Of a DNA stretch of 63,168 bases, positions 1 to 63,168 are shown piece by piece. The stretch's first letter is position 1. Each line of letters opens with the position of its first letter. The notes below the pieces were generated by a model. It saw only the letters and a list, made by a program, of their open reading frames with translations. It searched no databases and was not told the DNA's origin. The stretch comes from Anaeromyxobacter sp. (GTDB taxonomy: Bacteria; Myxococcota; Myxococcia; Myxococcales; Anaeromyxobacteraceae): positions 1 to 63,168 of the forward strand of contig JANYBC010000228.1 of the NCBI GenBank assembly GCA_025360965.1. Reading direction: 5' to 3'. The position numbers were made by a program, and so were the translations under genes.

Positions 1-1044
1 AAGTTCCCGGTCCAGCTCATCCGCGGCCTCGGCGAGCTGGGGCTGCTGGCGGTCAACGTCCCGGCCGAGCACGGCGGCTCCGAGGCCGGCGCGGTGGCCT
101 CGGCCCTCTCGATGATGGAGCTGGCGGCGGTCGACGCCTCGGTGGCGGTCATCGTCGGCGTCACCAACATGGTGGCCGAGACCATCGCCAGGTACGGCTC
201 GGCGGAGCAGAAGGCGCGCCACCTGCCACGGCTGGCCTCGGGGGAGTACCTGGCCGGCGCCTTCGGCCTCTCCGAGCCGGGGGCGGGCAGCGACCCCTCG
301 GCCATCGCCACCCGCGCGGTGCGGCGCGGCGACCGCTGGGTGCTCGACGGCGCCAAGCAGTGGATCACCAGCGGCGACGTGGCCGGGGTGGTTGTGGTCT
401 GGGCGCGGACGGAGCCCGAGCTGGCGGGAGGCCGGGGCATCACCGCCTTCCTGCTGCAGCCCGGGATGCACGGCTTCAGCGTCGGGCGGCACGAGGAGAA
501 GATGGGGCAGCGCTGCTCCTCGACGGTGGCGCTGGCCTTCGACGGCGTTGAGCTGCCGGACGAGGCCAGGCTGGGCGCCATCGGCCAGGGGCTGGCCATC
601 GCCCTCTCGGCGCTCGACGGCGGGCGGATCGGCATCGCCGCCCAGGCGACCGGCACCATGCGGGCGGCCATCGACGCCGCCGCGACCTACGCCAAGGAGC
701 GCAAGACCTTCGGCAAGCCGATCGCCGAGCACCAGGCCATCGCCTTCATGCTGGCCGACATGGCGACCGCCCAGCAGGCCGGTCGGCTCATGACGCTGCG
801 GGCGGCGGCGCTCAAGGAGGCGGGGGGGCCGATCACCCAGGCCGCCTCGATGGCCAAGCTCTTCGCCAGCGAGGCGGCGCAGCGGGTGGTCGACGCCGCC
901 GTGCAGATCCACGGCGGCTACGGCTACACCGAGGAGTACCCGGTGGCCAAGCTCTACCGCGACGCGCGGGTGCAGCGGATCTACGAAGGGACCAGCGAGA
1001 TCCAGCGGATGGTGATCGCGCGGCAGCTCCTGCGCGACGGCTGA
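1..1044 (+). CDS. Acyl-CoA dehydrogenase, 5' end outside the window
   Basis: FAD-dependent alpha,beta-dehydrogenation of an acyl-CoA thioester, with electrons passed to electron-transferring flavoprotein. The frame is open from base 1, so the start lies upstream; 347 residues are visible of a family that is usually about 380. Seen: the flavin-binding stretch FGLSEPGAGSD, the ITSGD region after the KQW segment, the helix with FGKPIAEHQAIAFMLADMA, and near the end YEGTSEIQR, whose Glu (codon 985-987) sits at the catalytic-base position of the short/medium-chain enzymes. It is a different paralogue from the one at 28443-29597. Substrate chain length cannot be read from sequence. Confidence 0.95.
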   Translation, partial: KFPVQLIRGLGELGLLAVNVPAEHGGSEAGAVASALSMMELAAVDASVAVIVGVTNMVAETIARYGSAEQKARHLPRLASGEYLAGAFGLSEPGAGSDPSAIATRAVRRGDRWVLDGAKQWITSGDVAGVVVVWARTEPELAGGRGITAFLLQPGMHGFSVGRHEEKMGQRCSSTVALAFDGVELPDEARLGAIGQGLAIALSALDGGRIGIAAQATGTMRAAIDAAATYAKERKTFGKPIAEHQAIAFMLADMATAQQAGRLMTLRAAALKEAGGPITQAASMAKLFASEAAQRVVDAAVQIHGGYGYTEEYPVAKLYRDARVQRIYEGTSEIQRMVIARQLLRDG

Positions 1045-1067
1045 TCGGGCGCTGGTCCGCCGGGAGC

Positions 1068-1739
1068 CTAGGAGCCGGTCCTCGACTCGGCCAGCTCGTC
1101 GTCGGTCGCGATGAGGTGACCGGTCCGCTCGCGCTTCACCCGCAGGTAGCCTTCCGAGTGCGGATTGGACGGGGAGGGCAGGGCGACCCGCCGCCGGACC
1201 TCGACGCCGGCCTGGCGCAGCCCATCGAGCTTGAGCGGGTTGTTGGTGATGAGCTGGACGCTCCGCACCCCGAGCAGCTGGAGCATGTCGGCCGCCACGT
1301 CATAGCTGCGCAGATCGTCGCCGAAGCCGAGCAGCCGGTTGGCCTCGTAGGTGTCGTGGCCGCGGGCCTGGAGGGCGTAGGCCTTGATCTTGTTGCCGAG
1401 GCCGATGCCGCGACCCTCCTGCCGCAGGTAGACCAGCACGCCACGGCCGCGGGCGGCGATGGCGTCGAGGGCCCGGTCGAGCTGGGCCCGGCAGTCGCAC
1501 TTGAGCGAGCCGAGCACCTCCGAGGTCAGGCACTCCGAGTGGACGCGGGCCAGCACGGCGTCGCCGGCGACGTCGCCCATGACCATGGCGACGTGCTCGG
1601 CGCCGGACTGCTTTTCGCGAAAGACCACGGTCCTGAAGAGCCCTCGCTCCGTCGGAAGGGGGGCCTCGGCGTAGAGTTCCAGCCGCTGGGTCTCACGACG
1701 GGTGCTCCGCTCCGCCATCGCCACCACGTGCTGGTCCAT
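1068..1739 (-). CDS. ribA: GTP cyclohydrolase II
   Basis: Opens the imidazole ring of GTP to start riboflavin synthesis, releasing formate and pyrophosphate. Seen: the zinc-site cysteines in SECLTSEVLGSLKCDC, the signature EGRGIGLGNKIKAY and the C-terminal LITNNPLKLDGL motif. It is a stand-alone ribA (223 residues), not a RibBA fusion. The frame extends further upstream, but ATG at 1739 has a purine-rich GGGGG run upstream and gives a normal family length; a further in-frame ATG lies a few codons downstream. It converges with the acyl-CoA dehydrogenase and has no other rib gene beside it. Confidence 0.95.
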   Translation of the reverse strand: MDQHVVAMAERSTRRETQRLELYAEAPLPTERGLFRTVVFREKQSGAEHVAMVMGDVAGDAVLARVHSECLTSEVLGSLKCDCRAQLDRALDAIAARGRGVLVYLRQEGRGIGLGNKIKAYALQARGHDTYEANRLLGFGDDLRSYDVAADMLQLLGVRSVQLITNNPLKLDGLRQAGVEVRRRVALPSPSNPHSEGYLRVKRERTGHLIATDDELAESRTGS

Positions 1740-2040
1740 CTCTGGTTGCCCCCTGGGGCCAGAAGGTGGCCCGCGTGAGGGGGATATGGCGCCCGCGGCG
1801 CGGCGCGGCAAGGGGATCGACCGATCCCGACCGAGAGTAGTTTGGCAGATAGAAAGGGCTGTCAGGACAAACGGTTAGCCATTGACCAGGGCGCGCGATT
1901 GACCGCGTACTGCTCCCGACCGAGAGCAACTTCAGGACCGCCACCGTCCGTAAGTGGACTTATCAAGTCCCCGACCGCCCGAACGCCCCATGCGGGGCTC
2001 GACGCCTTGACGCGAGCTCTCGCGGGGCGGCGCCCGCGCG
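1740..2040. other. Intergenic region upstream of ribA
   Basis: About 300 bases without a credible gene, lower in GC than the flanks. It holds two copies of a 13-base word (listed separately) and a duplicated GGTCAAT word on the minus strand. It should contain the ribA promoter. I could not find a convincing -35/-10 pair or an FMN riboswitch core. Confidence 0.5.
1825..1926. repeat. Two 13-bp direct repeats upstream of ribA
   Basis: The word TCCCGACCGAGAG occurs at 1825-1837 and again at 1914-1926, 89 bases apart (minus-strand reading CTCTCGGTCGGGA). In the minus-strand reading the distal copy can fold as GCTCTC-GGTC-GGGAGC, a short hairpin with one G-T pair. Both copies are 90-190 bases upstream of the ribA start, so they could be operator copies. 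Function is unknown. Confidence 0.45.
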
Positions 2041-3081
2041 CTACATCCTGGCCTCGAAGTACTCGAAGGCGTCAATGATGTCGAGGTAGGTCCCGTCGAA
2101 GCCGGCGTCGAGGATCCTCTTCAGGTAGGAGGCGTCGTTCCCGAAGATGATCGCCTGCCAGGCCGGGTCCCAGTAGCGGACCTTGTAGTTCCCCGGCCAG
2201 TCGGGATTGGCCTTCTCGAGCCAGGGCGGCGGGAAGAGCCTCCATCTGGCGTCCCAGTAGAAGCGATAGCTCTCGGCCTCGCCGATGCTCATGTAGGCGA
2301 TCACCAGGCGCGAGCCGCCGCCCGGCTTGGTCCGGAGCGTGGCGATCTCGGCCGCCGTGAAGGGGACCTGCCCGAGGTCGACGTCGTCGAAGTAGAGGTC
2401 GATGACGAAGGCGTCGTAGCTGGTCGCCGCCAGCGCGGCCAGGAAGCCGGCCTTGGTGGCGTACATGACGCTGGAGTTGAGCAGGTAGAGGAAGTTCTTC
2501 GCCCCGGCCAGCTTGGTGACGTCGCTGGTGTTGACCGACATGGGAGCCGTGGGGGCGGGGTAGCCGGGGATCCGGTCCAGCTCCCGGCTGTCGGCGGCGA
2601 AGGAGGTGTACCCCCTGGCCAGGTTCCTGGCGTAGGAGTCGTCGACGTTGGCCCTGGTCGAGCAGTAGTCGGTCACCAGGGGCAGGACGCCGCCGGCCTT
2701 TGCGACGTCCATGTAGAGGATGATCTTGTCGCGCGTGTCGGCGGCCGTCGCGACGTCATCGGTCACGTACCCGTAGAAGAGATCCTCGCGGCCGACACCG
2801 TCGATGGCGGCCAGGTAGGTGGAGTCCGGCGGGCTGGTGGGGGCCCCGTCGGTGGTCACCAGTTCGTGGCCGTTCTGGGGGATGACGATGAAGCCCGGCT
2901 TGAGGCCGCGCGCGTAGGCGCTGATCCCCTGGACGAACGCGCGCATCTGCTGCTTGTAGACGGTGTTCCCGGTCGTCGAAGGATCGACGCCGGGCGGGTC
3001 GGTGGCGGCCCCGCCGCCGCAGGACCAGGAGACGGCAAGGCAGAGCAGGCTTGCAGCGAGGACCACCGAACGCCGCTTCAT
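2041..3081 (-). CDS. MJ1477/TM1410-type putative glycoside hydrolase lipoprotein, halves in permuted order
   Basis: Secreted lipoprotein (346 residues; signal peptide with Cys21 after SWS) related to the TM1410/GH114-like TIM barrels proposed to act on polysaccharides such as polygalactosamine. Known members, for example Thermotoga TM1410, run: YxLQN and VIDY strands, then GQAEDYRFYW, WPGNY, YLDxIDxFEYW, and only then EYVRxxxPD, IPQNG, ENLFY. Here the later half comes first (SAYARGLKPGF at 54-64, PQNG 68-71, REDLFY 98-103, SRELD 165-169). A linker of about 20 residues follows, then the former N-terminal half (FLYLLNSS 197-204, VIDLYFDD 226-233, GEAESYRFYW 267-276, WPGNYKVRYW 295-304, YLDIIDAFEYF 332-342), ending exactly at the usual mid-point. 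ATG 3081 is chosen for the signal peptide and its GAGGGGG ribosome-binding site. Confidence 0.85.
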   Translation of the reverse strand: MKRRSVVLAASLLCLAVSWSCGGGAATDPPGVDPSTTGNTVYKQQMRAFVQGISAYARGLKPGFIVIPQNGHELVTTDGAPTSPPDSTYLAAIDGVGREDLFYGYVTDDVATAADTRDKIILYMDVAKAGGVLPLVTDYCSTRANVDDSYARNLARGYTSFAADSRELDRIPGYPAPTAPMSVNTSDVTKLAGAKNFLYLLNSSVMYATKAGFLAALAATSYDAFVIDLYFDDVDLGQVPFTAAEIATLRTKPGGGSRLVIAYMSIGEAESYRFYWDARWRLFPPPWLEKANPDWPGNYKVRYWDPAWQAIIFGNDASYLKRILDAGFDGTYLDIIDAFEYFEARM

Positions 3082-3148
3082 GCGAACCCCCTCGTGAACC
3101 AGGCCAGCCAGCGCCCTGATGAAAGGAGAGCCTAGCGCAATCGGAGAC

Positions 3149-3505
3149 TCAGACCAGCAGGCCGATGATGGTGGCGGCAACCAGCAGGAAGGCCAGCACC
3201 ACCTTGACCACGCTGCCGACCAGGTAGCCGACCAGGGTGCCGGCGCCGGCCTGCAGCGCCTTCTTCAGGTTCGGGTCCTTCCAGAGCTCCAGCGCCGTGG
3301 CGGCCCAGTCGGCGGCCACGATGAGGAGGGCCAGCACCCCGGTGACCGAGAGGGTCGGCGCGCCGATCAGCCCGAAGTCCCCCGCCCAGGCGATCAACCA
3401 GACGCCACCCCAGAGCAGCAGCGCGCCGGGTAGCACCGGCACCACGACGCCAGCCAGGCCGGCCAGCAACGCCAGGGCGCCGAGCAGGTAGAGGAGGGCG
3501 CTCAC
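3149..3505 (-). CDS. DUF456 family membrane protein, internally shortened
   Basis: Small integral membrane protein (118 residues) of unknown function. The N-terminal glycine-rich helix with GVVVPVLPGALLL and the C-terminal GYLVGSVVKVVLAFLLV are both typical of DUF456. The family is normally about 160 residues; the central pair of glycine-rich segments that usually lies between the ADW motif and the (E/L)LWxxxxLxxAxxAG segment is missing here, with the frame kept. GTG 3505 is the start of the open frame; no clear ribosome-binding site is visible. Its stop is 67 bases before the permuted lipoprotein, so the two may be co-transcribed. Confidence 0.7.
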   Translation of the reverse strand: MSALLYLLGALALLAGLAGVVVPVLPGALLLWGGVWLIAWAGDFGLIGAPTLSVTGVLALLIVAADWAATALELWKDPNLKKALQAGAGTLVGYLVGSVVKVVLAFLLVAATIIGLLV

Positions 3506-3592
3506 GCAACCAGCTTAGCGCCCACGCCGGCCAGGCGAGGCTGCTGAACCGGCCGACCGAACCAAGCCTGGCCCAGAGCTCAGGGAGTCACC

Positions 3593-3606
3593 ATAATACA
3601 TATTAT
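3593..3606. repeat. AT-rich inverted repeat next to the transposase remnant
   Basis: ATAATA-CA-TATTAT, a perfect 6-bp inverted repeat with a 2-base spacer, in a chromosome that is about 70% GC. It lies between the DUF456 gene and the transposase remnant. It could be a regulatory site or part of an old insertion end or target. No matching copy was seen on the far side of the remnant. Confidence 0.4.
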
Positions 3607-3703
3607 CGGACGTTCTCGCGCGGCGCCCAGATGCAAATGTCCGGTCCCAGCCAAGTAGAGATCTCCGCCTGCGGCGACCCCCTGTCGCCCGCGAGGCGGA
3701 CGG

Positions 3704-3975
3704 ATGGCTGGGGAGTTCCTCACGATGAGCGCCGCGGAGTTGGACCGGCTGGAGACCGTCCGGCGGGTCGTTGAGGATCAGCTTTCCCAGGTGAAGGCCG
3801 GCGAGTTACTGGGCCTCACCGTCCGCCAGGTTCGCAGGCTGTGCCGCGCGTTCGAGCGCGCCGGGAGCGAGTCCGGCGCGCCCACCAGCCGAGGCACCGC
3901 CGGTCCTGCCTCAGCGAGTTGGTCCAGATCGATGGCTGCGACCATGAGTGGTTCGAGGACCGGGCGCGGCTCAGC
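3704..3975 (+). pseudogene. ISNCY-type transposase remnant (deleted and frameshifted)
   Basis: Two pieces of one transposase in different frames. The first (3704 to about 3855) encodes the N-terminal helix-turn-helix, MSAAELDRLETV followed by GELLGLTVRQVRRLCRAFERAG, as in ISNCY-family transposases. The second (about 3860-3970, shifted one base) encodes the start of the catalytic core, RRAHQPRHRR then LVQIDGCDHEWFEDR, where the Asp of QIDG is the first catalytic acidic residue. About 70 residues normally between them are absent, and everything after WFEDR is gone. It is a dead fragment. It ends about 40 bases from the stop of the convergent response regulator. Confidence 0.75.
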
Positions 3976-4011
3976 GGCCCAGGGCCGGGCTGCGAACCAG
4001 AACGACAGGGT

Positions 4012-5397
4012 TCACCGCTTCGCGGCGCCGGCAGGGTTCCCTTCAACCTGTTCCTCGAGCTGGAACTCCTGGATCTTCCGGTACAGGCTCCGCTCGCTGA
4101 TGCCGAGCAGCGCCGCCGCCTTGGCCCGGTGCCCGCCGGCCGAGGCCAGCACGCGCTGAAGGTGGCGGCGCTCCACCTCCAGCAATGGGAGCAGCGCCGC
4201 CTGGCCCTCGTCCGAGCCTTCGTCGAGAGGTGCCACGATGCGCAGCTCGCGCGGCAGGTCGGTGGCCTGGATCTCGTCGGCGTCGGCGAGGACCGCCGCT
4301 CGCTCCACGGCGTGTCGCAGCTCCCTGACGTTGCCCGGCCACCGGTAGTCCTGCATGGCCTCGACCGCATCCGCGGCCAGCCGCTTGTGGGTCCCGTACC
4401 GGGCGTTGTGGCGCGCCAGGAAGTGGTCGGCCAGGAACGGGACGTCCTCGCGCCGCTTCCGCAGCGGGACCAGCTCGACGTGGATGGCGTTGAGCCTGAA
4501 GAAGAGGTCCTGCCGGAACCGCCCACCGGCGATCATCCGCTCCAGGTCGCGGTTGGTCGCCGCGATGAGCCGCACGTCGACCGTTATCTCACGGCCACCA
4601 CCGACCCGTCGGAACGTCGAGGTCTCGAGGATGCGCAGCAGGCTGGCCTGCAGAGTCGGGCTGACGTCCCCGACCTCATCGAGGAAGATGGTGCCGCCAT
4701 GGGCCGTCTCGAAGAGGCCGTGGCGCATCTTCACGGCCCCGGTGAAGGCGCCCCGCTCGTGCCCGAAGAGCTCCGACTGCAGGAGGTTGTCGTTGAGCGA
4801 GGCGCAGTCCACCGCCACGAACGGGTGGTCGCGCCGACCGCTGGCCCTGTGGATGGCCGCCGCCGCCAGGTCCTTGCCGGTCCCGGTCTCGCCGAGCAGG
4901 AGCACGGTGGAGTCGGTCGGGCCGACCTTCTGGATGAAGCGCCGCAGGGCCTCGATCTCGGCTCCTTGCCCGATCAGGTCGGCCGAGAGCTTGGTCGGCC
5001 GCAGGCCGTCCTTGAGCCGGGCGTTCTCCTCGCCGAGGCGCCGGTGCTCGAGCGCCCGCCGGGTGGCCAGCTCGATGGCGGCCAGCGGCGTCGGCTTCTG
5101 GAGGAACTCGTAGGCCCCCATCTTCATGGCGGCGATGGCGCTGTCGATGGTCCCGTGAGCGGTGAGGACCACGACCTCCAGCGCCGGCTGTTCGGAGCGG
5201 AGCCGCCTCAAGACGTCGAGGCCCGACTGGTCCGGCAAGGAGAGGTCGAGCAGCAGGACGTCCGGCTCGCTCGCCTGGGCCAGCTTGATCCCCTCCTCGG
5301 CCGTGGCCGCCACCTGGATGGCGTGCCCGAATCGGCCCAGCTCGGCGGCCAGCAGGGAGCGGAGGGTGTCGTCGTCGTCGATGATGAGCAGGTTCAT
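4012..5397 (-). CDS. NtrC-family sigma-54-dependent response regulator
   Basis: 461-residue cytoplasmic activator. Receiver domain 1-115 with phospho-acceptor Asp51 and the acidic DDDD cluster at 7-10; AAA+ domain about 140-375 with Walker A GETGTGK (169-175), intact sigma-54 contact loop GAFTGA (216-221) and Walker B GGTIFLDE; C-terminal Fis-type helix-turn-helix about 420-455. When phosphorylated such proteins oligomerise on upstream sites and drive open-complex formation by RpoN polymerase. Its ATG overlaps the stop of the histidine kinase by 4 bases, so they are one operon. A sigma-54 promoter lies on the other side of the kinase, facing the alternative complex III genes; that is the most likely target. 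Confidence 0.95.
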   Translation of the reverse strand: MNLLIIDDDDTLRSLLAAELGRFGHAIQVAATAEEGIKLAQASEPDVLLLDLSLPDQSGLDVLRRLRSEQPALEVVVLTAHGTIDSAIAAMKMGAYEFLQKPTPLAAIELATRRALEHRRLGEENARLKDGLRPTKLSADLIGQGAEIEALRRFIQKVGPTDSTVLLLGETGTGKDLAAAAIHRASGRRDHPFVAVDCASLNDNLLQSELFGHERGAFTGAVKMRHGLFETAHGGTIFLDEVGDVSPTLQASLLRILETSTFRRVGGGREITVDVRLIAATNRDLERMIAGGRFRQDLFFRLNAIHVELVPLRKRREDVPFLADHFLARHNARYGTHKRLAADAVEAMQDYRWPGNVRELRHAVERAAVLADADEIQATDLPRELRIVAPLDEGSDEGQAALLPLLEVERRHLQRVLASAGGHRAKAAALLGISERSLYRKIQEFQLEEQVEGNPAGAAKR

Positions 5398-7334
5398 GCC
5401 GGTGGGCCTTCCCGTCGATCGGTCCCGGCCGTCACCACCCGCTCCGGAGCGCGGCGGAGCCGGACCGTGAAGGTGGTCCCGACGCCGGGGCGGCTGTCGA
5501 CCTCGATGAAGCCGCCGGCGCGCGCCATCAGGGCCTGGCTGATGAAGAGCCCGAGCCCGGTCCCGTTGCGGCTTTGCTTGGACCGCCGGAACGGCTCGAA
5601 GAGGTGCTTGCCGATGTCCTCCGACAGGCCGGGGCCGGAGTCGGAGAAGGAGACGGCGACGCCGTCGCCGGCGCCGCTCACCTGGACCACCAGCCTGCCC
5701 CCGGTCGGCATGGCCTTGAGGGCGTTGAGGACCAGGTTGAGGAACACCTGCTCCAGCAACATGTCGGGCGCCGTGGCGAGCACCAGGTCGGGCGCCAGGA
5801 CCTCGCACTCCACCCGCTGCGCGCGAGCCTCGTGCTTGACCAGCGCCAGCACCTCGCGGGCCGACTTGGCCACGTCGACCACACCGAGCTCGCCGCTGGG
5901 TATGCGGGCGAACCCGAGCAGCCGCTGCGTCACCACGTGGCACCGGAACACCTGCTTCCGGACGATCTCGAGGTAGTCGCGGATCTCGTCAGGCGCGGTG
6001 CCGGCATCGGGCGGCAGCCGCGCCAGCAGGCCGTCGACGGCGGTGATGATCGAGGCCAGTGGGTTGCCGACCTCGTGCGCGACGCTCGAGGCCAGGACAC
6101 CGAGCGACGCCAGCCGCTCGGACTGCTCGAGGCCCGCCTCCAGCTCACGCCGGTCGGAGATGTCGCGCCAGACCTCGATCACAGCGGTCGTGGCCCCGTC
6201 CGGTGAGCGCAGCGCCTGGGCGTAGAGCTCCTCGGTCCGCTCGCCATTCCCGGCGCGGACGATCTCCTTCTCGAGGACGCCGCTCGCCAGGGCGCGCTCG
6301 GCAGGGAGCGCCTGGTCGCTGGCGGCCTCGATGCCGGCCGCCCGGATCAGGTCGCGGTAGGGAGTGCCCGGCACCGGCGGCGCCCCGGTGATGCGGTGGA
6401 TGCAGGCCTTGTTGATGGTGACCACCCTCCCCTCGAGGTCGAGCAGCACCACGCCGTCGGAGATGCCGTTGACCAGCTCCTCCAGCTCGCGGCGCTGCGC
6501 CGCGACGGCCAACATGGCCGCCTCCAGCCGTTGCGCCATGTCGTCGAAGTCGCGGGCCAGGTCCCCGAGCTCGTCGAAGCTCGGATCGCGGGCTCGGGCG
6601 GTGAGGTCGCCGCCGCCCAGGCTGCGGGTGGTGGCCCTCAGCCGCTCGAGCCGGAGCAGGACCGTCCGCTCGACCGCCAGCCCCATGATGCCGAGCAGGA
6701 GCGCCAGCAGGATGACGCCTCCCATCAGCAGGTGCTGCTGGGACAGGGCGATGGTCCGCTGGAGGGGCGCCAGCGAGCGATCGATGATCAACATCCCGTT
6801 GACCCGTGGCCCGGTGCTGTGACACCGCTGGCAGCTCGTGGCGTTCGGCATGGGAGCCAGGGTGCGCAGGGCCGTCCCGTCTCCCTGCAGCAAGGTCACG
6901 GGCGAGGTCGCCCCCGACGTCCGCCAGGCGAGCAGCTGGAGCTGCTCCGGGGAGTCCTCGGCGAGGCGCACCATGGGCGAGCCGGGCTGGCTGGTCACCT
7001 TCGAGGTCCCGTTGACGTCGATGACGCCGACCCAGATGACGCCGGGGGCCTGGCCGATGACCTGGACCAGCCTGATGAAGGCCTTGCGATCCTCGGAGAG
7101 CATCTGCTCCTCGAGCACGGCCCGGATCTCGTTGATGTCGGTGATGCTGGCCTGCTCCGTGACGTCGAGCACGGCGGCGTTGACGTAGCGGATGGTCTGC
7201 CAGGACTGCAGGGCGAAGACGATGGCCGTCGCCGTCACAAGGAGCATCACCAGCTTGTACCTGAGCCGGTGCCAGATCCTGGCCTGGGGGCGGGCCTGCA
7301 ACGAGGCCCGCGGCGGTGGCTCGAGGTGGCTCAC
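5394..7334 (-). CDS. Membrane histidine kinase with periplasmic c-haem motif
   Basis: 646-residue sensor kinase. TM1 about 28-45; periplasmic region about 46-202 with CQRCH at 168-172, a single covalent haem-attachment motif; TM2 about 203-222; HAMP about 222-275; PAS about 283-395; HisKA with phospho-acceptor His420 in SSVAHEVGNP; HATPase with N box NLVLNAL, G1 DSGPGL and G2 GTGLGLF. The haem suggests sensing of redox state or of a gas such as NO or O2; this is inference. Start GTG 7334 has no visible ribosome-binding site, and a CATAAT box lies only 8-13 bases upstream, so a leaderless transcript or a later start is possible. Translationally coupled to the response regulator. Confidence 0.93.
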   Translation of the reverse strand: MSHLEPPPRASLQARPQARIWHRLRYKLVMLLVTATAIVFALQSWQTIRYVNAAVLDVTEQASITDINEIRAVLEEQMLSEDRKAFIRLVQVIGQAPGVIWVGVIDVNGTSKVTSQPGSPMVRLAEDSPEQLQLLAWRTSGATSPVTLLQGDGTALRTLAPMPNATSCQRCHSTGPRVNGMLIIDRSLAPLQRTIALSQQHLLMGGVILLALLLGIMGLAVERTVLLRLERLRATTRSLGGGDLTARARDPSFDELGDLARDFDDMAQRLEAAMLAVAAQRRELEELVNGISDGVVLLDLEGRVVTINKACIHRITGAPPVPGTPYRDLIRAAGIEAASDQALPAERALASGVLEKEIVRAGNGERTEELYAQALRSPDGATTAVIEVWRDISDRRELEAGLEQSERLASLGVLASSVAHEVGNPLASIITAVDGLLARLPPDAGTAPDEIRDYLEIVRKQVFRCHVVTQRLLGFARIPSGELGVVDVAKSAREVLALVKHEARAQRVECEVLAPDLVLATAPDMLLEQVFLNLVLNALKAMPTGGRLVVQVSGAGDGVAVSFSDSGPGLSEDIGKHLFEPFRRSKQSRNGTGLGLFISQALMARAGGFIEVDSRPGVGTTFTVRLRRAPERVVTAGTDRREGPPA

Positions 7335-7387
7335 GGTGGCGATTATGGACTGAAATGGTCAACAAGTCCCCGCGGCTGCCATGTTGT

Positions 7388-7410
7388 CAGGGCCCTGCCA
7401 AACGGGCAGG
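7388..7410. promoter_or_regulatory. Candidate enhancer (upstream activator site)
   Basis: Two overlapping symmetric elements: the palindrome CAGGGCCCTG (7388-7397) and CCTGCC-N5-GGCAGG (7394-7410). The site lies about 100 bases upstream of the -24 element of the sigma-54 promoter, a normal distance for an NtrC-type activator. Binding by the adjacent regulator is inferred, not shown. Confidence 0.45.
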
Positions 7411-7495
7411 TCGGTGATCCGTGGCGGCCGTCCGTCGTGGTCCCGCGCCTCGTCCAAGGGCGCGATCCGACAGGCGATGCGCCTCCCCGGCCCGC

Positions 7496-7511
7496 TGGCT
7501 CCAGCGTTGCA
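7496..7511 (+). promoter_or_regulatory. Sigma-54 (RpoN) -24/-12 promoter
   Basis: TGGCTCCAGCGTTGCA. The GG and GC dinucleotides have exactly the required 10-base spacing, and the TTGCA half and TGGC half match the consensus TGGCACG-N4-TTGCW at all but two positions. Predicted transcription start is about 7522, giving a leader of about 65 bases to the first gene at 7588. Confidence 0.75.
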
Positions 7512-7587
7512 AAGTCTCCCGGCACCTGTGACGCACCAACGACTTCGCCGCTTCGCAGCCAAATCCCCCCTGCCGCTGGAGAATCGA

Positions 7588-9009
7588 ATGACCTTCTCGA
7601 AGACCACGCCTCTGCGACTGGTGCTGCTCACCGTGGCCCTGGCCCTGGCCACGCCCGCCTCGGCGATCCCGGCCTTCGCCCGCAAGTACACGACCAGCTG
7701 CCTCACCTGCCACACCGTCTACCCGAAGCTGACGCCGTTCGGCGAGGCCTTCCGGCGCAACGGCTACATGTTCCCTGGCGTGGACTCCGACGTCATCAAG
7801 GCCGAGCAGATCCCCATGGGGCAGGAGGCCAACAAGAAGACCTTCCCGGAGACCGCCTGGCCCTCCAGCATCCCGGCCTCGGTGCCGCTCTCGGTCGGCG
7901 CCAACGGGAAGGCGGTCTTCACGCCATCCAAGACCTCCAGCGCCGGCGTCGCCTCCAACGGCACCAAGTTCACGCTGCAGGACCTGACCCCCGAGGCCCA
8001 CATCTGGGCGGGCGCTTCGGTCGACGACAACATCACCCTCTGGGCCGAGCTCACCTTCAGCGGAGCCGCCGACGTCGAGCACGCACAGATCCTCTTCAAC
8101 AACCTCCTCGGCCCGAAGCACGCCGTCAACCTGATCGTCGGCCACGGGTTCCCCAACGTGACCCAGTACGGACCGCACTCCTCCTACCTGGGCGACGCCA
8201 TGCTGCCCACCATGCCGGTCACCGCCATCTACCGCCCCGCCGACCTGGGCGCCGACCCCTGGACGCTGGTCGACAACTACACCGGCATGGAGGTGAACGG
8301 GGTCATCGGCGGCCGCTTCGACTACGCGCTCGGGCTCAACGCCGGCAAGACCCCCGGCTCCGGCCTCAGCGTTCCCACCGACAACTTCTACGGCCGCATC
8401 GGCTTCAAGGTGGGCGGCATGCGCCTCGACGGTGAGGGCTCATCCGGCGCCGCCGACGCCACGCGCCCCTGGGCCGAGGACGCCTTCGGCGTCTACGCCT
8501 TCGGCTATCAGTCACATTCCCGCGTCGATCCATCCGCGGTCGCGGCCGGCCTCACCACCTTCGGCGACACCGCCAACGTGATCGGCCTGGGCGCGCGCGG
8601 GACCTACGGCTCGGCCGAGCTGAACCTCGGCGCTTACAGCCAGAAGCACAACCACGCCTCCGACACCGAGGGCAAGGTGACCGGCACGGTGACCTTCGGC
8701 GAGCTCTCCTACGTGGTCTACCCCTGGCTGGTGCCGGCGGTGCGAGTCGAGCACTTCGGCCTCAAGCCGGACGGCGGCGACTCGATCAGCAATACGCTGA
8801 TCCAGCCGGGCGTCGCCTTCCTCATCCGGCCCAACGTAAAGCTGGTGACCGTCTTCAACTACGAGAGGACCAACGGCTTCCCCACCACCGGCGGCTGGAT
8901 GGGAGGCGCCTCCGACTTCGGCCAGCACGTCTCCACGGCACCCGCCTCCGGCGCCACCAAGCTCAGCGAGTTCGAGACGGTCGGCTTCTTCCTCGCCTGG
9001 GCCAACTGA
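7588..9009 (+). CDS. Monohaem c-type cytochrome with beta-barrel body, first gene of the ACIII cluster
   Basis: 473 residues: signal peptide about 1-28 (cleavage near ASA), then one haem site CLTCHTVYPKLTPFGEAFRRNGY right after the mature N-terminus, then about 430 residues of alternating, Gly/aromatic-rich strands ending in ...FFLAWAN, typical of an outer-membrane barrel or porin-like domain. The frame is open upstream but ATG 7588 has GGAG at 7578-7581 and gives a clean signal peptide. Family members of this type are annotated only as cytochrome c. An electron conduit or docking role at the outer membrane is possible but inferred. It is the first gene after the sigma-54 promoter, 19 bases from the cupredoxin gene. 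Confidence 0.8.
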   Translation: MTFSKTTPLRLVLLTVALALATPASAIPAFARKYTTSCLTCHTVYPKLTPFGEAFRRNGYMFPGVDSDVIKAEQIPMGQEANKKTFPETAWPSSIPASVPLSVGANGKAVFTPSKTSSAGVASNGTKFTLQDLTPEAHIWAGASVDDNITLWAELTFSGAADVEHAQILFNNLLGPKHAVNLIVGHGFPNVTQYGPHSSYLGDAMLPTMPVTAIYRPADLGADPWTLVDNYTGMEVNGVIGGRFDYALGLNAGKTPGSGLSVPTDNFYGRIGFKVGGMRLDGEGSSGAADATRPWAEDAFGVYAFGYQSHSRVDPSAVAAGLTTFGDTANVIGLGARGTYGSAELNLGAYSQKHNHASDTEGKVTGTVTFGELSYVVYPWLVPAVRVEHFGLKPDGGDSISNTLIQPGVAFLIRPNVKLVTVFNYERTNGFPTTGGWMGGASDFGQHVSTAPASGATKLSEFETVGFFLAWAN

Positions 9010-9028
9010 GCTGCCCCCGGAGATCACC

Positions 9029-9622
9029 ATGAGCACCATCGCCACGCGTCTCTCCCGGCTCCTGCTCCTCGTCGCCAGCGCCACCGTCGGCGTCGCCGCC
9101 GCGGACGGCGGCACCATCACCGGCAAGGTCGAGGCCACTCCCGCCAAGTACCTCGAGGAGACGGTGGTCTACCTCAAGGGCCCCAAGGGTGCGGTCAAGC
9201 CGGAGGTCAAGGTCATGGACCAGCGCGCCATGGCCTTCATCCCGCACGTCCTGGCGATCACGCTCGGTGACACCGTGAAGTTCCAGAACCACGACGGCGT
9301 GGTCCACAACGTCTACTCGCCGGACAACGAGGGCGTCAACCTGGGCTCCTTCAAGCAGGAGGAGGAGCGCTCCTACACCTTCGGGCAGGAGGGCTCCTAC
9401 AGCCAGCTCTGCAGCATGCACCCGGAGATGCTGGCCTACGTCTTCGTCTCCCCGACGCCGTACAAGGCGGTGGTCGACAAGAAGGGGAGCTTCACCATCA
9501 GCAACGTCCCGCCCGGCACCTGGCAGGTGGCGGTCTGGAACTCCCGCCTCAAGGCGGCCGACAAGAGCGTCACCGTGGTGGCCGGGCAGACCGTGACCGT
9601 GAACCTGGCCGTGAAGCGCTGA
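9029..9622 (+). CDS. Periplasmic cupredoxin (plastocyanin-like) protein
   Basis: 197 residues with a signal peptide (about 1-25). The cupredoxin domain carries the type-1 copper ligands His in GVVHNVYSPD and Cys-x2-His-x2-Met in QLCSMHPEM, so a mononuclear blue-copper site is expected. A small carboxypeptidase-regulatory-like beta-sandwich (SFTISNVPPGTWQVAVW to the end) follows. It would be a periplasmic one-electron carrier and, by position, a candidate electron acceptor for the alternative complex III encoded just downstream. ATG 9029 is preceded by GGAG. Confidence 0.88.
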   Translation: MSTIATRLSRLLLLVASATVGVAAADGGTITGKVEATPAKYLEETVVYLKGPKGAVKPEVKVMDQRAMAFIPHVLAITLGDTVKFQNHDGVVHNVYSPDNEGVNLGSFKQEEERSYTFGQEGSYSQLCSMHPEMLAYVFVSPTPYKAVVDKKGSFTISNVPPGTWQVAVWNSRLKAADKSVTVVAGQTVTVNLAVKR

Positions 9623-9632
9623 GGGTGGCCGC

Positions 9633-10289
9633 GTGAGCTTTGCCCACACCCGCCACGCCCTGGTGGTCGCGGCGGCGGCCATGCTGGCGTGCCAGCCGCC
9701 GGCACCTGCCCCGGGCTCGCCCGGGGCGGAGGCCGCCGCGGCGGAGCTCCCCGCCTGCGCTCCGCCGGTCGAGGCCGGTCCGGCAGGTGCGCCCTCCGCG
9801 CCCCTGCCGCCGCTCGGCATCACCATCGGCGCCCAGGGGGAGCCGGCCCCGGTCGGCGAGGTGGCCTTCAGCCACAGGGCTCACGCCGGCGACTGCAAGA
9901 TCCCCTGCCTGGCCTGCCACGTCTTCGCCACCCAGTCGCCGGTGGCCGGGATTCCCTCGGGTCGCAAGTGCATGGGCTGCCACAAGTTCGTGGCCAAGGA
10001 GAAGCTGGGGGTCCGCATCCTCGCGGCCAGGGTCAAGGCCGAGCAGCCGCTCCGCTGGGAGCGGGTCTTCGTCGTGCCGGACTTCATCTACTTCTCCCAC
10101 CGCGCCCACCTGCGGATCGAGGCGAAGGCCGACTGCAAGGACTGCGAGAAGGTCGAGTGCAAGGACTGCCACGGCGACGTGGCGTCCCAGAAGGTGGTCC
10201 GCCAGGAGACGCCGTTCACGATGGGAATGTGCCTGGGCTGCCACGAGAAGAAGAGGGCCCCACGCGGCTGCACGGTCTGCCACAAGTGA
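9633..10289 (+). CDS. actA: Alternative complex III subunit ActA, pentahaem cytochrome c
   Basis: 218 residues with exactly five CxxCH motifs (CLACH, CMGCH, CKDCH, CLGCH, CTVCH), matching the pentahaem ActA subunit that carries electrons on the periplasmic side of alternative complex III. The N-terminus has a signal sequence with a lipobox-like MLAC before QPP, so a lipid anchor is likely. FSHRAH segments before haems 1 and 3 supply distal His ligands, as usual in this class. GTG 9633 follows the cupredoxin stop by 10 bases. Confidence 0.93.
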   Translation: MSFAHTRHALVVAAAAMLACQPPAPAPGSPGAEAAAAELPACAPPVEAGPAGAPSAPLPPLGITIGAQGEPAPVGEVAFSHRAHAGDCKIPCLACHVFATQSPVAGIPSGRKCMGCHKFVAKEKLGVRILAARVKAEQPLRWERVFVVPDFIYFSHRAHLRIEAKADCKDCEKVECKDCHGDVASQKVVRQETPFTMGMCLGCHEKKRAPRGCTVCHK

Positions 10290-10299
10290 CGGGACACCC

Positions 10300-13071
10300 A
10301 TGAGACTGACACGTCGCACCTTCCTCGGCTCGGCCGTCGGCGTCCTCGGTATCGGCCTTCTGGAGGGCTGCAAGGAGAAGCTGCCACGGTACCTGGTGCC
10401 GTACTCGGCGCCGCCGGACGACGTCGTGCCCGGGCTGGCCCGGAAATACCGGACCGTCTGCCGCGAGTGCCCGGCTGCCTGTGGCGCCACGGTGAGGGTG
10501 CGCGAAGGCCGCGCCGTCAAGATGGAGGGGAGCCCGGACCACCCGGTCAGCCTGGGCGCGCTCTGTCCGGGCGGGCAGGCGGCCATCGAGCGGCTCTACG
10601 CGCCGACCCGGCTGGGGACGCCGCTGCTCGGGGGCAAGGAGGTCGCCTGGGACCGGGCCGAGGCGGCGCTGCTCGAAGGGCTGACGGGAACCCTGGCGGC
10701 CGGGAAGCGGGTGGTGGTGCTGAGCCGGCCTGAGCACGGTCAGCTCGGCGCCCTCTTCGGCGCCTGGCTGGCGGCGCTCGGCCAGCCGTCCTCGCAGGTG
10801 GTCAGCTTCGACCCGATGGCGCGCGGGTGGCTCCGCGAAGGGCAGCGGCGGGCCTTCGGGACCACCGCCACGCCCAGCTACGACTTCGCCGCGGCCAGGC
10901 TGCTCCTCTCCATCGGCGACGACTTCGTAGAGGAGGGATCGCCCGTCGAGGCGGCGCGAGCGCTCGGTGAGCACCGGGCCGCTGGGGGGCGCTCCATCTA
11001 CCTTGGGCCGCGGCTCTCGCTGACGGCGGCCTCGGCGGACGAGTGGCTCTCGGTCGAGCCCGGGACGGAGCTGACCTTCGTGCTCGGGCTGGCGCGCCAG
11101 GTCCTCGAGCGGCTCGGCTCCCGGGTGGCGCTCCCGCCCGCCGTCGCCGACGGGCTGCGCTCCCGGCTCGCGCCCTACGATGACGCCGCGGTGGCGGCAC
11201 GCTCCAGGCTCAGCAAGGGGACGGTGGCCGAGCTGGCCGCCGCGTTGATCGCGGCCAGCCCGAGCCTGGTGGTCGGACCGGGCCGCGTCGCCGCCGGCAG
11301 CGACGCCGCAGCGCTGGCCGAGGCGGTCTACGTCCTCAACGCGCTGCTCGGCAACGTCGGGAAGACGCTGCGCTTCCTCGCTGATCCGCCGCGGCCACCT
11401 GGCATGGAGCAGGCCGAGTTCATCCGGCGAGCGGCGGCCGGCGAGATCGGCATGGTGCTGCTCCACCACGCCGATCCGCTCGCCTTCGGCCCGGTCCAGG
11501 CCGGCCTCGCCGCGGCGCTGGGGCGTGTCCCGATCGTGGCCGCCTTCACCAACGAGCTGGACCTCACGGCGCGCCAGGCGCAGCTGGTCCTCCCCGACCA
11601 TCACTTCCTCGAGAGCTGGTCCGACGTGACCCCGCGGCCCGGCGTGCAGGGCATCCAGCAGCCGGTCATGACGCCGGTGCTCGGGACCCGCCCTGCCGCC
11701 GACGTGTTGCTGGCGGCGGCCCGCGCCCTCGGCAAGACGGCCGGACTCCCAGAGGGCTCCTTCGGCGAGGCGATGCGCCAGGCCTTCACAGAGAAGGAGA
11801 TCGAGGCCGGCGGCCGGTTCGAGGTGGTGACGCCGCTGGCGGTGGCGCTGCTGCCGAGCGCGCTCGGCTCGCTGCCGGCGCCGGCCCAACGCCGCGGCCC
11901 GGGCATGGGGCTCCCGCTGGTGGTGGCCCCGACCATCCGCCACCTCGACGGTCGCACCCCGCGCAGCGCCCTGCTCCAGGAGATGCCCGACCCGCTCTCA
12001 GGCTTCTCCTGGACCGGCTGGGTCGAGTTCCACCCGACCACCGCCCTGGCGCTCAAGGTCAAGGCGGGCGACGTGGTCGCGCTGGAGGGCCCGGGCGGCC
12101 GGGTCGACCTGCCGGCCCACGTCACCCCGGCCATCAGGCCAGGCCTGGTCGCCGTGCCGGTGGGCGACGCCACCAGCCTGCTCGACGGGGCTGGCCCCAT
12201 CGGCCTCGGCGTGCGAGTCACTGCGGTGCCGACCGGCCTGCAGCGCCCCCTGCACCTCCCCGAGGAGGGGCGACACCAGCATGGCCGTGAGCTGGCGCGG
12301 AGCGTCAGCCGCGCCGCCCCGCGGCTTCCCCCGCAGGACCCGTTGCCGTCGATGTACCCCGCCGTGGAGCACCCCGACCACCGCTGGGGCCTGGCCATCG
12401 ACCTGGACCGCTGCACCGGCTGCGGCGCCTGCACCGCGGCCTGCTACGTCGAGAACAACCTCCCCATCGTCGGCGCCGAGGACATGCAGCGGGGTCGCTC
12501 GATGTCGTGGCTGCGAATCCAGGCCTTCGTCGACGAGACCCCGGCGGGGCCGGAGGCCTCCTTCCTCCCGCTCGGCTGTCAGCACTGCAGCAACGCGCCC
12601 TGCGAAGCGGTCTGCCCGACCTTCGCGACCTACCACACCCAGGAGGGGCTCAACGCGCAGATCTACGCCCGCTGCATCGGCACGCGGTACTGCGAGAACA
12701 ACTGCCCCTACGGCGTCCGGCGCTTCAACTTCTCGGAGTGGCCGCGGGAGGGCAACGCCCGGCTCGGCCTCAACCCGGACGTCACCGTCCGAGATCGCGG
12801 GGTGACCGAGAAGTGCTCGCTCTGCATCCACCGGATCAGCGCCGGGGAGGAGGAGGCCCGGCTTGACGGGCGGAAGCAGCTGCGCGACGGCGAGATCGTC
12901 TCGGCCTGTGCCGCCACCTGCCCGACCCGGGCCATCGTCTTCGGCGACCTCAAGGACCCCGGGTCCGAGATCTCCCGCCGGGCCGCCGACGGCCGCGCCT
13001 ACAAGCTCCTCGGCGAGCTCAACACCGAGCCGGGCGTCGTCTACCTCGCACGCCGCAGGGAGAAGGCCTGA
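10300..13071 (+). CDS. actB: Alternative complex III subunit ActB, molybdopterin-oxidoreductase-like and Fe-S fusion
   Basis: 923 residues. A twin-arginine signal RRTFLGS (about 5-11) leads a molybdopterin-oxidoreductase-like domain (to about 670) and a C-terminal ferredoxin-type domain. The Fe-S domain has CTGCGACTAAC, CQHCSNAPCEAVC, CIGTRYCENNC and CSLC...CAATC. In the third group the second cysteine is Thr795, the arrangement expected for the [3Fe-4S] cluster known from ActB, with the rest as [4Fe-4S]. The N-terminal domain also keeps four cysteines (54, 57, 61, 89), the fold's usual cluster site, although published ACIII structures carry no molybdenum cofactor. Start ATG 10300 is 10 bases after actA. 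Confidence 0.93.
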   Translation: MRLTRRTFLGSAVGVLGIGLLEGCKEKLPRYLVPYSAPPDDVVPGLARKYRTVCRECPAACGATVRVREGRAVKMEGSPDHPVSLGALCPGGQAAIERLYAPTRLGTPLLGGKEVAWDRAEAALLEGLTGTLAAGKRVVVLSRPEHGQLGALFGAWLAALGQPSSQVVSFDPMARGWLREGQRRAFGTTATPSYDFAAARLLLSIGDDFVEEGSPVEAARALGEHRAAGGRSIYLGPRLSLTAASADEWLSVEPGTELTFVLGLARQVLERLGSRVALPPAVADGLRSRLAPYDDAAVAARSRLSKGTVAELAAALIAASPSLVVGPGRVAAGSDAAALAEAVYVLNALLGNVGKTLRFLADPPRPPGMEQAEFIRRAAAGEIGMVLLHHADPLAFGPVQAGLAAALGRVPIVAAFTNELDLTARQAQLVLPDHHFLESWSDVTPRPGVQGIQQPVMTPVLGTRPAADVLLAAARALGKTAGLPEGSFGEAMRQAFTEKEIEAGGRFEVVTPLAVALLPSALGSLPAPAQRRGPGMGLPLVVAPTIRHLDGRTPRSALLQEMPDPLSGFSWTGWVEFHPTTALALKVKAGDVVALEGPGGRVDLPAHVTPAIRPGLVAVPVGDATSLLDGAGPIGLGVRVTAVPTGLQRPLHLPEEGRHQHGRELARSVSRAAPRLPPQDPLPSMYPAVEHPDHRWGLAIDLDRCTGCGACTAACYVENNLPIVGAEDMQRGRSMSWLRIQAFVDETPAGPEASFLPLGCQHCSNAPCEAVCPTFATYHTQEGLNAQIYARCIGTRYCENNCPYGVRRFNFSEWPREGNARLGLNPDVTVRDRGVTEKCSLCIHRISAGEEEARLDGRKQLRDGEIVSACAATCPTRAIVFGDLKDPGSEISRRAADGRAYKLLGELNTEPGVVYLARRREKA

Positions 13072-13072
13072 C

Positions 13073-14416
13073 GTGAGCGACTCCAAGATCACCCAGATCG
13101 AGCGGGACACACTGGCCACCATGTCCTCGACCTCCCGGCTCTACTGGGCCGGGCTGGCCGGCTCGGTCATCCTGGTGGCGATCGGCGGCTGGGCCTGGTC
13201 GCTGGCGTTGCGCCAGGGGCTCGGCGTCCTCGGGCTCAACGAGCCGGTGATGTGGGGCGCCCTCATCACCACCTTCGTCTTCTTCATCGGCGTGAGCCAC
13301 TCCGGGACGCTGGTCTCGGCCATCCTCTACTTCACCCGCTCTCCGCTCCGCGCGGCCATCGGCCGCTCGGCGGAGGCCATGACGGTCATCACCATCCTCA
13401 CCGCCGGGCTCTACCCCATCATCCACATCGGCCGCTCTTGGCTCTTCTTCTTCGTGCTGGCCTACCCGAACCAGCGCCAGCTCTGGCCCAACTTCCGGTC
13501 GCCGCTCACCTGGGACGTCTTCGCCATCAGCTCCTACGTGACGGTCAGCGGCCTGTTCCTCTACATGGGGATGCTGCCAGACCTGGCGCTGCTCTCCCGC
13601 CGCATCACCGGCTGGCGCCGCCCACTCTACCGGGTGCTCTCGCTGGGCTTCTCCGGGACCGACGCCGAGTGGACGCTCTTCGAGAAGGCCTATCCCATCT
13701 TCGCCGCGGTGGTGGTCCCGCTGGCCGTCTCGGTGCACAGCGTCGTCTCCTGGGACTTCGCCATGTCGGTGATGCCGGGGTGGCACTCCGCCATCTTCGC
13801 CCCCTACTTCGTGGCTGGCGCCATCTTCTCGGGGATCGCCATGGCCATCCTGCTGCTCTCCGGCCTGCGCCGAGGCTACAGGCTCGAGGGCCACATCAAG
13901 CCGGCGCACTTCGACCTGATGGCCAAGCTGCTGCTGGCGATGTCGCTGGTGATGACCTTCGTCTACCTGACCGAGTTCTTCATGGCCTTCTTCCGGGGGA
14001 ACGCGGCCGAGATCGAGGTCTTCAGGTGGCGGGCCACCGGGAGCTACGCCTGGGTCTTCTGGCTGGTCATGTTCTGCAACGGCGTGGCGCCCCTGGCCTG
14101 CTTCTGGCGGCGCGTCCGGCGCAGCCTCCCGGCGCTGATCGTCATCTCGGTGCTGGTCTCCGTCGGCATGTGGTTCGAGCGGTTCCTCTTCATCGTCACC
14201 ACCCTGGCGCACTCCTACAACCCGGCCAACTGGGGACACTACATCCCGACCTGGCCCGAGCTGCTCATCTGCCTGGGCGGCTTCGGCTGGTTCCTCATGC
14301 TGTTCCTGATCTTCGTGAAGGTCTTCCCGTCGATGTCGGTGGCCGAGACCATGCAGCACGAGCACGCCCTGTCGCTGCCGGCCACCGGGGACGAGGCCGA
14401 GGTGACCCATGCCTGA
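13073..14416 (+). CDS. actC: Alternative complex III subunit ActC, NrfD-like quinol-oxidising membrane protein
   Basis: 447-residue integral membrane protein with about ten transmembrane helices, NrfD/PsrC family. Conserved stretches include the ALITTFVFFIGVSHSGTL helix, GLYPIIHIGRSW and MPGWHSAIFAPYFVAGA. ActC holds a quinol site facing the periplasm and contacts the Fe-S part of ActB. GTG 13073 begins one base after the actB stop and gives a normal family N-terminus; the frame is open further upstream inside actB. The stop overlaps actD by 8 bases. Confidence 0.93.
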   Translation: MSDSKITQIERDTLATMSSTSRLYWAGLAGSVILVAIGGWAWSLALRQGLGVLGLNEPVMWGALITTFVFFIGVSHSGTLVSAILYFTRSPLRAAIGRSAEAMTVITILTAGLYPIIHIGRSWLFFFVLAYPNQRQLWPNFRSPLTWDVFAISSYVTVSGLFLYMGMLPDLALLSRRITGWRRPLYRVLSLGFSGTDAEWTLFEKAYPIFAAVVVPLAVSVHSVVSWDFAMSVMPGWHSAIFAPYFVAGAIFSGIAMAILLLSGLRRGYRLEGHIKPAHFDLMAKLLLAMSLVMTFVYLTEFFMAFFRGNAAEIEVFRWRATGSYAWVFWLVMFCNGVAPLACFWRRVRRSLPALIVISVLVSVGMWFERFLFIVTTLAHSYNPANWGHYIPTWPELLICLGGFGWFLMLFLIFVKVFPSMSVAETMQHEHALSLPATGDEAEVTHA

Positions 14417-14912
14417 CGATCTGGTGGCGGTCTTCTCCGACCCCGACGCCGCGGCCGCCGCGCTCCGCCAGCTGGGCGCGGCCTCGATCCACGGGGTGCG
14501 GGTGATCAGCCCGGCCCCCTACCCCGCCGTGCACCTCACCGGGCAGCCCGGCCCGTGGCGTTACCTCGGGTCCATCGCGCTGGTGGGGGGGCTCACCGGC
14601 CTGGCGGCCGCCACGGCCCTGCAGGTGGTCACCTCCCGCTCCCTCAACATCATCGTGGGCGGCAAGCCCATCGTCGCCTGGCCGGCCTTCGGCGTCGTCA
14701 TGTTCGAGCTCACCATGCTGTTCGCGGGCATCTTCAACTTCTCGGCGCTGGTCCTGCTCTCCGCCGTGGCGCGCCGCAAGGTCCCGGCCGCGGCGCGTCG
14801 GTTGGCCGACTCGGAGCGGATCGTGGTGCTGGTTCCGGCGGCACGGCTCCGCGGCGGCGCCGAGGCCACGGTCAGGGCCGCCTTGAAGCACGCCGTGGAG
14901 GTGCGGTCATGA
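14409..14912 (+). CDS. actD: Alternative complex III subunit ActD (DUF3341)
   Basis: 167 residues: a short cytoplasmic ferredoxin-like-fold segment (DDLVAVFSDPDAAAAALRQL) and two transmembrane helices (about 53-75 and 93-120), the typical ActD layout. Between the helices lies a conserved GGKPIVAWPAFGVVMFE. Structural subunit. It starts inside the end of actC and its stop overlaps actE by 4 bases (ATGA). Confidence 0.92.
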   Translation: MPDDLVAVFSDPDAAAAALRQLGAASIHGVRVISPAPYPAVHLTGQPGPWRYLGSIALVGGLTGLAAATALQVVTSRSLNIIVGGKPIVAWPAFGVVMFELTMLFAGIFNFSALVLLSAVARRKVPAAARRLADSERIVVLVPAARLRGGAEATVRAALKHAVEVRS

Positions 14913-15427
14913 ACCGCCGGCTCCTGCCCCTGGGTGCCCTCGCCCTGGCCGCCTGCAGCTCCAACGTGCAGTGGCCCGCCAGCATGGAGCTGCAGCCCTC
15001 GGTCCAGCCGCTGGCGGAGGCGCGCCCGCCTCCGGCCGGCTCGATCCCCCTGGGTGGCCTGGAGACGCTCGCCGACCGCGAGGACGTCGCCGACCTGAAG
15101 CCCCCGGCGCCGTTCGACGCGGCCGTCGAGGTGCGGGGCAAGGCGCTCTTCGCCGTGCACTGCACCGCGTGCCACGGTCCGGACGCCAAGGGAGACGGCC
15201 CGGTCTCGGCCAGGTTCCCGCCGGCGCCCAACCTGCGTCACGTCTCCATCTGCAAGCGCGGCGACGGCTTCCTCTACGGCACCCTCACCGCCGGTGGGAA
15301 GGCCATGCCGCCCATGCGGGAGGGCACCTCCTCCAGAGACCGCTGGGCCCTGGTGGCCTTCGTCCGATCGCTCCAGCGTGAAGGCTGCGTCGGTACGCTT
15401 GGTCGGCAGGACGGGGTGACGCCATGA
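14909..15427 (+). CDS. actE: Alternative complex III subunit ActE, monohaem cytochrome c
   Basis: 172-residue lipoprotein (LAAC lipobox at about 13-16) with one haem site CTACHGPDAKGDGPV and a downstream AMPPM supplying the probable Met axial ligand. ActE is the monohaem subunit, the last relay before the external acceptor. ATG 14909 overlaps the actD stop by 4 bases, and its own stop overlaps actF by 4 bases. Confidence 0.93.
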   Translation: MNRRLLPLGALALAACSSNVQWPASMELQPSVQPLAEARPPPAGSIPLGGLETLADREDVADLKPPAPFDAAVEVRGKALFAVHCTACHGPDAKGDGPVSARFPPAPNLRHVSICKRGDGFLYGTLTAGGKAMPPMREGTSSRDRWALVAFVRSLQREGCVGTLGRQDGVTP

Positions 15428-16482
15428 GCTGGCATCGAGCGGCCTACGCCGGCATCGGCGCGCGCGCGACCTGGACGGCCATGGTGGCGGTGGTGCTCGG
15501 CGTCGGGGCCTTCGTGACCGGCAAGGGCGCGGTCGAGGCCTCGCGCACCTTCGGCACCTTCCTGGCGGCCTGGCTCTTCCTCGCGGGGCTGGCCATGGGG
15601 GCGGTGGCCGCCCGGTCGCTCTTCAAGGTCGTCGGGGCACGCTGGGCACGCCCGCTCACCGACGCCGCCGCCGGGCTGACGGCGTTCGTCCCGGCCGCCT
15701 CGCTGCTCCTGGCGGTGGTCCTGGTGGGCGCGCTCCCGCGCTTCGCCACCGCGACGGGCTGGCTGAGCCCGGTCAGCCTGATCGGCCGGAACGTCCTGCT
15801 CAACGCCATCCTGTTCGGGTTCGCCTGGCTCCGCTTCCGGCGCACCGACGGCGTGGGGCCCCCTCCGTCGCTGGCCGAGGCCGTCGGCTTCCTCGTGGTC
15901 TTCGGGCTGGTGCTCTCGCTCTGGTCGTTCGACTTCATCCTCGGGCCGGACCCCATCTTCGGGAACACCCTCATCGGTCCCTTCCTCTTCACCGGGGCCT
16001 TCCTCTCGGGGACCGGCCTGGTGACGCTCATGGCCCTGGCCCGGGGGAGCCTCCCGGACCGGGCGCGGCGCGACGCCGCCTCCCTGGTCTTCGCGCTGGC
16101 CATCTTCTGGGTCTACCTGTTCTGCTCCCAGGCGCTCACCTTCTGGTATGGCAACCTCCCGGACGAGATCACCTGGGCGCTGCGCCGGCTCGCCGACGGG
16201 TGGGGCGCCGTGATCTGGATGGTGTTGCTCCTGGTCTTCGCGCTGCCGTTCCTGGGGCTGCTCCATCCGGCCGGCCGGCGCTCGCCGCTGGTCCTCGCCA
16301 CGGTGCTGGTGGGACAGCTGGTGGGGCTCTGGCTCTGCTGCTACCTGCTGGTGGTGCCCTCCTTCTCCCCGGTCGGTAGCGGCCCGCTGGGCCTGCGCGA
16401 CCTTCTGGTCTCACTGGGCATGCTCGGGATCTTCGTGCTGGCCGTGGCGCCGGCCCTCGACGAGGCGACGGCCCCGGCCTAG
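15424..16482 (+). CDS. actF: Alternative complex III subunit ActF, second NrfD-like membrane protein
   Basis: 352 residues, about ten transmembrane helices, shorter paralogue of ActC. The segment GNTLIGPFLFTGAFLSGTGL is the recognisable ActF signature. In solved complexes ActF pairs with ActC and is proposed to contribute a proton path, without a redox group. It is the last act gene. No caa3, cbb3 or aa3 oxidase gene follows, unlike many ACIII operons. Confidence 0.92.
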   Translation: MSWHRAAYAGIGARATWTAMVAVVLGVGAFVTGKGAVEASRTFGTFLAAWLFLAGLAMGAVAARSLFKVVGARWARPLTDAAAGLTAFVPAASLLLAVVLVGALPRFATATGWLSPVSLIGRNVLLNAILFGFAWLRFRRTDGVGPPPSLAEAVGFLVVFGLVLSLWSFDFILGPDPIFGNTLIGPFLFTGAFLSGTGLVTLMALARGSLPDRARRDAASLVFALAIFWVYLFCSQALTFWYGNLPDEITWALRRLADGWGAVIWMVLLLVFALPFLGLLHPAGRRSPLVLATVLVGQLVGLWLCCYLLVVPSFSPVGSGPLGLRDLLVSLGMLGIFVLAVAPALDEATAPA

Positions 16483-16500
16483 GCAGAGGCGGTGGCGTGA

Positions 16501-16531
16501 TACCCCGGACTCCGAGGAGTCACTTGGGGTA
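16501..16531 (+). terminator. Imperfect inverted repeat after actF
   Basis: TACCCC ... GGGGTA at the ends, with an inner GACTCC-GA-GGAGTC, 18 bases after the actF stop and 33 bases before the peptidase gene. No T-run follows. It may be a terminator of the act operon or an operator of the next gene. Confidence 0.4.
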
Positions 16532-16563
16532 GCCTGCGCGCTCACTTCGAGGTCACATCGACC

Positions 16564-18717
16564 ATGCTCCTCTCCAGCCTCGCCTGCTCACTCATGCTGA
16601 CCGCCGCACCCGCCGCACCCGCCGCACCCGCCGCACCCGCCGCCAACCCGCTGCCGGCTCCCTGGACCGGCCCCTACGGCGGCGTCCCGCCCTTCGACAA
16701 GGCGACCGTCGAGCAGCTCCAGCCGGCGTTCGAGAACGGCATGGCCGAGGAACTGGCGGCTGTCGCAGCCATCGCCGCCGACCCGAAGCCGCCCACCTTC
16801 CAGAACACCATCGCGGCGCTGGAGCGCTCCAGCCGCACGCTCGACCGGGTCCGGGCCGTCTACGGAGTCTTCGGCGGCACCATGAGCACCCCGGCCTTCG
16901 AGGCGGTCGAGACCGTGATGGACCCCCGCCTGGCGGCCCAGCGGGATCGGATCGTCCAGGACGAAAAGCTCTTCGCCCGCATCCAGGCGGTCTACGACGC
17001 CAGGGAGAAAGCCGGGCTCACCCCCGAGCAGCAGCGGCTCACCTGGGTCTACTGGAACTCCTTCATCCGGGCCGGCGCCCGCCTCGATCCGGCCGCCAAG
17101 GTGCGCGTCGCCGCCATCAACCAGCGGCTCGCCACCCTCTTCACCACCTTCTCTCAGCATCTCCTCGGCGAGGAGTCGGAGCTCCGCCTGGTCCTCGACA
17201 AGGAGTCGGACCTGGCCGGCCTGCCGGCCTCCTATCGCGCCGCGGCCGCCGCGGCCGCCACCGCCGCCAAGCTGCCCGGCAGGTGGGTGATCTCCAACAC
17301 CCGCTCCAGCGTCGACCCGTTCCTCGCCAACTCGACCAACCGGGCGCTGCGAGAGAAGGCCTGGCGGATGTTCGTCTCCCGCGGCGACCACGGCGACGCC
17401 CGTGACAACAAGGCGATCATCAGCGAGATCCTGGTGCTGCGCGGCGAGCGGGCCCGCCTGCTCGGCTACCGCACCCACGCCCACTGGAACACCGACGACA
17501 ACATGGCCAAGACCCCGGAGCGCGCCGTCGCGCTGATGGAGGCGGTCTGGCCGGCGGCGGTGGCCCGGGTCCACGAGGAGGTGGCCGATATGCAGGCCCT
17601 CGCCGACCGCGAGGGCGCCAGGCTCACCATCGAGCCCTGGGACTACCGCTTCTACGCCGAGAAGGTCCGCAAGCAGAAGTACGACCTCGACGAGGCCGAG
17701 GTGAAGCCGTACCTGCAGCTGGAGCGGCTGCGCGAGGGGATGTTCTGGGTGGCCGGCCAGCTCTTCGACCTCCACTTCACGCCAGCCGTGGGGGTCCCGG
17801 TGATCCACCCCGACGTCCGGGTCTGGCAGGTCAAGGACGGGGCCGGGAAGCCGGTCGGGCTCTGGTACTTCGACCCCTACGCCCGCGCCGGCAAGCGCTC
17901 GGGGGCCTGGATGAACGCCTACCGGAACCAGGAGCGGTTCGACGGGGAGGTCACCACCATCGTCTCCAACAACTCCAACTTCGTGAAGGGGGCGCCCGGC
18001 GAGCCGGTCCTGATCGGCTGGGACGACGCCGACACCCTCTTCCACGAGTTCGGCCACGCCCTCCACGGCCTCTGCTCCAGCGTCACCTACCCCTCGGTCT
18101 CCGGGACCTCGGTGCCGAGCGACTACGTCGAGTTCCCCTCGCAGATCCTGGAGCGCTGGCTCTCCACGCCGCAGCTGCTCGAGAAGTACGCCCGGCACGT
18201 CAAGACCGGCGCCCCCATGCCGGCGGCGCTGCTCGCCAAGATCGAGAAGGCCTCCCGCTTCAACCAGGGCTTCGCGACCGTCGAGTACCTCTCCTCGGCG
18301 CTGGTCGACATGAAGCTCCACCTCGCCACCGGACCGGTCGATCCGGCCAGCTTCGAGCGCGATACGCTCAAGGCCCTCGGTATGCCCCGCGAGCTGGTCA
18401 TGCGTCACCGGCTCCCCCAGTTCGGTCACCTCTTCTCCAGCGACGGCTATGCCGCCGGCTACTACAGCTACCTCTGGGCCGACACCATCAGCGCCGACGC
18501 CTACGAGGCCTTCACCGAGGCCTCCGGCCCGTACGACAAGGTGGTCGCCGGCAAGCTCAAGGCCAACGTCTTCTCGATCGGCAACACCGTCGACCCGGTC
18601 GACGGCTACCGGGCCTTCCGCGGCCGCGATCCTGGCGTGGGGGCGCTGATGCGGCGGCGCGGCTTCCCCGAGCCGAAGCCGGCGCCCTCCTCGGCTCCCG
18701 CAGCCCAGAAGCCATAG
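16564..18717 (+). CDS. M3 family zinc peptidase (Dcp/oligopeptidase A type)
   Basis: 717 residues. Removes dipeptides from, or cleaves, short peptides. Zinc site H494-E-F-G-H498 with a downstream Glu in EFPSQILERW; the typical TLFHEFGHALHGL context is present, as are the GWDDADTLF lead-in and DGYAAGYYSYLWADT near the C-terminus. The N-terminus is a signal peptide followed by an AAP-rich stretch made by a 9-bp tandem repeat, so the protein is probably periplasmic. Closest to peptidyl-dipeptidase Dcp in length and motif spacing. Confidence 0.92.
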   Translation: MLLSSLACSLMLTAAPAAPAAPAAPAANPLPAPWTGPYGGVPPFDKATVEQLQPAFENGMAEELAAVAAIAADPKPPTFQNTIAALERSSRTLDRVRAVYGVFGGTMSTPAFEAVETVMDPRLAAQRDRIVQDEKLFARIQAVYDAREKAGLTPEQQRLTWVYWNSFIRAGARLDPAAKVRVAAINQRLATLFTTFSQHLLGEESELRLVLDKESDLAGLPASYRAAAAAAATAAKLPGRWVISNTRSSVDPFLANSTNRALREKAWRMFVSRGDHGDARDNKAIISEILVLRGERARLLGYRTHAHWNTDDNMAKTPERAVALMEAVWPAAVARVHEEVADMQALADREGARLTIEPWDYRFYAEKVRKQKYDLDEAEVKPYLQLERLREGMFWVAGQLFDLHFTPAVGVPVIHPDVRVWQVKDGAGKPVGLWYFDPYARAGKRSGAWMNAYRNQERFDGEVTTIVSNNSNFVKGAPGEPVLIGWDDADTLFHEFGHALHGLCSSVTYPSVSGTSVPSDYVEFPSQILERWLSTPQLLEKYARHVKTGAPMPAALLAKIEKASRFNQGFATVEYLSSALVDMKLHLATGPVDPASFERDTLKALGMPRELVMRHRLPQFGHLFSSDGYAAGYYSYLWADTISADAYEAFTEASGPYDKVVAGKLKANVFSIGNTVDPVDGYRAFRGRDPGVGALMRRRGFPEPKPAPSSAPAAQKP
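16603..16644 (+). repeat. 9-bp tandem repeat in the peptidase signal region
   Basis: Four exact copies of GCCGCACCC (16603-16638) and a partial fifth, encoding repeated Ala-Ala-Pro. The unit is a multiple of three, so slippage would change linker length without breaking the frame. Confidence 0.85.
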
Positions 18718-18778
18718 TGCCGCGACCAAGGCACTAGTCCAGGGAACCCGGCGGCGGGTGCGTGGTACCTTTCCGGCC

Positions 18779-19327
18779 ATGCGCTCGCCGCTGCTCGTCA
18801 CCGCCTCCGCGCTCCTGCTCGCCGCCTGCCAGCGGGCGACCTCACCCTCCCCGGCTGCGCCGACCGCGAGCGCCGCCTCGAACCAGGTGGCCGCGGGGAA
18901 CGTGGCCGCTGGCAACTCGGTGGTCACGGCGGTGCCGGTCCTGCAGCTGACGGGGACCTCCGCCGTGGCCCTTGGCCAGGCCGTGACCCCGCTCACCACG
19001 GCCACCGAGACCACCATCGACCCGGGCGCCGGCTTCCGCGTCGAGCTCCCGGTGGCCCTCGGCGACGCCCGGCTCTCGCTGCTCGACGCCGGCGACGTCA
19101 TGGTCCCGTCGACCGGCAGCCGCGAGGTCGGCCAGGCCACCTTGCTGGCGCTCAAGCCGTCGGCGGCGCTGCCCCGCGGCGCCCACCTGCGTCTGCGGGT
19201 CGACGGCGCCGCCACCCGGGAGTTGCACGGCGCAGACGGCCGCCGCTTCGCGCCGCTGGAGTGGCCGGTGATGGTCTCGGGCGACGCCGAGCCGAGGCCC
19301 GGCTCGGCTCGCAAGGGCAAGAGGTAG
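18779..19327 (+). CDS. Putative lipoprotein of unknown function
   Basis: 182 residues, signal peptide ending in LLLAAC (lipobox, Cys at about 17), an Ala/Ser/Pro-rich spacer, then a beta-rich globular region of about 120 residues. No family recognised. ATG 18779 is chosen over an in-frame GTG seven codons upstream because it starts the signal peptide. Convergent with mutT, 12 bases between the stops. Confidence 0.7.
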   Translation: MRSPLLVTASALLLAACQRATSPSPAAPTASAASNQVAAGNVAAGNSVVTAVPVLQLTGTSAVALGQAVTPLTTATETTIDPGAGFRVELPVALGDARLSLLDAGDVMVPSTGSREVGQATLLALKPSAALPRGAHLRLRVDGAATRELHGADGRRFAPLEWPVMVSGDAEPRPGSARKGKR

Positions 19328-19339
19328 GCGCTCGTGCCG

Positions 19340-19747
19340 CTAGCTCCCCTGCTCGCTCTCCGCCGCTTCGATGGCCGGCAGCACCGGCAGGTCGGCGGCG
19401 CAGAAGTCGTAGCTGGAGAGCGTCCCCGGCGGCGCCCAGGCCAGCGCGGCCACGCCGAGCGGCCTCGGCTCGGCCCCGGCCGGCAGCCGGCACCGGTAGA
19501 AGGCCAGCTCGACCTCGAGGTCTGGGTAGCGGTGGCGGTGCCGCGCCACCAGCGGGCCGACCTCGACCGCGCAGCCGAGCTCCTCGGCGATCTCTCTCGC
19601 CAGGGCCACCGGCTCGTCCTCGCCGGGCTCCACCTTGCCGCCCGGGAACTCCCACTGCCCGCCGCGCTCCGCCTCGGCCAGGCGCCGGCTCACCAGGATC
19701 CCGGCCGGCCCGCGGATCACCGCCGCCACAACGCGGACCGACCGCAC
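19340..19747 (-). CDS. mutT: NUDIX hydrolase, MutT-like
   Basis: 135 residues. Complete Nudix box GGKVEPGEDEPVALAREIAEELG, with WEFPGG just before it as in 8-oxo-dGTP diphosphatases, and the FYRCRL strand typical of MutT. Predicted to sanitise oxidised nucleotides. GTG 19747 has GGAG eight bases upstream, inside the end of bamB, so translation is probably coupled. Substrate assigned by family only. Confidence 0.88.
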   Translation of the reverse strand: MRSVRVVAAVIRGPAGILVSRRLAEAERGGQWEFPGGKVEPGEDEPVALAREIAEELGCAVEVGPLVARHRHRYPDLEVELAFYRCRLPAGAEPRPLGVAALAWAPPGTLSSYDFCAADLPVLPAIEAAESEQGS

Positions 19748-19752
19748 GGGAG

Positions 19753-20847
19753 CTACTCCAGATCGAGCGCCAGCAGCGAGCCGGCGTTGGAGAGGACGTA
19801 GGCCCGGCGGCCGAAGAGGGCCAGCGGTGCCGAGACCCCGGACCCTGGATCGAGCAGCCGGACGAAGCGCCCGCTGGCCGCCTCGTAGAAGAGCATTCCG
19901 TTCTCGATGCCGGAGGGGATCACCAGCCAGCGCCCGGCGACCTGCAGCGCGCCGGAGGGAGCGCCCTTCAGCGGCACGCTCCAGCTGGCACGGCCGTCGC
20001 GGGTCGAGAGCGAGAGGACCTCGGTGTTGGTGACGGCCAGGACCGAACCCCGGCTCACCACCAGGCGTGAGGCCCCGGGGTAGGACTGGGTCCAGACCGT
20101 CTTCCCGGTCGCCGCGTCGACCGCGATGATGGCGCCGGAGTAGGCGGCGGCGTAGAGCCGGCCGTCGGCCAGGGCCAGCGAGTCGATGTCCTGGTAGGGC
20201 CCCGAAGGCGCGAGGTGCTGCTCCCAGCGGACCTGTCCGGTGGCCGTCTCGAGGGCGGTCACCGTCCCATCCGAGTAAGCGGCGTAGACGCTCTGGCCGT
20301 CACTGAGCACGTCGGCTGCGCCGTGGACCGTGAAGCCGTCACGCAGGTCGCGCCGGTGGTGCCACTTCCAGGCCCCGCTGGCAGCGTCGACGGCGAAGAC
20401 GGTGTCCTGGAGGCTCGCCACCACCACCAGGCCGTTCACCAGCTTTGGCCTGGTGCCGAGCTGCTCGCGGGCGTCGTAGGTCCAGCGCAGGACGCCGGTG
20501 GCCAGATCGAGGGCATAGAGCTTCCCGTCGTGGCACCCGGCGTAGACGGTCCCGGCCTGGATGAGGGGGACGGCGGCGAACGCCCCGTGCCCCTGGAATT
20601 CCCAGGCCAGGACGCCATCGGGACGCAGGGCGTGGAGCCATCCGTCGCGGGTGCCGACCACCACCCACTGTCCGGTGGCGTCGACCGCGGCGCCGCCCAG
20701 CTCGAGGACCTGGTAGTCGGCGAACTCCGGGGCGACCAGTTGCTTCTTCCAGACTACGCGAAAGAGCTCGCGGGGCGCCGGCGGCAGGCGGCCGGTCTCG
20801 GCCGGCGCCGCCGTGAGGGCCAGGGCGGCCAGGGCTGCGAGTAGCAC
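19753..20847 (-). CDS. bamB: BamB-like outer-membrane assembly beta-propeller
   Basis: 364 residues: signal peptide (about 1-17), then repeated PQQ-type propeller blades (VGTRDGWLHAL, YAGCHDGKLYALDLATGVLRW, FAVDAASGAWKW, ALETATGQVRW, IAVDAATGKTVW). BamB is a scaffold of the BAM complex. No lipobox cysteine is visible, so this copy may be soluble or differently anchored. GTG 20847 directly follows the yfgM stop with no gap. The der-yfgM-bamB neighbourhood matches the E. coli yfgM-bamB-der order and supports the name. Confidence 0.85.
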   Translation of the reverse strand: MLLAALAALALTAAPAETGRLPPAPRELFRVVWKKQLVAPEFADYQVLELGGAAVDATGQWVVVGTRDGWLHALRPDGVLAWEFQGHGAFAAVPLIQAGTVYAGCHDGKLYALDLATGVLRWTYDAREQLGTRPKLVNGLVVVASLQDTVFAVDAASGAWKWHHRRDLRDGFTVHGAADVLSDGQSVYAAYSDGTVTALETATGQVRWEQHLAPSGPYQDIDSLALADGRLYAAAYSGAIIAVDAATGKTVWTQSYPGASRLVVSRGSVLAVTNTEVLSLSTRDGRASWSVPLKGAPSGALQVAGRWLVIPSGIENGMLFYEAASGRFVRLLDPGSGVSAPLALFGRRAYVLSNAGSLLALDLE

Positions 20848-21576
20848 TTACCTACCGCCCAGCTTGGCGAGCCGCTCGGCGGCCTCGCCGGTCAGCTGCG
20901 ACGCCTTGTGGGTGTCGGCAAACGAGGCCAGCAGGGTGCGGGCCTCCTCGGCCTTGCCGGAGCCGGCCAGCAGCCGGGCGCGCTCCAGATCGGCACGGTC
21001 GGCCTGGCCGGGCACCTCGCCGGCGAGGCGGACCCAGCCGGCCAGGGCTCCGGCCACGTCGCCCTTCCCCTCCGCCACCAGCGCCAGCCCTTCCAGCGCG
21101 GAGAAGCGGAAGGAGTCGGTGCGGGGCGCCGTCGAGAGGTAGAGTTGGTAGGCGGCGGCCGAGGCATCGAACTGTCCCAGCCGGAGCAGCGCGTCGCCCT
21201 TGGCCAGCGCCGCCAGCGCCGCCTGTGAGCTCCCCGGGTAGGCGGCCAGCACCTTCCCTGCCGCCTCGGCCACGGCCTGTTGCCGGGCGGCGTCGCTCGG
21301 GTAGAACGGTCCAGGGACGCCCGGGAGCGGCACCGAGCTGATCTCGGCGCCGGCGTTCCGGTAGACCTCGGAGAGGAGCGCGGCCGCCCCCGCGGCGCTC
21401 CTCTCGCGGATCGTCAGGTAGGCGACGGCCGCCACCAGCACCACGGCGGCGGCGCCACCGAAGATCACCGCCTGGCGCCGGTGCCCGGTGAGCCAGGAGG
21501 CGGCCTCTCCCGCGACCACCTGGAACTGGTCGGGCTGCTTGATCTCCTTGCGGCTCAGCTCGGCGCTCTTCGACAT
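20848..21576 (-). CDS. YfgM-like tetratricopeptide membrane protein
   Basis: 242 residues: cytoplasmic N-terminus, one transmembrane helix (about 36-56, AVIFGGAAAVVLVAAVAYLTI), then a periplasmic region of degenerate TPR helices (AALAALAKGDALLRLGQFDASAAAYQLYL and following). E. coli YfgM is an ancillary SecYEG/periplasmic chaperone partner encoded before bamB. Same position here. It has its own promoter. Confidence 0.82.
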   Translation of the reverse strand: MSKSAELSRKEIKQPDQFQVVAGEAASWLTGHRRQAVIFGGAAAVVLVAAVAYLTIRERSAAGAAALLSEVYRNAGAEISSVPLPGVPGPFYPSDAARQQAVAEAAGKVLAAYPGSSQAALAALAKGDALLRLGQFDASAAAYQLYLSTAPRTDSFRFSALEGLALVAEGKGDVAGALAGWVRLAGEVPGQADRADLERARLLAGSGKAEEARTLLASFADTHKASQLTGEAAERLAKLGGR

Positions 21577-21622
21577 GGAACCTCGCGGGCGTCACGCGCC
21601 CAAGCATTGGAAAAGTCGCAGC

Positions 21623-21651
21623 AATCTAGGTGGGAGGCCTGCCAGCGTCAA
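21623..21651 (-). promoter_or_regulatory. Sigma-70-type promoter of yfgM-bamB-mutT
   Basis: On the minus strand TTGACG (21651-21646), a 17-base spacer, and TAGATT (21628-21623). Predicted start about 40 bases upstream of the yfgM ATG. The same TAGATT -10 word is used before nrdJ. Confidence 0.65.
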
Positions 21652-21666
21652 GCCTCACGCACGCCC

Positions 21667-21681
21667 CGGAGGAACCCTCCG
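21667..21681 (-). terminator. Hairpin after der
   Basis: CGGAGG-GTT-CCTCCG on the minus strand, a perfect 6-bp stem 28 bases after the der stop. It lacks a T-run, so termination may be partial. The yfgM promoter follows immediately. Confidence 0.4.
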
Positions 21682-21709
21682 CGGCGGCGGATCATTCCTT
21701 GGTGCGCCA

Positions 21710-23125
21710 TCACTCCTGCTTGCGCCGGGGCCGCTTCCGCCGCTTCCGCTCCCGGAAGACCAGCCGCATGGGCACCTCCAGGCCGAAGGCCTGGCGGAAG
21801 CGGTTCTCGACGTAGCGCCGGTAGCTGTCGCCGATCGCCTCGGGGCGGCCGCAGTTGATGACGAAGGTGGGCGGCGCGTAGGCGACCTGGGCGATGTAGA
21901 AGAGCTTCACCGGGCGCCCGCCCGAGGTCGGGGCCGGATGCTCCTCCTGGACCCGCTCCAGCAGCTCGTTGAGCTGGGGCGTGGGGAAGCGGGCCCGGTA
22001 CTGCTCCACCAGCCTGGCCGCCTTCTCCAGCACCTGACCGACGCCGGTGCCGTCCTTGGCCGAGACGAAGACCATGGGCGCGAAGGCCACGAAGGGCAGC
22101 CGCTTCCCCAGCTCCTGGCGGTACCAGTCCTGGGTGGCCCCCTCCTTCTCGGCGATGTCCCACTTGTTGACGACCACCACCAGGGCCTTGGACTTCTCCA
22201 GCACCAGCGCCAGCAGCTTGGCGTCCTGGTCGACGCCGGCCTCGGTGGCGTCGAGCATCACCGCCACCACCTCGGCGTCGTCCATGGCCTTCATGGAGCG
22301 GACCACCGAGTAGCTCTCCACGGTGGTGGAGATGGTGGCCTTGCGCCGGATGCCGGCGGTGTCGGTGACCACGAAGCGCTGCCCGCCGTGGACCACCAGC
22401 GAGTCGATGGCGTCGCGGGTGGTGCCGGCCACCTCCGAGACCACGAAGCGCTCCTTGCCGAGGAGCGTGTTGACGAAGGTCGACTTGCCGACGTTGGGCC
22501 GGCCCACGATGGCGATGCGGATGTCGCCGGTGGGGCGCTGGTGCTCGCTCACCTCCTCCGGCTCCTCCTGCTCCTCGTCGTCGAAGGGCTCGAATTCCGG
22601 CGGCGGCGGTGCCGGCTCCAGCCCGATGGCGGCCACGATCGCCTCCAGCAGGTCGTCGGTGCCGCGGCCGTGCTCGGCCGAGAGCGCGAAGACCTCGCCG
22701 AAGCCGAGCTCGTAGAACTCGGCCAGCGGGATCTCGCCCTCGGTCTTGGAGGTGTCGACCTTGTTGACGGCCACGAAGAGCGGCTTCTTGGAGCGGCGCA
22801 ACATGTCGGCCACCGAGCGGTCGACGTTGGTCAGCCCCTCGCGGCCATCGACCACCAGCACCACGGCGGCCGCCTCCTCGGTGGCCAGCTGGGCCTGCTG
22901 CCGGACCTGCTGCATGAGCCGATCGCGCGACTCCGGCTCGAAGCCGCCGGTGTCGACCAGCGAGAGCGAGCGCCCCTGCCAGACCAGGTCTGCGTAGTTG
23001 CGGTCGCGGGTCACGCCCGGCACGTCCTGGACGATGGCGAGGCGGCGCCCCACCAGCCGGTTGAAGAGCGTCGACTTGCCGACGTTGGGCCGGCCCACCA
23101 GGGCGATGACCGGGCGCCCGCTCAT
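21710..23125 (-). CDS. der: Ribosome assembly GTPase Der (EngA)
   Basis: 471 residues with two tandem Era-like GTPase domains (each with GRPNVGKST, DTGG/DTAG and NKxD motifs) and a C-terminal KH-like domain ending in a basic RKRRKRPRRKQE tail. The acidic linker between the domains (FDDEEQEEPEEVSE) is typical. Needed for 50S subunit maturation. ATG 23125 overlaps the era stop by 4 bases (ATGA). Confidence 0.97.
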   Translation of the reverse strand: MSGRPVIALVGRPNVGKSTLFNRLVGRRLAIVQDVPGVTRDRNYADLVWQGRSLSLVDTGGFEPESRDRLMQQVRQQAQLATEEAAAVVLVVDGREGLTNVDRSVADMLRRSKKPLFVAVNKVDTSKTEGEIPLAEFYELGFGEVFALSAEHGRGTDDLLEAIVAAIGLEPAPPPPEFEPFDDEEQEEPEEVSEHQRPTGDIRIAIVGRPNVGKSTFVNTLLGKERFVVSEVAGTTRDAIDSLVVHGGQRFVVTDTAGIRRKATISTTVESYSVVRSMKAMDDAEVVAVMLDATEAGVDQDAKLLALVLEKSKALVVVVNKWDIAEKEGATQDWYRQELGKRLPFVAFAPMVFVSAKDGTGVGQVLEKAARLVEQYRARFPTPQLNELLERVQEEHPAPTSGGRPVKLFYIAQVAYAPPTFVINCGRPEAIGDSYRRYVENRFRQAFGLEVPMRLVFRERKRRKRPRRKQE

Positions 23126-24051
23126 GGCACCAGCCTCCGGACCGCGGCGTCCTTCTCGGTCCAGCGCTCGTCGACCTTGACGGTCAGCGCCAGGAAGACC
23201 TTGGCCCCGAGGAGCCGCTCCAGCCGCAGCCGGGCGGCGGTGCCGATCTCCTTGAGCATCGACCCCTTCTTGCCGATGACGATCGCCTTCTGCGAGTCGC
23301 GCTCGACCCGGATCAGGGCCGAGATGCGCACCAGCCCACCCTCCTCGCGTCGCAGCGACTCGTCGAACTCCTCCACCTCGACGGCCGCCGAGTAGGGGAG
23401 CTCCTGCCGGGTCTTGAGCATGATCTGCTCGCGCACGTACTCGGCCGCCAGCTGCCGCTCGGCCTGGTCGGTGAGCTGGTCGGCCGGGAAGAGCGGCGCG
23501 GCGCTCTCGGGCATCAGCTCCACCAGGGTGGCCACCAGGTCGTCGACGTTCTCGCCCTTGAGGGCCGAGAACGGGACGATGGCGGCCCATGCGTGCAGGT
23601 CCTTGTAGGCCTCGATGACCGGGAGCAGCGTCTGCTTGGAGACCCGGTCGGCCTTGTTGATGCCGAGGATGGCCGGCTTGCGGCTCCGGGCCACCTCGGC
23701 GATGACGGCGCGGGTCCCCTCCCCGATCTCGACCCTGCCGCCGGGCCCGGTGCCGGCCTCGATCATCAGCAGGGCCGCGTCGACCTCATGCAGCGTGGAG
23801 AGCGCGGTCTCGACCATGCGGCGGTTGAGCGCCCCCTTGGCCTGGTGCACGCCCGGCGTGTCGAAGAAGGCGAGCTGGTACTGCTCGCCGTTGACGATGC
23901 CGAGGATGCGGGTGCGGGTGGTCTGCGGCCGCGGCGTGACGATGGCGATGTGCTCGCCGAGCAGCCGGTTGAGGAGCGTGGACTTGCCGACGTTGGGGCG
24001 CCCGATCAGGGCGACGAAACCGGCGCGGAAGGGGGGCTTCTTGCTGGGCAC
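23122..24051 (-). CDS. era: GTPase Era
   Basis: About 309 residues. GTPase domain with GRPNVGKSTLLN, DTPGVHQ and NKADR; C-terminal KH domain with IVIGKKGSMLKEIG that binds the 3' end of 16S rRNA. The open frame starts at GTG 24066, but AGGAGG sits just inside it and points to GTG 24051 (short spacing); 24066 is the alternative. It lies after a strong terminator and starts the era-der unit. Confidence 0.95.
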   Translation of the reverse strand: MPSKKPPFRAGFVALIGRPNVGKSTLLNRLLGEHIAIVTPRPQTTRTRILGIVNGEQYQLAFFDTPGVHQAKGALNRRMVETALSTLHEVDAALLMIEAGTGPGGRVEIGEGTRAVIAEVARSRKPAILGINKADRVSKQTLLPVIEAYKDLHAWAAIVPFSALKGENVDDLVATLVELMPESAAPLFPADQLTDQAERQLAAEYVREQIMLKTRQELPYSAAVEVEEFDESLRREEGGLVRISALIRVERDSQKAIVIGKKGSMLKEIGTAARLRLERLLGAKVFLALTVKVDERWTEKDAAVRRLVP

Positions 24052-24069
24052 GCCCCTCCTTAACACGAA

Positions 24070-24104
24070 GGCCCGGCGGGCACCTCCTGGGGTGCCCCCG
24101 GGCC
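24070..24104 (-). terminator. Strong hairpin terminator between cyclophilin and era
   Basis: Plus-strand arms GGCCCGGCGGGCACC (24070-24084) and GGTGCCCCCGGGCC (24091-24104) around a 6-base loop: a 14-bp stem with one bulge. On the minus strand it is followed by TTCGTGTT. It closes the long thiC-to-cyclophilin operon. Confidence 0.7.
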
Positions 24105-24139
24105 TGCCGGTGCCGGTGCTGGTGCGGGCCGGCGTCCTG

Positions 24140-24646
24140 CTAGGTGACTGGACCGCGAGTGATGGTCACCTTCTCGAGCGCCACCTTCTTGTTGCCGGCG
24201 CGGCCGATCTTCGGGACCAGCTCCCCGCCCTTGACCACCTCGCCGAAGATGGTGTGGCCGCGGTTGAGGTGCGGGGTGGGGACCTCGGTGATGAAGAACT
24301 GGCAGCCGTTGGTGTTTGGCCCCGAGTTGGCCATGGCCAGCAGGCCCGGCTTGTCGAAGCGGTTGTCCGGCCCGATCTCGTCCTCGAAGCGGTAGCCCGG
24401 GCCGCCGGTGCCGGTCGCGGTCGGATCGCCCCCCTGGATCATGAACTCGGGGATGACCCGATGGAAGACGGTGCCGTCGTAGAGCGGGGTCTTGCCCTTC
24501 TTGCCGGTGCCGGGGTGGGTCCACTCCTTGGTCCCCTCGGCGAGGCCGAGGAAGTTCTCGACGGTCCTGGGCGCCTTCTCGGGGAGCAGGCGGATGACGA
24601 TGTCACCGAGCGAGGTCGTGAAGGTGGCGTGCAGCTGGTCGGCCAT
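24140..24646 (-). CDS. Cytoplasmic cyclophilin-type peptidyl-prolyl isomerase
   Basis: 168 residues with no signal peptide. Core motifs FHRVIPEFMIQGGDP, MANSGPNTNGCQFFIT and HLNRGHTIFGEVV. ATG 24646 has GAGGAG eight bases upstream; an in-frame GTG six codons earlier is less likely. It follows a second cyclophilin gene by 14 bases. The pair is probably a duplication with different destinations. Confidence 0.94.
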   Translation of the reverse strand: MADQLHATFTTSLGDIVIRLLPEKAPRTVENFLGLAEGTKEWTHPGTGKKGKTPLYDGTVFHRVIPEFMIQGGDPTATGTGGPGYRFEDEIGPDNRFDKPGLLAMANSGPNTNGCQFFITEVPTPHLNRGHTIFGEVVKGGELVPKIGRAGNKKVALEKVTITRGPVT

Positions 24647-24660
24647 GGTGGTGGCTCCTC

Positions 24661-25302
<642 letters not shown>

Positions 25303-25312
25303 GGACCGGATG

Positions 25313-26065
25313 CTAACGGTCGTCCGGCGGGCCGGCAAGCATCTCGAGGGCCAGCCTGGCCGCGGCCTGCTCGGCGTCCTTCTTGGAGCGTCCGGTGGCA
25401 CGCCCCGCCACCGCACCGCGCAGCTCCACCTCCACCTCGAAGAGCTTGGCGTGGTCCGGACCGAGCTCGGCCACCACCCGGTAGCGGGGGGCGAGGCGGA
25501 AGCGGCTCTGGGCCAGCTCCTGGAGCTGGGTCTTGTAGTCGCGGTCGAGCGTCCCCGCCGAGGCCCGCTCGAAGACCTCCCCGAGGGATCGATCGACCAG
25601 CGCCAGCACCGCCGGCAGCCCGTCCTCGTGGTAGACCGCCGCCACCACCGCCTCCATGGCGTCGGCCAGCAGGGAGGGCTTCTCCCGCCCGCCAGTCTGC
25701 TCCTCGCCCCGGCCCAGGCGCAACAGCGGGCCGAGCTCGAGGGACCTGGCCAGGGAGGCCAGCCCCGGCTCGTCGACCACCGCCGCCCGCATCTTGGAGA
25801 GCTCCCCCTCCCGGGCCGCGGGGAACCGCTCCATGAGCCGGTGCGAGATGGCCAGGTCGATGACGGCGTCGCCGAGGAACTCGAGCCGCTCGTTGTCCTC
25901 GAGCGGCTCGCCGGGGTGCTCGTTGACGTAGGAGCGGTGGGTGATGGCGGCCAGCGCGGTGCGCGGGGACCGGAAGCTCACCCCGATCCGCCGCTCCAGG
26001 GAGGCGACCAGCTCCCGGTCGGTGGGAGAGAGCGGCGGCTCGGCGATTGGCCCGGGCTCGCTCAT
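25313..26065 (-). CDS. rnc: Ribonuclease III
   Basis: 250 residues. Catalytic domain with the signature NERLEFLGDAVIDLAIS and the downstream DAMEAVVAAVY carrying the second metal-binding acidic pair; C-terminal double-stranded RNA-binding domain (DYKTQLQELAQ to the end, with the basic GRSKKDAEQAAARLAL). Processes rRNA and other duplex RNA. ATG 26065 overlaps the meaB stop by one base (TGATG). In many bacteria rnc is next to era; here two cyclophilin genes and a terminator separate them. Confidence 0.97.
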   Translation of the reverse strand: MSEPGPIAEPPLSPTDRELVASLERRIGVSFRSPRTALAAITHRSYVNEHPGEPLEDNERLEFLGDAVIDLAISHRLMERFPAAREGELSKMRAAVVDEPGLASLARSLELGPLLRLGRGEEQTGGREKPSLLADAMEAVVAAVYHEDGLPAVLALVDRSLGEVFERASAGTLDRDYKTQLQELAQSRFRLAPRYRVVAELGPDHAKLFEVEVELRGAVAGRATGRSKKDAEQAAARLALEMLAGPPDDR

Positions 26066-27087
26066 CAGGGGTGGAGGCGCGCGGCCAGCTCGGCCGCCAG
26101 GGCGTAGGGGTCGGCCTCGCGGCTGGCGATGCGGGCCGCCACCGCGTCGAGGCGCCCCAGCTCGGACTCGAGCCGGCTCAGGGCGCCGGCCAGCAGCCGC
26201 TCGCGCAGCAGGGCGATGAAGCCGGCCCGGGCCCGGGCCACCTCGCGGACCCGCTTCTGCCCGCTCGCCTCGAGCCAGGTGAGGTGCCGATGCAGGGCCT
26301 CGCCGAGGTCGGGCATCCCCTCCCCGGTCACCGCCACGGTCCGCACGATGGGAGGCTCCCACCCGGGATCCGACTGGTTGGCCGCCTCCGGCCCCGGGCC
26401 TGACGGGTGGTGGTGCTGGTCGTGGTCCATGGGCGGCGCCTGGATGATGCGCCGCACCTCGAGCATCCCCTGCAGGTCGCGGATGGTCCGGTCGGCCCCC
26501 TCGCGGTCGGCCTTGTTGACGCAGAAGACGTCGGCGATCTCCAGCACCCCGGCCTTGATGGCCTGGACGTCGTCGCCCATGCCCGGCACCGCCACCACCA
26601 CCACGGTGTGGGCCAGCGAGGCGATCTCGATCTCGTCCTGACCGACCCCGACGGTCTCCACCAGGATCACGTCCTTGCCCATGGCGTCGAGCACCCAGAC
26701 CAGGTCTGAGGTGGAGCGGGAGAGGCCGCCGAGGTTGCCGCGGGTGGCCAGCGACCGGATGAAGACGCCCGGATCGGTGGCGTGGTCCTGCATGCGGATC
26801 CGGTCACCGAGGATGGCGCCGCCGGAGAACGGGCTGGTCGGGTCGACGGCGATGACGCCCACGGTCCGTCCAGCCCGCCGGTGGTAACCGATGAGCTGGT
26901 CGGTGAGGGTGGACTTGCCGGCGCCCGGCGAGCCGGTGATGCCGATCACCCAGGCCCGCCCGGTTCGCGGGAAGAGGGTCCGCAGGGTCGCCTCGCTCTC
27001 GCCGTAGCGGTCGTCGAGGTCGCGCATGAGGCGGGCCGTGGCCCGCACATCGCCGCCCAGGATGCGCTCGGCCAGCGTGCCGGTCAT
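26065..27087 (-). CDS. meaB: MeaB-type GTPase of methylmalonyl-CoA mutase
   Basis: 340 residues. G3E-type GTPase with P-loop GSPGAGKSTL, the IAVDPTSPFSGGAILGDRIRM segment, ETVGVGQDE and NKADRE. It guards cobalamin loading and protection of methylmalonyl-CoA mutase or a related mutase. There is an extra His-rich loop (MDHDQHHHP plus about 15 polar residues) between the NKAD region and the VRTVAVTGEG strand that most MeaB proteins lack. No mutase gene is in the window. Start and stop each overlap neighbours by one base. Confidence 0.93.
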   Translation of the reverse strand: MTGTLAERILGGDVRATARLMRDLDDRYGESEATLRTLFPRTGRAWVIGITGSPGAGKSTLTDQLIGYHRRAGRTVGVIAVDPTSPFSGGAILGDRIRMQDHATDPGVFIRSLATRGNLGGLSRSTSDLVWVLDAMGKDVILVETVGVGQDEIEIASLAHTVVVVAVPGMGDDVQAIKAGVLEIADVFCVNKADREGADRTIRDLQGMLEVRRIIQAPPMDHDQHHHPSGPGPEAANQSDPGWEPPIVRTVAVTGEGMPDLGEALHRHLTWLEASGQKRVREVARARAGFIALLRERLLAGALSRLESELGRLDAVAARIASREADPYALAAELAARLHP

Positions 27088-28415
27088 CAGTAGGCCGTCG
27101 CCTCGGGGACGAAGTTGGCGACCAGGATGGCCGCCGCCATCTTGCGGGGGGCTCCGATGGGCTGCCGGGCTTGGTCGAGCTGCCGGTAGAGCACCGACCC
27201 CTCCTGGACCTGGTCGATCTGGATCAGCAGCCGCCAGCCGCCGTGGGCCTGCGAGAAGACCGCCTCGAAGTCGCTGCGCTTGAGCACCCGGGCGGCACCG
27301 TAGGGCTTGCCGTCGATGTCGGTGCCGACGTAGCGGACCTCGTCCACTCCACCCTCCTCCACCACCACGTTCATCACCCAGACCTCGGAGGGCTGCGGGA
27401 GGAGGTGCTGCGGCAGCTCTCCCGGCGTGCCGGAGGCGCCGGCCAGCTCGACCGGGCTGGCGATCGAGGCCGCCTGCTGCTCGGACGGCGCGCCGAGCGC
27501 CCTGGAGACCACCGCCAGGGTGCCGGGGAAGCTCGACAGCTCGAACCGGTCCGACCAGACGTCACCGTTCGGGCCGATGAGGCGGCCCTTGAAGCGGGTC
27601 CCCATCTCGCGGCTGGCCACGAAGCGGTAGCGCGTCCCGGCGTACTGGTACTCCTGCACCAGCTCGACCATGGCGTTGGGCGGCAGCAGGGCATCCTCGC
27701 CGAAGACCTGGGCCAGCAGCGCCAGGGTCAGGGCGTTGCGAGGCACCGGGGTGGTCTCGAGCCGCGGGGTGCTGGCGACGGCCTGGGCCGGCTCCGGGGG
27801 CGCGGCCGGCCGGATCTCCATCAGGGGGAGCGACGAGATGAGGAACTCCTCCAGCTCGCCACCGCTGGCGAACTGGCGGAGGTCGAGCGGGGGGAAGGTG
27901 GCGGCCACCTCCTGCGGACGGCCCCCGACCGGCGCCACCCGCGAGACCCTGGCCCCGTCGGCGGCGCCGAGGATCTCGAAGGCATGGCGCGGCGCCTTGA
28001 CGACGGCTCGCAGCTGGAGCCGCTCCGCGTCCACGGTCACCTCGAGCTGGAGCGCCCGCAGGCGCGCCGCCACGTCCTCGAGCTGCGAGTGCAGCGCCGC
28101 CAGGGCGGTGGCGAGCGCCTGCTCCAGCGAGAGCAGGCGGTCGTGGACGTAGAAGTCGACGGGCCCGAGGGCTGCCAGCGGGGGCTCGACGAAGCCGAGC
28201 CGATCGTGGCCAGCGACCACGAAGCGCGCCCGGCTGATGGACTGCCCGGTGCCTGGGTGCACCACCCGTCCGCTGAAGCCGAGTTCTCCCTCCAGGGTCT
28301 CCCGGTCGGCGCCGAGCCGCACCGGGACCCCGAGCATGGAGAGCTTGCGGGAGGCGATCTGGTTGAGCCGCTCCCGGGCGATGCGGCCGATGATGGTGTG
28401 TTCGCCTTCACCCAT
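27087..28415 (-). CDS. Conserved-looking protein of unknown function (442 aa)
   Basis: No family recognised. No signal peptide or membrane helix; a mixed alpha/beta soluble protein. There is a helical segment LLSLEQALATALAALHSQLEDVAARLRALQLEV (about 92-125) likely to form a coiled coil, and a Pro/Ala-rich linker near 205-225 that separates two domains. The C-terminal half has an even, strand-rich pattern (RYRFVASREMGTRFKGRL, EVWVMNVVVEEGGVDEVRYVG). Codon use is like the neighbours and the one-base overlap with meaB argues it is real and co-translated. ATG 28415 has no strong ribosome-binding site. Confidence 0.8.
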   Translation of the reverse strand: MGEGEHTIIGRIARERLNQIASRKLSMLGVPVRLGADRETLEGELGFSGRVVHPGTGQSISRARFVVAGHDRLGFVEPPLAALGPVDFYVHDRLLSLEQALATALAALHSQLEDVAARLRALQLEVTVDAERLQLRAVVKAPRHAFEILGAADGARVSRVAPVGGRPQEVAATFPPLDLRQFASGGELEEFLISSLPLMEIRPAAPPEPAQAVASTPRLETTPVPRNALTLALLAQVFGEDALLPPNAMVELVQEYQYAGTRYRFVASREMGTRFKGRLIGPNGDVWSDRFELSSFPGTLAVVSRALGAPSEQQAASIASPVELAGASGTPGELPQHLLPQPSEVWVMNVVVEEGGVDEVRYVGTDIDGKPYGAARVLKRSDFEAVFSQAHGGWRLLIQIDQVQEGSVLYRQLDQARQPIGAPRKMAAAILVANFVPEATAY

Positions 28416-28442
28416 AGTGCGTGTTCTGCCCCCCCGAGCAGC

Positions 28443-29597
28443 TTACACCAGAACGCCGCGGGTCAGGACGTCACGGCCGATCACCATCCGCTGGATCTCG
28501 CTGGTCCCCTCGCCGATCTCGCAGAGCTTGGCGTCGCGGAAGTAGCGCTCCACGGGGAAGTCCTGGGTGTAGCCGTAGCCGCCGTGGATCTGGATGGCCT
28601 TGCTGGTGGCCCGCATGGCGGCCTCGCTGGCGAATAGCTTGGCCATGGCCGCCTCGCGGCCGAAGCGCACCCCGGCATCGCAGAGCGCCGCGGCCCGCTG
28701 CACCAGGAGCCGCGCCGCCGAGACCTCGGTGGCCATGTCGGCCAGCATGAAGGAGATGGCCTGGTGCTCGGCGATGGGCTTGCCGAAGGCCCTCCGCTCC
28801 AGGGCGTACCGCCTCGCCTCCTCCAGCGCGCCGCGCCCCAGCCCGACCGCCAGGGCCCCGATGGTGATCCGCCCGCGGTCGAGAATCTGCAGGGTGTTGA
28901 TGAAGCCCTGGTGGAGCTCGCCGATGCGGTGGTCGTCCCCCACCTCGACGTCCTCGAGGTGGAGCTCGGCGGTGTCGGAGGAGCGCATCCCCAGCTTGTC
29001 GTGGATGCGCCGCTGCGTGAAGCCCGGGGCCCCCTTCTCCACCACGAAGGCGGTGATGCCGTGCTGCTTTCGGGCAGGATCGGTGAGCGCAAGGATCAGG
29101 AAGGTGTCGCCCACCGTTCCCTGGGTGATGAAGGTCTTGGCGCCGTTGAGCACCCAGCCTTCGCCGCGGCGCACCGCCGTCGAGGTCAGCCCCGAGGCGT
29201 CCGAGCCGCTGCCCGGCTCGGTCAACCCCCAGGCGGCCAGCTTCTCGCCGCGGGCCAGCGCCGGGATCCAGCGCTGCTTCTGCGCCTCGGTGCCGAACTT
29301 GAGGATGTGCCCCTGCCCCAGGCCGTTGTGGCTGGCCACGGTGAGGGCCAGTGACCCGTCCCAGCGCGCAATCTCCTCGATCACCACCGCGGTGGCCATG
29401 GCCCCCAGCCCGACCCCGCCGTAGGCCTCGGGGACGGCGATGCCGAGCAGCCCCAGCTGGGCCAGCTGCTTGACGACGGCGAAGGGGAACTCGCCGGTCC
29501 GGTCCCACTCGCGGGCGCGCGGGGCCACCTCGGCCTGGCAGAGCTCGCGGACGGTCCGCTGGATCTCGATCAGCTCCTCGGGCAGCTCGAAGTTCAT
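28443..29597 (-). CDS. Acyl-CoA dehydrogenase
   Basis: 384 residues. FAD enzyme with WGLTEPGSGSDASG, FITQG, AFGKPIAEHQAISFMLADMA and IGEGTSEIQRMVIGR. The Glu in GEGTSE sits at the usual catalytic-base position. Isovaleryl-CoA dehydrogenases have Gly/Ala there and take the base from elsewhere, so despite the leucine-degradation-like neighbours this looks like an ordinary short/medium-chain enzyme. The ribosome-binding site TAGGAGG overlaps the stop of the carboxylase gene. Confidence 0.94.
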   Translation of the reverse strand: MNFELPEELIEIQRTVRELCQAEVAPRAREWDRTGEFPFAVVKQLAQLGLLGIAVPEAYGGVGLGAMATAVVIEEIARWDGSLALTVASHNGLGQGHILKFGTEAQKQRWIPALARGEKLAAWGLTEPGSGSDASGLTSTAVRRGEGWVLNGAKTFITQGTVGDTFLILALTDPARKQHGITAFVVEKGAPGFTQRRIHDKLGMRSSDTAELHLEDVEVGDDHRIGELHQGFINTLQILDRGRITIGALAVGLGRGALEEARRYALERRAFGKPIAEHQAISFMLADMATEVSAARLLVQRAAALCDAGVRFGREAAMAKLFASEAAMRATSKAIQIHGGYGYTQDFPVERYFRDAKLCEIGEGTSEIQRMVIGRDVLTRGVLV

Positions 29598-29606
29598 GTG
29601 GTCCTC

Positions 29607-31136
29607 CTAGACCGGCGTGACGCCGCGCTTGCGCCGGCGGGGCGGTTCGTAGCCTTCGGCGTAGAGCCGGTAGCGGCGGGCCAGCTCGTCGCGCAGGCCG
29701 CGCCCCGGCACCACCGCGTCGATGACCAGCTCGCTGGCCAGCTTCACGAGGTCGATGTCCTTCTTGTACTCGTCGCGCAGGGCGGTCACGAAGGCCGGCC
29801 GCTCCGCCTCGGGCTTCTCCTGGATCTTGTTGAAGTAGACGGCGTTGACGGCCGCCTCCGGCCCCATCACCGCGATCATGGCCTCGGGGAGCGCCAGGGT
29901 GGCCGACGGGGCGAAGCCCGGGCCGTCCATGGCGTAGAGGCCGGCGCCGTAGGCCTTGCGCACCACCACGCAGATGCGCGGCACGGTGGCCTCGGAGACC
30001 GCGCTGATCATCTTGGCGCCGGCCCGGATGATCCCGGCGCGCTCGACCTTGGTGCCGATCATGAAGCCGGGCACGTCGGAGAGGTAGAGCAGCGGGATGT
30101 TGAAGGCGTCGCAGAGCCAGATGAAGCGGGCGGCCTTGTCGGCCGAGTCGACGAAGAGCACCCCGCCCTTGACCTTGGGCTGGTTGGCGACGATCCCGAT
30201 GACCCGTCCGTCGAGGCGCGCCAGCCCGGTCACCAGCTCGCCGGCCCAGAGCTTCTTCACCTCCAGGAAGGACCCCTCGTCCACCAGCGCCTCGACCAGC
30301 TCGGTCATGTCGAAGGGGCGGTTCTGGTCGGGGGGAATGATCTCCTCCAGGGTGCGGACCCCGGCCCTGGGAGCCCGCGACGTCTCCGCCGGCGGCAGCT
30401 CGCGGTGGCTGCGCGGGAAGTAGGTGAACCAGCGCCGGGCCAGGGCCAGGGCCTCCTGCTCGGTCTTGACGAGGAAGTCGCCGCAGCCGGAGACGGAGCA
30501 GTGCATCCGCGCCCCCCCCAGCTCCTCGAGGGTCACCTTCTCGCCGATCACCATCTCGGCCATGCGCGGCGAGCCGAGGTACATGGAGGCGTTCCCCTCC
30601 ACCATCACCACGATGTCGCAGAAGGCCGGGATGTAGGCCCCGCCGGCCGCCGAGGGGCCGAAGAGCAGGCAGACCTGCGGCACCCGCCCGGAGAGGGCCA
30701 CCTCGTTGTAGAAGATGCGCCCGGCCCCGCGCCGCCCGGGGAACATCTCCACCTGGTCGGTGATGCGCGCCCCGGCCGAGTCGACCAGGTAGAAGAGCGG
30801 CAGCCGCTGCGCCGCCGCCACCTCCTGGACCCGCAGGATCTTCTCCACGGTGCGGGCGCCCCAGGAGCCGGCCTTGACGGTCGAGTCGTTGGCCATGACC
30901 GCCACGGCGCGACCGCCGATGGTGCCGAGCCCGGTCACCACGCCGTCGGCAGGGAGCTCCGGATCGAGCGCGTTGGCCAGGGCCCCGTCCTCCACGAAGG
31001 AGCCCTCGTCGAGCAGCAGCGCCAGCCGCTCGCGGGCGAAGAGCTTCCCGGCCTCGCGGTTCTTCTGGTGGTACCGCTCGGCGCCGCCGCGACGCACCCT
31101 GGCCAGCTCGGCTTCAATCTGCTCGTCACGGTTCAT
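29607..31136 (-). CDS. Acyl-CoA carboxylase, carboxyltransferase (beta) subunit
   Basis: 509 residues. Two crotonase-like carboxyltransferase halves, with FGPSAAGGAYIPAFCD in the first and DVPGFMIGTKVERAGIIRAGAKMI plus GAGLYAMDG in the second. Together with an enoyl-CoA hydratase and HMG-CoA lyase next door, methylcrotonoyl-CoA carboxylase beta is the likely role; propionyl-CoA carboxylase beta is the alternative. The biotin-carrying alpha subunit is not in the window. ATG 31136 has GAGGAG upstream. Confidence 0.9.
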   Translation of the reverse strand: MNRDEQIEAELARVRRGGAERYHQKNREAGKLFARERLALLLDEGSFVEDGALANALDPELPADGVVTGLGTIGGRAVAVMANDSTVKAGSWGARTVEKILRVQEVAAAQRLPLFYLVDSAGARITDQVEMFPGRRGAGRIFYNEVALSGRVPQVCLLFGPSAAGGAYIPAFCDIVVMVEGNASMYLGSPRMAEMVIGEKVTLEELGGARMHCSVSGCGDFLVKTEQEALALARRWFTYFPRSHRELPPAETSRAPRAGVRTLEEIIPPDQNRPFDMTELVEALVDEGSFLEVKKLWAGELVTGLARLDGRVIGIVANQPKVKGGVLFVDSADKAARFIWLCDAFNIPLLYLSDVPGFMIGTKVERAGIIRAGAKMISAVSEATVPRICVVVRKAYGAGLYAMDGPGFAPSATLALPEAMIAVMGPEAAVNAVYFNKIQEKPEAERPAFVTALRDEYKKDIDLVKLASELVIDAVVPGRGLRDELARRYRLYAEGYEPPRRRKRGVTPV

Positions 31137-31166
31137 CGGTGGCTCCTCGAATCGCGGCGCGACTCG

Positions 31167-31940
<774 letters not shown>

Positions 31941-31942
31941 AG

Positions 31943-32872
31943 TCACCCCTCCGGGTTCGTCGACAGCGCCGCCCTGAGCGCCCTCCCCGGCAGTTCACGC
32001 CCGGTGAGCCTTTGCGCCAGCGCGCCGGCCTGAACCAGCCGATCGAAGTCGACGCCCGTGTCGTACCCCATGCCGTGGAGCAGGTACACCAGATCTTCGG
32101 TGGCGAGGTTTCCCGAGGCGCCGGGTGCGTACGGGCAGCCGCCCAGGCCGCCCACCGAGGCGTCGAAGGTGGTGATTCCCTCCTCCAGGCCGGCCAGCGC
32201 GTTGGCCAGCGCGGTGCCGCGGGTGTCGTGGAGGTGGAGCGCCAGCCGCGCGGCCGGGACGGCCGGGAGCAGGCGCCGGAGCACCGCCCGGACCTGGGTC
32301 GGGGTGCCGACGCCGATGGTATCGCCGAGCGAGACCTGCTCGCAGCCGAGGTCGAGGAGGCGCAGCGCCACGGCGGCGGCCCGGCCCGGGTCGACCGCCC
32401 CCTCGTACGGGCAGCCGAAGACCGTCGACACGTAGCCTCGCACCGCGAGCCCGGCGGCCCGCGCCGGCGGGACGACCTCGGCGAAGGCGGCGAAGGTCTC
32501 CTCGACCGACTTGTTGACGTTCTTCCGGTTGTGCGACTCGGAGGCGGAGAGAAAGACTGCCGCCGCCACCGGCGGTCCACCCGGGGCCCGGGCCAGCGCC
32601 TCGAGCAGCCGGGCCAGCCCCCTGGCGTTCGGCACCAGCACCACGTAGCCGACCCCGAGCCGGCGCGGCAACGCCGCCGTCACCTCGGCGGCGTCGGCCA
32701 GCTGCGGGATCCAGCTGGGCGAGACGAAGCTGGTGGCCTCGATGCGGGTGAGGCCGGCTTCGGCCAGCGCCGCGATGAGCCGGAGCTTCCCCTCGGTCGG
32801 GACCCGGGCCGCCTCGTTCTGGAGGCCGTCCCGCGGACCGACCTCGTAGACCGTGACGCGCGGCCGCATCAT
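31943..32872 (-). CDS. Hydroxymethylglutaryl-CoA lyase
   Basis: 309 residues. TIM-barrel lyase that splits HMG-CoA into acetoacetate and acetyl-CoA, the last step of leucine breakdown. Motifs GPRDGLQNE (metal and catalytic Asp), LHLHDTRG (metal His) and GGCPYAPGASGNLATED (catalytic Cys loop) are intact. Start ATG 32872 (a second ATG follows at once) lies 10 bases after thiC. Confidence 0.94.
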   Translation of the reverse strand: MMRPRVTVYEVGPRDGLQNEAARVPTEGKLRLIAALAEAGLTRIEATSFVSPSWIPQLADAAEVTAALPRRLGVGYVVLVPNARGLARLLEALARAPGGPPVAAAVFLSASESHNRKNVNKSVEETFAAFAEVVPPARAAGLAVRGYVSTVFGCPYEGAVDPGRAAAVALRLLDLGCEQVSLGDTIGVGTPTQVRAVLRRLLPAVPAARLALHLHDTRGTALANALAGLEEGITTFDASVGGLGGCPYAPGASGNLATEDLVYLLHGMGYDTGVDFDRLVQAGALAQRLTGRELPGRALRAALSTNPEG

Positions 32873-32882
32873 CCCACCCCGC

Positions 32883-34327
<1,445 letters not shown>

Positions 34328-34373
34328 GAGAACGTTTGCTTCGAGGCGCGAGGCCGCGCCGCGTCCGCCGCGG

Positions 34374-35958
<1,585 letters not shown>

Positions 35959-36195
35959 CAAGTCTCTCCGCAGCCGGTTCACGTCTTGCCAAGATGCAAC
36001 TGCCGTTCCGTTTGTCCAGACGCACGACCCTACCGGGTTTCTTCACTGGTGGCTGCCAGTTGGTCGCGCTTGCCCCATGCCTTGGTATGTCAGTTACTTG
36101 CGTGGTCTGGCGGGCATCGATTCAGACCCATCATACCGGATCCAGCGCTCGGCGGAGCCACCCCGTTGCGGTCGTCTTCGGCCCGGATGTGCCGT
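35959..36195. other. Lower-GC intergenic segment
   Basis: About 240 bases, visibly poorer in GC than its flanks. It contains the short hairpin ACCC-TACC-GGGT followed on the plus strand by TTCTT, and a minus-strand TATGAT word that could be a -10 box for the 55-residue gene but lacks a good -35. No RNA gene could be identified. Confidence 0.35.
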
Positions 36196-36636
36196 TCAGG
36201 GCCGTTCAGCCCGGGCCTTGAAGGCCTCCAGGGTCCTCGGCAACTGCACCCGGGTCAGCTCTTCGGTCAGCGTGTCGATCACCCCCTGGGGGATGAACGG
36301 CGGCTTGACGATCTGGATGTCGACCGAATACCGCGCCCGGGTCCCGGCGCCCTCCGGCGTCAGGGCCCAGGAGCCGCTGGAGACCTTGAGCGCGTCGCCG
36401 GACACCAGCGACCAGCTCACCTGGGTCGGGCGCTGCTCGAGGTGGCGCAGCACGTAGGTGATCCGCTTGAGGCCGAGGTCGAGCTGGTACTCGACCTGCC
36501 GGTCCGTGGTCCCGGCCAGCACCCGGCAGGCCTTGATGCCCGGTACGAACTCGGGGTACCGGGCGTAGTCGATGAGCACGTCGAAGAGTCGCTCCGGCGT
36601 GCAGGACATCAGGATCTCCCTGGAGACTTCGGCCAT
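36196..36636 (-). CDS. SRPBCC/START-like (polyketide cyclase/COQ10 type) protein
   Basis: 146 residues. Helix-grip fold with the typical start VSREILMSCTPERLFDVLIDYARYPEFVPGI and the long C-terminal helix. Members bind hydrophobic ligands; COQ10/RatA-like relatives bind quinones or act on ribosomes. The exact ligand cannot be told. ATG 36636 has GGGAG upstream. Last gene of the hom operon. Confidence 0.82.
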   Translation of the reverse strand: MAEVSREILMSCTPERLFDVLIDYARYPEFVPGIKACRVLAGTTDRQVEYQLDLGLKRITYVLRHLEQRPTQVSWSLVSGDALKVSSGSWALTPEGAGTRARYSVDIQIVKPPFIPQGVIDTLTEELTRVQLPRTLEAFKARAERP

Positions 36637-36683
36637 GCGGTGCTCCCTCTGCGGCCGGGGGCGAGGCGCCTGCGGCCGGCGGT

Positions 36684-37097
36684 TCAGGTGGCTTCCAGCG
36701 TCTCCCCGGCGGAGAGCAGGCTCACCAGCGCCTCGGGGAGGCGACGCAGCTTGCCCTTCAGGTCGATGCAGGCGTGCACGGTGCGGCCGGTCACCAGCAA
36801 CTGGCCGTCCTCCCGCACCAGCCGGTAGGCGAAGGTGGCCGAGACCCGGCGTATCTCCGCCAGCGAGGTCTCGACCCGCAGCAGGTCGTCGTAGCGGGCC
36901 GGCTGCAGGTAGCGGACGTTGGCCTCGGTCACCGGCAGCCAGAGCTGGTAGCTGGCCTCGAAGTCGCGGTAGCGCAGCCCCTTGGCCCGGATGAACTCGG
37001 TCCGCCCCGCCTCGAAGAAGCGCAGGTAGTTGGCGTAATAGACGACCCCCATCTGGTCGGTGTCGCCGTAGATGACCCGCAGCTCGGTGGCGACCAT
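36684..37097 (-). CDS. ybgC: YbgC/FadM-type acyl-CoA thioesterase
   Basis: 137 residues, hot-dog fold. The motif YGDTDQMGVVYYANYLRFFEAGRTEFIR contains the catalytic Asp (DTDQMG) and is diagnostic for the 4-hydroxybenzoyl-CoA thioesterase/YbgC family. Hydrolyses short-chain acyl-CoA; in enterobacteria ybgC sits with tol-pal, which is not so here. Starts 19 bases after hom. Confidence 0.9.
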   Translation of the reverse strand: MVATELRVIYGDTDQMGVVYYANYLRFFEAGRTEFIRAKGLRYRDFEASYQLWLPVTEANVRYLQPARYDDLLRVETSLAEIRRVSATFAYRLVREDGQLLVTGRTVHACIDLKGKLRRLPEALVSLLSAGETLEAT

Positions 37098-37116
37098 GGC
37101 GGAGACCGGTCCTCTG

Positions 37117-38439
37117 CTACACCGACTCGATGCGGATGAGCCGGGTCGGAGTGAGCGTGGCCGGGTGGCGGTCGATCTCGGCGATGGCCCCCTTCACGTC
37201 GGCCTCCCTGGCCTGGTGGGTGACGAAGACCAGCGGCACCGGCGCCGAGGCGTCGGCCTGCTCGCGCTGCTGGACGGCGGCCACCGAGATGGAGCGTGCC
37301 GCCAGCGTGGTGGCGATGCGGGCCAGCACGCCCGGCTGGTCCTTCACCGAGAAGTGCAGGTAGTAGGCGCAGCGGATCTCGGCGTGGGGCCGCAGCTCGA
37401 CCAGCGACTGCTCGGGCGGCAGGGGGACCCGCCCCGGGCTGCTGGCGACGATGTTGCGGGTCAAGTCGATGATGTCGGCGACCACGGCGCTGCCGGTCGG
37501 CATGGCGCCGGCCCCCTGCCCGTAGAGCATCGAGGGGCCCAGCGCCTCCGAGCGCAGCACCACGGCGTTCATGGCCCCGCGCACCCCGGCCAGCAGGGAG
37601 GCCTGCGGGATGAAGGCCGGGTGGACCCGGGCCTCGATGAGGTCCTTCCCGCCCGGACCGGCGCCGGCCGGCTCGCAGCGGCGGGCCACCGCCAGCAGCT
37701 TGAGCGTGTATCCGAACTCCCGCCCCCAGCGGAAGTCGTCCGGCGAGAGGCTCATGATCCCCTCGGTGAGCACGTCGGCAGGGCCGAGCCGGGCCCCGAA
37801 GGCCAGCTGGGCCAGCACGCAGAGCTTCTGCGCGGCGTCGCCCCCCGAGACGTCGAGGGTCGGGTCGGCCTCGGCGTAGCCGAGCCGCTGCGCCTCGGCC
37901 AGCACCGGCTCGATGGCCTCGCCGCGCTCGGCCATGGCGGTGAGGATGAAGTTGGTGGTGCCGTTGACGATCCCCACCAGGCTGTTGATCCGATCTGACG
38001 CCAGCGACTCGCGGAGGGTCCTGATGATGGGGACCCCGCCGCAGACGGCCGCCTCGTAGTAGACGTCGACGCTCCTGGCGCGGGCCAGCCTGAAGATCTC
38101 CTGCCCCCGCGTCGCCAGCAGCGCCTTGTTGGCGGTCACCACGTGCTTGCCGCGGGAGAGCGCGCCGGTCACCAGCTCGAATGACTCGTCGACGCCGCCC
38201 ATGAGCTCGACCACCACCTCGATGCTCGGGTCCTCGAGCAGGTCCTCGACGCGGGTGGTGAGCAGCCCTCCTGGCACCTCCACGGAGCGGCTCTTGCCGG
38301 CGTCGCGCAGGGCGATCTTGCGCACCACGATGCGGGCCCCGAGCCGCGCCTCGATGTCCCCGGCGTGCTTGCGGAGGATGGAGAGCACCCCGCCGCCGAC
38401 CGTTCCGAACCCCGCGATCCCGATCCCGACTTCGCGCAT
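37117..38439 (-). CDS. hom: Homoserine dehydrogenase
   Basis: 440 residues. NAD(P)-dependent reduction of aspartate semialdehyde to homoserine for threonine and methionine. N-terminal Rossmann motif GFGTVGGGV, catalytic domain with GIVNGTTNFIL and the Lys-containing RLGYAEADPTLDVSGGDAAQK, C-terminal ACT domain (about 355-435) for amino-acid feedback control. ATG 38439 lies 2 bases after the upstream lipoprotein stop, with GGGGAG further up. Confidence 0.96.
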   Translation of the reverse strand: MREVGIGIAGFGTVGGGVLSILRKHAGDIEARLGARIVVRKIALRDAGKSRSVEVPGGLLTTRVEDLLEDPSIEVVVELMGGVDESFELVTGALSRGKHVVTANKALLATRGQEIFRLARARSVDVYYEAAVCGGVPIIRTLRESLASDRINSLVGIVNGTTNFILTAMAERGEAIEPVLAEAQRLGYAEADPTLDVSGGDAAQKLCVLAQLAFGARLGPADVLTEGIMSLSPDDFRWGREFGYTLKLLAVARRCEPAGAGPGGKDLIEARVHPAFIPQASLLAGVRGAMNAVVLRSEALGPSMLYGQGAGAMPTGSAVVADIIDLTRNIVASSPGRVPLPPEQSLVELRPHAEIRCAYYLHFSVKDQPGVLARIATTLAARSISVAAVQQREQADASAPVPLVFVTHQAREADVKGAIAEIDRHPATLTPTRLIRIESV

Positions 38440-38441
38440 GC

Positions 38442-39023
38442 TCAGGTGCTCCCCTGGCGCCAGGCGCGGAGCACGGCCCGGAACTGCGGGACCGCCTTCC
38501 CGTTGGCCACCGTGATGGTCTCGATCCGCACCGGCCCCACTCCGGGCGCGTAGCTGGTCTCGTTGATGAGGTCGGTGTCGGCGGCGGCCCGGGTCACGGC
38601 CCTGACCTTGACGCATGCTTCGAAGATGCCGGCCGGCGTGACCACCCGCTCTGTGACGGAGACGATCTCGAAGTGCTCGCTGGAGGTCGGCGAGAGGACC
38701 GAGGTCCAGCGCGTCCCCACGGCGATGGGGCCGCAGAGCAACGCCCGGGCGCGGTCCTCGACGCAGGCTCCCGGCCGCAGCTCGCCGCGGGCGCTGTCCC
38801 TGAAGAAGCCGTCGCGGGTCCGCTCCAGCACGCGGACGGTCCGGAGCGAAGGCGCGCCGGCGGGCAGCTGAGGGCTCTGGTCCTCCCAGGTCCACTCCGA
38901 ACCGACCGCCAGCGGATAGTAGTCGGCCGGGCGGGCCCGCGGGGGTGACACCGAAGCGGTGGCGCAGCCGGACAGGGCGGCGAGGAGCGGCAGGGCCAGG
39001 AGCGGTCTCATGTTGCGCGCCAT
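38442..39023 (-). CDS. Lipoprotein of unknown function
   Basis: 193 residues with a lipobox LSGC near residue 19-22 and a beta-rich mature part beginning PADYYPLAVGSEWTWEDQ. That YPLxxGxxWxYxxx opening recurs in secreted myxobacterial proteins of unknown role. ATG 39023 has AAGGAGG upstream; the open frame starts five codons earlier on that site. Confidence 0.78.
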   Translation of the reverse strand: MARNMRPLLALPLLAALSGCATASVSPPRARPADYYPLAVGSEWTWEDQSPQLPAGAPSLRTVRVLERTRDGFFRDSARGELRPGACVEDRARALLCGPIAVGTRWTSVLSPTSSEHFEIVSVTERVVTPAGIFEACVKVRAVTRAAADTDLINETSYAPGVGPVRIETITVANGKAVPQFRAVLRAWRQGST

Positions 39024-39034
39024 TCTAGCCTCCT

Positions 39035-39925
39035 TCACTGGCCGGCCGGCGACTTCCTCGGCGCGGGGGGGGCGCGGCGGAGCTCGTCGAGCACCTCGCT
39101 GGCGGCCTCACGGACCCGCGGGTCGGGGTGGGCCTGCTCGGTCACCAGCAGCCAGCCCTGGGCGTCGCGACCGCCGATGTCGCCCACGATCCGGACCATC
39201 CGGAGCGCCAGGGCCGGGTCGCCGCCCCTGCAGAGATCGATGAGCGCCGGCACCGCCCGGGGGTCCTTGATCTGCGCCAGCGTCCCGACCGCACGGTGGG
39301 CCACCTTGGGATCGACGTCGCGGAGCCGCTCGATGAGGGCCGGCACGGCCGCCTTGACGCCCCGGTCGCCGAGCGCCTGCACCGCCTGCCCACGCACCCT
39401 CGAATCGGGAGAGGACAGGTCCACGATGAGCGCTTCGTTGCTCTTGACGTCGGCGGCCACGCTCACCCGGAGGGCCCGGACCGCCTCGCCGACCGCGCTG
39501 GCCAGGGCGACGCGCACGGCCTGGGATGGACCGCTGGGGCCCACCCGCTCGGTGGCCCGGCCGGTCTCCTTGTGAGGGGGATCGTCGCCCGTGCCCGGCG
39601 CCAGCTCCACCTCCACCGCCAGCTCGGCCAGCATCCCCGGCTCACCGGCGGCCGGCACCACCCGCAGGGCCACCACGTCGACCCTGGCCTCGAAGCTCCG
39701 CACCGACCCGGCCTGCAGCCGGAACCCGGCCTCGACCAGGGCGGTGCGGGTCAGCCCCTCGACGGCGCCCGCGTCGAGCCCGGCCTCGGCGACGGCGTCG
39801 GCCAGGGCCGCGCCGACCTTGACGCCGCTGATGCTCGGAGGCGCCGTGCGCTGGCACCCGGCCAGGGCTCCGGCGGCGACCAGCGCCAGCGCCAGCGCCA
39901 GCGGCAGGGCACGACCCCGGCACAT
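39035..39925 (-). CDS. HEAT-repeat lipoprotein
   Basis: 296 residues: signal peptide with lipobox LAGC (about 21-24), a beta-rich middle domain, then at least three HEAT-like helical pairs (SRVRGQAVQALGDRGVKAAVPALIERLRD, PKVAHRAVGTLAQIKDPRAVPALIDL, DPALALRMVRIVGDIGG). Probably a periplasmic or outer-membrane protein-binding scaffold. ATG 39925 has GGGGAG six bases upstream. Confidence 0.8.
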   Translation of the reverse strand: MCRGRALPLALALALVAAGALAGCQRTAPPSISGVKVGAALADAVAEAGLDAGAVEGLTRTALVEAGFRLQAGSVRSFEARVDVVALRVVPAAGEPGMLAELAVEVELAPGTGDDPPHKETGRATERVGPSGPSQAVRVALASAVGEAVRALRVSVAADVKSNEALIVDLSSPDSRVRGQAVQALGDRGVKAAVPALIERLRDVDPKVAHRAVGTLAQIKDPRAVPALIDLCRGGDPALALRMVRIVGDIGGRDAQGWLLVTEQAHPDPRVREAASEVLDELRRAPPAPRKSPAGQ

Positions 39926-39939
39926 GCCAGGCTCCCCGA

Positions 39940-41652
39940 TCACGCCCCGCCTGATCCCGGGTCGGAGCTGCCGCCGATCGGCGCGGCCGGCGCGGGCACC
40001 GCAGGGCCGGCCACAGCCCCCTCACCGGCACCAGGGGCGGCACCACTGGCCGCAGCCTGCCCGGGCCCGCCCTCGCGATGCTCACCGCGGCCGCGCCCGC
40101 CACGGCGGCGACGGCGCCGGCGACGCCGGCGCCCCTCCGCGGTCGGCTTGCCGTCCGGGCCCACCTCGACCGGGGCGCCCTCTGCCGCACCCGCCTCGGC
40201 GGTCTCCTCGCCCTCTTCCAGCTCCTCGCCGTCGCCGTCGCCTTCGAGGTCGGGCTCGCTCGCCTGCTCGACGTCAGGCTGTGCACCGGAGAGGCCCTGC
40301 TCCCGGCCAGCGTCGTCGGCCGGGCTGGCCGCGCCGACCAGCGGCTCGCCCGCCTCGACAGCGCCCTGCGCGGCGGCGATCGGCCCCTGGGGCTCCCCGT
40401 CGGGGCGCCGCTCGCGGCGCTCCGTGCGGTCCCGATCGCGTCGCGGGCCATCGTCTCGCCGCGGCGGTCGCGCGCTCTCCTCCCGGGCGGCCGCCTCGGC
40501 CGCGGCGGTGAAGCAGGCCTCGTCCACCACCGGCACCACCACCAGGCTGCAACCGAGCGTGGCCTCGACGAAGGCCTCCGCCAGCGCCTCGCCGCAGAGC
40601 AGCAGCACCGGCAGCTGGCCAGCCGTCGAGGCCTCGCCGCGTGCGTCGCGGTGCGCTTCACCGGCGGTGATGACGGCGCCGATCTGGGCGCCGCAGTGCC
40701 CGAGGTCGCGGCGGGTCTCCACCACGTCCCGCCGGGTGGCGTCGGCACCGGCCCGCAGCACGCGGAAGCCGTGCCGGACGTCGCTCAGCCCCATCCGCTT
40801 GCGGCCGGTCAGCAGGACGTGGTCCTTGCCGCGGCGTGCCACCTTCAGCTCCCGGTAGCCGAGCCGCTCCAGCAGCTTCACGACCAGGTGCTCGACCGTG
40901 GCGGCGTCGCACTCGCGCAGCCGCCGGCTCAGCGAGGCCAGGCCGGCGCGGCGCAGATCGCCCGGTGAGGCCTGGCGCACGGCGCTGGCGACCGGGGCGA
41001 TCGGCTCGCCAGGCTCGGGCTGCGAGACCAGCGTGACGGTCTCGCCGTCCACCTGGAAGAGCGGGCGCCGGCCGGAGGCCTCGCGCCGGCGGTTGGCCTC
41101 GCCCAAGGCGCTGGCCAGGGCGGCGTGGTCCCGGCCGAAGGCGTCTGGCATGAGCTGCCGCTCGGCGCCCGAGGTGGCCAGCTCCTCGAGCGACATCGAG
41201 CCGCCGGCGCTGGCCAACAGATCGTAGGCCACCTCGGCGGGCGGCGGGAAGCGACGGCCGCGCGGCTCGTCCCCTTCCTCGCGCCGCCGGCCCTTGTCGC
41301 CGCCGCGGCCCGACGACCGGGTCAGCTCCCTGGTCGGGCTGGGGTGACGCTCGCGGTTCCGGTAGGGCAGCTCGTCGAGCGGAGGCGGCTCGACCAGGTT
41401 CTCCAGCCCGGTCGGATCCTCGTCGAGCTGCCACTCCACCAGCGCGAAGGTGGCCGGCAGGACCGGCATGAGAAGCCGCTCCAGCCTGGGCAGGCGGCAG
41501 TGGGCGGCGACCTGGTCGGCCATCACCTCCTCGGGGATCTTGCCGACGTGGTCGAGCAGGTTCTCCCTGACCGCGATCTCGGTGATCTTCCGGAAGTGAA
41601 GAGGCTTCCCCTCGCGCCGCAGCACCTCGATGGCGGCTTCGGTGAAAGTCAT
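39940..41652 (-). CDS. HARE-HTH protein with degenerate Mrr-like domain and charged tail
   Basis: 570 residues. 1-75: HARE-type winged helix (FTEAAIEVLRREGKPLHFRKITEIAV). 136-210: a second winged-helix-like unit ending FQVDGETVTLV. About 252-370: restriction-endonuclease-like fold of the Mrr type (VEHLVVKLLERLGY, then GAQIGAVITAGEAH and LLLCGEALAEAF), but the acidic and (E/Q)xK catalytic positions are not recognisable, so it is probably a non-cutting nucleic-acid-binding version. 380-570: disordered tail, first Arg/Asp-rich, then Glu-rich, then ten consecutive arginines (about 508-517), then Ala/Pro/Gly. ATG 41652 with AAGGA upstream; own promoter. Confidence 0.8.
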   Translation of the reverse strand: MTFTEAAIEVLRREGKPLHFRKITEIAVRENLLDHVGKIPEEVMADQVAAHCRLPRLERLLMPVLPATFALVEWQLDEDPTGLENLVEPPPLDELPYRNRERHPSPTRELTRSSGRGGDKGRRREEGDEPRGRRFPPPAEVAYDLLASAGGSMSLEELATSGAERQLMPDAFGRDHAALASALGEANRRREASGRRPLFQVDGETVTLVSQPEPGEPIAPVASAVRQASPGDLRRAGLASLSRRLRECDAATVEHLVVKLLERLGYRELKVARRGKDHVLLTGRKRMGLSDVRHGFRVLRAGADATRRDVVETRRDLGHCGAQIGAVITAGEAHRDARGEASTAGQLPVLLLCGEALAEAFVEATLGCSLVVVPVVDEACFTAAAEAAAREESARPPRRDDGPRRDRDRTERRERRPDGEPQGPIAAAQGAVEAGEPLVGAASPADDAGREQGLSGAQPDVEQASEPDLEGDGDGEELEEGEETAEAGAAEGAPVEVGPDGKPTAEGRRRRRRRRRRGGRGRGEHREGGPGQAAASGAAPGAGEGAVAGPAVPAPAAPIGGSSDPGSGGA

Positions 41653-41713
41653 GGATATCCTTGAGGAAAGAGGTTCGGGGGCCAGCGATGGTGCGGCCCA
41701 CCTGGGAGCGCGC

Positions 41714-41742
41714 ATTCTGGCCGCGCTTCGACGCCCTGTCAA
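41714..41742 (-). promoter_or_regulatory. Sigma-70-type promoter of the HARE-HTH operon
   Basis: Minus strand TTGACA (41742-41737), 17-base spacer, CAGAAT (41719-41714). Good match with optimal spacing, about 55-60 bases before the ATG. Confidence 0.65.
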
Positions 41743-41810
41743 CGTTGAAAGTGCTTGATTCCCCGAACGGATTTCGCGATCGGACAGGTGCAGGTCGGCG
41801 CCTCGCGCCG

Positions 41811-42545
41811 CTACACCCCGAGGAAGAGACGCTTGCCGAAGTTGAGCGCCAGGTCGGCGTCGAAGATCTTCTGCGCCGAGGTCTCGATGTCGTACGCCAC
41901 CCGGTGGAACTCGACCTCGCGGGTGGCGGCGTCGTAGATCACCAGGCAGGCGCGGTTGTCGCCGTCCCGTGGCTGGCCGACCGAGCCGACCGAGACCACG
42001 TACTTGTACCCCTGGCGAAGCCCGAAGCGGGTCGAGACCACCTCGTTGACCTCGCCGCCGGGAGCCAGCGCGAAGGTCTTGCAGAGGTGGCTGTGCCCGA
42101 TGAAGGTGACGCTGGCCAGGGTCCGGGCGTGGGGGATGAGCTCGCGGGCCTGCTCCAGCGCGAAGACGTAGTCGTAGGCCTGCGGCTCGACGGGCGAGCC
42201 ATGGCTGAAGAAGATGCCACCCTCGGTGTGGGTGTACGGGAGGGTGCGGAGCCACTCCAGGTTCTCGGGGTCGATCCGGCTGGCGCTCCAGTCGAGGGCG
42301 TGCCGGGCGGCGTCGTAATAGAAGCTGTAGTCCATCCGCCCCGAGACCGCGGCGTCGTGGTTGCCCAGCAGCGTGACCGCGGCCCGTTCCCTGATCAGCG
42401 CGCAGCACTCGTTGACGCTGGCGCCGTAGCCCACCACGTCGCCCAGGCAGATGACGCGGTCCGGCTGCTCGCGGTCGAGGACCCCCAGCGCCGCGGTGAG
42501 CGCCTCCAGGTTGGAGTGGATGTCGCTCAGGATGGCGACGCGCAT
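41811..42545 (-). CDS. Calcineurin-like metallophosphoesterase
   Basis: 244 residues. Metal-binding motifs in order: SDIHSN, GDVVGYG, GNHD, GHSHLCK. This is the YfcE/DUF2437-like subgroup in which GDVVGYG and GNHDAA are well conserved. Probably a phosphodiesterase; substrate unknown. It follows pfkB by 46 bases, which contain a possible promoter. Confidence 0.88.
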   Translation of the reverse strand: MRVAILSDIHSNLEALTAALGVLDREQPDRVICLGDVVGYGASVNECCALIRERAAVTLLGNHDAAVSGRMDYSFYYDAARHALDWSASRIDPENLEWLRTLPYTHTEGGIFFSHGSPVEPQAYDYVFALEQARELIPHARTLASVTFIGHSHLCKTFALAPGGEVNEVVSTRFGLRQGYKYVVSVGSVGQPRDGDNRACLVIYDAATREVEFHRVAYDIETSAQKIFDADLALNFGKRLFLGV

Positions 42546-42565
42546 TCGTCCTCGGGTGAGGTGGG

Positions 42566-42595
42566 ATGGTAACCGCGGGTCAGAAGGAGCGTCAA
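42566..42595 (-). promoter_or_regulatory. Candidate promoter of the metallophosphoesterase gene
   Basis: Minus strand TTGACG (42595-42590), 18-base spacer, TACCAT (42571-42566). The -35 overlaps the pfkB stop, so this would be an internal promoter. Confidence 0.35.
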
Positions 42596-43527
42596 CGTCC
42601 CGGCGCGAAGAGCTCCGGCTCGAGCGCCTCGAAGGTGGCCAGCCGGCGGGCCTCGGCGTACCGGGCCATGATCTCGCTCGCGGTCAGGGTGCGCAGCCGA
42701 TCGAGGCTGAACTGCTCGACGGCGAAGCTGGCCACCACGCTGCCGACCACGATGGCCCGGCGCAGCACCGCCGGCTCGACCGAGCCGTAGCGGGCCACGT
42801 AGCCCATGAAGCCCCCGGCGAAGCTGTCTCCGGCGCCGGTCGGGTCGAAGACGTCGGGGATGGGGAAGGCCGAGGCGGCGAAGACCTCGTCTCCCGAGAA
42901 GAAGAGCGAGCCGTACTCGCCGCGCTTCACGACCACCGCCTTGGGCCCGTAGCCGAGGATGGTGCGCGCCGCCTTGACGACGCTGTGCTCGCCGGCCAGC
43001 TGCCGGGCCTCGGCGTCGTTGACGAAGAGCAGGTCGACCCGCTTCAGGGTGCGGAGCAGGCTCTCCCGCTTGGAGTCGATCCAGAAGTTCATGGTGTCGC
43101 AGGCCACGAAGCGGGGCGCCGTCACCTGGTCGAGCACCGACAGCTGCAGGTCGGGATCGATGTTGCCGAGGAAGACGAAGTCGGTGCTCCGCCAGGCCGG
43201 CGGCAGCACCGGCCGGAAGTCGGCCAGCACGTTGAGCTGGGTCTCGAGGGTCTGGGCGGTGTTGAGATCGAACTCGTACCGCCCCTTCCAGCGGAAGGTC
43301 CTGCCCGGCAGCCGCACCAGCCCGGCCAGGTCGGCGCCCCGGGAGGCGAGGAAGCTCACGTGCTCCTCGGGGAAGTCCTCGCCGACCACCGCCACCACCC
43401 GGGTCGGCCCGAAGAAGCCGGCGCAGGTGGCGAAATAGGAGGCCGAACCGCCCAGGATCTCCTCCCGGCGGCCGAACGGAGTCTCCAGCGAATCGAGCGC
43501 GACCGAGCCGACGACCAGCAGCGACAT
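42592..43527 (-). CDS. PfkB-family sugar/nucleoside kinase
   Basis: 311 residues. ATP-binding and catalytic motif DPTGAGDSFAGGFMGYV with the base Asp in GAGD; substrate-side GGSASYFA and the NDAEARQL element. The family includes ribokinase, adenosine and fructose kinases, and this subgroup has no assigned substrate that I can read. Confidence 0.88.
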   Translation of the reverse strand: MSLLVVGSVALDSLETPFGRREEILGGSASYFATCAGFFGPTRVVAVVGEDFPEEHVSFLASRGADLAGLVRLPGRTFRWKGRYEFDLNTAQTLETQLNVLADFRPVLPPAWRSTDFVFLGNIDPDLQLSVLDQVTAPRFVACDTMNFWIDSKRESLLRTLKRVDLLFVNDAEARQLAGEHSVVKAARTILGYGPKAVVVKRGEYGSLFFSGDEVFAASAFPIPDVFDPTGAGDSFAGGFMGYVARYGSVEPAVLRRAIVVGSVVASFAVEQFSLDRLRTLTASEIMARYAEARRLATFEALEPELFAPGR

Positions 43528-43569
43528 GGGACCTCGTGGGCGCCGTTCAACCCGGCGCGTGGACGGGAC

Positions 43570-44703
43570 TCAGTAGCCCAGCCCGCCCGGATCGGTCAAC
43601 GTCACGGCACCCTGCCCGGGTGCGGCGGGACGCCGCGGCCCACCGGTGGCGCCAACCGCCGCCAGCTGGCCACAGGCGGCGGCGATGTCCGCCCCCCGGT
43701 TCTTGCGGATCACCGCGGTGATATTCCGGTCAAAGAGGATGCGGTGGAAGGCCTCGACCCGCTCCGGCGCCGGGGCCTGGAACCCGAGCCCCGGGTTGTC
43801 GTTGTAGGGGATGAGGTTGACCTTGGCCGGGATGCCGGCCACCAGCCGGGAGAGCCGCAGGGCGTCGGCGTCGGTGTCGTTGACGCCCCCCAGCAGGACG
43901 TACTCGAAGGTGATGCGACGCCCCTGCTTCATGGGGAAGCTCCGGCAGGCCGCCAGCAGCTCGCCGATGGGCCAGCGCCTGTTGATGGGCATGAGCAGGT
44001 CGCGCTGCGCGTCGGTGGTGGCGTTGAGCGAGACCGCCAGCTTCACCTGGGTCTCCTCGCCGAGGCGCCGCATGACCGGGACCAGCCCGCTGGTCGAGAC
44101 CGTGACGTGGCGGTGCGAGAAGTTGGGACCGTCCTCGTCGAGCAGCAACTCGAGGGCCGCCTTGACCCGGTCGAAGTTATGGAGCGGCTCGCCCATCCCC
44201 ATGAAGACCAGGTTGGTGAGCGGGCGCGGCGCCGGCCCCTCGCCCAGCTCGACGAGCCGGCGGTTGGCGCGGTGGACCTGGTCGACGATCTCCCCGGGGG
44301 TGAGGTTGCGGGCCAGCCCCATGGTCCCGGTCATGCAGAAGGTGCAACCGAGGGCGCAGCCGACCTGCGACGAGACGCAGAGCGTCTTCCGGTCGGTCTC
44401 CGGCATGTAGACCGACTCGATGAGCTTCCCGTCGCCGGTCCGCCAGGTCCACTTGATGGTGCCGTCGACGGAGCGCTGCTCGGTGGCCCGCTCCAGCGTC
44501 ATGAGCGAGGTCCTGGCCGCCAGCGCGGCGCGCAGCGGCCTCGATAGATCGGTCATCTCGTCGAGCGTGGCCGCGCCGTTGCGGTGGAGCCAGCGGAAGA
44601 GCTGCCGGGCCCGGAAGGGCTTCTCGCCCAGCTCGCCGACCAGCGCGGCGAGCTCGGGGCGGGCCAGGGAGCGGAGGTCGGGGAGCGCCCCCCCCGGGCT
44701 CAC
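43570..44703 (-). CDS. rlmN: 23S rRNA/tRNA adenine-C2 methyltransferase RlmN
   Basis: 377 residues. Radical-SAM enzyme methylating A2503 of 23S rRNA and A37 of some tRNAs. Cluster motif CALGCTFCMTG (C-x3-C-x2-C); the second catalytic cysteine is near the C-terminus in ADIAAACGQL; SLNATTD and the YNDNPG loops are present. GTG 44703 overlaps the preceding stop by 4 bases. Confidence 0.96.
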   Translation of the reverse strand: MSPGGALPDLRSLARPELAALVGELGEKPFRARQLFRWLHRNGAATLDEMTDLSRPLRAALAARTSLMTLERATEQRSVDGTIKWTWRTGDGKLIESVYMPETDRKTLCVSSQVGCALGCTFCMTGTMGLARNLTPGEIVDQVHRANRRLVELGEGPAPRPLTNLVFMGMGEPLHNFDRVKAALELLLDEDGPNFSHRHVTVSTSGLVPVMRRLGEETQVKLAVSLNATTDAQRDLLMPINRRWPIGELLAACRSFPMKQGRRITFEYVLLGGVNDTDADALRLSRLVAGIPAKVNLIPYNDNPGLGFQAPAPERVEAFHRILFDRNITAVIRKNRGADIAAACGQLAAVGATGGPRRPAAPGQGAVTLTDPGGLGY

Positions 44704-46091
44704 GGGGCCGCCGCCTGCCGTCCGGGGCGGAGGGCCGCGGCCACCGCCACCAGCGGCGTCGCCTGGCGCCGGGCGATCTCCACCCGGGTGACCCGCCGCT
44801 CGTCGCCTCCCCGCACCGTGAAGGCCAGCCCGTCCCAGTCGATCACCGAGCCGACCGGCGGCACGCGCCCGGCCGTGGCGGTGACGAAGCCGCCCAGCGT
44901 CCCGTAGTCACCCTCCTCGGGGAAGCGGATCTCTGCCGGCTCCTGGTTCGCCTCGGCGCCGGACGGGGCCCCCTGCCCGTTGAGGTACTCCTCGAGGTCG
45001 TGGAGCGGGATGGTCGCCTCGGCCAGCCAGACCCCCTCCCCCACCAGCTTGACCGGGGCCGCCTCGGCGTCGCCCTCGTCCTGGATCTCCCCGACGATCT
45101 CCTCGAGCACGTCCTCGAGGGTGACGAGGCCGCTGGTGCCGCCGAACTCGTCGACGACGATGGCGAGGTGGACGTGGCGCCGCTGCATCTCCTTGAGCAG
45201 CCGGGAGATCTTCATCTGCTCGGGGACGAAGAAGGCCGGCTTGAGGTGGCCGTCGAGGCCGACCGCCTGGATGGGGCCGCGCCGCAGCTCCAGCACGATC
45301 TCGCGCACCATCAGGATCCCCACCACGTTGTCGACGGTCCCCTCGAAGACCGGCATGCGGCTGTAGGGGTTCTCGGTGACGATGCGGGTCAGCTCCTCGG
45401 GCGGGGCGTGGCGGTTGATGGCCACCATCCGGGTGCGCGGGACCATGATCTCCTTGACGATCCGGTCGGCGAACTCGAGGACGCTGTTGAGCAGCTCCTC
45501 CTTGACCTCGTCGAGCACGCCCTCGCGCGTGCCCATCTCGATCAGGTACTCGATCTCCTCGCTGGTGACCGGCGGGGTGGTCGACGAGGTGGTGCGCCCC
45601 AGCAGCCTCATCACGCCGGTGGTGGCCCGGGCGGTGGTGGAGGTGATCGGCCAGAGCAGCCAGGTGATGAGCCGGACGGCGGTGATGCTGGAGAGGGCGA
45701 GGTGGACGGGCCGGCGCTTGGCCAGGGTCTTGGGGAGGATCTCGCCGAAGAAGAGGACCACCACCGTGGTCAGGGCGGTGGCGATGGCCACGGCGGTCCC
45801 TTCGGTCCAGCCCGGGTGGCCGGCTACCAGGTCACTCGCCACCGAGGCCGACAGCGCCCCGAGCCCGATGGCGGCCAGGGTGTTGCCGATGAGGAGGGTG
45901 GCGAGGACCCGCTCCGGATGGTGGATCCAGAGGGCGAGGTGGCGGGCGTGGCGCGCGCCGCTCTCGTGGAGCTGGCGGGCTCGGGCCTCGCCGAGCGCCG
46001 TGAGGGCGGTCTCGGTCGACGAGAAGAAGGCCGAGCCGACCAGGAAGGTCAGCCCGAGCATCCATTTCCAGCCTGCGACCTCGCTTAGCAC
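44700..46091 (-). CDS. CNNM/CorC (HlyC)-type membrane protein with CBS domains
   Basis: 463 residues. N-terminal DUF21 membrane domain with FFSSTETALTAL and GEILPKTLAKRRP; two CBS domains (MVPRTRMVAI onward, then FVPEQMKISRLLKEMQ with IVVDEFGGTSGLVTLEDVLEEIVGEI); C-terminal CorC/HlyC domain. The family is linked to magnesium and cobalt transport. The frame extends to 46175, but that part would cover a strong hairpin; GTG 46091 has GGAGG five bases upstream and is preferred. Confidence 0.92.
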   Translation of the reverse strand: MLSEVAGWKWMLGLTFLVGSAFFSSTETALTALGEARARQLHESGARHARHLALWIHHPERVLATLLIGNTLAAIGLGALSASVASDLVAGHPGWTEGTAVAIATALTTVVVLFFGEILPKTLAKRRPVHLALSSITAVRLITWLLWPITSTTARATTGVMRLLGRTTSSTTPPVTSEEIEYLIEMGTREGVLDEVKEELLNSVLEFADRIVKEIMVPRTRMVAINRHAPPEELTRIVTENPYSRMPVFEGTVDNVVGILMVREIVLELRRGPIQAVGLDGHLKPAFFVPEQMKISRLLKEMQRRHVHLAIVVDEFGGTSGLVTLEDVLEEIVGEIQDEGDAEAAPVKLVGEGVWLAEATIPLHDLEEYLNGQGAPSGAEANQEPAEIRFPEEGDYGTLGGFVTATAGRVPPVGSVIDWDGLAFTVRGGDERRVTRVEIARRQATPLVAVAAALRPGRQAAAP

Positions 46092-46113
46092 CCGACCCTC
46101 CAGAAACGACGAT

Positions 46114-46137
46114 GCCCGCCCCGGAACCGGGACGGGC
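46114..46137 (-). terminator. Hairpin between ndk and the CNNM gene
   Basis: GCCCGCCCCGG-AA-CCGGGACGGGC in plus-strand order: an 11-bp stem with one mismatch (a G-T pair on the minus strand) and a 2-base centre, about 80 bases after the ndk stop. Minus-strand continuation has a short TTT. Likely the ndk terminator. Confidence 0.55.
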
Positions 46138-46218
46138 ACCCACACCATACCCTGCCGGCGTCCCAGGCGTGACACCCATCGGGGGTGGCACGGGGCAACC
46201 GCGAGGCATGACGGGAGG

Positions 46219-46662
46219 TTACGTCAGTTTCTTCCAGTCGTAGGCGTGGACCTGGACCTCGGGGAAGAAGTAGGAGATCTCCACCCTGGCGTTCTCGGCG
46301 CTGTCCGACCCGTGGACCGTGTTCTTCTCGATGTCGGTGGCGAAGTCCTTGCGGATGGTCCCCTCGGCCGCCTTCTTGGGGTCGGTGGCACCCATGATCT
46401 CACGGTTCTTGAGGACGGCGTTCTCGCCCTCCAGCACCATCAGGACCACCGGTCCGCCGGTCATGAAGGTGACCAGGTCGTTGAAGAACGGGCGGGCCTT
46501 GTGGACGGCGTAGAAGCCCTCGGCCTCACGCTTCGACAGGTGGGTGAGGCGCAGGGCGATGGGCTTGAGCCCGTTCGACTCGAAGCGGGAGACGATCTTG
46601 CCGATGATCCCCTTCTCCACGCCGTCGGGCTTGATGATCGAGAGGGTGCGTTCCGTGGCCAT
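46219..46662 (-). CDS. ndk: Nucleoside diphosphate kinase
   Basis: 147 residues. Transfers gamma-phosphate among nucleotides by a phospho-His: NTVHGSDS holds the catalytic His; [10 protein letters not shown] and the Kpn-loop region are present. ATG 46662 has AAGGAG six bases upstream. Position after sucCD fits: it interconverts the nucleotide made by succinyl-CoA synthetase. Confidence 0.97.
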
Positions 46663-46733
46663 GTGCTGCTCCTTCGAGTGGTCCGGGCCGGCGCCGAGGG
46701 GATCCCCTGGCGTCCAGCCCGAAGGTTGTGCTG

Positions 46734-47786
46734 CTAGGACTTCTTCCTGGCGGCCTTGGCCGGCCTCGCCGCGGGCCTGGCCGGCCGGGCGGGTGGCCGG
46801 GCGGGTGGCCGGGCGGGTGGCCGGGGGGACGGCTTCACGGGGCGGGTCGCCGACTTGAGAGCCGCCTTGGGAGCCGGCTTCGGCTCGGCCGGCCGGGCCG
46901 GCTTCCGCTGCTTGCCCAGCCGCTCCTTCATCACCTTCCCGAGCACGTGCGGACCCTCGCAGACCGAGATGCCGGCCTCGCGCATGGCGGCGAACTTCGC
47001 CTCGGCGGTGCCCGACCCGCCTGAGATGACAGCGCCGGCGTGACCCATCCGCTTGCCCGGGGGGGCGGTGCGGCCGGCGATGAAGCCGACCACCGGCTTG
47101 GTCATGTGGTCGCGGACGAAGGCGGCGCCCTGCTCCTCCTCGGTGCCGCCGATCTCGCCGATCATGATGACGGCGTCGGTCTCGGGGTCCTTCTCGAACT
47201 CCCGCAGCACGTCGATGAAGTCGGTCCCGTGGACCGGGTCGCCGCCGATGCCGACCGCGGTCGACTGGCCCAGCCCGAGGTCGGAGAGCTGCTTGACCGC
47301 CTCGTAGGTGAGCGTACCGGAGCGCGAGACCACGCCGATGCGCCCCGGCTTGTGGATGTGGCCGGGCATGATGCCGATCTTGCACTGCTCCGGGGTGATC
47401 ACGCCGGGGCAGTTCGGCCCGATCAGCCGCACCTGCCGGCGCCCCTCCAGGTAGCGCTTCACCCGCACCATGTCGAGGATGGGGATGCCCTCGGTGATGC
47501 AGACGATCAGCGGGATCCCGGCCTCGGCCGCCTCGATGATCGAGTCGGCGGCGAAGGGTGGCGGGACGAAGATGACCGAGGCGTTGGCGCCGGTCTGCTT
47601 CACGGCGTCGAGCACGGTCTGGAAGATGGGGACCTTCCCCTGGAACGAGGTGCCGCCCCGGCCCGGGGTGACGCCGGCCACCAGGTTGGTGCCGTAGGCC
47701 AGCATCTGCTCCGAGTGGAAGGTGCCGGCGGAGCCGGTGATGCCCTGCACGAGCAGGCGGGTGTTCCTGTCGACGAAGATGCTCAT
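46734..47786 (-). CDS. sucD: Succinyl-CoA synthetase alpha subunit with basic C-terminal tail
   Basis: 350 residues; the catalytic part (to about 292) has the CoA-binding [13 protein letters not shown], the phospho-His region [21 protein letters not shown] and IGGDPVHGT. The last 58 residues are extra: Lys/Arg/Pro/Ala-rich with RPPA repeats and a KAARKKS end, resembling histone H1-like tails. Bacterial SucD is normally about 290 residues. The tail is in frame and has normal codon use. ATG 47786 with GGAG seven bases upstream. Confidence 0.95.
46787..46822 (-). repeat. 12-bp tandem repeat in the sucD tail
   Basis: Three exact copies of GGGCGGGTGGCC (plus-strand reading), encoding RPPA-type repeats. 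In-frame unit, so tail length could vary between strains. Confidence 0.85.
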
Positions 47787-47816
47787 GTCAGTTCTCCGAT
47801 GTTCGGGGCGCGCCGG

Positions 47817-48983
<1,167 letters not shown>

Positions 48984-49235
48984 GGTGAATGCTCGCTCGG
49001 CGCCTGGCTCATCACCCAGTCCTCGTGGACTTCGCTCCACGGCCCGGGCCGCCCGCCGGCGGCTGACCGTCGAGGAGCCGTCCTGGGTTGATGGCAGCAG
49101 CGCCCGTGAGGTGTCACATCCCCCCGGCCAGCCTCGGGCAGCAGCCGCGGGTCCTACAAGTTGGCGTTGTATACCTCCCCGGCAGCCGCTTGGCGACTGT
49201 CTTGGGGTGCGGCCAGATCGGCCTGGGTCGGGGCT
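48984..49235. other. Intergenic region between mdh and sucC
   Basis: About 250 bases. Contains TACAA-N7-TTGTA (49155-49171), an inverted repeat in otherwise GC-rich DNA, and closer to sucC a CGTGGA-N6-TCCACG hairpin (near 49025-49042, inside the possible leader). No clear -35/-10 pair, but a promoter for sucCD is expected here. Confidence 0.4.
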
Positions 49236-51522
<2,287 letters not shown>

Positions 51523-51562
51523 GTTGCGGACCTCGGGCGTTCGGGAGAAGCCGAAGCCGGCG

Positions 51563-51591
51563 ATGTAACACCCTCCCTTCGCGGGTGTAAA
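51563..51591 (-). promoter_or_regulatory. Candidate icd promoter with overlapping inverted repeat
   Basis: Minus strand TTTACA (51591-51586), 17-base spacer, TTACAT (51568-51563). The inverted repeat ACACCC-N9-GGGTGT (51568-51588) lies within it, so a repressor bound there would block polymerase. The -10 is a modest match. Confidence 0.45.
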
Positions 51592-51691
51592 GCACCAGAT
51601 CGCTGGAGGTGTCTGAAACTTCAAGGGATTGTGCGGACTCGTGCGGTCGACTATCGGCCGGCCGCGGTCGCCGCTCGCGCCGCCCAGGCCT

Positions 51692-52354
51692 TCATCGGGT
51701 CAGGTCGCGATAGGAACCCAAGTGAAGACCTGCACTTCTGAGCAGGTCACGCACCCTGGAACTCCGCAGAGCGGCCCACTCCACTTCACGCTCGGCGCCG
51801 AAGCTGGTCCTTGCGTGGCTCGGCGCGTGGCCCGGGTGGGCCATCAGCTCGGTGGTCCCCTCCCCGACCTGCGCCAGCGCTTCGAGCAGCCGCTCCTCGG
51901 TCCAGGCCGGGCGAAGCGCGGCGTCCCCGAGGAAGGCGTCGGCGGTGGCCAGGCCGGCCCGGCGCAGGGCCTGGCGCATGGCCGGGTCGATGGACCGGAC
52001 CGGCAGGCCGAGCCCGCTGGCCACGCGCACCACCGCGACGAACGGTCCTGGAGCGGCATGGGCGTGCCGGTGGCTGTCGAGGTGGCTGGGGAGCGCGCCG
52101 CGCAGCTCGACGAAGCGGTCAACCTGCCGGCGCAGCGTCGCCTCGGAGGCGTTGGCGTCACCGGCCGGGTCGAGCACCGCGTGGAGGCCGAGCACCAGCG
52201 TGGCCGGCGCTGCTCGCAGGGCCGCCCCGGCGAAGGGGGTCTCCACCATGGCGGTGGCCGAGCTGACGATGCCGCCGGCGTGGGCCTCGAGGATGCCGCG
52301 GTCGATCTCGGGATCGTAGCCGAGGTCGTCTGCATTGACGATCAGCCGCCGCAT
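51692..52354 (-). CDS. ChbG/YdjC (HpnK)-type carbohydrate deacetylase
   Basis: 220 residues. Family start [11 protein letters not shown] with the metal Asp pair, [13 protein letters not shown] with metal His residues, and the late LMAHPGH motif. Removes acetyl groups from N-acetylated sugars such as diacetylchitobiose-6-phosphate; HpnK acts in hopanoid synthesis. Shorter than most (about 250). ATG 52354, 10 bases after the unknown gene. Confidence 0.88.
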
Positions 52355-52364
52355 GGCCGGCCGA

Positions 52365-53048
52365 TCAGCGACGGACCACCAGGCGCGGGGTGATGGCGCG
52401 CGGCTCGGCCGTGAAGTCGTAGATCGCTTCGAGCTTGACGTTCCGGTACCGCTCCAGCTTGAAGGCCATGCGGGAGAGCGTGGCCAGGAACGACCCCGGG
52501 TCGGGCCGCCCGGCCTTGCCGGCCAGCTTCTTGAGCCGCTTCACCTCGGCCAGGATCAACCCTTGCGCCTCGCGCGGGTGGTAGAGGAAGGCGCCGGAGA
52601 AGACCAGCTGGCCTTCGAAGGGGAGCAGCCGGGCCTCCAGCAGGTCGCCCCGCTCCAGCCCGACCACCTGCCGCCGCTCGGCCACCGCGAGCCGCTCGCC
52701 GGTGAAGACGTCGGCCACGGTTACCTGCCCGGGCTGCAGCTTCTTCACCTCGAACAGGCCGCGCCGCTGGGCCACCAGCCCGGCCAGCGTGGCGTGGTCG
52801 GCGGGAAGCAGGCCAGCCCCCTCGGCGGCGAGGAAGCGCTCCAGCGTGGTCGGCGCCATCGGCGTCGGGCGCCACTCGTAGACGTAGAAGTCGAGCATGC
52901 CGTTCATGCGCCGCTCGTAGGACTGGTCCTCCTCGTGCGGCTCCCCGTACCGGCCGAAGTGGTCGGCGCGGGCCGCCAGCAGGTCGGCCTGGCGGCTCGC
53001 CGCGGTCGCCCACGAGAGGAGCCGCTCGTGGAGCTCCGGCAGCGTCAT
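52365..53048 (-). CDS. Unknown protein translationally coupled to carA
   Basis: 227 residues, soluble, no recognised family. The N-terminus has a helical region with [28 protein letters not shown], the middle is strand-rich ([49 protein letters not shown]), and a C-terminal helix ends [17 protein letters not shown]. Its ATG overlaps the carA stop by 4 bases. Codon use matches the neighbours. No basis for a function. Confidence 0.8.
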
Positions 53049-54169
53049 CGCGGCGACTGCTCCATCAGCTTGACGAACCGGCCGAAGATGGCGCGGGCGT
53101 CGTGCGGCCCCGGCGACGCCTCGGGGTGGTACTGGACGCTGAAGGCCGGCGCGTCGAGCACCTCGATCCCCTCCACCGTCCCGTCGTTCAGGTTGAGGTG
53201 GGTGACCCGGGCGCGCTTCCCCAGCGACTTCTCGTCGACGGCGAAGCCGTGGTTCTGGACGGTGATGTCGACCTTGCCGGTGGCCAGGTCCTTGACCGGC
53301 TGGTTGGCGCCGCGGTGGCCGAACTTGAGCTTGTAGGTGCTGGCGCCGATCGCCAGCGAGAGGATCTGGTGGCCGAGGCAGATTCCGAAGACCGGCACCT
53401 TGCCGAGCAGCGCCGCCACCGTCTGGCGGGCGCCGACCACCGCGGCAGGATCTCCCGGGCCGTTGGTGAGGAAGATGCCATCCGGCTTCAAGGCCAGGGC
53501 CTCGGCGGCGGAGGTGCTGCTCGGCACCACGGTGATGCGGCAGCCCTGCTCGGCCAGCAGCCGCAGCATGGCCCGCTTCAGCCCCCAGTCGTAGGCCACC
53601 ACGTGGTGGCGCGGCCTGCCCAGCGCCACGCGCTCGCCGTCGGTCCAGGCGTCGGCGCCGGTCTCCTGCCACTGGTAGCTGGTCCTCGTGGAGATGCGCG
53701 TGGCGAGGTCTTGCCCCTCCATCCCGGGGAGGGCGCGGGCCCGCGCCACCAGCTCGGCGGCGCTGCCGGTCGAGGAGATGATCCCCATCTGCGCGCCCTG
53801 GGTCCGCAGGTGGCGGACCAGGCGGCGAGTGTCGATGCCTGCGAGGCCGACCACCTGGCGCCGCTTCAGCCAGCCGTCGAGGCTCTCCTGGGCCCGGAAG
53901 CTGGACGGCACCTCGGCGTGGTGCCGCGCGATGAAGGCGGTGGCGTGGACCCGCTCCGACTCGTCGTCAGCCGCCGTGCACCCGGTGTTCCCCTGCTCCG
54001 GGTAGGTCATGCAGACCATCTGCCCGACGTAGGAGGGGTCGGTCAGGATCTCCTGGTAGCCGGTGAGCGAGGTGTTGAAGACCACCTCGCCGGTGGCCTC
54101 GCCGGGCGCGCCGAAGCCGGTGCCCTCGAAGGTGGTGCCGTCCGCCAACGCCAGGATGGCCTTGCCCAT
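53045..54169 (-). CDS. carA: Carbamoyl-phosphate synthase small (glutaminase) subunit
   Basis: 374 residues. Hydrolyses glutamine and hands ammonia to CarB. Class-I glutaminase triad: Cys in [10 protein letters not shown], His and Glu in [14 protein letters not shown]-terminal [32 protein letters not shown]. carB is not in the window. ATG 54169 overlaps the pyrC stop by one base. Confidence 0.97.
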
Positions 54170-55467
54170 CACGTCTCCTTGCCGCCCTCGTGGACCAGCC
54201 GCCCGCCGACGATGGCGTGCGTGCAGCGGCCGGTGAGGCGCCGCTTCTTCCACGGGGAGTTGGTGCTCTTCGAGTGGAGCGATCCGGCCGAGCAGAGCCA
54301 CTCGGCGCCGGGATCGAGAATGGCCAGGTCGGCCGGGTCTCCGGGGGCCAGCCGGCCACCGGGCAGGCCGAAGGCGCGGGCCGGCGAGCTGGTCAAGGCC
54401 TCGATGAGGCGCCGCTCGGTGAGCTGGCCCGCCTTGACGAGGGCCAGGCAGACCGGGAAGGCGGTCTCCAGCCCGACGATGCCGTTGAGGGCGGCGTCGA
54501 ACTCGACCTCCTTCTCGACTGGCGAGTGCGGGGCGTGGTCGGTGGCGATGCAGTCGAGGGTGCCGTCGGCCAGCCCCTCCACGCAGGCGGCCACGTCGGC
54601 ACGGGAGCGGAGCGGCGGGCTCATCTTGAAGTCGGTCGAGTAGCCGGAGGCCGCCACGTCCTCGTCGGTGAGCGAGAGGTGATGCGGGGTGACCTCCGCG
54701 GTGACCGGGAGGCCGCGCCGCTTGGCCTCGCGGACCGCGCGCACCGTGCCGGCCGAGGAGGCGTGGGCGATGTGGAGCCGCCCTCCGGTCAGCTCCGCCA
54801 GGGCGATGTCCCGCAGCACCATGACCTCCTCGGCCTGCCCGGGGATCCCCTTGAGGCCGAGGCGCGTCGATGAGGCGCCCTCGTGCATCACGCCCTTGCC
54901 GACCAGCGCCAGGTCCTCCTCGTGCACGGTGAGCGGCAGCTTGAAGGCCTGGGCGTACTCGAGGGCGCGGCGCATCAGCGCTGACGACATGACCGGCTTC
55001 CCGTCGTCGGAGAGCGCCACGCAGCCCCCGGCCTTGAGCTCGCCGTACTCGGCCAGCTCCTCGCCCTTGGAGCCCTTGGAGATGCAGCCGCAGGGGTAGA
55101 CGCGGGCCAGCCCGGCCGCGGCGGCCCGGGCCAGGATCAGCTCGGTGACCGCCAGGGTGTCGTTGACCGGAGTGGTGTTGGGCATGCAGACGATGGAGGT
55201 GAAGCCGCCGGCCACCGCCGCGCGCGCCCCGGTCGCCACCGTCTCCTTGTACTCCTGCCCCGGCTCGCGCAGGTGGACGTGGAGGTCGATGAAGCCGGGC
55301 GTCACCCACCTGCCGGCGGCGTCGATGACCGTGGCGCCGGGCACCTGCGCCACCCGCTCGGCCACCTCCGCGACCTTCCCGTCGCGCAGCAGCACGGTCC
55401 GGACCCCGTCGACACCCGAGGCCGGATCGATGACCCGCCCGCCTGCGATGATGATCACGTTGCTCAC
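54169..55467 (-). CDS. pyrC: Dihydroorotase
   Basis: 432 residues, class I (long) dihydroorotase of the amidohydrolase superfamily. Metal ligands in [10 protein letters not shown] and in [10 protein letters not shown]. Forms dihydroorotate from carbamoyl aspartate. GTG 55467 overlaps the pyrB stop by 4 bases (GTGA). Class I enzymes often bind PyrB, in agreement with the gene order. Confidence 0.96.
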
Positions 55468-56405
55468 GCCTTGGCCTCCGCGGGATCGCCGCCGGCGAGG
55501 AGGTAGAGGATCGCCATGCGGACCGCAACCCCGTTCTGCACCTGGTCGAGGATGACGCTGTGCGGCCCGTCGGCGACGTCGGGAGAAAGCTCGACGCCGC
55601 GGTTGATGGGGCCGGGGTGGAGGATCAGCGCCGATGGCTTGAGCCAGTCCGCCGCCTTCCTGGCGTTCAGCCCCCAGAGCCGCGAGTACTCACGGGTGTT
55701 CGGGATGAGCGGGTCGCCGATGCGCTCGTGCTGGATCCGCAGCATGACCACGGCGTCGGCCCCCTCGACGGCGGTGCGCAGGTCGTGGGTCACGGTGCAG
55801 CCCATCTGCTCGACCCCGGCCGGGATCATGGTGGGCGGCCCGCAGAGCCGGACCGTGGTGCCCAGCTTGGTGAAGGCGTGGAGGTCGGAGCGGGCCACGC
55901 GGCTGTGGCTGATGTCACCGACGATGGCGAGGGTCTTGCCCTCCAGCGACCCGAGCCGCTCGCGGATCGTGAAGCAGTCGAGCAGTCCCTGGGTGGGGTG
56001 CTCGTGGGCCCCGTCGCCGGCCGAGACCACGGCGCAGTTGACGTGCTGGGCCACCAGGCCGGGCGCGCCGCCCGCCGAGTGGCGGATCACCAGCACGTCG
56101 GGGCGCATGGCCTCCAGGTTGCGTGCGGTGTCGACCAGGGTCTCGCCCTTGGTCACCGAGGAGCTGGCCGAGGTCCAGTTGAGGGCGTCGGCAGAGAGCA
56201 CCTTGGCGGCGATCTCGAACGAGCTCCTGGTCCGGGTGGAGGCCTCGAAGAAGAGGTTGACGACCGACTTGCCGCGCAGGCTCGGCACCTTCTTGATGGG
56301 CCGCAGCAGGACCTCCTTCATCGAGACCGCCAGGTCGAGCACCAGCAGCAGCTCCTCCCGGGAGAAGTCCTCCAGCGCGATGCAGTGTCTCTGTCGCCCG
56401 ATCAC
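55464..56405 (-). CDS. pyrB: Aspartate carbamoyltransferase, catalytic subunit
   Basis: 313 residues. First committed step of pyrimidine synthesis. Carbamoyl-phosphate loop STRTRSSFE and the aspartate-site region HPGPINRG are present, with HPTQGLLD in between. No pyrI regulatory chain adjacent. GTG 56405 overlaps the pyrR stop by 4 bases. Confidence 0.97.
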
Positions 56406-56938
56406 CGCGGCCTCCTCGTGCTGATCACCACCGCATCCTCGGCGGCCCCGTCCTCTCGCAGCGTCACCTGGACGTCCTGCCCGTCCGGCACGGCCAGGGT
56501 GGCGCCGACGAAGTCGGCCGCGATGGGCAGCTCGTGGCCGCCCCGGTCGACCAGCACCGCCAGCCAGACCCGCTTCGGCCGTCCGAAGTCGACCAGCTCG
56601 TCGAGCGCGGCCCGCACCGTCCGGCCGGTGTAGAGCACGTCGTCCACCAGCAGCACCGTCTTGCCTTCGACCGGGAAGCGGATGTCGGTCGGACCGACCA
56701 CCGGCACGGCGCCGTGGGCGGCCAGGTCGTCGCGGTAGAGGGCGATGTCGAGGGTGCCGTGAGGCGCCGGCCGGCCGAGCCGGCGGGCCAGGTCGGCCCT
56801 CAGCCTGGCGGCCAGGTGGACCCCGCCGCGCCGGATGCCGACGATGGCCAGGGCCTCGGCGGCGCCGACGGCGGTGGCCCGGGCCGCGATCTCCCCCCCG
56901 AGCCGCGTGATGACCTGCTCGATCTGCTGCGAGTTCAT
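56402..56938 (-). CDS. pyrR: PyrR bifunctional regulator/uracil phosphoribosyltransferase
   Basis: 178 residues. PRPP-binding loop VLLVDDVLYTGRTVRAALDEL and GIRRGGVHLA are diagnostic. In firmicutes PyrR binds pyr mRNA leaders. Here the only upstream gap is 22 bases and shows no anti-terminator, so RNA-based control of this operon is not evident; it may act in trans or only as an enzyme. ATG 56938 sits right after a GGGGGAGG run. Confidence 0.94.
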   Translation of the reverse strand: MNSQQIEQVITRLGGEIAARATAVGAAEALAIVGIRRGGVHLAARLRADLARRLGRPAPHGTLDIALYRDDLAAHGAVPVVGPTDIRFPVEGKTVLLVDDVLYTGRTVRAALDELVDFGRPKRVWLAVLVDRGGHELPIAADFVGATLAVPDGQDVQVTLREDGAAEDAVVISTRRPR

Positions 56939-56960
56939 GCCTCCCCCGTGCTTCGGCGCC

Positions 56961-57422
56961 TCACCACCTGGCGGGCTGGATTTCCTGGGTCCGGTCGACG
57001 ACGAAGGTCTTCTCGGTGAACCGATCCAGCAGCGGGAAGTAGACGCTGGTGGTGTAGACGAAGGCGACATGGAGGGTAGGCGGTGACACCGAGACGTTCC
57101 GCTCCCAGGTGACGTCCTCGGGCCGCACCTCGACCGCCGGCACCATCGCGATGGTGCCGTCCCCCGCCGGTGACTTGACCGTGGCGAGGCCGGCCAGCTT
57201 GTGGCACATCCCCTGGATCAGCCCCTCGTCGTCCCTGTTGTGGATCGACTTGTTGGAGAACTCGGTGACCACCACGCCGGCCTCGTAGCGCAGCAGGTAG
57301 ACCTGCCCCCAGACCACGGCCAGGTAGCCGCCGGCCAGCAGCGACGCTAGCAGCACCATGGTGACCCAAGAGGTCTCACCGCGCTCCGAGGGGCGCAGGC
57401 GAGGGGAGGCGGAGGGGGGCAT
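56961..57422 (-). CDS. Single-pass membrane protein of unknown function
   Basis: 153 residues: short basic cytoplasmic N-terminus, one transmembrane helix (about 20-45, VTMVLLASLLAGGYLAVVWGQVYLL), then a periplasmic domain of about 110 residues with two cysteine-poor beta-rich halves. No family recognised. Placed between lepB (18-base gap) and pyrR (22-base gap), in the same operon. Confidence 0.75.
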   Translation of the reverse strand: MPPSASPRLRPSERGETSWVTMVLLASLLAGGYLAVVWGQVYLLRYEAGVVVTEFSNKSIHNRDDEGLIQGMCHKLAGLATVKSPAGDGTIAMVPAVEVRPEDVTWERNVSVSPPTLHVAFVYTTSVYFPLLDRFTEKTFVVDRTQEIQPARW

Positions 57423-57440
57423 CGGGGAACGCTTGTACCG

Positions 57441-58256
57441 CTACTCGACAGGTTTGAGAAGTCGGTCGATCCGCACGCCCTGGCCGGTCGAGGAGCCGAA
57501 CCACCAGCCCTCCGGCCCCCAGCTCCAGCCGACCAGCGCCACCCGCCCGATCAGGTCCGACTCCGCCACCTGCCAGCCGCCGTCCCGGCCGTCGCTGGAG
57601 CGGTCGCGGTTGTCTCCGACGACGAAGACGTGCCCCCGCCGAACCGGGCCGAACGGCCCCTCCCCTCGCCCGGCCCGCACCCGCCGGCACTGCAGCAGCT
57701 CGTGGCCTACCGCTCCGGCGGTGGCCCCCCGGCTCCAGGCCTCGGCCTGCCCCTCCGGGCCGTCCGCGATCTCGCCGACCAGCGGGCCGAGCGCCAGCAT
57801 CTCCCGGAAGCGGCGGCAGGTGTCGGTGCGGCGAGCCCGGCTGGCCTGGTCCCGCTCCTGGTAGCTGAACTCGCCCGCGGGGAGGCGGGGCTGGGCCACG
57901 CCGCCGATGAAGAGCAACTGCTCGCGCAGCTCGACCACGTCCCCGGCCACTCCGATGACCCGCCGGACCGTGAGCCTGGAGCGGTCGCGCGGGTCGCTGA
58001 AGACCACCACATCGCCCCGCCGGGGGCTGGCGAGGGGGAGCAGCGTCAGGTCGATGAAGGGGAGCTTGAGCCCGTAGGCGAGCCGGGAGACGGCCAGGAC
58101 GTCCCCCTCCAGCAGGGTCGGCGCCATCGACCCCCCGGTGACGGTGAAGGTCTCCGCCACCGTGCCCCGCAGCAGCAGCGCCCCGACCAGCACCGCCAGG
58201 ATGGTGCGGAGCAGCTCCCCGGAGGGAGACGGCGCGGCGCCACGCCGCCCCGCCAC
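57441..58256 (-). CDS. lepB: Signal peptidase I family protein, catalytic Lys position is Arg
   Basis: 271 residues. One N-terminal membrane helix (about 16-36), nucleophile Ser43 in TGGSMAPTL, box with RRGDVVVFSDP, then LTVRRVIGVAGD, and the C-terminal VFVVGDNRDRSSDGR. In LepB enzymes the general base is the Lys of (I/V)KR in front of the (V/I)(V/I)GxPGD motif (Lys145 in E. coli). Here that position is Arg98 (codon CGG at 57963-57965). An extra loop (about 125-185) lies before the last motif. Either it is inactive, uses another base, or another copy does the main work. Start is 3 bases after lepA. Confidence 0.88.
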   Translation of the reverse strand: MAGRRGAAPSPSGELLRTILAVLVGALLLRGTVAETFTVTGGSMAPTLLEGDVLAVSRLAYGLKLPFIDLTLLPLASPRRGDVVVFSDPRDRSRLTVRRVIGVAGDVVELREQLLFIGGVAQPRLPAGEFSYQERDQASRARRTDTCRRFREMLALGPLVGEIADGPEGQAEAWSRGATAGAVGHELLQCRRVRAGRGEGPFGPVRRGHVFVVGDNRDRSSDGRDGGWQVAESDLIGRVALVGWSWGPEGWWFGSSTGQGVRIDRLLKPVE

Positions 58257-58259
58257 CGG

Positions 58260-60065
<1,806 letters not shown>

Positions 60066-60224
60066 GTGGGAGCGGGCTTGTAACATGCGCCGGTGGCGTG
60101 AAGCCACGCCCGGGAACCCCTTCGAGGCTCGCGGAACGCCGGTGTCAAGGACCAACTGCCGATATCGGATGCCCCATAGGGGGATTTTGCCCGAACTGCC
60201 CGTATCTTGTGGTCTTTGTCGTGT

Positions 60225-60244
60225 ACCATACTACAGGTAGTGGT
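60225..60244. promoter_or_regulatory. Inverted repeat upstream of the nrdJ promoter
   Basis: ACCA-TA-CTAC-AG-GTAG-TGGT, an imperfect inverted repeat (2-base bulge), ending 8 bases before the -35 box. Suitable for an activator or repressor. It is not a clear NrdR box. Confidence 0.4.
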
Positions 60245-60251
60245 CATATCG

Positions 60252-60279
60252 TTGACACCCACACCGCTCTTGCTAGATT
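60252..60279 (+). promoter_or_regulatory. Sigma-70-type promoter of nrdJ
   Basis: TTGACA (60252-60257), 16-base spacer, TAGATT (60274-60279). Predicted start near 60286, giving an untranslated leader of about 215 bases, which is long for this genome. Confidence 0.65.
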
Positions 60280-60500
60280 GCGCGACACGAAACAGCGGGG
60301 CGGGTTGTGTGGAAGAGCGGGCGGCGGGTCGGGCGGCGGGCTTCCAGCGCGAATGGATCGGGCTGTCAGACCACCAAGTTAATCCCCGGTTCACCGAGAC
60401 GGGCCGGCCGGGGAAGTCATCGACGCGCGCACGACCTCCGGGCGCGTGAACGGGAACAGGTGCGCCCGCGGCGGGAGCCGACGGGCGATGGGGCGGACGA

Positions 60501-63168
<2,668 letters not shown>

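What the first reader, a model, noticed from the sequence alone, without database searches (positions are those of the whole stretch)
2041..3081. Natural circular permutation in a TM1410/GH114-like TIM barrel
The protein contains all landmark segments of the MJ1477/TM1410 family, but the half that is normally C-terminal (YARxxxPGF, IPQNG, REDLFY, SRELD) precedes the half that is normally N-terminal (YLLNSS, VIDLYFDD, IGEAESYRFYW, WPGNY, YLDIIDAFEYF). The polypeptide stops directly after the FEYF motif, which is where the first segment here would normally continue. A Pro/Ser/Thr linker of about 20 residues joins the old ends. TIM barrels tolerate this because their termini are adjacent. Landmark order is seen directly; the reference order is from memory of Thermotoga TM1410.
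Basis: partly seen in the sequence, partly recalled or inferred. Interest (0 to 1): 0.75.

Follow-up and report, generated by a model that had tools for sequence, protein, structure and literature searches.

The report
Circularly permuted GH191 biofilm-sugar hydrolase
This bacterial enzyme is a known type of biofilm-sugar-cutting barrel whose two halves are joined in swapped order, and the same swap turns out to be a large, apparently undescribed branch of the family found in over a hundred genomes, including human oral Fusobacterium.

Summary
The 346-aa protein at 2041-3081 (minus) carries the two halves of a TM1410-type (GH191) barrel in swapped order. AlphaFold2 predicts a confident closed barrel (pLDDT 90). 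Order-bound Foldseek aligns only half of it to TmGH191 (TM 0.43), but aligns a standard-order relative throughout (0.87-0.91). Both catalytic residues (E99, D334) are kept and invariant among 109 permuted proteins. It is no assembly artefact: about 110 genomes, some on multi-megabase contigs, share the order and cut site (beta4-alpha4 loop), in Bacteroidales, Spirochaetota, Hydrogenedentota, Myxococcota, Planctomycetota and Poribacteria, plus two Fusobacteriota records. They form one main clade (99/98); a single origin is not rejected (AU p 0.47). Two basal members keep the old C-terminal tail fused to the old first strand, a fossil of end-joining. One subclade tracks Pel genes (9 of 9 genomes), but the window genome lacks pelF, so its enzyme probably cuts foreign galactosamine polymers. 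The cut puts the N-terminal anchor on the active-site face, which would turn the enzyme over (inference). Activity is untested.

The parts
2041..3081 (-). gene of the circularly permuted GH191-like protein (346 aa + stop)
   Evidence: TIGR01370 181.5 bits in two swapped stretches
3019..3081 (-). N-terminal signal sequence, residues 1-21, ending in a possible (non-consensus, SWSC) lipobox cysteine C21
   Evidence: sequence; family-wide lipobox trend
2566..2958 (-). old C-terminal half, now first: alpha4-beta5-beta6-beta7-beta8, residues 42-172 (YARGLKPGF, IPQNG, GREDLFYG, SRELD)
   Evidence: half-domain HMM E 3e-50; AF2 strands 65-69, 95-99, 133-139, 159-163
2785..2787 (-). codon of E99, equivalent of general acid/base Glu225 of TmGH191
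   Evidence: alignment with numbering of PMC12054363; E in 109/109 permuted and 68/68 standard proteins
2497..2565 (-). join between old C-terminus and old N-terminus, residues 173-195
   Evidence: nearly constant length (mode 23) in permuted homologues; end-fusion fossil in L175 and L009
2050..2496 (-). old N-terminal half, now last: beta1-alpha1-beta2-alpha2-beta3-insertion-alpha3-beta4, residues 196-344
   Evidence: half-domain HMM E 8e-61; AF2 strands 198-200, 224-227, 259-265, 330-334
2197..2199 (-). codon of W295 (WPGNY), equivalent of loop-tip Trp121 of TmGH191
   Evidence: with PMC12054363; W or Y in 107 of 109 permuted proteins
2080..2082 (-). codon of D334 at the end of beta4, equivalent of nucleophile Asp156 of TmGH191, 12 residues before the C-terminus
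   Evidence: with PMC12054363; D in 107/107 readable permuted and 68/68 standard proteins; AF2 strand 330-334

Best explanation
It is a secreted, probably lipid-anchored glycoside hydrolase of the GH191 type (alpha-1,4-galactosaminidase fold) whose chain is circularly permuted. Shown in silico: the chain starts at helix alpha4 and ends just after strand beta4, the old ends are joined by about 23 residues, and the predicted barrel brings E99 (beta6) and D334 (beta4) to the strand ends where TmGH191 has its acid/base and nucleophile. Inferred: the permutation arose once (possibly twice) by fusion of two tandem copies, or of the ends, of a standard gene, with new start and stop in the length-variable beta4-alpha4 loop; it then spread across phyla by horizontal transfer. 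Inferred function: endo-hydrolysis of alpha-1,4-linked galactosamine-rich exopolysaccharide (Pel-like). In spirochaetes and Fusobacteriota with a pel locus it acts on the cell's own Pel; in the window's genome, which has no pelF, it acts on polymers made by neighbours.
For: Swapped two-part matches to TM1410 and TIGR01370 against a collinear match for a standard relative. AF2 pLDDT 90.4 and pTM 0.88. Foldseek: half match for the permutant (151 columns, TMt 0.43), full match for the standard control (TM 0.85-0.91). Same secondary-structure elements in rotated order. 109 permuted against 68 standard ORFs. Catalytic residues invariant. Main permuted clade 99/98; one origin of all permuted rows not rejected (p 0.473). 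Linker fossils LTINQGHEP... and LTFAPGHLP... against standard tails IINPGHEPD and TVNAGWDPQ. pelF in 10 of 34 permuted carriers against 6 of 262 other Spirochaetota, p 5e-7; one subclade 9/9. Cetobacterium gene in a run with GAF-DUF2194-pelF-pelG. Env-GH191 cuts Pel (PMC12054363).
Against: No activity has been measured on any permuted member, and TmGH191 itself showed no activity or binding in PMC12054363. The window genome and 25 of 26 other sampled non-spirochaete permuted carriers lack pelF, so the substrate is not pinned to Pel. The tree is unrooted, and the places of L009 and L175 are unstable, so one against two origins is open. The lipobox of the window protein is not consensus. No coordinates were available for an order-independent superposition.
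Confidence: 0.82

Rival explanations
1. Local misassembly or binning artefact: two pieces of a standard gene were joined in the wrong order in this metagenome assembly.
For: The window lies in a 259-contig assembly.
Against: Full-length homologues with the identical order and cut site occur in about 110 other genomes, some on contigs of 2.0-3.5 Mb, and in Fusobacterium vincentii and Cetobacterium somerae records. A second, decayed copy in the same genome keeps the same order.
Confidence: 0.01
2. The permuted proteins are inactive, binding-only (lectin-like) derivatives of GH191.
For: TmGH191 showed neither activity nor binding with galactosaminogalactan (PMC12054363); the nucleophile now lies 12 residues from the C-terminus, where a loop was cut.
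Against: E and D are invariant in 109 and 107 permuted proteins, and the loop-tip aromatic is kept in 107 of 109, across proteins as little as 34-41% identical to the window's. A dead enzyme would be expected to lose them.
Confidence: 0.1
3. Several independent permutation events at the same loop (main clade, L009, L175) rather than one.
For: L009 is closest to standard L010/L019 (58% identity) and groups on the standard side in both careful trees; L175 falls outside the main clade. The same loop varies by 5-28 residues in standard proteins, so it tolerates cuts.
Against: AU test does not reject one clade of all permuted rows (lnL 0.51 lower, p 0.473). In the second sampling the tree needs only two changes and 10% of bootstrap trees need one.
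Confidence: 0.35
4. The window enzyme acts on its own cell's Pel polysaccharide, as a stand-alone PelA hydrolase domain.
For: pelF co-occurrence and adjacency in a spirochaete subclade and in Cetobacterium; a gene annotated endo alpha-1,4 polygalactosaminidase falls together with pelF and pelG in F. nucleatum (PMC9848294).
Against: No pelF in the window's genome (called 100% complete) nor in 25 of 26 other permuted carriers outside the spirochaetes; the immediate neighbours are GTP cyclohydrolase II and DUF456 genes.
Confidence: 0.12

Closest known systems
CAZy GH191 / NCBIfam TIGR01370 (TM1410, TmGH191; Env-GH191, PDB 9EP5)
   Same: Sequence (59% over the old N-terminal half to standard L010; 37% over half the chain to TmGH191), catalytic Asp and Glu, beta3 insertion with aromatic tip, predicted barrel.
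   Different: Order of the halves: alpha4 to beta8, then beta1 to beta4. The beta4-alpha4 loop is cut and lost, the old ends are joined. The GH191 paper does not mention permutation.
GH166 (PelA hydrolase domain, PDB 5TCB) and GH114 (Ega3)
   Same: Same barrel and catalytic pair; a standard-order relative aligns collinearly with both (TMt 0.81 and 0.75).
   Different: Both have the standard order, which is why the standard order is taken as ancestral; the window protein is not closer to them than to GH191.
GH70 glucansucrases (permuted relatives of GH13 alpha-amylases; from own knowledge)
   Same: A natural circular permutation of a glycoside-hydrolase TIM barrel that founded a lasting family.
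   Different: Unrelated family, different cut site and substrate.

Membership tests
GH191 / TIGR01370 | family-level sequence similarity | tested here: met
   TIGR01370 181.5 bits against cut-off 181.25, in two swapped stretches; Fusobacteriota members fall below the cut-off (135-140 bits)
GH191 / TIGR01370 | catalytic Asp at end of beta4 and Glu at end of beta6 | tested here: met
   D334 and E99 by alignment and by AF2 strands ending at 334 and 99
GH191 / TIGR01370 | beta3 insertion with flexible aromatic-tipped loop | tested here: met
   W295 in WPGNY; AF2 extra strands 268-270, 288-291, 298-301
GH191 / TIGR01370 | chain order beta1 to beta8 as in TmGH191 (not a formal CAZy criterion) | tested here: not met
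   swapped order; hence filed as a permuted derivative, not as an ordinary member
GH191 / TIGR01370 | hydrolysis of alpha-1,4-galactosamine polymer (shown for Env-GH191) | not testable with these tools
   needs purified enzyme and Pel
Pel biosynthesis accessory hydrolase | pelF or pelG in the same genome or locus | tested here: not met
   NF038011 absent from the window genome; met for one spirochaete subclade and Cetobacterium
GH114 (PF03537) | full-length match to the GH114 profile | tested here: not met
   only profile positions 21-119 of 231 matched
Bacterial lipoprotein | consensus lipobox cysteine after signal sequence | tested here: inconclusive
   window protein has SWSC (non-consensus); 64 of 109 permuted proteins pass a strict lipobox test, and 50 of 54 Bacteroidales members a looser one

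The most novel reading that the evidence does not exclude
The permutation was selected because it turns the anchored enzyme over. In standard lipoprotein members the anchor enters at strand beta1 on the bottom of the barrel; in the permuted clade it enters at helix alpha4 on the catalytic face through a tether of about 6-18 residues. The active site would then look at the cell's own surface (own Pel, or polymer bound to the cell) instead of outward. It would be a lasting case of circular permutation used to re-orient a membrane-anchored enzyme.
Probability: 0.3. Interest if true: 0.78.

Novelty: new variant of a known kind. Interest (0 to 1): 0.62.

Why it matters
Natural circular permutations of TIM-barrel enzymes that became large, widely spread families are few. 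This one is common (about 14% of sampled Bacteroidales, 11% of Spirochaetota, 22% of Hydrogenedentota genomes), keeps its catalytic pair intact, has standard-order relatives close enough for a direct comparison, and still has basal members whose junction shows how the ends were fused. It occurs in Fusobacterium and, in spirochaetes and Cetobacterium, beside Pel biofilm genes, so it bears on how those bacteria trim their matrix. Linear profiles and order-bound structure searches see only half of it, so its family scores are borderline or below cut-off and it is easily misannotated.

Tried and rejected
Assembly artefact: rejected by homologues on large contigs. Chance motif order: rejected by half-domain E-values. 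Tandem-duplicate intermediates (B-A-B-A): none found among the fetched ORFs. Phage or plasmid origin: no phage hit; plasmid-collection hits are few and mostly large replicons. General operon partner: no shared neighbour in L005-L009 by Pfam and no pel gene within about 9 kb of most permuted loci; only one spirochaete subclade and Cetobacterium show Pel linkage. A literature search for permutation in this family found none in the held library; CAZy and subscription journals could not be searched.

Full report
Observation. The ORF at 2041-3081 (minus) encodes 346 residues. Pfam GH114 matches only in the C-terminal part (PF03537, residues 231-340 on profile 21-119 of 231). NCBIfam TIGR01370 (MJ1477/TM1410) matches in two stretches. 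PDB sequences of TM1410 match query 219-342 at chain 25-138 and query 44-81 at chain 151-188. A standard-order relative (L019) aligns to the same TM1410 chains in one stretch.

Catalytic residues. PMC12054363 names Asp156 and Glu225 of TmGH191 as putative nucleophile and acid/base, with Trp121 at the tip of the loop over the active site. Counting along the 9EUX chain puts these at YLD, VENLFY and WPGNY. In the window protein they are D334, E99 and W295. The Glu is present in 109/109 permuted and 68/68 standard proteins, the Asp in 107/107 readable permuted and 68/68 standard ones.

Structure. AlphaFold2 with 46 permuted homologues (A1) gives pLDDT 90.4 and pTM 0.88. The elements run alpha4 (38-60), beta5 (65-69), beta6 (95-99, ending at E99), beta7 (133-139), beta8 (159-163), the join, beta1 (198-200), beta2 (224-227), beta3 (259-265), the beta3 insertion, beta4 (330-334, ending at D334) and a short helix (338-344). 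The control model of L019 has the same elements in standard order: beta1 3-6 to beta4 121-125 (D125), short helix 129-135, alpha4 141-159, beta6 186-190 (E190), beta8 250-254. Foldseek, which respects chain order, aligns the permutant to TmGH191 over 151 columns only (TMt 0.43, 37% identity), and the control over about 280 columns (TM 0.85-0.91 to GH191 entries), and also to PelA (TMt 0.81) and Ega3 (TMt 0.75). That is what a circular permutation predicts. Since GH166 and GH114 share the standard order, that order is most simply ancestral.

How widespread. Half-domain HMMs on the fetched loci give 109 permuted and 68 standard ORFs. By sample: Bacteroidales 55 permuted genomes and 5 standard of 393; Spirochaetota 34 and 2 of 296; Hydrogenedentota 15 and 0 of 68, two of the 15 being cut by contig ends; Planctomycetota 2 and 20 of 392; Myxococcota 3 and 32 of 195; one Poribacteria genome. 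Samples are evenly drawn subsets, and not every hit outside the fetched loci was re-checked with the half-domain models; for those the order is read from the query range of the match. Several permuted genes lie on contigs of 2.0-3.5 Mb. Fusobacterium vincentii and Cetobacterium somerae are permuted too. None of the three same-genus genomes, nor any same-family genome searched, carries a match, so horizontal acquisition by the window lineage is likely.

Origin. On columns re-ordered to the standard arrangement, the main permuted clade is supported 99/98 and 99/99 with Fusobacteriota included. Two permuted proteins, L009 (planctomycete) and L175 (Bacteroidales, G1234), sit at the border with standard proteins. 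One clade of all permuted rows is not rejected (p-AU 0.473). Their joins read LTFAPGHLPSPNESPMEWSDVAEWAVQLQ and LTINQGHEPEEKTILRFDDVQSFLYYIQ. Standard proteins end LIINPGHEPD or MTVNAGWDPQ and begin VNDFLYQLQ. The old tail and the old first strand thus lie head to tail in the join, as expected if two copies, or the ends, were fused. In the main clade the join has a nearly constant length (mode 23). The cut lies in the loop between the short helix after beta4 and alpha4; standard proteins have 5-28 residues there.

Export and orientation. 64 of 109 permuted proteins pass a strict lipobox test, with 6-23 residues (median about 11) between the cysteine and the start of the domain. In Bacteroidales 50 of 54 have a lipobox by a looser test, and 28 of those 50 carry two or more acidic residues just after the cysteine, which resembles the lipoprotein export signal described for Bacteroidetes (PMC5080379, of which only title and abstract were seen; the motif itself is from own knowledge). 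Standard lipoproteins carry the anchor 13-32 or over 200 residues before beta1. In a TIM barrel the N-termini of helices lie at the catalytic face, so the permutation would move the anchor to that face. This is inference from topology and was not measured.

Function. Env-GH191 hydrolyses Pel; TmGH191 was inactive on galactosaminogalactan (PMC12054363). In Cetobacterium the permuted gene precedes GAF, DUF2194, hypothetical, pelF and pelG genes. In Spirochaetota, pelF (NF038011) occurs in 10 of 34 permuted carriers and in 6 of 262 other genomes (Fisher p 5e-7; genomes are related, so the p value is only a guide). All nine genomes of one permuted subclade, already visible in the tree, have pelF, against 1 of 25 other carriers; this contrast was drawn after seeing the result. 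DUF2194 or pelF lies within a few kb in three of those loci. In F. nucleatum a gene annotated endo alpha-1,4 polygalactosaminidase is down-regulated together with pelF and pelG in coculture (PMC9848294); that it is the permuted gene was not checked. A Hydrogenedentota protein fuses a Mep72-like metzincin to the permuted domain. The window genome has no pelF, so its enzyme is best read as acting on galactosamine-rich polymers of other organisms. That last step is inference.

Novelty. No paper in the held library links this family with permutation. The absence of CAZy and subscription journals means prior notice cannot be excluded. Verdict: a real, widespread, apparently undescribed permuted branch of GH191; new variant of a known kind.

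Noticed in passing
L192:1292-1838 (G000:C20), against window 2041-3081: The same genome holds a second, decayed copy of the gene (about 89% DNA identity) with internal deletions, two of them at short repeats, and an early stop; it has the same permuted order and the same DUF456 neighbour. It may be a true duplicate or a contig of a near relative in the bin.
   Followed up: partly
window 3149-3505 (-): The DUF456 gene next door lacks about 123 bases, in frame, relative to the copy on C20; the alignment overlap at the break suggests a deletion between short direct repeats. Only Pfam positions 1-53 of 139 match in the best stretch.
   Followed up: partly
L103 (Hydrogenedentota, G634:C19): A Mep72-like metzincin/reprolysin protease domain is fused to a permuted GH191 domain in one ORF: protease and biofilm-sugar hydrolase in one protein.
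   Followed up: partly
L202:5950-12846 (Cetobacterium somerae plasmid): Pel-type operon with permuted GH191, GAF protein, DUF2194, hypothetical, pelF and pelG; DUF2194 recurs near permuted GH191 in spirochaetes (L240, L242, L261) and may be the PelA deacetylase counterpart.
   Followed up: partly
L203:2012-3822 (Deinococcus aquaticus plasmid): Two related barrel glycosidase genes lie head to tail and overlap by 19 bases, the kind of arrangement from which a permuted fusion could arise.
   Followed up: no
L100 (Hydrogenedentota, G594): A permuted GH191 fragment at a contig end carries an extension of about 440 residues after the barrel; nearly all other permuted proteins stop within a few residues of beta4.
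   Followed up: no
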